Shown one piece after another: positions 1 through 24,438 of a stretch of 24,438 bases of DNA. Each line of letters opens with the position of its first letter. Positions within the stretch are counted from its first letter, which is position 1. Where the stretch lies: the IMG/VR virus record IMGVR_UViG_3300037827_000844, positions 1 to 24,438 of that record, one strand, 5' to 3'. Source of the DNA: a virus. The notes under the pieces were generated by a model that ran no database searches, was not told where the DNA came from, and saw only the letters and a program-made list of their open reading frames with translations. Both the position numbers and the translations under genes were made by a program.

Positions 1-1
1 A

Positions 2-475
2 GAAGAATACTTACAGAAGAGACTAACTAACTGCGATTCAGAGGCGCTTGAAAATCCCGATTTTTCTGAACCTAGTAGTAGTAGTTTTTATTTTTCAGAA
101 ACAATAGACAGAAATCTCTTAAACCAAAAACTGCCTAGAGACAAAAGGAGTAATGAAGAATTTCTAATCGAGTGTGTTGAGCATGTTGATAATCATAGCA
201 GCCCTAAGTTTCCCCGCTTACAAAGGGCAAATGCGTTGGTAAAACTTTTAAGAGAGCTTAAAGAAGACAATGTGATTTTTAGGGAAACTGAGCCCCAGAT
301 TGAGGAAATAAATAAAAAACGGTTACTGGAGGAAACAGACGAGCAAAGGCAAGAACGTCAGTATTTCACCTATGAGCTCATCAAAGAGGCCGATAAAAAC
401 AGAGAATATATTTCCAAAGATTTACAAAAATACCCAGAAATGCGGGAGAAATACGCCCAGTACGTAACCAAATAA
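2..475 (+). CDS. 3' end of an unidentified phage gene (5' end outside window)
   Basis: The frame is open from the first bases to the TAA at 473-475, giving about 157 residues of a C-terminus. A TTG at 236 lies inside this frame and should not be taken as the start, because coding continues upstream of it without a stop. The protein is hydrophilic and charged. A short Ser run (four AGT codons near 73-84) is followed by helical segments such as LVKLLRELKEDNVIF and a Glu/Arg/Lys-rich tail ending YAQYVTK. I see no catalytic motif, cysteine cluster or membrane segment and do not recognise a family. Its place, just ahead of small genes and the packaging genes, would suit an early or middle phage gene such as a replication-associated protein, but that is only position-based. 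Confidence 0.75.
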   Translation, partial: EEYLQKRLTNCDSEALENPDFSEPSSSSFYFSETIDRNLLNQKLPRDKRSNEEFLIECVEHVDNHSSPKFPRLQRANALVKLLRELKEDNVIFRETEPQIEEINKKRLLEETDEQRQERQYFTYELIKEADKNREYISKDLQKYPEMREKYAQYVTK

Positions 476-491
476 CAATCAGGAGCAAATC

Positions 492-698
492 ATGGATAAG
501 GACTATCCACCCAAATTAGGAATACTGCCGCAATACGCGCATTTAAGGGGACTGACAGAAAACATGCCAGTCATACGCAAATTGTTAGGGATACCCGAAC
601 ATGGACGAATACCCACAAACACCGCTATCGGTAGAGCAGTGCAAAGATTTGTTGAGAACGATAGCCAGAATGCATTGCGTGAAGGCCGAAGCGATTAG
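492..698 (+). CDS. Small hypothetical protein, 68 aa
   Basis: An AGGAG at 481-485 stands six bases before the ATG, a strong ribosome-binding site, and the gene starts 16 bases after the previous stop. The product is basic, with a Pro/Leu-rich first half (KLGILPQY) and a helical, charged end ([14 protein letters not shown]). No known family is recognised. Its last 98 bases overlap the start of the next gene in another frame, which is unusually long for neighbouring phage genes. Both frames look protein-like, so either both are translated or one is spurious. The ribosome-binding site favours this one at its 5' end. Confidence 0.6.
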   Translation: MDKDYPPKLGILPQYAHLRGLTENMPVIRKLLGIPEHGRIPTNTAIGRAVQRFVENDSQNALREGRSD

Positions 699-864
699 TA
701 CGCGTCTCTTGAGCCCTGAAGACAAACAGGATATGTTAAGCGGATTGACTGGGATTGACGCATTGGATGCTTATGTTAAGATATGGATTGAAAATGGTAT
801 GCCGGATGTGGCAAACGGGAATATCGAGCCGAAAAGTAAGGGTGAATTATTGTGGAAAATCTAA
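601..864 (+). CDS. Small hypothetical protein, 87 aa
   Basis: This frame starts at an ATG at 601, inside the preceding gene, with AGGG about nine bases upstream. It continues past the other frame's stop to 864. The product is acidic and looks like a small folded helical domain ([22 protein letters not shown], then [12 protein letters not shown]). It has two cysteines but no metal-binding pattern. I do not recognise it. The final 166 bases are not covered by any other plausible rightward gene, which supports this frame as real. The start could be later, for example the Met at residue 24, which would shrink the overlap with the previous gene. Confidence 0.65.
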
Positions 865-892
865 GCAGGATATGGGCGAAACGAGGGATTGT

Positions 893-1117
893 ATGCAAAC
901 TGGACAAGTGAAATGGTTTAACGACACGAAAGGCTTTGGCTTCATTGAGAGTGGCGGCAAAGATTTTTTCGTGCACTACAAAGAAATTAAAAAGCAGGGA
1001 TTTAAGACACTTATGCAGGGTGAAAAAGTAAGCTTTAGCATTGGGCAGTGCGATAAGGGCTTGTTGGCAAAAGAGGTGATGTCATTGGCTAATCACCAAC
1101 CCGACGGAAATATTTAG
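893..1117 (+). CDS. Cold-shock-domain nucleic-acid-binding protein
   Basis: The 74-aa product is a single cold-shock domain. It begins [10 protein letters not shown], then carries the RNP1 motif KGFGFI (residues 13-18) and an RNP2-like motif FFVHY (25-29; the usual form is VFVHF). It ends near the normal length of CspA-family proteins (about 70 aa). Such proteins bind single-stranded RNA or DNA and melt RNA secondary structure in the cytoplasm. I chose the ATG at 893 because the family begins only a few residues before the GxVKWFN motif and GAGGG lies just upstream. An ATG at 872 would add seven residues, and the frame is open further upstream without a family match. It closes the rightward group that begins the window and faces the leftward cassette. 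A phage-borne copy may help viral mRNA translation or act on host transcripts; this is inference. Confidence 0.88.
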
Positions 1118-1129
1118 CAGTAGTGTAGG

Positions 1130-1158
1130 AAAAGCGTGGATTGCAATACAACCCACGC
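1130..1158 (-). terminator. Rho-independent terminator of the leftward cassette
   Basis: On the minus strand the arms GCGTGG (1158-1153) and CCACGC (1139-1134) can pair over a 13-base loop and are followed at once by TTTT (1133-1130). It lies ten bases beyond the stop of the last leftward gene and also just after the rightward cold-shock gene, so it separates two converging units. The stem is only six pairs, so strength is uncertain. Confidence 0.6.
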
Positions 1159-1167
1159 GGCAGTAAG

Positions 1168-1467
1168 CTAGAACAAAAACGAAACACAGCTTTTAGAGGA
1201 AGGGAAATTAAGCGAATACTGTTCCTTTGGTTCTTGGGGGGATGAAAGAGCAGTAATTAGGGTGGTCATTTCCTTGTTGAAGAACTGTTCCAAGTCGACG
1301 ATTTGCTCATGGAGCGTGCCATGAACAGACGCAGATTCGGGAATATGAAAGTGGTGGCTATCCTGCACCGTGGATTTAAGTGAAAGCTGGGCAGAGTTTG
1401 CGGCAAGCATTTGAATTTGACCGCGAAGTTGACCCAGAAAGTACATAATTTTTTCATCTTTACTCAT
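1168..1467 (-). CDS. Hypothetical protein, 99 aa (last gene of leftward cassette 1)
   Basis: The ATG at 1467 has a GAGG about ten bases upstream on the minus strand and lies 12 bases after the stop of the previous leftward gene. The product has an amphipathic helical N-terminus (IMYFLGQLRGQIQMLA), a His-rich middle (DSHHFHIPE), a helical stretch with a di-Phe (LEQFFNKEMTTLITAL) and a Ser-rich, Phe-ending tail. There is no convincing membrane segment or catalytic motif, and the family is not recognised. It is followed by the terminator at 1158-1130. Confidence 0.7.
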   Translation of the reverse strand: MSKDEKIMYFLGQLRGQIQMLAANSAQLSLKSTVQDSHHFHIPESASVHGTLHEQIVDLEQFFNKEMTTLITALSSPQEPKEQYSLNFPSSKSCVSFLF

Positions 1468-1479
1468 TGTTGCTAGACC

Positions 1480-1752
1480 TCATTTGTTGTTGGAATTGGT
1501 GAAACCCATTGCCCCGGTCACAGAGGAACAAGGCAAAGAGTTGGCGCGATGATAAGCCATTAGGAAGCGCTTGCAAAATTCTGCAAAGCTATCAATGGCA
1601 GGTTCGGAAATAAATTTTTCTTCGAACTCAGTATCGGTATCATAACCTTCGACGTGAATGTCATAACCGAAGTCTTTATTGCGGTTTAGATAAACGGCGT
1701 GGTCATCTCCCATTAAATCGGCGACTGTAAGGCTGTTTGTGGATTGAATCAT
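1480..1752 (-). CDS. Hypothetical acidic protein, 90 aa
   Basis: The ATG at 1752 overlaps the stop of the upstream gene by four bases (ATGA), a typical coupled junction, and AAGGAG stands about seven bases before it. The product is acidic, with a DFGYDIHVEGYDTDTEF segment and a C-terminal helix (FAEFCKRFLMAYH). It resembles the size and charge of small phage regulators or host-takeover proteins, but no family is recognised. It sits third in a leftward run of tightly packed genes. Confidence 0.72.
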   Translation of the reverse strand: MIQSTNSLTVADLMGDDHAVYLNRNKDFGYDIHVEGYDTDTEFEEKFISEPAIDSFAEFCKRFLMAYHRANSLPCSSVTGAMGFTNSNNK

Positions 1753-1931
1753 GATTTAAGCTCCTTTTCGGTTAAAGTTATTGAATCTTGAGCAGGCTTT
1801 AATGAGTTTAAGCATTTTTTAGGCTCCTCTGAAATGTAGGCGATGGAATTGAAACATTCATGGCACATATTTATAAAATACATGCCGCTCTTAGCTAAGG
1901 TTTTTCTGTAATTGCAATTTGTACACTGCAT
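1749..1931 (-). CDS. Small zinc-finger-like protein, 60 aa
   Basis: The product starts MQCTNC and has two CxxC pairs, C3/C6 and C23/C26, spaced as in a treble-clef or zinc-ribbon knuckle, plus one more cysteine at 40. That pattern supports binding of one zinc ion; the molecular target cannot be read from sequence. AGGAGG lies eight bases before the ATG at 1931. The start codon shares a base with the stop of a nine-codon reading frame (TGATG), and the gene's end overlaps the next gene by four bases, so translation along this operon is probably coupled. No named family is recognised. Confidence 0.72.
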   Translation of the reverse strand: MQCTNCNYRKTLAKSGMYFINMCHECFNSIAYISEEPKKCLNSLKPAQDSITLTEKELKS

Positions 1932-1960
1932 CAGCCAACCCTCCTATTTTCATAACTCAT
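1931..1960 (-). other. Possible nine-codon linking ORF (MSYENRRVG)
   Basis: On the minus strand an ATG at 1960 overlaps the stop of the 32-aa gene (ATGA). Nine codons later the TGA overlaps the start of the 60-aa gene (TGATG). The frame contains the AGGAGG ribosome-binding site of that next gene. It may simply be chance in a tight junction, or it may carry ribosomes between the two genes. Confidence 0.3.
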
Positions 1961-2055
1961 GCAAATCGCTCCTGTATAAATTCATCAACCAATTCTTGCA
2001 AAACATCCCAGTTTATTCCCTCATTTGTATTATATTTGTTAATATCATCACTCAT
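1957..2055 (-). CDS. Tiny acidic protein, 32 aa (first gene of leftward cassette 1)
   Basis: An ATG at 2055 follows GGAG with a six-base spacer, and the frame ends in TGA at 1959-1957. The peptide begins MSDDINKYNTNEG and finishes with an amphipathic acidic helix (WDVLQELVDEFIQERFA). It lies directly downstream of the putative leftward promoter at 2117-2088 and is linked to the next genes by overlapping start and stop codons. It is shorter than usual annotation cut-offs. Length and composition suggest a small regulator or leader peptide, but nothing more can be assigned. Confidence 0.55.
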   Translation of the reverse strand: MSDDINKYNTNEGINWDVLQELVDEFIQERFA

Positions 2056-2087
2056 TTTTATCTCCGCAGTTATTAATCAACAACCAT

Positions 2088-2117
2088 AGTATATTCCAAC
2101 TTACTGGAATATTGCAA
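2088..2117 (-). promoter_or_regulatory. Leftward promoter with embedded operator-like dyad
   Basis: Read on the minus strand, TTGCAA (2117-2112) and TATACT (2093-2088) resemble -35 and -10 boxes 18 bases apart. The spacer is filled by a perfect dyad, ATATTCCA (2091-2098) and TGGAATAT (2105-2112), with a six-base centre ACTTAC. A repressor bound there would block polymerase. A near copy of the dyad lies at 18226-18247, ahead of the other leftward cassette. Confidence 0.6.
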
Positions 2118-2231
2118 GTGATTGGATGAAATTATTTTAAGATATTGCAGAAAAAGTTTTGTTGGGGTAATCTGTACTCAATTAGCGGCTAGAAAGCCAC
2201 AGTCATCTCGACTTTACAAGGAGCGTAAAAA

Positions 2232-2438
2232 ATGATGAACAAAATGGGCAACATGATGGGTAAAATGGGTGTTATGGATTATACTGAGGAAAAAGAATAC
2301 AGCCATTACAATGGCGTTCCCTCAATGTATGGCCGTTTGGTTGACGAGCAATGCAGAGATCAGCCTAAATATTGCATGCCAGGTGAAGCGGGTGGTGGTA
2401 TGAGAGGAGCTCATCGAAATGAGCAAGCGCCTGTATAA
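2232..2438 (+). CDS. Met-rich small protein, 68 aa
   Basis: The ATG at 2232 follows AAGGAG (2218-2223) at eight bases. Seven of the first 15 residues are methionine (MMNKMGNMMGKMGVMDY). The rest is polar and Gly-rich near the end (GEAGGGMRGAH) with two cysteines. It has no membrane segment. It is the first rightward gene after the leftward cassette and directly precedes the terminase genes, so it may be part of the packaging transcript. Met-rich peptides can bind copper or make greasy helix contacts; nothing here decides between these. A second Met/Lys-rich small gene lies at 23470-23625. Confidence 0.7.
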   Translation: MMNKMGNMMGKMGVMDYTEEKEYSHYNGVPSMYGRLVDEQCRDQPKYCMPGEAGGGMRGAHRNEQAPV

Positions 2439-2439
2439 A

Positions 2440-2469
2440 TTGTACAGGCAGGCCCTTAAAACTGTACAA
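2440..2469. repeat. Inverted repeat TTGTACAG...CTGTACAA ahead of terS
   Basis: Perfect eight-base arms at 2440-2447 and 2462-2469 flank a 14-base centre. It lies between the Met-rich gene and the terminase small subunit, 25 bases before the latter's start. No T-run follows, so it is not an obvious terminator. It could be a protein-binding site, including a packaging-initiation site, or an RNA hairpin. Confidence 0.55.
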
Positions 2470-2494
2470 ACCTCAGACACTCTAAAGGAATTAC

Positions 2495-2857
2495 ATGGTT
2501 CATATATTGTCAGGATATAAGCCAGAATACTGCGAAATAGCTGCGAAAGTCCTTGCTGATGGTGAGAGCTTAGCGGCTGTTTGCGCAGAATTAGACATAT
2601 GTCGTGCTACTTTATATAAATGGCGCGATGATTTTCCAGAATTTGCAAATGCATTAAATAAAGGCCTGCAAAAAGCTCAGCGTGAATGGGAAAGAATTGG
2701 ACGCGAAGGCATCACGGGTCAAATTGATAAGTTTGGTGCCTCACCCTTTATATTTACCATGAAAAACCGCTTCCGCGACGATTACAAAGAGGATAGGGAA
2801 GCCAAACCTGTTGGTGAAACAGTCCTCGAGCGTTTACTCGATAAACTAGCAGACTAG
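2495..2857 (+). CDS. terS: Terminase small subunit (TerS)
   Basis: The 120-aa product carries a helix-turn-helix near residues 23-45 (ESLAAVCAELDICRATLYKW), the DNA-recognition form seen in many phage terminase small subunits. A long helical middle (NALNKGLQKAQREWERIG) suits ring oligomerisation, and the charged C-terminus should contact the large subunit. It recognises the packaging start site on concatemeric DNA and regulates TerL. AAAGGA lies before the ATG. The gene sits 191 bases ahead of terL with one tiny gene between, which matches the usual terS-terL order. The family call rests on the helix-turn-helix and context rather than on a close match to P22 gp3. Confidence 0.85.
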   Translation: MVHILSGYKPEYCEIAAKVLADGESLAAVCAELDICRATLYKWRDDFPEFANALNKGLQKAQREWERIGREGITGQIDKFGASPFIFTMKNRFRDDYKEDREAKPVGETVLERLLDKLAD

Positions 2858-2866
2858 GATTGATGC

Positions 2867-3022
2867 ATGTGGAAATGGATTAAGGATTATCTCAGCAATT
2901 GCGAATCACGTATTACCTGTTTGCTCCGAGGGGGTCATTATTTCACCGAATGTATACCCGGCCTTGATTCAAAACCCACCGAAAAACCCTATTGCGTCAT
3001 GTGTGGAAAGCAACGAAAGTAA
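2867..3022 (+). CDS. Small CxxC protein, 51 aa, between terS and terL
   Basis: An ATG at 2867 lies nine bases after the terS stop, with AGGAT upstream. The frame ends in TAA at 3020-3022. The peptide begins MWKWIKDYL, has cysteines at 12, 18 and 29, and ends with a zinc-knuckle-like PYCVMCGKQRK. It fills the gap between the terminase genes without overlapping either. It could be a small zinc-binding partner of terminase or an unrelated late gene. No family is recognised. Confidence 0.65.
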   Translation: MWKWIKDYLSNCESRITCLLRGGHYFTECIPGLDSKPTEKPYCVMCGKQRK

Positions 3023-3048
3023 ACCAATGAACGACAAGCAAGGATTGT

Positions 3049-4578
3049 ATGTCAGATGCAAAAATGTTAGAGATTTTTAAATCTCTCCCGCTATTTGCTA
3101 AGCATTTCTTAAAGATTCGCGCTAAATCTGGTTCTATTGAGCCTTTTATCTTCAATCGAGCGCAATTATACTTACATGACCGATTAGAAACGCAGCTCAA
3201 AGCGCTTGGACGGGTTCGAGCGCTCATACTTAAAGGCCGTCAACAAGGCTGCTCAACTTATGTGCAAGCTCGTGACTTTCACAAAGTTTCTACCTCACGC
3301 GGGAAAAAAGCATTCATTTTAACCCATGAAGCTGAGGCCTCAAAAAACTTATTTAACATGACCAAGCGCTATAATGATGAGCTTCCCCCGGGTCTTTTGC
3401 CCAAGCCTGATACATCTAGTGCTAAAGAATTAAACTTTAATGTATTAAACTCTGGCTATGCTGTGGGCACGGCAGGCAATAAATCGGTTGGCCGTTCACA
3501 AACCATTCAGCTATTTCACGGCTCTGAAGTGGCTTACTGGCCAAATGCTGAAGAGCATGCCAAGGGAATATTGCAGGCAGTTCCCAATGAAATAGGCACA
3601 GAAATAATCTTAGAATCAACGGCTAATGGCATCGGCAACTACTTTTATGATATGTGGATGTCTGCAATTTCAGGCCAATCAGACTTTCAAGCAATCTTTA
3701 TACCTTGGTATTGGCAACCCGAATATCGGACAACAAGCCAAGAATTAGAGACAATGCCTTTGGTTGATGACGAAGAGGCACTGTTATCGCAGCATAGTAA
3801 GGATGGTCTCACCAAACAGCATTTATTCTGGCGACGAAAGAAATTATTAGAATTCAGTAAAGACTATGAAACAGGCAATGAACTTTTCAATGTTGAATAT
3901 CCAATGACCGCTTTGGATGCCTTTCGAAATCCAGTGGCTGACCGATTCATCAAGGCGCATTTGATAATCAAAGCACGAAAGAATAAAGTTGATTCAGGCG
4001 CGCCGTTGGTTATTGGTGTAGACCCTGCAATTGGTGACCATGACAGGCTTGCAATAATTAGGCGCAAAGGACGTCATGTTTACAAACCAGAGACACATTT
4101 TAACTTCAACACCATGGAAGCCGTTGGGCTCATTCGCCGAATAATAGAGCGCGAAAATCCATCTAAGGTGTGCATTGATTGCATTGGCATAGGGGCTGGA
4201 ATCGTTGACCGCTTGCATGAAATTGGTTATGACTTAGTTGAGGGCGTGAATGTCGCACGAACGGCTAACGAAAAAGATAAATTCAGAAACCTAAGAGCTG
4301 AGCTTTGGCATGACATGCGAGAATGGTTAGCGCAAGAAATGCCAGTAGAGTTGCCAGACAATGATGAGCTTCAAGGGGACTTGACAAGCTTAGGCTATAA
4401 GTTTGACAGTTCGGGACGTCTCCAGATTGAATCAAAAGACGAGCTTCGAAAACGCGGGATGAAATCACCGGATTTAGGGGATGCCCTTGCATTAACGTTC
4501 TTTGTGGGCGATTATTTGCAGGATGGTGGTTATACGCCAACAAAGATACCAGATAAAGCGGCGGGGATGTTTATCTAG
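3049..4578 (+). CDS. terL: Terminase large subunit, P22 gp2-like (ATPase/nuclease)
   Basis: The 509-aa product is the DNA-packaging motor. A Walker A-like motif GRQQGCST is at residues 63-70. A Walker B region around QLFHGSEVAYW ends in the presumed catalytic Glu160, and the coupling motif ESTANG is at 189-194. The C-terminal RNase H-like nuclease shows three acidic positions expected for metal binding: D325 (GVDPAIGD), D377 (VCIDCIG) and D478 (DLGDALALTF). Length is close to P22 gp2 (499 aa). It docks on the portal, translocates DNA with ATP and cuts the concatemer. AAGGA lies five bases before the ATG. It is preceded by terS and followed after 27 bases by portal. All key motifs appear intact. 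Confidence 0.95.
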   Translation: MSDAKMLEIFKSLPLFAKHFLKIRAKSGSIEPFIFNRAQLYLHDRLETQLKALGRVRALILKGRQQGCSTYVQARDFHKVSTSRGKKAFILTHEAEASKNLFNMTKRYNDELPPGLLPKPDTSSAKELNFNVLNSGYAVGTAGNKSVGRSQTIQLFHGSEVAYWPNAEEHAKGILQAVPNEIGTEIILESTANGIGNYFYDMWMSAISGQSDFQAIFIPWYWQPEYRTTSQELETMPLVDDEEALLSQHSKDGLTKQHLFWRRKKLLEFSKDYETGNELFNVEYPMTALDAFRNPVADRFIKAHLIIKARKNKVDSGAPLVIGVDPAIGDHDRLAIIRRKGRHVYKPETHFNFNTMEAVGLIRRIIERENPSKVCIDCIGIGAGIVDRLHEIGYDLVEGVNVARTANEKDKFRNLRAELWHDMREWLAQEMPVELPDNDELQGDLTSLGYKFDSSGRLQIESKDELRKRGMKSPDLGDALALTFFVGDYLQDGGYTPTKIPDKAAGMFI

Positions 4579-4605
4579 GAATTGACTGTATAAGGACATA
4601 CAAAA

Positions 4606-6948
4606 ATGGCACGTTTAGACGAAACGATTGCCCATGATGCACGCATAGCGTGTGAGAAATGGCGCGAGTATTTCAAGTGGAATATAGACCAATATCATTC
4701 TGAGCATACCTTTGTTCTTGGTCAGCAATGGACCGATGACGAAGAGGAACTACTCAAGACCTTTAAAAAGGTTCCCATGGTTGCCAATAAGCTTGCGGCT
4801 ATGGCCAATCAACTATTGGGCGAACAACAACAAAACACCCCACAACTTCAAGTCGTGCCACTCACTAATTGCGATCAAGAGGTTGCGCATTTACGTGAAC
4901 TGATTGTCAAAGACATTATGTTCTCCAATGAGGCAACCACAGTTTACCAGGTAGCCGCTTCACAAGCGTTTATTGGGGGCTTTGGGGTGTTTTGCTGGGA
5001 TACGGACTATTCGCATCGGCGTTCATTTGATTTAGAAATTGTTCCTCGGCACTTCAAAGATTCATCTCGCTGTTATTTTGACGAAGGCGCTGAACGCATT
5101 AATAAGACGGATGGTGAGCATGCAGGCTATATTACGCGCATGAGCCGTCAAAAGTTTCGAGAAGTCTATGGCAAAAAGATAGAGGAAACCATTTCAAGGA
5201 CGATGAGTCCGGGTCAAACGAAAGAAGAAATAGCGCTTGCAACTCAGCCAAGTGAGGGAGATGACCCGTTTAGCTGGGCGGATAATGAAGGCATTACGCT
5301 TATTGACCATTATAAACGTGTTTATGAAAAAGATACGTTGTACAAGTTATCTAACGGTAATGTTTACAATCAATCAGAGCTCGATGAGCTGATTGAAGCA
5401 TCGCAAAAAAGGAATGAACGAAAAGAGCAAGAACAATTGTTTGCCCAACTGCAAGCATTGCAAGGAGGAATGCCGGGATTGGAAGGCATGCAAACGCAGC
5501 CTCTAGCGCAACCGCAGGAAGGACAACTCGGACTGCCCGGCCAGCAACAGCCTCAGCCTATGCAGCAACAAGAACAAGAGGAATTTGAGCCGCAAGACGT
5601 GGGCTCTGGCATGCATGATATTGATGTCATTCCCGCTCGTGATTCTGGCAATGAAGACCTTGAAAATCTAAATCTAATCACGCTTTGGGATAATGGCGAG
5701 CCAGTTCGGATTGAAGAAACACGTCGAATCAAAAAACATCGCATTATGCATTATAAAATCGCAGGCAATTATATTCTTGATGAAGGCGAATTCCCCAGCG
5801 AACAATTACCCCTAATCTTTATTGACCATAATTCTTACTATGATAAAAACGGCAAACAGGTCTGTCGCACATTCTTTGGCGATTGCCGCGATACCCAGCG
5901 TTATATCAATTACCTGCGAACACAATCTGCATTTGTATTAAAGGTCTCGCGTTATGACCAATTCATAGGCTCAAAGAAAAATGTACAAGGCGCTGACACG
6001 CAACGCAACTGGCGTGACCCAGGTTCCTTTCAAGGCTTGCTTGCTTATGATGAATCACCGAACGGCCACAAGCCTGAGCAGATTATGCCCCCGGAACTTT
6101 CACAATCCTTGCTAAGTCAGTATCAACTCGCACTTGAAGATTTATATACCTCAACCGGCCTTTACCCCACGCGCATGGGTCAACAAGGCAATGAGATTTC
6201 TGGGGCTGCGATTGATGCAAGAACAAGGCAAGGTTCCTATTCTACCTTCGTCGCCTTCAATTCTATCAATCGAGCCATTGCCGTGGGTGGGGAAATTATC
6301 AACGAAATGATTCCTATGGTCTATGATGCCCAGCGGGTTATCTCACTCATGACGCCCGATGAAGGCATGAAAAATATAACTATCAATAAACAAACGGATG
6401 AATATGGCGAACATATCGAAAATGATATTCGCAAAGGAACTTATGAAGTACGACTCAAGCCCGGCGCATCCTTCGAAGGACAAAAACAAATTGCCTTGGA
6501 TTCCTTGCAGCAAATTCTCCAAGCAAGTCCTCAAACCTTTGAGCTTATCGCTGACCTTTACGCCGATAACTTACCGCTTGCAAACACCATTGAAATTAAA
6601 AATCGATTAAAAACCATGGTGCCGCCTGCGATTGTCGAAGCAGGAAAGACAGGCAAAATGCCAGACCAATCCGGCAAGCAAGACCCGCAAGCTCAGGCCT
6701 TACAAGCTGAGATGCAATTTAAAGAAAAAGAACTAGCGCTCAAGCAACAAGAGCTTGAGCTTAAAAAACAAGAAATCATCATGGAGGCACAATTCAAAAT
6801 CCAACAACTTGAAAATGAGCGACTTGAAACAGCGTCCGAATTGCAAGAACAAGAGCTTCGTTATGCGGCCGAAACTGAGCGCACGCATGCCGATAAGCTA
6901 ATTAACCATTCGGATAACTTGGTTAAAATATTGACACAAAGGATGTGA
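4606..6948 (+). CDS. Portal protein, P22 gp1-like
   Basis: The 780-aa product is the dodecameric ring at the capsid vertex through which DNA enters and leaves. The N-terminal part (WTDDEE, LAAMANQLLGEQQQNTPQLQV) and the middle region from about 380 to 560 (YYDKNGKQVCRTFFGDCRDTQ, SAFVLKVSRYDQFIG, TSTGLYPTRMG) have the character of P22-type portals. The last 90 residues form a long Gln/Glu/Lys-rich helix (about 695-775) that fits the extended barrel of P22 portal. Length exceeds P22 gp1 (725 aa), largely through a Gln/Gly/Pro-rich low-complexity stretch at about 275-330. It follows terL and precedes two zinc-ribbon genes and scaffold. Confidence 0.9.
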   Translation: MARLDETIAHDARIACEKWREYFKWNIDQYHSEHTFVLGQQWTDDEEELLKTFKKVPMVANKLAAMANQLLGEQQQNTPQLQVVPLTNCDQEVAHLRELIVKDIMFSNEATTVYQVAASQAFIGGFGVFCWDTDYSHRRSFDLEIVPRHFKDSSRCYFDEGAERINKTDGEHAGYITRMSRQKFREVYGKKIEETISRTMSPGQTKEEIALATQPSEGDDPFSWADNEGITLIDHYKRVYEKDTLYKLSNGNVYNQSELDELIEASQKRNERKEQEQLFAQLQALQGGMPGLEGMQTQPLAQPQEGQLGLPGQQQPQPMQQQEQEEFEPQDVGSGMHDIDVIPARDSGNEDLENLNLITLWDNGEPVRIEETRRIKKHRIMHYKIAGNYILDEGEFPSEQLPLIFIDHNSYYDKNGKQVCRTFFGDCRDTQRYINYLRTQSAFVLKVSRYDQFIGSKKNVQGADTQRNWRDPGSFQGLLAYDESPNGHKPEQIMPPELSQSLLSQYQLALEDLYTSTGLYPTRMGQQGNEISGAAIDARTRQGSYSTFVAFNSINRAIAVGGEIINEMIPMVYDAQRVISLMTPDEGMKNITINKQTDEYGEHIENDIRKGTYEVRLKPGASFEGQKQIALDSLQQILQASPQTFELIADLYADNLPLANTIEIKNRLKTMVPPAIVEAGKTGKMPDQSGKQDPQAQALQAEMQFKEKELALKQQELELKKQEIIMEAQFKIQQLENERLETASELQEQELRYAAETERTHADKLINHSDNLVKILTQRM

Positions 6949-6952
6949 AATT

Positions 6953-7156
6953 ATGATGGAGAAGAGTGAGATAAGTCCGCTTAATATAAAATCAACATTA
7001 CCAACAAGATTTGTGTGCGGACGCTGTGGGAATGAAACCTTTAAGTTAGTAAGAGAAAACGGTCGTTTAGTTGCTGAATGTATGTTTTGCGATTCGCCTG
7101 TTATTCAAATTCATTGCGTCTGTGACTTTGGCGAAATGAAGGGAAAAGGATATTGA
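6953..7156 (+). CDS. Zinc-ribbon protein A, 67 aa
   Basis: The product has six cysteines in the order C22-x2-C25, C43-x2-C46 and C55-x-C57, framed by CGRCGNETFKLVRENGRL. The first two pairs form a classic zinc ribbon; the third pair may add to metal binding or form a second site. AAAGGATG inside the end of portal serves as ribosome-binding site, and the start follows the portal stop by four bases. The next gene encodes a paralogue with all six cysteines at the same residue numbers. The role is unknown; its place among assembly genes suggests a small virion or assembly factor, or a regulator of late expression. Confidence 0.82.
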   Translation: MMEKSEISPLNIKSTLPTRFVCGRCGNETFKLVRENGRLVAECMFCDSPVIQIHCVCDFGEMKGKGY

Positions 7157-7161
7157 TAAAA

Positions 7162-7365
7162 ATGGATGGCTTCATTAACAATGTACTGAAATTTCCACAA
7201 CACAAAATTTTTGCACAATATCAATGCGGTCATTGCGGCAATGAGTATTTTGTTATTGGCCGTAATGAAGACCAATTATTTGCTCAATGTGATGCTTGCG
7301 GCTATTGCTTGAAACAATTAAATTGCGCTTGCAAGTCAATAGTAAAGACAAACGTTAAAGAATAA
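7162..7365 (+). CDS. Zinc-ribbon protein B, 67 aa (paralogue of A)
   Basis: This protein repeats the pattern of its neighbour: C22-x2-C25, C43-x2-C46, C55-x-C57, with an extra C49. Its core reads CGHCGNEYFVIGRNEDQL. I chose the ATG at 7162 rather than the in-frame TTG at 7153 because the former has an AAGGA 11 bases upstream and makes both paralogues 67 aa with cysteines at identical positions. It begins five bases after gene A ends. The two arose by tandem duplication and have diverged strongly outside the metal ligands. Function is unknown. Confidence 0.82.
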   Translation: MDGFINNVLKFPQHKIFAQYQCGHCGNEYFVIGRNEDQLFAQCDACGYCLKQLNCACKSIVKTNVKE

Positions 7366-7391
7366 TGTTTTATTAATTAGAGGGAATTTTT

Positions 7392-8297
7392 ATGGCTACA
7401 GAATACGGAAGTATCGATGACATGTTAGATGGTTCAAAATCAGCTTATCATGCAGAAACACCAGAGCATCAAGAGCAGTCTCGGCAAATTGAAACGGACT
7501 ATGAAGAAGAACCAGCACGAGATAATGAAATGGACTTGCAAAGCCATGATTCATTTACTCACAAGGAAGAACCGGAGATAGCCGAGCAGGAATCCAAACC
7601 AGAATTGAATCTGGATGAATATGGCAATGAAAAACCAGCGCCTCGCACTTATACCGAAGAGGAAGTCAACGAGCGCATTAATAAAGCGATAAGAGAGCGA
7701 TTAGCCCGTGGAAATCAGCAACAGGACGTTACGCAGCAGCAAATGCAAAAAGCCGCTGATTCAGGCTTTGAGTTCAACGAAGACAGTGACGTGCCTTGGC
7801 CAGAACAGCTTGAGCATTTTGTAGAAAAATCGTTCCATAAAATAATCTCCAAACAACAACAACAGCAAGTACAGCAGCAAGAACAAGCGACTGAAAATGA
7901 GTTTCGTGACCGATTTATCAATGGCATGGAACGCTATGGCGACTTTAAACAAGTGGTTGAAAAGCAACCTGTTACCGATTATATGACCATGGCTTTGCGG
8001 GGCATGAATGACCCTGCTGCTTTTATCTATGCCGCCAGTAAGCGCGCTCCCGCTGAATTATCCCGCATATCGCAAATCAATGACCCTTATGCGCAGATTG
8101 TTGAAATGGGAAAACTTGAGGAGCGTATGCGAAAAGCAGCCAATCAGTCCAATGCGCCAAAGCCTATAGCCCGCACAAGAGATGATGCAAAAATGCCTTT
8201 AAATTCTAAAAAACGTGATGAGACCATTGAGGATTTAATCGCGCAAGCTGATGCAAAGAAAAAGGCTCAATATGCACAGCGAAGGGGTAATCGATAA
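7392..8297 (+). CDS. Scaffolding protein, P22 gp8-like by position and composition
   Basis: The 301-aa product lies between portal and coat, where P22 places its scaffold gp8 (303 aa). It is highly charged and helical, with an acidic first third (DYEEEPARDNEMD), two Gln-rich tracts (around 105-118 and 153-167, the latter KQQQQQVQQQEQ) and a basic C-terminus (DAKKKAQYAQRRGNR). Scaffolds guide coat assembly and then leave the shell; in P22 a basic C-terminal helix-loop-helix binds coat, and the basic end here may do the same. Sequence identity alone would not prove the family; location, length and composition do most of the work. GAGGG lies before the ATG, and a terminator follows nine bases after the stop. 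Confidence 0.82.
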   Translation: MATEYGSIDDMLDGSKSAYHAETPEHQEQSRQIETDYEEEPARDNEMDLQSHDSFTHKEEPEIAEQESKPELNLDEYGNEKPAPRTYTEEEVNERINKAIRERLARGNQQQDVTQQQMQKAADSGFEFNEDSDVPWPEQLEHFVEKSFHKIISKQQQQQVQQQEQATENEFRDRFINGMERYGDFKQVVEKQPVTDYMTMALRGMNDPAAFIYAASKRAPAELSRISQINDPYAQIVEMGKLEERMRKAANQSNAPKPIARTRDDAKMPLNSKKRDETIEDLIAQADAKKKAQYAQRRGNR

Positions 8298-8305
8298 AAA
8301 GCCAG

Positions 8306-8326
8306 GGCGCTGAGGTAGCGCCTTTT
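8306..8326 (+). terminator. Rho-independent terminator after scaffold
   Basis: GGCGCT (8306-8311) pairs with AGCGCC (8317-8322) over a five-base loop and is followed directly by TTTT. It lies nine bases beyond the scaffold stop codon and separates the packaging genes from the coat transcript. Confidence 0.8.
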
Positions 8327-8372
8327 CGATAGCGAATCTAGGCCGCGTGATTATAATTTATTTTGCTGCTAT

Positions 8373-8401
8373 TTGACAATTCCTAAATCCCACTCTATTC
8401 T
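8373..8401 (+). promoter_or_regulatory. Promoter for the coat gene
   Basis: A perfect -35 box TTGACA (8373-8378) is separated by 17 bases from TATTCT (8396-8401), a four-of-six match to the -10 consensus. It sits just after a terminator and about 140 bases ahead of the coat start, so it would give coat its own transcript with a long leader. Confidence 0.6.
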
Positions 8402-8437
8402 GTAAGTGACGAGTAATGCAGGAAGCCGTCACTTGCA
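8401..8437. repeat. Long inverted repeat at the coat promoter/leader
   Basis: TGTAAGTGACG (8401-8411) can pair with CGTCACTTGCA (8427-8437), eleven pairs with one G-T wobble, over a 15-base loop. The left arm begins at the -10 box and spans the expected start of transcription. It is thus either a DNA operator or a hairpin in a read-through RNA. No T-run follows, so a terminator is unlikely. Confidence 0.6.
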
Positions 8438-8542
8438 CCAAAAAATTGGCGTGTAAATATTGTCTACCGCCGGACAAATAGAAAATGAGCGTTGCGCTTT
8501 TGCGTGACATTTATAATCCATTTGTTCGTCAGGGAGACAAAC

Positions 8543-9790
8543 ATGGCTAATATCTTTCAAGAAACCCAGTATGTGCTAGATGATGTATTCATCCGCTTCT
8601 GGAACTCGCTTGCATTTGCAAGAACTGCTAATAGAAATCTCGAAGGTGATTTTAAAAACCTACGCTTTGCAACAGGTCAAACACTTGATTATCGTTTAGA
8701 AGAACGTTATCTCGCTGGCGAAGGTGCGTCTGCTACCTCTGAAGCGCGAGTACAGGTAATAAGACCACTTTCGATTACCAAGCAATTCCGAACTATGATT
8801 GAATATACAGGTTTTAACCTTACTTTCGATCGGGCTCGGGATGAGCCTTATCTTGAAATGGCTAATGCCCCTCGTGCTAAACGTCTAGCAAACTTAGTTG
8901 AGAAGTTCATTGCCTCTGACAATTTCCAACTTCAAACCTATCAAGCAGTAGGAACTCCAGGCGTTCCAGTCGATTTTAATACCATCTTGACTGCTGATGC
9001 CTACATGACCGAATTGGCCATTCCAGAAGATGGTAAGCGCTACGGTGCTCTTCCTCCTCGAGTCGCGGCCAATCTTTCCAATGACTTATTTAGTGTCTTC
9101 AATAACTCCGTTAACACCGGCGCATTGATTGACGGCTTCATTGGTCATTTGTCAGGCTTTGATTTCTTCAAAACTAACTTTTTGACCCGACAAATCGCAG
9201 GCGCCGGTCAGTTGGGCGGTACGCCTCCTGCTGGATTCTTGCTTGCTGGCACGGTAACGAATGGTCCAATAGTAGGTGGAAACACTATTTCTGTGACTGG
9301 CTTAGGACAAGCCGCAGGAACTGTAGTATTCAACGTTGGAGATATTATCGAAGTAGCTCCTGCCGCTGGTGTGTTTATGGTCAACCCATTGACATATGAG
9401 CCTTTAATACAAGGTGCGCAATTTGTAGTGACAGCACAGGTTATCTCTGCAAACGGAAGTACTGCTGATATTCCTGTTAATCCTACTATTGTTGTTGATG
9501 GTGCTCGACAAAACATTTCTGCTCCAATTCCAAACGGCGCTCAAATGTTACTTCGTGCAAGCCATAATGTATCGATTGCTTATCACACTCAAGCGATTGT
9601 GTTCGCAGCTCCTCCTATTAAGGAATTAAGAGGCGGTGTTGAAGCGGTTACTCGATATTCTGACCTTTATAAGTTAGCAATGACTTATTCATTAGGTGCT
9701 GATATCCGTAACTACGAACAGCTTGACCGTATTGACGTTATATGCGGTGTGGCAATCAATCCAGAGTTTGCAGTACGTATTTGCTCATAG
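8543..9790 (+). CDS. Major capsid (coat) protein, P22 gp5-like
   Basis: The 415-aa product has the size of P22 coat (430 aa) and its layout. An N-terminal region contains the shell-forming core (QVIRPLSITKQFRTMIEYTGFNLTF and a DRARDEP loop). A beta-rich middle around 235-345 (VGGNTISVTGLG, VVFNVGDIIEV) is equivalent to the inserted I-domain. A C-terminal core follows (ELRGGVEAVTRYSDLYKLAMTYSLGADIRNYEQLDRIDVICG). It forms the icosahedral shell. The ATG at 8543 is chosen over an upstream TTG at 8492 because AGGGAG stands six bases before it. The gene has its own apparent promoter and is followed by a GC-rich hairpin, consistent with very high expression. Confidence 0.92.
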   Translation: MANIFQETQYVLDDVFIRFWNSLAFARTANRNLEGDFKNLRFATGQTLDYRLEERYLAGEGASATSEARVQVIRPLSITKQFRTMIEYTGFNLTFDRARDEPYLEMANAPRAKRLANLVEKFIASDNFQLQTYQAVGTPGVPVDFNTILTADAYMTELAIPEDGKRYGALPPRVAANLSNDLFSVFNNSVNTGALIDGFIGHLSGFDFFKTNFLTRQIAGAGQLGGTPPAGFLLAGTVTNGPIVGGNTISVTGLGQAAGTVVFNVGDIIEVAPAAGVFMVNPLTYEPLIQGAQFVVTAQVISANGSTADIPVNPTIVVDGARQNISAPIPNGAQMLLRASHNVSIAYHTQAIVFAAPPIKELRGGVEAVTRYSDLYKLAMTYSLGADIRNYEQLDRIDVICGVAINPEFAVRICS

Positions 9791-9797
9791 GGAAAAA

Positions 9798-9820
9798 GCC
9801 CGGTGAAAGCCGGGCGCTTT
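9798..9820 (+). terminator. GC-rich hairpin after coat, probable leaky terminator
   Basis: GCCCGG (9798-9803) pairs with CCGGGC (9810-9815) over a six-base loop, followed by GCTTT rather than a pure T-run. Seven bases past the coat stop, it probably ends part of the coat transcript while letting some polymerase through to the tail genes. Confidence 0.6.
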
Positions 9821-9832
9821 AAAGGGATTTTT

Positions 9833-10162
9833 ATGAATTCGAACGAAGAAAGTGTTTTTTACAATGGTCAACAAATCCTTAAAAAGCATTTTCGAGTTTT
9901 TATCTATCATGCAGATGGTAGTGAAAAGCTTGTCAATGATTATGACGTTTATCAAAGTCATATTGCGAGCGGGGTTTGGTTTGAGACGAAAGATCAAAGA
10001 GATTCGCGAAAGAAAATCAATAAGCCGAAAAAGCCGCCAATCGAAGCGGAAAAAGAAGGCTGTAAAACAAAAAGAGAGCTAAAGGAAGCAGTAAAGGGCG
10101 AAGGAATGCCCACCCATTTATCGGATGAAATGCATTTAACGGATGAAATGACAGGTGAATAA
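9833..10162 (+). CDS. Hypothetical protein between coat and connector, 109 aa
   Basis: The start is the ATG at 9833 with AAAGGG about six bases upstream; an in-frame GTG at 9803 lies inside the hairpin and is unlikely. The N-terminal half looks folded (VFYNGQQILKKHFRVFIYHADGSEKLVNDYDVYQSH). The second half is Lys/Glu-rich and probably disordered, with a short internal repeat near the end (LSDEMHLTDEM). The stop overlaps the next start by one base. P22 has no gene here, so this is an addition to the standard order. It could be a minor head protein. No family is recognised. Confidence 0.75.
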   Translation: MNSNEESVFYNGQQILKKHFRVFIYHADGSEKLVNDYDVYQSHIASGVWFETKDQRDSRKKINKPKKPPIEAEKEGCKTKRELKEAVKGEGMPTHLSDEMHLTDEMTGE

Positions 10163-11121
10163 TGGCCTTAATCTTGCCTCCTACGTTTACTGTTAGGCAG
10201 TTTTTATTTCAAATGTACCGGCTGATCAATTCGTCTAATCCTACTATTCCATTGCATGGGGATGATGACGAACTGGCATTGCTGGTCTTAAATCAATTGC
10301 TGGAGTTTTACGCCGGAACTGGTTTGATGATAACCATAGCGAAAACCGTTAAGACAGATATAAACATTGGAATTTTTACCGTAAAATTTGTTGATCCTGA
10401 TTTTCCTACGCAAGATTTCCAATTTGAAATGGTGAATTTAACGGCAGGTTCGCCTACATTTACTGTGGCCAATGGTGCATTATATCAAGTAGGCGATACC
10501 GTAATTGGCAATGCGATTCCGCTAAATACCATAATCGGCTCGATTGTTGGAAATATAATAACCCTTAGTCAGAATGCGACGTTTACAGGTACTTTTGAAT
10601 TAACTTTTATCCGTGAAATTATTGTCCCAGGAACTGTTTTTATCAAAAATGGCCGTCTTGCGAATTTAGATAGTGCATGGCTATTATTGGATGGCGTGAC
10701 CTATCCCTTGATTATTAAATCGCGAGATGATTATCTTGCCTCATGGAAATTTAATCCCCTTCAAGGGTTACCTCGCTTTGTTATCCTTTTTCCTGATACT
10801 GATGTGGTTACTTTAAGACTCTATCCAGCACCTAGCCAATTTTTTGAGTTTCATTGCCGTGGAAAATTCCAGCTTCCAAGACTTACTAAAGATAGCGATA
10901 TGAGCAGTTTGCCGCTTTATTATATCCGCTATTTATTACTGGCAGTTGCGCGCGATGTTTCGTTGTTTAAGGGTAGAGCTGATGCTTGGACAGATAAACT
11001 AGAGGCTCGCTATCTTGAGGCGTTTGATACCATGGCTGCAACGAGTGAAGTTAATCTTTCGGTAACAGGCGAAGAGGAATCCCTCTTAAATGGCTCTTGG
11101 CGTGTTAGAAGTGGTATATAA
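10162..11121 (+). CDS. Head-tail connector / tail accessory protein (gp4 position) with inserted beta module
   Basis: The 319-aa product lies where P22 encodes gp4, the ring that binds beneath portal, and its helical N-terminus (VRQFLFQMYRLINSS, LALLVLNQLLEFY) and C-terminus (YYIRYLLLAVARDVSLFKG, LEARYLEAFDTMAA) suit that fold. It is about twice as long as P22 gp4 (166 aa). Residues 91-149 form a beta-rich module beginning VNLTAGSPTFTVANGALY that closely resembles residues 370-427 of the tail-collar protein at 18302. The start overlaps the upstream stop by one base. The assignment is by position and secondary-structure character, so it could instead be a different type of connector. Confidence 0.7.
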   Translation: MALILPPTFTVRQFLFQMYRLINSSNPTIPLHGDDDELALLVLNQLLEFYAGTGLMITIAKTVKTDINIGIFTVKFVDPDFPTQDFQFEMVNLTAGSPTFTVANGALYQVGDTVIGNAIPLNTIIGSIVGNIITLSQNATFTGTFELTFIREIIVPGTVFIKNGRLANLDSAWLLLDGVTYPLIIKSRDDYLASWKFNPLQGLPRFVILFPDTDVVTLRLYPAPSQFFEFHCRGKFQLPRLTKDSDMSSLPLYYIRYLLLAVARDVSLFKGRADAWTDKLEARYLEAFDTMAATSEVNLSVTGEEESLLNGSWRVRSGI

Positions 11122-11123
11122 TT

Positions 11124-12896
11124 ATGGCTATCGAAGCACTCCCGATTTTTTGTTACTACGATGTCCAGCGCTTCCAGCAATTTGGCGCTATGGATTGTGC
11201 AAACTGGTATGGAGTACAAGTCGATTCTGGTAAAAAAAAGCAAGCCTTATATCCCTGCATGGGACGCCAGCATGTGACCTTTCTCAATATCAACCGATTG
11301 ATTTTCAATAATGAGCCCCGGGATATTTTTCGAACAGTGAATTTCTTTTATGTCATCGATGGCACTTCTGTTATTCAAGTGGATGCAAATTACAATGAAA
11401 AGCCAATCGGTTCAGTTTCTTTAGGGGGCAAACTTTGGTTTGCTTTCCTAACAGTAGGTACAATTACCTATGCGTTGTTGACCGATCAAAAAAATATCTA
11501 TGTGATTACAGAAAATGGGACGACAGTTACCTATCAAATGATTACTGATCCGAATGCCCCAGGTGGTGCTACAACGGGGGGAATGCCTCTTTATGTCGCT
11601 GCATTTGGTAATCGTTTTGTAGTAAGTCTAGAAAATTCCCCTTTTTATTATTTGACTCGGACTAATCTTTTTAGTGATTCAGGTGATGTCACAAATTGCT
11701 TTACCGTTGCTGGCTCGCCTTTATTCAACCAAGCGTCTGGAATTGTGCGACAATTGGGAGTTCTTCATGCTCAGCTCTACATTTTTACTGATTTTACTAC
11801 TGATATTTGGGCTAATATTGCTACTCAAATCAATGTGAACGGCGTTATTACCGAGTTTCCCTGGAAGTTAAATTCTTCGTACAACTGGGATTACGGGATT
11901 GCTGACGATGATAGTCTGGATATTGATTTTGGGCGCATGGCATGGCTTGGACAGAATAAAAATGGCCTTGTGACTTTTATGAGTTCAACAGGACAACAGC
12001 CAGAGCCTATTTCTAGTCAAGCCATCAATGTATTACTGCAAAATTCCTCAAATCAATCTGGAATTAGCCCATTTATTGAACTTACTGCCGATGGTTTCCT
12101 TTACCAATATGAAAATTCCATCTTTTATCGGGTTTCAGCTGGGAATTTCATGAATTTTCAGATTCTTGACCAAGATAATTTAGCCAATTGTATTGAATAT
12201 AACTACGGAATCGGCCAATGGGAGCGTTGTATTGAACTTAATGGCGAGCGAAACCGCATTCAAAAACACATTTATTTTAATAATAAGCATTTGGTCACCG
12301 TACAAGGCGATCCCGCCATTTATGAAATGGCAGGGAATATCTATCACAATGAGTTAAGAAATGTCGGAACACCACCGCAAGCCCCTAATGCGTTTACGAA
12401 GTTTCCAATCCGTTATGAATTGGTAACACCACCTATCTTTAAAGAAGACTACTCGGAGTTTATTGATGATTACGTTCAAATTGACTTTGTTTTTGGTGAT
12501 CAAACGTTTTATAAACAAAATGCGCCGTTTCTTAATACGGTTTTTATTGTCGATGAGATATCTACCCCAAGCGTGCCCGTTTTTCTAGTCGCGGAAGACG
12601 ATACAACGTTTATCATTGAAGAGGGAACTAATACACCTACCTTTGATGATAACCATTATTTTGACCTCTTTAAGCCGCATATTGAACTCTACTACAGTGA
12701 TGATGGCGGTATAACTTATACGACTGCTGATTTGCGGGAATTCTCGCCTTTGGGGCAATATCGTTGGTTAATGCGCTGGTATGAGCTAAGCATTAGCCGC
12801 AACCGAACATATAAATTGGTTTGTGTGAGTTCCGCTCCGATTGTGATTTTGGGCGCTGTTCGAAATACCCGGCGTGCCAGTGGTGGAGCGAATTAA
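11124..12896 (+). CDS. Tail hub / packaged DNA stabilisation protein, P22 gp10-like
   Basis: The 590-aa product resembles P22 gp10, the hexameric hub beneath the connector that helps keep packaged DNA inside. Recognisable parts are DYGIADDDSLDIDFGRMAWLG and a GQQPEPISSQAI stretch (about 257-301), then a C-terminal block with LYYSDDGGITYT, LGQYRWLMRWYELSISRNRTYKL and APIVILGA (about 522-578), which matches the end of that family. P22 gp10 has 472 residues; part of the excess is an acidic beta-rich stretch at about 458-515 (FLNTVFIVDEIS, FLVAEDDTTFIIEEG). It begins two bases after the connector gene and overlaps the next start by one base. Confidence 0.82.
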   Translation: MAIEALPIFCYYDVQRFQQFGAMDCANWYGVQVDSGKKKQALYPCMGRQHVTFLNINRLIFNNEPRDIFRTVNFFYVIDGTSVIQVDANYNEKPIGSVSLGGKLWFAFLTVGTITYALLTDQKNIYVITENGTTVTYQMITDPNAPGGATTGGMPLYVAAFGNRFVVSLENSPFYYLTRTNLFSDSGDVTNCFTVAGSPLFNQASGIVRQLGVLHAQLYIFTDFTTDIWANIATQINVNGVITEFPWKLNSSYNWDYGIADDDSLDIDFGRMAWLGQNKNGLVTFMSSTGQQPEPISSQAINVLLQNSSNQSGISPFIELTADGFLYQYENSIFYRVSAGNFMNFQILDQDNLANCIEYNYGIGQWERCIELNGERNRIQKHIYFNNKHLVTVQGDPAIYEMAGNIYHNELRNVGTPPQAPNAFTKFPIRYELVTPPIFKEDYSEFIDDYVQIDFVFGDQTFYKQNAPFLNTVFIVDEISTPSVPVFLVAEDDTTFIIEEGTNTPTFDDNHYFDLFKPHIELYYSDDGGITYTTADLREFSPLGQYRWLMRWYELSISRNRTYKLVCVSSAPIVILGAVRNTRRASGGAN

Positions 12897-13192
12897 TGGC
12901 CAATATCTTTTTAGACAGGGTCGATGCAGCTCCCATTTCAAATTCAGAATTTCCCTTTGAATTTAATCAATGGCTAGCCAATACGGTTGATTCGCTTAAT
13001 GAAGTGATTAATGATATTCAAAATGCGCTCACCTTCTTGACCTCACCCAATTATACTGCCGCTCAAATCAGCGCATTTTTCACTGGCGGAATGCTCAGTA
13101 ATGGTGTAATTTTATACGATACTACGAACAATGAATACGTTGGCATGATATCCGGTGCTTTGGTTAAATTTACTACTACGGCTTATCCTTAA
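12896..13192 (+). CDS. Small virion-associated protein, 98 aa, function unknown
   Basis: The ATG at 12896 overlaps the tail hub stop by one base, with GGTGGAG upstream; an in-frame GTG at 12821 lies deep in the hub gene and is rejected. The N-terminal half is helical (FEFNQWLANTVDSLNEVINDIQNAL) and the C-terminal half looks like beta strands (GVILYDTTNNEYVGMISGALVKF). P22 has its tail needle gene gp26 next after gp10, but this protein is far too short to be a needle. It may be a tip or plug protein. Confidence 0.72.
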   Translation: MANIFLDRVDAAPISNSEFPFEFNQWLANTVDSLNEVINDIQNALTFLTSPNYTAAQISAFFTGGMLSNGVILYDTTNNEYVGMISGALVKFTTTAYP

Positions 13193-13209
13193 AGGATTAA
13201 GGGGCTAAA

Positions 13210-13827
13210 ATGGGTTGGTTAGACAGTTTTCTTCATCCTGAAAAGGGATATCAAAAGGGACAAGAAGAGCTTCAGAAATATTTTCAGCAAGCTCAACAAT
13301 TTCAGCAACCCTATCAAAATAATGCCAATCAGGTAGCACCAGGCTTGCTGGAAGCGTTTCAACGCTTATTGAGTCCAGGGGGTCTGCAAGATGAATGGGC
13401 TAAGGGCTATAAAGAAAGCGATTTGGCAAAACAACTTGAGAGTGAGGCAACTGACCGTGGCTTAAGTACGGCTGCTTCTCAGGGGCTTGGCGGTTCTTCT
13501 TCCGCTTTACAAGCTGTCCAAGGCGGAACGCAAAAAATTGTTAATCAGGAACGAAGCCAATATCTTAATGATTTGATGCAGAAATATCTTGCAGGCTTGG
13601 GAATAGGCCAAAATATCTATGGCGTAGGCGCTAATTCGGCGAATAATTCGTCAAATAATGCACTTCGAATGGGTGAAAATTCAGCGAATTTAGAATTCGG
13701 AAAGCAAAATGCGGGCGGTAATTTGTTCTCTAATCTATTAGGTCTGGTAGGCGGAATTGGCGGGAGCGCCTTAGCGGGGCCAATAGGCGGCTCTTTGGCT
13801 AAACGTTGGAACTTGGCAGGGGGATAA
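13210..13827 (+). CDS. Probable DNA-ejection protein (gp7 position)
   Basis: The 205-aa product begins MGWLDSFLHPEKGYQKGQEE and is Gln/Asn/Gly/Ala-rich with helical stretches. It ends in a Gly-rich hydrophobic segment (LFSNLLGLVGGIGGSALAGPIGGSLA, about 171-196) that could insert into a membrane. P22 gp7, a DNA transfer protein of 229 aa, lies in a similar place and is likewise ejected into the host. A Ser-rich turn (LGGSSSALQAVQGGTQKIV) is typical of this type of virion protein. AAGGGG precedes the ATG. The family call is from place, length and composition. Confidence 0.7.
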   Translation: MGWLDSFLHPEKGYQKGQEELQKYFQQAQQFQQPYQNNANQVAPGLLEAFQRLLSPGGLQDEWAKGYKESDLAKQLESEATDRGLSTAASQGLGGSSSALQAVQGGTQKIVNQERSQYLNDLMQKYLAGLGIGQNIYGVGANSANNSSNNALRMGENSANLEFGKQNAGGNLFSNLLGLVGGIGGSALAGPIGGSLAKRWNLAGG

Positions 13828-13828
13828 T

Positions 13829-15280
13829 ATGGCTTTGAATATTCCATTGCCTGGATTACCAGGCGATACATTAAGACAAGCGGCAACTGCAGGTTCAGGC
13901 ATCTATTCTCGCATTATGCAGCCGATTTTAGAGCGTGAGCGTTTAAAGCAGGCAGAGGAGCATTTTAAGCAAAATTTAGCTTTAAGAAAAGCGGCTGCGG
14001 GACGTGCAGGCGCCAATTCGGACTTGCATCGATTGATTATTCAAGAACAATTGAAAGCATTGCATCGGAAAAATAACCCAATTGAGGCCTATCAAGAATT
14101 ACTTAAGGCCTATCAGGGTCTAGGGGGAGAAGGCGAGCAGGAAATGCCAGAGGGCTCTCCTCAGCAACAAAATTGGCTACAAGCATTAACTGTAGGTCAA
14201 GAGCCACAACAGCCATTTGAAGGTCAAGGCTTGATGAATGGAATACCTCAAGGTTCTGGGACATTGCAGAATCCAGAAGGAAATCTACGAACTTTTGGAG
14301 CCGAAGATTTTTTACAGAATCCTGAAATTGAAAAACATAAAAAGAAAGAGGCAAATAATCCTTTTGGTATTGATTTGAAAGATCTACAAAAACAATTATT
14401 TTATCATTCTATTGGATTAAAACCCCCAGTTTCACATGCTGCAGGAGCTTTACATGGTCCAGCGCGCGATGCCGCTGATTTAGAGCGTTTACGCAAAGAA
14501 GAAGGTGAAAATAGCCCTGTTTATCAAAATGCCAAAAATGCCTATGAGGCTCAATCAGCAGCAAAACAAGATTTGCGAGATATAAGAGGGCGCGCTAAAG
14601 CCGGTTTAAAATCAGGAGAAACTCTTTTTTATGATCCAAAATCTGGCGTTCCTCTTGGTAAAGAAATTCCTTTAACCGCCAAAGAAAGAGAATCAGAAGA
14701 AGGCAATATTTTATTTAATGAACTTTATCCTCTTGTTTATAAAGGTGCTTCTCCATTTTCTGGTGAAGGTTCAATAAGGCGATTGGAAAAAGCGGCTTCT
14801 GTCTATAAAACTGACCCTAAGGCACGTAAATTATTCGATGACTATCTTTTAGCCGATAAGGCTCTCGCTGCGACTGTGGTTAATGAAGCCTCAACTTTAA
14901 AGAGCGGCAAGACAAATTCGACTTATGCTCAACTTCGAGAATCATTACAAGCTCAAGACATTCCTAAATTAGTTAAAAAATTAATCAAAGAATACAAAAT
15001 ACCAGCCTCTGCTAGCCTTAAAGCGGGTATGCGTTATCAAGAAGCTTTATCCAATGCCAGGAAGAAGGCCAGAAAATCAACACCAGCGACTCAGAAATTA
15101 TTTTTCAATCCAGAAATGCAAACTCAATATGAGCAAAAGAAAGAAAGAAATATTGAAACTAAAAATGAAGATAATAAAAAAGCCAGCAATGAAGTTTTAG
15201 TAATAGATCCTGATGGTAATCAATTTAAAACAACAAAAGAAAATGCGGCCTACTTACCTAAAGGATGGAGAAATGGCTAA
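13829..15280 (+). CDS. Probable internal virion / ejection protein (gp20 position), 483 aa
   Basis: It begins two bases after the preceding gene, with GGGGG upstream. Length is near P22 gp20 (471 aa). The sequence is mostly charged helix with a Gln/Gly/Glu-rich low-complexity region (about 95-165), a more ordered middle (LFNELYPLVYKGASPFSGEG, LFDDYLLADKALAATVVNEAS) and a small C-terminal module (VLVIDPDGNQFKTTKENA, then LPKGWRNG). I infer that it is stored in the capsid and enters the cell with the DNA. No enzyme motif was found. It overlaps the next gene by eight bases. Confidence 0.68.
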   Translation: MALNIPLPGLPGDTLRQAATAGSGIYSRIMQPILERERLKQAEEHFKQNLALRKAAAGRAGANSDLHRLIIQEQLKALHRKNNPIEAYQELLKAYQGLGGEGEQEMPEGSPQQQNWLQALTVGQEPQQPFEGQGLMNGIPQGSGTLQNPEGNLRTFGAEDFLQNPEIEKHKKKEANNPFGIDLKDLQKQLFYHSIGLKPPVSHAAGALHGPARDAADLERLRKEEGENSPVYQNAKNAYEAQSAAKQDLRDIRGRAKAGLKSGETLFYDPKSGVPLGKEIPLTAKERESEEGNILFNELYPLVYKGASPFSGEGSIRRLEKAASVYKTDPKARKLFDDYLLADKALAATVVNEASTLKSGKTNSTYAQLRESLQAQDIPKLVKKLIKEYKIPASASLKAGMRYQEALSNARKKARKSTPATQKLFFNPEMQTQYEQKKERNIETKNEDNKKASNEVLVIDPDGNQFKTTKENAAYLPKGWRNG

Positions 15281-17519
15281 TTCAAAATTTGATACCTCAT
15301 TATTGAAACCTGTAAAATCCAATAAAAAAAAATCATCCGGTTGGGATCCAAATAAATTAAAACCTGTTGGAGAGGAAAAAGACCCCGGTGCTTATTTAGA
15401 TACGTTAGAGGATGAAAGTAGTTTCCCTACAAAAAGATTACGCGATGTTGTTTCAGGAATTGGCGCAATGCAACGCGGACTTTTCAATCAGCCTTATGAC
15501 CTAGTAAGTAATTTAGAATCCCAGGGTGAAGAATTTAAAAAAAGCTTGCCTCAACCTAAAAGTTTACCTCCGGAAGTTCTTAATGCCTTACAATCCTTAC
15601 AAGGAAAAGGAAGCCCTAAAATATCAGAATCAATACCTCATCAATCTGAAATTAATTTCCCACAGTTTTTTGGACAAAAAGGAGAAAATTCCTTATTAAG
15701 TTCATTAATTCAAGGTGGGTTAGAATATGCTCCAGATATTTATCTTGGCGGTTCGCTTGCAAAAAAATTGCTTAGAAAACCATTTGAAAAAATAAAAGAA
15801 TTACGTCAATTTCGCCCCTTGAAAGAAGAAAAAGCGCTTCTTGAAGCTGAACAAGAAAAAGCGGGCGCAAAACATGGAGAAGCCGAAACTGAATATAATG
15901 CTTTGAAAGATTTTCTTGAGAGTAAGCCTGGATTTAAAAGCAGTAATCCTAATGTCTTAGAGCGTAAAGCAGGTGAAGCTAAAATCAAAGCTGACTTACT
16001 TCGACAAGAATCCGAAGCTGTTCCAGAGCATTTGCGAGCCGAAGAATTACCTGAACATCCTGAAACGACCCCTCTTTCTATTGTCGAGCCAGTGAAAGCG
16101 GAATTAGAAGATATTAATGCTATTCCTAAAACCGAAATCAATGATGCAAGAATTAAAAAAGCTGAATCTCTTTTAAAATCGGATGAAGAAAAATTAGCCG
16201 AACATGAACAAAACATTAATACTCATTTAGGTGAAGGAAATGCCCATAGAAAACGCGTTGCCCAAAAATTAAATCCTATTCTTGAAAAAAGACAAGCAGA
16301 AGTCGGAAAAGAATATACAAAATATCTTTCCGATTTGAAAGATAAAAACATTGCCTTATCCAATCCTCGTAATGCTAAGCAGGTTACAGCTGATATCAAT
16401 AAGGCGATTAAAGAAGGTGGATATGGCTCTGAAGAAGTGCAAAATTTGGCAAAAGAATTAGAGAAAGTCAGCAATTCTAAAGGTGAAATTATACCTGCTC
16501 ATGATTTTGTAAATGCTTATCGAACCTTGCGCCAATTCGGTCAAAAAATTCGTTCGAGCGCCTATGGTAAAGACCCTAAGCAATTTGATGAACTTATAGC
16601 CAAAGCAGATTCTATAGATGCTGATGTTGAACGAATGAAAGCTATTATTGACAAAGGATTAGGCAAAGAAAATCTTACTGAGCTCAATAGAATTAATCAT
16701 CGCTATGCGACAGAAATCGCGCCCTTATTTAAAAATAAATTCTTTCAACATTTACAAACTAAAAATAAAGCCCCTACCAATATGATTGAGCAGTTGAGTA
16801 ATGAGCCTTTTATTAAATCGACTAATCCCAATAAAGTGACAGGCAGCCAGATTCTTAAAGATATTATTAAAAACGATCCCGAATTGTTACAAAATGTTAT
16901 CGGAGAACGATTTGCAGGAAAACCGGGGGCTTTACATGAATGGGATGAAGCTGCACATGAATATATTCAACATTTGCCAGAATTGCAAAAAATGCGACAA
17001 CAGCACTTTGAGGCACAGCAAAATGTTTCTCGGTCTAAAATGAATTTAGAAAAGGCAAAGAATGAGCATAAATTGGAACGCGAAGAAGCGGCTAAAAAAG
17101 ATCAAGAACGTATAGAACAAACACGCACTAAAAATGCTAAGGCAAAAGAAAAGGCACTAGAACAGACTCGCCTTAAAAAGGCTGAAGTTGATAAAGAAAA
17201 TAAACGAAAGAAGCATGAACATGCCGCTAAAACAAAATTTGTTGAAATACAAAAAGAGCTTAAGGAATTAGATGAAACTCATGCTAATTTGCTTGATAGT
17301 GCGTCTAAATTTCGTGAAAAAGCAAGCCGCAAAGACATTTCTTTGAAAGAAAAATTATCGGTAGAAGCAAAATTAAAAACTAATAAAGAACGATTGGACA
17401 AGGTTGAAAAAGATATTGCAAAACTAAAAAAGACCGGAAAGGGTTTGTTTTATGGTGGTGTCGGGCTTTTTGTTGGAACTTCTCTTTTCGATAAGGCTAA
17501 GAAATTATTTGGGGATTAG
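15273..17519 (+). CDS. Large coiled-coil ejection-type protein (gp16 position), 748 aa
   Basis: The ATG at 15273 follows AAGGATGGAG and overlaps the upstream stop by eight bases; an ATG at 15213 in this frame lies inside the previous gene and lacks a ribosome-binding site. The protein is dominated by Lys/Glu/Ala-rich helices with heptad character, especially about 190-290 and 570-720. It has a Gly/Leu patch near 143-168 (LLSSLIQGGLEYAPDIYLGGSLAKK) and a hydrophobic C-terminus (GLFYGGVGLFVGTSLF). It is last in the rightward tail block, as gp16 is in P22 (609 aa). Helical ejected proteins with hydrophobic ends are expected to build a channel across the envelope; that is inference. Its DNA is visibly more A-rich than the head genes. 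Confidence 0.68.
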   Translation: MANSKFDTSLLKPVKSNKKKSSGWDPNKLKPVGEEKDPGAYLDTLEDESSFPTKRLRDVVSGIGAMQRGLFNQPYDLVSNLESQGEEFKKSLPQPKSLPPEVLNALQSLQGKGSPKISESIPHQSEINFPQFFGQKGENSLLSSLIQGGLEYAPDIYLGGSLAKKLLRKPFEKIKELRQFRPLKEEKALLEAEQEKAGAKHGEAETEYNALKDFLESKPGFKSSNPNVLERKAGEAKIKADLLRQESEAVPEHLRAEELPEHPETTPLSIVEPVKAELEDINAIPKTEINDARIKKAESLLKSDEEKLAEHEQNINTHLGEGNAHRKRVAQKLNPILEKRQAEVGKEYTKYLSDLKDKNIALSNPRNAKQVTADINKAIKEGGYGSEEVQNLAKELEKVSNSKGEIIPAHDFVNAYRTLRQFGQKIRSSAYGKDPKQFDELIAKADSIDADVERMKAIIDKGLGKENLTELNRINHRYATEIAPLFKNKFFQHLQTKNKAPTNMIEQLSNEPFIKSTNPNKVTGSQILKDIIKNDPELLQNVIGERFAGKPGALHEWDEAAHEYIQHLPELQKMRQQHFEAQQNVSRSKMNLEKAKNEHKLEREEAAKKDQERIEQTRTKNAKAKEKALEQTRLKKAEVDKENKRKKHEHAAKTKFVEIQKELKELDETHANLLDSASKFREKASRKDISLKEKLSVEAKLKTNKERLDKVEKDIAKLKKTGKGLFYGGVGLFVGTSLFDKAKKLFGD

Positions 17520-17545
17520 AAAATTATCAGTTTTAATCCCCAAAT
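17507..17545. terminator. Convergent bidirectional terminator hairpin
   Basis: ATTTGGGGATTA (17507-17518) pairs perfectly with TAATCCCCAAAT (17534-17545), and three further inner pairs (one G-T) leave a nine-base loop. It contains the stop codon of the rightward ejection gene and ends two bases before the stop of the leftward 52-aa gene. The stem is rich and long, but only A/T-rich sequence, not a clean T-run, follows on either strand. Confidence 0.75.
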
Positions 17546-17547
17546 TA

Positions 17548-17706
17548 TTAATCTCTCGAAACAATTTTATAATAACTAGACCAATAAAGACTTATTCCCG
17601 CAAAGGCTATTACGCCCATTAAAATGAATATAAAGCTTTCAAATGACATATTATTCAAATCATTAACAACATAAAGAGTAAGTAAAATATAAAAAGTTTT
17701 TTTCAT
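17548..17706 (-). CDS. Small membrane protein, 52 aa
   Basis: The ATG at 17706 (MKKTFYILLTLYVV) has GAGG seven bases upstream on the minus strand; the frame is open further upstream but that part lies across the gap to the next gene and reads poorly. Two hydrophobic stretches are visible, residues 4-14 and about 22-44 (SFIFILMGVIAFAGISLYW), the second a convincing membrane helix. The tail is short and polar (YYKIVSRD). Last gene of the second leftward cassette. Small membrane proteins next to coiled-coil/TM proteins suggest a holin-like or envelope-altering function, but no family is recognised. Confidence 0.65.
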   Translation of the reverse strand: MKKTFYILLTLYVVNDLNNMSFESFIFILMGVIAFAGISLYWSSYYKIVSRD

Positions 17707-17723
17707 GATAAACCTCAATAAAT

Positions 17724-17969
17724 TTAAAACCAATGAAAACCGTGTGCCATAATTGCACCAAGACCAATTAATGACGAGATTAAAAAGGTGCCTAAACCAA
17801 AAATTGTCCCTAATACCCATTTGAAATTAGAATCCATTTTCTGCTCTATGCGATCAAATCGTTTTTCAAACCGAACCAAAGTATCATTAATATTGGTAAT
17901 AGTCTGCTCCAACAAAGCCAGTCTCACATCATCGCTGTACGTTTCTTTTATCTTTTGCTTAGTCATCAT
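17724..17969 (-). CDS. Coiled-coil protein with C-terminal membrane helix (XhlA-like), 81 aa
   Basis: A charged helical N-terminal half with heptad pattern (LALLEQTITNINDTLVRFEKRFDRIEQKMDS) is followed by one membrane helix at about 51-74 (VLGTIFGLGTFLISSLIGLGAIM). This is the layout of the XhlA family, small membrane proteins in phage lysis cassettes, though other coiled-coil/TM families share it. The gene starts with ATGATG at 17969 with AGAGA upstream, five bases after the previous gene. The neighbour upstream encodes a related protein (shared K-[IM]-D-S-x-F before the membrane helix). No endolysin is next to it, so lysis is only one option; superinfection exclusion is another. Confidence 0.68.
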   Translation of the reverse strand: MMTKQKIKETYSDDVRLALLEQTITNINDTLVRFEKRFDRIEQKMDSNFKWVLGTIFGLGTFLISSLIGLGAIMAHGFHWF

Positions 17970-17974
17970 TGTCT

Positions 17975-18208
17975 CTATAATAAGTGTAAAGAATGCAAAA
18001 CAACGGGCATCACAATAGAAGTGATAATTAAGCCAATCAACAAAATAAATCTTGAGTCAATCTTAGAGTCTAATTTATCAATTTGATTCTGAAGTGTTTG
18101 AAAATTCCGATTAATATCATCATTTCTAGAATTCAAAACCCTCAATTGGACTTCATGTTCAATGTATTGTTCAGTTACGCTCGAATCTGTTAAAGTAGTA
18201 GCATTCAT
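17975..18208 (-). CDS. Coiled-coil protein with C-terminal membrane helix, 77 aa (paralogue of neighbour)
   Basis: First gene of the second leftward cassette. Residues 15-52 are helical with heptad spacing (VQLRVLNSRNDDINRNFQTL, then IDKLDSKIDS), and residues 54-74 form a membrane helix (FILLIGLIITSIVMPVVLHSL). The KIDSRF boundary matches KMDSNF in the next gene, so the two are likely tandem duplicates. The start at 18208 lies only 14 bases beyond the putative -10 box, leaving a leader barely long enough for the weak GGAA ribosome-binding sequence. Translation may be nearly leaderless. Function is unknown; holin-like or exclusion roles fit. Confidence 0.66.
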   Translation of the reverse strand: MNATTLTDSSVTEQYIEHEVQLRVLNSRNDDINRNFQTLQNQIDKLDSKIDSRFILLIGLIITSIVMPVVLHSLHLL

Positions 18209-18216
18209 AAGTAGAG

Positions 18217-18247
18217 TTCCAAGTTATATTCCAACTTATTAGAACAT
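18217..18247 (-). promoter_or_regulatory. Leftward promoter region with operator-like dyad, second copy
   Basis: ATATTCCA (18226-18233), ACTTAT and TAGAACAT (18240-18247) form an imperfect dyad matching the one at 2091-2112 in most positions, including an identical ATATTCCAACTTA. On the minus strand TATAAC (18228-18223) is a good -10 box; the -35 is weak. An extra half-site TTCCAAGTTAT at 18218-18228 repeats the left half 12 bases away. Confidence 0.55.
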
Positions 18248-18266
18248 ACTAATGAACAAAAAACAA

Positions 18267-18288
18267 GCATCATTATTGCATCATTATA
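18267..18288 (+). repeat. 11-bp tandem direct repeat ahead of the tail-collar gene
   Basis: GCATCATTATT (18267-18277) is followed directly by GCATCATTATA (18278-18288). It lies between the leftward promoter region and the ribosome-binding site of the rightward fibre operon. It could be a pair of protein half-sites or a chance duplication. Confidence 0.45.
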
Positions 18289-18301
18289 AGGACATAATGA
18301 G

Positions 18302-19933
18302 ATGGTAACTTTAGTTCGTGGAAGCAATCCGGTTTGGTCATACGTCGATTTAACGGGCAAACAGTTCGATGATACGTTCTATATGTTTGTTTTAGAAAAC
18401 CAAATTCCTTATATTCCAGCTACAGTATTCCATGATTCCGATGGTAATGTTCCTTGGTCTAATCCCATTCGCTTTTTTGCAAACGGCACACTTCCCATTG
18501 ATATTTATTTCGATCCCGATGTCGTTTATCGATTAGAATTTAGACAAGGATTTACGCAAGCCGATCCCCTTATTTATTTAGTAGAAAATTATGCGCCGGG
18601 CAGCTCAGGGAATACGCCGGTTGATGAAGTGGGTAGCGTTAGTGATAATCAGATAACCAATCCCCAGTTTGCATTGATTAATTTTACTAATCCTACGACA
18701 TTTACCGGGATAAGTACGCAAACAATAAATATCGCGCCAGGTTGGTTTCTAGATTTGACAGGAACAGGTAATGTTACTTTGTCACAAACGGCTTTAAATT
18801 CTAGTTTAGCGAATGCGACAAATGCACCATATGCTTTACATATACAGCTAAGCGGAACATGGAGCACGGCTATTTTAAGGCAGAGGTTCAATCAAAATGG
18901 AATGCTTTGGACAAATAATTCACAGGTTCCACTTTTTGTTTCTTGCAGTGTCACTGCATCGATAAACGGTCCTAGCCAACCCCTTACAGCTCAAATGGTT
19001 GACTCATCGTCAATAGTTCTAGGTCAATTGTTAGATATCGCCGGTTTAAATGGAACCCTCACGGAATATTTGGGAAATCCTGCTCAATTTCCAGCCACTA
19101 CAAATACTAATAATCCGCCTACTGCCTGGATAGATTTTCAAGTAATGTTACCTGTCAATAGTGATTTATTACTCACAAGCTTTCAAATTATTGCAAGTAA
19201 TTTAGCTGATGAATTCGAATACCAACAAATCAGTGTAGAGCGGGAAATTGATCATACCTATCATGTTGAATATCCGATAGTGCCCATCGGAACAATCATT
19301 GATTATTTCGGATTTACTACACCAGCTCATTATTTGCCTTGTGACAATAGATCTATTTCAAGAGTCACTTTTAATCAATTATTTTCCGTATTAACCAATC
19401 AAGAAACAGTAACTTTAACAAATGGATCACCCTCATTTACCGTAGCCAATGGTGCACTTTATGCCGCTTTGCATCCAATTGAAGGCACCGGGATTCCTCC
19501 ATCTACATTAATATCAAGTATTAGTGGCAATACAATTACAATGACAAATAATGCCACTGTTAGCGGAGCGCAGGCTTTAACTTTTTTTGCAACAGGTAAT
19601 GGGGACGGTTCGACTACATTTAATACGCCTGCTCTTATTGATAGTGTCATTGCAGCAGCCGGAGGAACATTATTGCCATCGGCTGGCGCAGGCTCACTTG
19701 GCGGCGCATCAACGGTAACGATTACGGCAAATAATTTGCCTGCTCACGTTCATAACCCTCTCAATCCAGGCTCTTCATTAATAGAAGGCGTGCTAAGTGG
19801 GGGTTCGGCTTCATTGGCAGCAGGATCAACCGTCGTAGGTACGGCTACAACGGGCACGAACACCACCTCAAATACACCCATAAGTGTAATTCAACAAACG
19901 CGATTAGCTTATAAATTGATTCGATTTGAATAA
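18302..19933 (+). CDS. Tail fibre protein with phage tail-collar domain interrupted by a beta module
   Basis: The 543-aa product starts with a virion-attachment-type domain (SNPVWSYVDLTGKQFDDTFYMF, residues 1-97). A beta-sandwich-like region at about 115-315 could bind carbohydrate. A phage tail-collar domain (PF07484 type) follows, starting PIGTIIDYFGF at 328 with LPCDNRSIS (345-353). The collar is split: after TFNQLFSVL (356-364) comes a module of about 60 residues (366-429, GSPSFTVANGALY...), then it resumes with GNGDGSTTFNTPAL. The end (LPAHVHN, then ISVIQQTRLAYKLIRFE) is typical of collar proteins. AAGGA lies nine bases before the ATG. It probably forms a receptor-contacting tail part. 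First gene of the fibre operon. Confidence 0.82.
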   Translation: MVTLVRGSNPVWSYVDLTGKQFDDTFYMFVLENQIPYIPATVFHDSDGNVPWSNPIRFFANGTLPIDIYFDPDVVYRLEFRQGFTQADPLIYLVENYAPGSSGNTPVDEVGSVSDNQITNPQFALINFTNPTTFTGISTQTINIAPGWFLDLTGTGNVTLSQTALNSSLANATNAPYALHIQLSGTWSTAILRQRFNQNGMLWTNNSQVPLFVSCSVTASINGPSQPLTAQMVDSSSIVLGQLLDIAGLNGTLTEYLGNPAQFPATTNTNNPPTAWIDFQVMLPVNSDLLLTSFQIIASNLADEFEYQQISVEREIDHTYHVEYPIVPIGTIIDYFGFTTPAHYLPCDNRSISRVTFNQLFSVLTNQETVTLTNGSPSFTVANGALYAALHPIEGTGIPPSTLISSISGNTITMTNNATVSGAQALTFFATGNGDGSTTFNTPALIDSVIAAAGGTLLPSAGAGSLGGASTVTITANNLPAHVHNPLNPGSSLIEGVLSGGSASLAAGSTVVGTATTGTNTTSNTPISVIQQTRLAYKLIRFE

Positions 19934-19946
19934 ATAAGGATATAAA

Positions 19947-20288
19947 ATGGCCATTTCTTATAATAGTAATTATGATCTTACCATCCCATTCAGTGATGTC
20001 TCTGTACGAATAGGATTAGCTGCGAATACCGTTTTAACCTATACCATTCCAGGCGATGCATTAACAAAATACGCCGTACGATTTGCTTATAATGAAATTG
20101 CCAATGTGTTTGTACGTTTAAATGCAGCCCCTACTGTACCAACGGGTGTATCAAGCGAGCCTTATAGCGAATACAGACCTGGTGATGACGGTTCACAGCG
20201 CTATGTCCAGGGCGGCGATGTTCTGCAATTTATTACGCCTGACGCAACGGCCTATGTAGGATTTTCATTAAGGCAATTGCAAGGTTAA
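19947..20288 (+). CDS. Small beta-rich tail-associated protein, 113 aa
   Basis: TAAGGA lies about eight bases before the ATG, 13 bases after the collar gene. The sequence is rich in beta-forming residues (YDLTIPFSDVSVRIGLAANTVLTYTIPG, YAVRFAYNEIANVFVRLN) and lacks cysteine, membrane segments and low complexity. It resembles small single-domain virion proteins such as fibre tips, adaptors or decoration proteins. Position between two fibre genes favours an adaptor or tip. No family is recognised. Confidence 0.72.
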   Translation: MAISYNSNYDLTIPFSDVSVRIGLAANTVLTYTIPGDALTKYAVRFAYNEIANVFVRLNAAPTVPTGVSSEPYSEYRPGDDGSQRYVQGGDVLQFITPDATAYVGFSLRQLQG

Positions 20289-20322
20289 AAATAAAGCTAC
20301 AAACCTATCACAAGGATTCGTG

Positions 20323-22779
20323 ATGACTTTACAGACCATAAAATTTAGTCAATTTTTATCTGGCGGCGATTTGCCCAATAATTCAGCGCTCGCCGGTTTA
20401 GCCATGGGGACTAATGTTTTATTCAATGCGCCTTGGACGTTTTTAGCGTCAGGCACGACGCTTCAGAGACCAGCCCCATCCGCCGCGACTAATTATAGAC
20501 TTCGATTTAATACTGATAATCAGGAATATGAATATTTCGACGCTGTGAGTATGGTCTGGGTTACTTTAGCCGCTGGAGGCTCTGGCGCTCCGAGCAATGC
20601 GACTTATCTATTACAAGTCCCTAATGGCGCGTTGCCAATGGCGCAGGCCATGAGCGCCTTAGCTAGCGGATTGGTTGTCAACACTACTGCGACTGGCGTG
20701 CAATCGACTATACAATTAGCAGGCACCACTAATCAAATTGGCATTACAAGCCCGGATGGACAATCCGGGAATCCTACTATTTTCATAGAGCCAAATCCCA
20801 TATTTACGGGCACTTCAGGAATTGGAATTCCAACAGGCACTACTGCTCAACGGCCTGGATCACCTATTGGAACTGAAGTAAGGTTCAATACAGATCTAAC
20901 ACAAATCGAATTCTGGAATGGTACAACATGGGTTCAATTTGCAGTTGGAGGTGGCGTCAATCCTGGAACGATTAACGATCTTGCGTATTATGCAGCGACA
21001 GGCAGTACTATTTCAGGTTTACCCACTACGGCAAGTTCTATTCTTTCAACAAATTCAGGAGGCGTACCGACCTGGATTGGAATAGTGCAAATAGGGAATG
21101 GGGGAACTGGAGTTTCAGCAGTCACAACAGTGCCAGGTACAACTGTGTGGGCGGGCTGGGATGCTAATAAGAATTTTTCGGCTAATAATTTTATCCAGGG
21201 CTATACAACCACCCTTACGGCAGCAGGAACAACCGTCTTAACCGTTGCAAGCACTGAACTCCAATATTTTACTGGAACGAGCGCTCAGACCGTGCAAATG
21301 CCATTAACGAGTACATTAGTGGCAGGTCAGCAATGGGTAATCGTCAATAATTCTACGCAATCAATCTCGATAGTTACTTCTGCATCAACAGCGATATTAA
21401 CGTTGCCCTCAGGCAATCAAGTGGTAATTACCTGCATCTTAAACTCAGGCACAACAGCCGCCTCTTGGAGTTTCAATCTAGCACTAAGTGGAGGGGTTAA
21501 TCCCGGAACAATTAATCAACTTGCCTATTATGCTAGCACCGGCGAAATAGTATCGGGTTTGGCAACTATTGCTAGTTCTATTCTTTCTTCAAATGCTGGA
21601 GGCGTTCCAACATGGATATCTACGGTTTCTATTGCAAATGGGGGAACCGGGGTCAATTCGGTGACGACCAGCCCTGTAGCGACAGCATGGGCTGGCTGGG
21701 ATGCCAATAAAAACCTGACAGCGAATAATTTTATTCAAGGGTATTCTACAACGGCAACAGCCGCTGGAACTACAGTACTTACTGTCGCCAGTACTGAATT
21801 GCAATATTTCACAGGTACAAGCGCACAAACCGTGCAAATGCCACTTACCTCAACGCTTGTTGAAGGTCAAAAGTGGATCATTGTGAATAATTCAACTCAA
21901 ACGATAACTGTTGTGACTTCTGCATCAACGACTATCGGAACATTGCCAGCATCTAGCCAAATGGAAATTACCTGCATTTTAAACTCCGGAACCACCGCAG
22001 CAAGTTGGAGTTTTAATACCACTGTGAATGGCAATCCAATTTCATCAATTGTTGGAACTGCGAATCAGGTTATTGTTAGTGGTCCGGTTGCTGGGGTTTA
22101 TACTTTAAGTTTGCCGCAATCAATAGCAACTACCTCGAATGTGACATTTGGCTCCCTTAATTTTACTACTCTTCAATGTAATATTAACGGAGGACAATTA
22201 TTAGACAATCTGGGTGGTCCTTGTATAGCCTTTAACGATCCGGGAAGTCTTGCATCAAACTTCATGCGATTTTTTGGTGGCGCAACTGGAACGGGTCCCC
22301 ACATGCAGGCCTTTGGTTCAGATCCTAATGTCACAGGAAATTTATTAGCATTGGGAACCGGGGGTTGGAATATACAAGGAGTAAGCACAAGTGGGCTTGC
22401 CCCGGCTGGACAAGTTGGGGAATTGATTCAAAGTGTTATTCCCAATGCAAGTTCAGTTACTTTTACAAGCTCAACCCCTGCAAATCTTACAAGTATTTCT
22501 CTAACAGCAGGTGATTGGGATCTTTATGGAAATATTACTTTCACAGGCACAACAATCACAACTGCTCAAATATGGATAAGTACTACATCAGCTACGGTAC
22601 CTGATAAGAGCTTACAATCCATTATTAATTCTACTGTTTCAAATCCAATTGTTGGATTGCCTGCGCCGTCAATTCCTTTGTCATTACCCTCTACAACTAC
22701 AGTTTATATTTCAGGTAGTGTTTCAGGGACAGGTACACTTATAGGAAGTGGTGGAATTTATGCTAGAAGAAGACGCTAA
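20323..22779 (+). CDS. Long tail fibre with tandem 180-aa repeats
   Basis: The ATG at 20323 follows AAGGAT at five bases; a GTG one codon earlier is the alternative. The 818-aa product is Gly/Thr/Ser/Asn-rich beta structure. Two short fibre motifs of the type RP-x-G-x-x-RFNTD-x-x-x-E-[YF] occur near residues 48-85 and 180-208 (GTEVRFNTDLTQIEFWNGTT). Two 180-aa repeats follow (about 210-569), then a GTANQVIVSG...SLPQSIATTSNVTF segment common in phage fibres (about 577-612). The C-terminal head ends GIYARRRR (from about 700, LTAGDWDLYGNITF). I infer a trimeric receptor-binding fibre. No enzymatic motif or chaperone domain was found. Confidence 0.82.
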   Translation: MTLQTIKFSQFLSGGDLPNNSALAGLAMGTNVLFNAPWTFLASGTTLQRPAPSAATNYRLRFNTDNQEYEYFDAVSMVWVTLAAGGSGAPSNATYLLQVPNGALPMAQAMSALASGLVVNTTATGVQSTIQLAGTTNQIGITSPDGQSGNPTIFIEPNPIFTGTSGIGIPTGTTAQRPGSPIGTEVRFNTDLTQIEFWNGTTWVQFAVGGGVNPGTINDLAYYAATGSTISGLPTTASSILSTNSGGVPTWIGIVQIGNGGTGVSAVTTVPGTTVWAGWDANKNFSANNFIQGYTTTLTAAGTTVLTVASTELQYFTGTSAQTVQMPLTSTLVAGQQWVIVNNSTQSISIVTSASTAILTLPSGNQVVITCILNSGTTAASWSFNLALSGGVNPGTINQLAYYASTGEIVSGLATIASSILSSNAGGVPTWISTVSIANGGTGVNSVTTSPVATAWAGWDANKNLTANNFIQGYSTTATAAGTTVLTVASTELQYFTGTSAQTVQMPLTSTLVEGQKWIIVNNSTQTITVVTSASTTIGTLPASSQMEITCILNSGTTAASWSFNTTVNGNPISSIVGTANQVIVSGPVAGVYTLSLPQSIATTSNVTFGSLNFTTLQCNINGGQLLDNLGGPCIAFNDPGSLASNFMRFFGGATGTGPHMQAFGSDPNVTGNLLALGTGGWNIQGVSTSGLAPAGQVGELIQSVIPNASSVTFTSSTPANLTSISLTAGDWDLYGNITFTGTTITTAQIWISTTSATVPDKSLQSIINSTVSNPIVGLPAPSIPLSLPSTTTVYISGSVSGTGTLIGSGGIYARRRR
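20950..22029 (+). repeat. Two tandem 540-bp coding repeats in the fibre gene
   Basis: Unit 1 (20950-21489) and unit 2 (21490-22029) are exactly 540 bases each and start GGVNPGTIN. A 35-residue stretch containing ASTELQYFTGTSAQTVQMPL is identical in both. Their DNA differs at many third codon positions, so this is an old duplication kept at protein level. Confidence 0.88.
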
Positions 22780-22847
22780 AACATTGGATTTTTAGAACTG
22801 ATTAAGCTATGTTTATAAAGATTATTTACTAAAAGGAGTTAGCAAAC

Positions 22848-23087
22848 ATGGAAAAGTTTTTAACGTCAGATGTTTTGGTTAAATTGAGAGCTGAACAAGA
22901 TAATATGAAAGTTCAAAAGCAAATTACTGAGCAAAATTTTCATCAAATAAATGGCGCTATTGCCATTCTCGAAAAATTGATACAAGAAGAAATGGTTCGC
23001 GGCCAAAAAGAAATAGATGATAAATTAAAAAAGGGCAATCAAATAGACTTGGAGCAAGAGAATGGCCAAATTAACGACAAAAGCTAG
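22848..23087 (+). CDS. Small coiled-coil protein, 79 aa
   Basis: AAAGGAG lies about nine bases before the ATG, 68 bases after the long fibre gene. The product is nearly all helix with heptad character (VLVKLRAEQDNMKVQKQITEQ, INGAIAILEKLIQEEM) and a polar, Asn/Gln/Lys-rich tail. It has no cysteine or membrane segment. It overlaps the next gene by 26 bases. It could be an accessory or assembly factor for the fibre, but I recognise no family. Confidence 0.72.
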   Translation: MEKFLTSDVLVKLRAEQDNMKVQKQITEQNFHQINGAIAILEKLIQEEMVRGQKEIDDKLKKGNQIDLEQENGQINDKS

Positions 23088-23277
23088 GAATAAACTTCCA
23101 GCAAGCGATTTCGCGTTACCCAAAGAGCGCAAATATCCGCTTAATGATAAAAATCACGCCAAAAATGCAAAAAGTCGAGCCTCTGAAATGGAAAACAAGG
23201 GAACAATAAGCCGAAGTACCGAAAAAAAGATAGATGCTAAGGCTAATCGTGTCTTAAAATCTTCAAAGAAAAAATAA
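23062..23277 (+). CDS. Small basic ALPKERKYP-motif protein, 71 aa
   Basis: The product is very basic and polar. It carries KLPASDFALPKERKYPLNDKNHAKNAKSRAS at residues 12-42, a motif I associate with small conserved phage and bacterial proteins of unknown function (DUF6582-like; the exact family number is from memory). The C-terminus is a Lys/Ser tail (VLKSSKKK). GGAG lies seven bases before the ATG. It starts within the preceding gene (26-base overlap), so translation is likely coupled. Possibly a nucleic-acid-binding or virion-packed protein. Confidence 0.78.
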   Translation: MAKLTTKARNKLPASDFALPKERKYPLNDKNHAKNAKSRASEMENKGTISRSTEKKIDAKANRVLKSSKKK

Positions 23278-23286
23278 GGAACTAAA

Positions 23287-23460
23287 ATGAATGTCTTCGT
23301 TAACCTAGCTATTAATCATTTATTAAGCATTGTTGAGCATCAACTAATCGATGCAGCACCACAAATCGTCACTGAAATTGAAAAAGATATCGCATTATTA
23401 TTTACCAAACTAAACACTTTGATTAAAACAAAACCAGAAGCTTCCCATAACTCAAAATAA
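23287..23460 (+). CDS. Small helical protein, 57 aa
   Basis: The ATG at 23287 follows TAAGGA at seven bases and lies nine bases after the previous stop; the frame ends TAA at 23458-23460. The peptide (MNVFVNLAINHLLSIVEHQL, IVTEIEKDIALLFTKLNTLI) is one or two amphipathic helices with a polar tail. It is not strongly hydrophobic enough for a clear membrane helix. Its leader (AAAATAAGGAACTAAAATG) is nearly the same as that of the following gene, which supports both as real. Function unknown. Confidence 0.65.
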   Translation: MNVFVNLAINHLLSIVEHQLIDAAPQIVTEIEKDIALLFTKLNTLIKTKPEASHNSK

Positions 23461-23469
23461 GGAACGAAA

Positions 23470-23625
23470 ATGAAGCACGAAATGAAAAAATCGATGAAAG
23501 AATCTGAAAAAAAAGAGAAAAAAATGATGAAAATGGATAAAATGAAAGAGAAAAAAGGTGGTATGATGGAAAAAATGAAAGAACGAAAAACTGATAAGAT
23601 GAGCAAAAAGGATTGCAGGTATTAA
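23470..23625 (+). CDS. Met/Lys-rich small protein, 51 aa
   Basis: The ATG at 23470 follows TAAGGA at seven bases and comes nine bases after the previous stop; the frame ends at 23625. Of 51 residues, 19 are Lys and 11 are Met (for example KEKKMMKMDKMKEKKGGMM), with few other types and a single Cys near the end (KDCRY). Composition like this gives a highly positive, flexible or helical peptide that could coat nucleic acid or bind metal through Met. It recalls the Met-rich gene at 2232. It could also be a low-complexity artefact of A-rich DNA, but the leader and operon place argue for a gene. Confidence 0.6.
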   Translation: MKHEMKKSMKESEKKEKKMMKMDKMKEKKGGMMEKMKERKTDKMSKKDCRY

Positions 23626-23627
23626 TC

Positions 23628-23648
23628 AGGTTAGAATTAGTCTAACCT
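23628..23648 (+). other. Hairpin just before the ribosome-binding site of the next gene
   Basis: AGGTTAGA (23628-23635) and TCTAACCT (23641-23648) pair perfectly over a five-base loop. It starts three bases after a stop codon and ends one base before AAGGAG (23650-23655). There is no T-run, so it may shape mRNA processing or translation rather than terminate. Confidence 0.55.
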
Positions 23649-23663
23649 CAAGGAGTGATTGCA

Positions 23664-23873
23664 ATGCGCTATTATGAACCCGTTATCAATCGTATCGATA
23701 AAGACGGCGCTAGAATTGAACGGCATCAAAGTAAAGATAAAGATATTTTGAAAGCAGGTGATGCAGGAATGTATTGCGAATCTACCGACATCAATGCCTA
23801 TGAAGTGGGCTATTTAGGCGTTGACGATATTGATAGAATACGACGAGAAAATTTAAGGCATAAAACAAGATAA
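23664..23873 (+). CDS. Small conserved-looking phage protein, 69 aa
   Basis: I use the ATG at 23664, eight bases after AAGGAG; an in-frame GTG at 23655 overlaps that site and is rejected. The product begins MRYYEPVINRIDKDGARIERHQSKD and has a compact acidic second half (GMYCESTDINAYEVGYLGVDDIDRIRRENLR). It looks like a small single-domain protein with no metal or catalytic pattern. Fifth in a row of tiny genes after the long fibre, separated from the fourth by a hairpin. No family is recognised. Confidence 0.72.
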   Translation: MRYYEPVINRIDKDGARIERHQSKDKDILKAGDAGMYCESTDINAYEVGYLGVDDIDRIRRENLRHKTR

Positions 23874-23921
23874 AATTAAAGGCAGGAACGCCTTACTCAA
23901 TTAATTATAGGGAGATAATAA

Positions 23922-24438
23922 ATGATTACTTCAATAAAAAGGGAATTTGATCTTTTTCCTAATATCGTGGGTATTGTTACCACTGATGATTTGACTACAA
24001 TCACGACGGCGGGATATTTCTTCGGTACTCAATCCGCTGATGTACAATTATTAAATAATGGTATTTGGGAATGGGAAATTGAAGATATTGTTTTAATATT
24101 CTATGCAACCAATCAAATTGGATTTTTTACCTATGATGTGACTACGGATGCTTTCGTTTCTTTGGCGGCCAATGGTGGTCTATCGCCTACTTTATCAAGT
24201 GGTGATATTTTTGTAGGGAATGCCTCTAATATCGCAACTGGCGTACCCGTTACAGGTATTGTTGCTATGAGTAACGCCGGGGTGACCTCTATTCCTTTAG
24301 TTTCTGGCGATATATTAGTGGGTAGTGGTGCCGGAGTAGCAGCACCTGTAGCAATAAGCGGTGATGCCACAATGACTAATGCGGGTGTGCTGACTATTGG
24401 AGCAGGGGCTATAACTGGCAGTAAAATTGCTAACAATG
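23922..24438 (+). CDS. 5' part of a fibre-like repeat protein (runs off the window)
   Basis: GGGAG lies about seven bases before the ATG at 23922, and the frame stays open to the last base, giving 172 residues. The first part (MITSIKREFDLFPNIVGIVT, TAGYFFGTQSADVQLLNNGIWEWEIEDIVLIFY) looks like a virion-attachment domain. From about residue 90 there are Gly/Ala/Thr-rich repeats: SSGDIFVGNASNIATGVPVTG, SGDILVGSGAGVAAPVAISGD and ATMTNAGVLTIGAGAITGSKIANN. The GDATMTNAGxLTI..AIT..KIANN pattern is common in phage fibre shafts. This is therefore another tail-fibre or long surface protein; its length and head domain are unknown. A long antisense frame (24131-24436) exists only because the repeats lack leftward stops. 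Confidence 0.78.
   Translation, partial: MITSIKREFDLFPNIVGIVTTDDLTTITTAGYFFGTQSADVQLLNNGIWEWEIEDIVLIFYATNQIGFFTYDVTTDAFVSLAANGGLSPTLSSGDIFVGNASNIATGVPVTGIVAMSNAGVTSIPLVSGDILVGSGAGVAAPVAISGDATMTNAGVLTIGAGAITGSKIANN

Follow-up and report, generated by a model that had tools for sequence, protein, structure and literature searches.

The early operons of phages lambda and P22 are controlled by Cro at the OL and OR operators, which overlap the promoters. Dispersed repressor sites are already known as well, from the Cluster A mycobacteriophages, where one repressor is described as serving an operator and many scattered stoperators whose consensus varies between phages (PMC5712189), and so are exclusion genes expressed from the prophage, with the morons HK97 gp15 and P22 sieA among the examples given (PMC10883804). 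We analyzed a 24,438-base stretch of viral DNA (the window) that carries, on its minus strand from 2117 to 1134, a cassette of four small genes together with a promoter and a terminator (Table 1). Like lambda and P22, the clade to which it belongs has a P22_Cro-like gene between divergent early operons, exonuclease and RecT genes in the leftward one, and operators that overlap promoters. Two things set the clade apart from lambda and P22: no cI was found, and at a distance from the early region, ahead of the packaging genes, there is a third unit of small genes that bears an operator. As with morons, the cassette is small, has its own promoter and terminator and sits among operons of the other direction, whereas its locus is fixed in the clade and its promoter is apparently under the early regulator. 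The operator is dispersed and varies in sequence between phages, like the Cluster A stoperators; unlike those, its sites are few, overlap promoters and would be read by a Cro-type protein.

The window terminase is at most 45% identical to those of named phages, the nearest being from a Vibrio and a Pseudoalteromonas phage, and the portal protein matches P22_portal. Pseudoalteromonas phage vB_PspP-H6/1 (KX257490) resembles the window in its terminase (45% identical), its P22-like portal and a reversed block of four small genes, but the block occupies another slot, between portal and scaffold (L050 4789-5478). No g90 relative was found in the phage collection.

Table 1 Features of the window
Feature	Position	Strand	Evidence or remark
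Cold-shock-domain (CSD) gene, end of converging operon	893-1117	+	Conserved flank of the locus
Intrinsic terminator, 11-bp stem and TTTT	1134-1158	-	Sequence scan
g99, 99 aa, last gene, predicted helical hairpin	1168-1467	-	Same position as other last genes, no shown homology to them
g90, 90 aa	1480-1752	-	Conserved across the cassettes found (loci selected by g90); 59 loci, alignment A5, model pLDDT 76
g60, 60 aa, Cys-rich N-terminus, probably zinc-binding	1749-1931	-	Relatives in L003, L059, L060
g32, 32 aa, ends DEFIQERFA	1957-2055	-	Homologue L003 6334-6420, 61% over the alignment
Promoter, sigma-70-like, TTGCAA-18-TATACT	2088-2117	-	Equivalents at the same place in relatives
Operator-like dyad ATATTCCA-6-TGGAATAT, between -35 and -10	2091-2112		Predicted Cro-type operator; shared-operator tests in relatives
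g68, divergent first gene before terminase	2232-2438	+	Conserved flank
Terminase large subunit (TerL)	3049-4578	+	Conserved flank
Cassette B gene 3, 52 aa, hydrophobic	17548-17706	-	Start chosen within a longer ORF
Cassette B gene 2 (m81), 81 aa	17724-17969	-	Relative inside the main cassette of L023
Cassette B gene 1, 77 aa, coiled coil-like, C-terminal hydrophobic stretch	17975-18208	-
Second operator copy ATATTCCAACTTATTAGAACAT, 19/22	18226-18247		0/400 Markov simulations reach 19/22

A reversed four-gene unit in the window

The original prediction, made from the window alone, described a reversed unit complete in itself, from promoter to terminator, with genes of 32, 60, 90 and 99 aa at overlapping or tightly packed junctions. 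The unit was found, the position of its promoter is conserved in relatives, and the four ORFs were confirmed. The g60 and g90 genes overlap by 4 nt (ATGA), 12 nt separate g90 from g99, and a script scan placed a Shine–Dalgarno-like motif before the ATG start of each of the four genes. The promoter dyad has perfect 8-bp arms and, taken alone, reached P ~0.06 in mononucleotide shuffles. From the window sequence alone we counted 11 promoter-like sites (10.0 in shuffles) and 6 terminator-like sites (4.1 in shuffles). Because these counts do not stand above shuffled sequence, the case for the unit rests on comparison with relatives.

An independent contig of 20.4 kb (L003, also G002) carries g32, g60, g90 and g99 in the same order as the window. 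It has an extra 70-aa gene between g32 and g60, of which only the first and last bases are left in the window, around a GAAAA repeat; the loss from the window looks like a deletion. Over 169 aligned codons the two cassettes differ at 52, 39 and 89 first, second and third positions, respectively, and they share an identical stretch of 35 nt across the end of g32. Conservation shows the four cassette genes to be coding. The first of the two CxxC motifs ascribed to the 60-aa protein reads CxxH in L003, so CxxC is not the conserved form. In the L003 contig, which is a fragment, no relative of the window terminase, portal or capsid genes was detected, and the contig carries a relative of m81. Given its fragmentary state and the m81 relative, the L003 phage may be a distant cousin of the window phage.

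The products had been called unrecognizable, and the profile searches proposed at that time agree: against Pfam, PHROGs, PADLOC and NCBIfam the four cassette proteins gave weak subthreshold matches only, with no described family above the cut-off. The best family match of g32 was PHROG 10258, of unknown function, at a subthreshold E of 0.0035, and a sequence search of the PDB with alignments A5, A6 and A2 returned nothing below E 0.01. The g90 model is a short alpha-beta protein (pLDDT 76) without a confident fold match. Foldseek gave no match with E <= 0.001 (best 0.39), and since the best Z-scores of the fold search, 5.0 for a COMM-domain and 4.1 for Pur-alpha chains, lie within the stated noise of the tool, no fold is claimed. 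Homology of g99 to the last genes of other cassettes (alignment A6) was considered and rejected, as profile comparison spoke against it (probability 1.5, E 0.033); position and a predicted helical hairpin are all they have in common, and the g99 model was built on A6, an alignment of unproven homologues. Relatives of g90 were sought more widely. None of 105 pattern matches in GTDB genome contigs was confirmed, none was found in plasmids, and in named phages there were none, the eight hits being tail proteins with E 0.3-0.5. No description of the cassette or of g90 was found in searches of the open-licence literature.

Position, gene content and possible host of the locus in related phages

A profile search of viral contigs with g90 yielded 18 loci from a 4-member alignment and 59 from a 15-member alignment, all of them in uncultured viral contigs. 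Of the 59 contigs, 43 show TerL, 39 show g68 and 40 show CSD, and in each of these (43/43, 39/39 and 40/40) g90 is reversed at one place, between CSD and the packaging genes. In the testable contigs g90 lies on the opposite strand, with g68 and TerL upstream and CSD downstream. In loci with both flanks, called genes cover on average 72% of the cassette strand versus 11% of the other strand (38 loci). Reversed cassettes of small genes lacking a g90 match occupy the same site in L007, found by its terminase, and in L052, found by its capsid. One contig departs from this arrangement: in L090, g90 lies between Cro and an exonuclease gene, inside the early operon.

Gene content was counted over 39 loci with both flanks (38 and the window). 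It comprises 51 families, 36 of them singletons; the frequency of g90 among these loci results from their selection by g90. Where a J-domain protein (Pfam DnaJ) is present, it comes first in the cassette (9/9 loci), and one small family takes the last position in 17/17. The original prediction had seen the architecture of a moron. Its own promoter and terminator and the variable content stand, but an element inserted at varying sites does not, as the site is the same in all testable g90 contigs and in the two cassettes without g90. Looking for the cassette at other positions in phages, as the prediction had suggested, led instead to a fixed locus of the whole clade with L090 as the early-operon exception. 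Nor are the homologues all genes of co-directional lytic early operons, the finding named in advance as contrary to the moron reading; L090 is the only such case.

Several further features of these phages were observed. In three contigs (L019 8602-8985, L020 8795-9187 and L027 2519-2899) the final gene of the cassette carries, fused to it, an N-terminal domain that to the eye looks like a protein from the early operon headed by Cro (compare L030 2870-3229). The g68 gene encodes a conserved protein of 58-68 aa (HYNGVPSMYG...QPKYC.PGEA...NEQ) with no family match; it is strongly conserved and comes first in the packaging operon wherever seen. The major capsid protein (window 8543-9790) is ~80-93% identical across phages whose terminases are ~50-85% identical, an unusually uneven conservation.

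Matches to integrase (PF00589), HTH_3 and S24 were absent from 16/16 records searched, some of them fragments. ParA was present in 5/16 records and in G016, and was not found in the window fragment; a neighboring partner of 66-68 aa stands beside it in four of these records. The pair of ParA and a small ribbon-helix-helix-like partner, without integrase, is seen in L036-L037 (G008) at 25714-26539 and also in G011, G014 and G016. A purely lytic lifestyle, considered on the absence of integrase, was given up once ParA was found, as ParA makes plasmid lysogeny possible despite that absence. Part of the clade may therefore be phage-plasmids. Phage-plasmids with partition genes are described in a virome study of cryoconite (PMC4490671).

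A capsid search of genome contigs gave three loci. One is a phage-only contig of 36,484 bases in the single-cell genome BBSC-SA01, classed by its authors as Legionellales bacterium UBA4722 (PMC7453286), and it has Cro, a reversed cassette and ParA. Its presence in the genome of a single cell bears at most indirectly on maintenance as an episome. The remaining two, MAG contigs assigned to bins of different phyla, carry little weight. The putative Legionellales link of the clade thus rests on one cell; searches of the open-licence literature brought up no phage of this kind for Legionellales.

Repeats common to the cassette promoter and the early region

In relatives, the early region consists of a leftward exonuclease/RecT/helicase operon, a short gap and a rightward operon that begins with a 60-71-aa protein matching P22_Cro. 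This domain was present in 9/16 records, 7 over the cut-off, and was not found in the window fragment. A phage's cassette-promoter repeat occurs again in its early divergent gap, beside the P22-Cro-like gene; the repeat varies between phages, being inverted in some and direct in others. In the relatives inspected, it lies within ~20-60 nt of the first cassette ATG, with -35 and -10 elements reading into the cassette.

The idea of a shared operator arose from inspecting the first phages, and 18 contigs fetched later served as replication. In a nine-by-nine match test with 78-nt cassette promoters, the sum of own cassette-to-early matches was 302 against a mean of 194 (1/200,000 permutations as high), and the own early region was the best or joint best for 7/9 phages, the exceptions being G011 and G014. 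In 8/8 contigs tested, the cassette promoter came top when the stretches upstream of 36-58 genes were ranked. In the 18 new, nonduplicate contigs, own pairs averaged 31.1 and cross pairs 21.8 (0/100,000 permutations), and in the wider set of 24 contigs 0/100,000 permutations reached the own-pair score. These 24 were kept from 28 rows after dropping L090, whose cassette gene is in the early region, L095, whose promoter falls beyond the end of the contig, and the near-duplicates L077 and L099.

Ranking was less uniform in the automatic versions. The first, with imperfect start calls, put the cassette promoter at rank 1 in 13/22 new loci (12/21 without L090), and a wider-window version did so in 9/24 contigs (6/18 new), in part because divergent g68 windows contain the same promoter and tie with it. 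In a scan of the whole locus, the best other match to the early region fell in the gap between cassette and g68 in 15/24 contigs, where 0.96 was expected; in the other 9/24 it lay elsewhere, with scores of at most 28, so that no strong site is seen anywhere in them. The similarity of gap to early region between phages tracks Cro identity (rho 0.41, 0/5,000 Mantel permutations), and the partial rho is 0.35 after g90 identity is allowed for. In G002, the L003 contig, the best other match of the cassette promoter (27/39) is its own early promoter beside the exonuclease gene; the same four genes thus stand under different operators in two phages.

Other elements were noted in these regions. The gap between cassette and g68 commonly contains the inverted pair TTATCCACAAAATCnGTGGATAA, which we take to be DnaA-box-like (L021 6859-7080 and equivalents in L002, L019, L020 and L024-L028). 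A nearly constant palindrome, TTATTAATCGATTAATAA, lies close to g68 in the same gap and differs from the cassette repeat. Control of the late promoter or an origin element is a possible role for the palindrome or the pair. Accessory ORFs beside the Cro-like gene of a phage contig (L048, G002, 8969-9933) resemble those of IS66-type elements.

The window record ends before the early region, so any Cro and early operator of its own would lie outside the 24,438 bases; against the early regions of the relatives tested, its promoter scores at most 24. Within the window, the 22-base operator site recurs once, directly before a second reversed gene set (cassette B, 18208-17548). The first two products of that set resemble coiled-coil proteins that end in a hydrophobic stretch. 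An operator before cassette B as a general rule was rejected, since none was found upstream of m81 in 4/4 other contigs.

Readings of the cassette

We consider it likely that the cassette is a Cro-regulated accessory early operon, the third early transcription unit of a clade of P22-like podophages. Soon after genome entry, host sigma-70 polymerase would fire the strong leftward cassette promoter at the same time as the two early promoters on either side of the P22-Cro-like repressor gene. Accumulating Cro would then occupy the operator common to all three promoters and shut them off, and in members possibly living as plasmids it would hold all three off during quiescence. The products would be small, quickly exchanged accessory proteins, g90 being the most conserved among the loci found. 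The fixed reversed locus, operator sharing and its tracking of Cro identity, the P22_Cro genes, the early-operon g90 of L090, the early operator on the four-gene cassette of G002 and the second operator in the window count for this reading; the end of the window record before the early region, the window scores, the nine contigs with their best match elsewhere, G011 and G014, the m81 genes without an operator and the g90 model without a confident fold match count against it. For such a switch, sequence support is good in relatives and less direct in the window. Sequence shows the unit with its fixed place and variable content, the shared and co-varying operator of relatives, and the second window copy; Cro as the binding protein, early expression and action of the products on the host are what we infer. 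The presumed timing, the size and the turnover of the products suggest that they are probably host-takeover or counter-defence factors that act early.

A classical moron would be a unit transcribed from its own promoter in the dormant phage, independently of phage repressors, for instance for superinfection exclusion. The promoter and terminator, the many singleton families and the ParA genes, which point to quiescence as a plasmid in some members of the clade, are all compatible with it. Against it, the promoter carries the early-region operator in relatives, the locus keeps one place throughout the clade and does not look like an insertion, and integrase and S24-type repressors went unmatched in all 16 records. 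A fixed locus with an early operator in its promoter predicts an early operon as opposed to a repressor-independent prophage gene; we regard the moron reading as unlikely.

The operator could also be read by a repressor other than Cro. More broadly, the repeat may be the site of another regulator, such as a phage activator, a host factor or an anti-repressor, making the cassette a delayed or middle operon. The change between inverted and direct forms would suit this, and Cro binding is a prediction, but the repeats overlap the -35 and -10 elements in the manner of repressor sites, the closest gene for a regulator is P22_Cro-like and operator similarity tracks Cro identity, which leaves such a regulator a slim prospect. 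That the intergenic stretch is conserved mainly for the divergent late operon from g68 onwards, with the cassette genes as passengers, is very improbable: DnaA-box-like and palindromic elements do lie on the g68 side in many relatives, but the repeat sits close to the first cassette ATG under a promoter reading into the cassette in the relatives inspected, and the g68-side palindrome is a different, nearly constant sequence.

Under Cro regulation of the cassette, a region of "unknown small genes" becomes a regulatory unit open to testing, whose repressor and operator vary together over dozens of natural variants. It also singles out a few conserved early proteins, headed by g90, in phages tied by one cell to Legionellales; should g90 act in host takeover or counter-defence, it would found a new family of such proteins. 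We give roughly even chances to a more specific picture, an operator-matched accessory slot at which tiny host-takeover genes, exchangeable with other phages, are swapped at one reversed locus while the slot keeps or adopts the operator of the resident Cro, with g90 as an undescribed core early factor and some members perhaps phage-plasmids of Legionellales. If this is true, the private repressor code of each phage would gate its private anti-host arsenal.

Follow-up and report, generated by a model that had tools for sequence, protein, structure and literature searches.

The record analysed here, a virus window of 24,438 bases (the whole stretch of DNA under study), carries a P22-like structural block in which a short β-rich segment of the head-tail connector recurs in a distant tail-collar fibre. 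An earlier note regarded this segment as a surface domain exchanged among virion proteins. This raises the question of whether the segment is indeed a separable domain or a part of the folds of its hosts, and, if it is separable, whether it has passed between these two genes.

The genes of the block are arranged in the order portal, scaffold-position gene, coat, 319-aa adaptor, Hc3, 98-aa protein, three ejection-type proteins and fibres, with the portal (PF16510, E 3e-94) and the coat (PF11651) recognized by Pfam models. Among the matches listed, none exceeds 27% identity to the portal. A search with the protein P0001 against the phage collection gave no match, and no close isolate of this phage was found. 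The phage also encodes a cold-shock-domain-like protein (window 755-1117), and its 819-aa fibre gene contains a 137-nt direct repeat (72% identical, window 20941-21077 and 21481-21617), which is a section of a longer protein repeat. The features that concern us here, all on the plus strand, are the following:

10162..11121, +, head-to-tail adaptor (connector), 319 aa, assigned from its AlphaFold2 model, VIA-align matches and its place in the portal-scaffold-coat-adaptor-Hc3 order
10333..10410, +, first part of the adaptor β (fibre-dock-like) domain, residues 58-83, with modelled strands at 58-67 and 73-76
10426..10611, +, module copy 1, adaptor residues 89-150, found by HMM match and inserted in the adaptor β domain
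10624..10872, +, remainder of the adaptor β domain after the insert, residues 155-237, with modelled strands at 158-237
11124..12896, +, head-closure/nozzle-position protein, P22 gp10-like (phrog_578 head closure Hc3, E 4.1e-18), module-free in this genome
12896..13192, +, 98-aa virion protein at the tail-needle position after the Hc3/nozzle-position gene, module-free here
18302..19933, +, tail-collar fibre, 543 aa, with an N-terminal anchoring domain, a CBM4-like domain and a Collar domain with an insert
19403..19588, +, module copy 2, collar-fibre residues 368-429, found by BLASTP and HMM and inserted in the Collar domain

The two copies and their host proteins

The earlier note had correctly placed the shared segment at 10432-10608, corresponding to residues 91-149 of the 319-aa protein, with its partner at residues 370-427 of the 543-aa protein; the common region is slightly larger, extending over residues 89-150 and 368-429 respectively. 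BLASTP comparison of the two proteins aligned adaptor residues 89-149 with fibre residues 368-428 without gaps, with 34/61 identical positions (E 2e-15), and the pair had a Smith-Waterman score of 159, the highest from 1000 shuffles being 68. The pair is evident in the DNA, too, where direct repeats of 60 nt with 73% identity lie 8977 nt apart. Judged from these alignments, the adaptor and fibre segments are one homologous module, of which the whole record contains only these two copies. The two differ at one position of the motif GSP-[TS]-FTVANGALY, as had been remarked, but this similarity is not special to the pair, being a conserved stretch of the module family.

The AlphaFold2 model of the adaptor, built with 19 homologues (mean pLDDT 79.5), comprises N-terminal helices (residues 11-22 and 33-52), a β region (58-237), and C-terminal helices (252-269, 278-294 and 305-316), a layout which locates the module inside the dock-like β region. 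In VIA-align searches its core matched the phage GP4 adaptor (8jov_2, Z 11.5), the adaptor of cyanophage A4 (9k09_d, Z 11.5), T7 gp11 (6r21_M, Z 9.3) and KP32 TTPA (5mu4_C, Z 9.0). T7 gp11 combines a helix bundle with a β fibre dock and an embracing helix at its C terminus (PMC6702177), and the SU10 adaptor has the same elements, with fibre dock loops that protrude radially and grip the fibres (PMC9509320). The helix bundle broken by a β dock and the C-terminal helix are all present in our model, which shares this host fold with T7 gp11, SU10 gp11 and KP32 TTPA at about 10-14% identity. The model thus assigns the adaptor to the T7 gp11 type and gives it a fibre-dock-like domain, although in the published descriptions consulted none of these three relatives has the ~62-residue insert. 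While the helix bundle is common to P22-type and T7 gp11-type adaptors, the dock is missing from those of P22 and Sf6 (PMC6702177, PMC9509320), and the adaptor gave no Pfam match at E values up to 1. The earlier note had put the connector at about twice the length of P22 gp4, partly owing to the module. Without the module the adaptor is still ~240 aa long, so the module accounts for about half of the excess, but the fibre-dock-like β domain also contributes.

Relatives with and without the module were compared at this site, as the note had advised. Adaptor homologues were compared from 45 non-redundant contigs, of which 26 bear the module and 19 (L011-L015 and 14 further contigs) are free of it. 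The module-free adaptors, 44-64% identical to that of the window, keep both flanking parts of the β domain and show a clean alignment gap of ~76 residues between the motifs GxxDY/F and PxxxIxxGRLANL.

A comparable situation is seen in the fibre, whose residues 8-98 match a tail chain of the cyanopodophage Pan3 (9vyg_o, Z 11.5 in VIA-align) and whose N-terminal portion (residues 1-321) is conserved across the phage group. Its AlphaFold2 model is poor overall (mean pLDDT 61.1, falling below 50 at residues 304-344 and 446-543). Residues 114-304 (window 18641-19213) take the form of a CBM4/CBM22-like β sandwich in the model (Z up to 14.1), which is likely a sugar-binding part of the fibre. The Pfam match to the Collar domain (PF07484; E 3.4e-6, 27.4 bits against a 24-bit cut-off) covers positions 1-36 of the 57 in the profile and ends where the module begins, copy 2 being inserted between LFSVLTNQ and ATGNGDGSTTFN of this domain. 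In three contigs (L019, L020 and L037) the Collar domain runs unbroken as LFAVIGTI-WGVGDGSTTFN or similar; in the window and 11 others the 62-residue module stands between LFxxLT and xGxGDGSTTFN; and in two more (L025 and L026) the domain holds two modules in tandem.

The third site is in the 98-aa protein, for which a tail-needle role is inferred from gene order. The version in the window is module-free, and the module is present in the homologues from L003, L054 and L057. In five other contigs (L010 2575-3045, L027 5104-5580, L031 4326-4808, L045 5042-5491 and L056 3720-4181) this small protein keeps its N-terminal helix-like part, with a wholly different C-terminal tip domain (VTISGQGAGGWxLLPGSGQTI...), and thus its tip looks swappable.

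Fold of the module and its structural relatives

Structure prediction, another of the checks that had been proposed, yields a compact module whose six strands are the same in the two host proteins. In the adaptor it is modelled at a pLDDT of 92-96, with strands at residues 84-93, 99-101, 113-116, 123-129, 132-135 and 143-152, and in the fibre at 75-94, with strands at 365-372, 378-380, 392-395, 402-408, 411-414 and 422-429, the latter set corresponding to the former with an offset of 279 residues. VIA-align of the fibre model returned matches to its N-terminal and CBM-like domains and none for the module, so the fold of the fibre copy rests on its strand-by-strand agreement with the adaptor copy.

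The nearest solved relative is a decoration protein (8eci_1), on residues 8-79 of which adaptor residues 85-154 superpose with Z 9.4 and an rmsd of 1.6 over 69 residues at 25% identity. Searches of PDB sequences with single modules gave nothing usable. A profile of 27 diverse modules retrieved the same 8eci_1 with an E-value of 1.4e-6; this match carries a large bias term (23.8 bits) reflecting composition, yet the structural match agrees with it. A narrower module profile reached 8eci with an E-value of 0.059. Among the sequence searches of the PDB, the diverse profile alone gave a convincing match to 8eci. This relative is the decoration protein of the Arthrobacter phage Bridgette, in whose capsid dimeric cement proteins bridge hexons around the penton (PMC13033339); the fold and profile match are shared, but there it is a separate capsid protein, whereas the module considered here is an internal domain of tail proteins. 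Weaker structural matches include the Mystique tail tube (9n71_A 103-180, Z 8.0) and, at about Z 6, tail-tip proteins of lambda and chi, a tailspike, the E1 FCCH domain and the N-terminal domain of the V1-ATPase A subunit. The Mystique, FCCH and V1-ATPase matches are weak and may reflect a common small-barrel arrangement. FCCH was considered as a label for the family on account of its structural Z of ~6, but none of the 27 modules matched the Pfam E1_FCCH model, and our literature search found no paper linking FCCH to phage.

The conserved positions of the module (E89, V91, L93, F100, V102, Y108, G111, G116, I119, I125, I128, T134, G143 and F149 in the adaptor copy) belong to its core of glycines, V/I/F strand residues and a G-x-G-I-P turn, and the rest of the sequence is variable. 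They include no polar cluster suggestive of catalysis. A conserved fold core with a variable remainder indicates that the module behaves as a scaffold rather than as an enzyme.

These results bear on the reading that the module is integral to the adaptor and Collar folds, or a convergent low-complexity β sequence. Its richness in T, S, G, N and A might encourage such a view, which is nevertheless scarcely credible in light of the module-free homologues at all three sites, the compact fold predicted with high confidence, and a pairwise similarity (E 2e-15) far above that of shuffled sequences. Integral parts of two homologous folds, the outcome that the note had named as fatal to its proposal, were not what the models displayed, and the segment instead appears as an independent insert.

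Distribution and descent of the module

The module is encountered in a wide range of further proteins, namely the tail sheath of L075, the nozzle protein of L087 (Phage_nozzle family, PF25675) and the gpL-type minor tail protein of L086, the latter two with two copies each, as well as cyanophage virion proteins (phrog_5838, L084) and the tail collar of Bordetella phage PHB04. In the sheath protein (L075 3389-5746) a ~300-residue insertion holds two or three copies. The large tail proteins of L087 and about a dozen similar contigs, including L091, L094, L104, L112, L113, L124-L126 and L130, have two copies at fixed positions (108-171 and about 327-398). The module is also carried by Verrucomicrobiota, in L050 (1791-3905, Chthoniobacter) beside PATR (autotransporter) repeats, and in L051 and L052 (2-8110), where seven copies lie in a very long open frame.

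The hosts of this one domain thus include virion proteins of diverse function: adaptor, collar fibre, needle-position protein, sheath, nozzle, gpL-type protein and decoration protein. Pfam and NCBIfam contain no model for it, in PHROGs it is unnamed within large virion-protein profiles, and our literature search found no description of it. The family therefore appears to be uncatalogued in the libraries searched. The Pfam Ig, Big and FN3 models did not match the 27 diverse modules or single modules.

The note's suggestion that the module moves among virion proteins in the fashion of Ig-like domains is well supported by presence/absence pairs at three sites, the separate modelled fold and the variety of hosts. 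Its further suggestion of exchange between the connector and collar genes fares differently, there being no sign of a recent event. When the module was left out and a tree made from the adaptor cores, a branch with 100/97 support, recovered in 99% of bootstrap trees, set the carriers apart from the rest, and hence a single gain suffices to account for the adaptor module. The fibre modules, in trees of the modules themselves, separate from those of the adaptors and small proteins (99/98). Recent copying or gene conversion within this genome could be entertained from the first 20 codons of the window pair, which are 73% identical against an adaptor-fibre median of 55%, and from the nesting of adaptor modules among fibre modules in one tree. 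However, other between-genome fibre-adaptor pairings reach the same 73%, and the window pair overall (55% identical in protein, 60% in DNA) has a codon agreement of 0.47, inside the between-genome range. Moreover, the adaptor modules make up a single, old clade. Adaptor and fibre copies are seen together only in the window and L016, the fibre copy alone in four phages, and the adaptor copy beside a module-free small protein and fibre in ten. Recent copying is accordingly very improbable. Direct repeats were sought where the inserts begin and end, and those present are of chance size (5-6 nt). Since the DNA of the window pair is not unusually alike when set beside between-genome pairs, the match over FTVANGALY is conservation, and the resemblance within this genome is, as far as the sequences speak, old conservation rather than recent copying.

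Exchange at a much earlier stage is a more serious proposition, in which the fibre, adaptor and small-protein modules stem from one acquisition within the lineage and were copied from gene to gene long ago. When outside modules were added, a 99/80 branch separated 40 of the 41 modules of this phage group from 78 obtained elsewhere, with the fibre modules basal-ward, and the small-protein modules were placed among those of the adaptors. On the other hand, the alignment has only ~62 columns, a single separate clade of fibre modules was not rejected (p-AU 0.317), and the query that collected the outside modules was a consensus biased to this family, so that the outside sample is skewed. We accord this scenario a little less than an even chance.

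Probable role of the module

Taken together, the module is very probably an autonomous, six-stranded β domain of ~62 residues, inserted in frame in surface loops of unrelated virion proteins and serving an accessory surface role. The adaptor copy lies within the T7 gp11-like β (fibre-dock-like) domain and the fibre copy in a loop of the Collar domain. To judge from the host proteins and the fold relatives, the module would be displayed on the outside of the virion, with 12 copies around the adaptor ring if this is a dodecamer, as in T7 and SU10, and three on each fibre if the latter is trimeric. There it may act as an accessory contact surface, binding weakly to cell-surface material or buttressing neighbouring tail parts, and would be dispensable for assembly. 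It would have spread between phages by recombination, either illegitimate or guided by short homology, become fixed on rare occasions at loops that tolerate it, and then descended vertically at each site.

The conservation of the fold type, the decoration relative and the occurrence in virion and bacterial-surface hosts together suggest an accessory surface domain, with a role, by analogy, like that of the phage Ig-like domains. The latter (Big_1, Big_2, I-set and FN3) are likewise small β domains of several virion-protein classes, present or absent between relatives, inserted or added, and seemingly dispensable (Fraser et al. 2006 as reviewed in PMC9022992); they are inessential for tube formation or infection and sometimes raise infection efficiency (PMC9022992). 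The module, in turn, can be absent from close relatives in which the host fold is intact. It differs from them in being a distinct family by sequence, and in its in-frame position in the loops of the adaptor and Collar domains. Alternatively, both retained copies could be neutral passengers.

A more specific role in holding fibres is possible in view of the grip of the SU10 dock loops on fibres (PMC9509320). The adaptor module would then be an enlarged fibre dock loop, a docking piece particular to the fibres of this phage rather than a generic accessory domain, in keeping with its insertion inside the fibre-dock-like domain and the conserved fibre N-termini (1-321) of the group. Similar fibre N-termini nonetheless accompany module-free adaptors (L017, L018, L025, L026, L034, L037 and others), and we consider this reading unlikely. 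It is also doubtful, and slightly more so, that the module represents a virus-wide, uncatalogued family of mobile virion domains, with a decoration protein as its capsid version, and that in a phage bearing it in both adaptor ring and fibres the copies may touch or pair, coupling fibre movement to the adaptor.

Within the preferred reading of an accessory surface domain, mobile virion surface domains are known as a kind, and this family appears to be new to the libraries and literature searched. A large survey identified fibres, spikes, endolysins and DNA polymerases as the main carriers of contemporary domain mosaicism, and reported disproportionately low structural diversity in head-tail joining proteins (PMC10684548). 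The module would represent a second movable surface part, unrelated to the Ig-like domains, that reaches the adaptor, the nozzle, the sheath and the capsid decoration. Its clear before-and-after pairs, seen at three sites within a single group of phages, make the function of such an add-on testable, and a profile of the module can be used to name part of many unannotated virion proteins.
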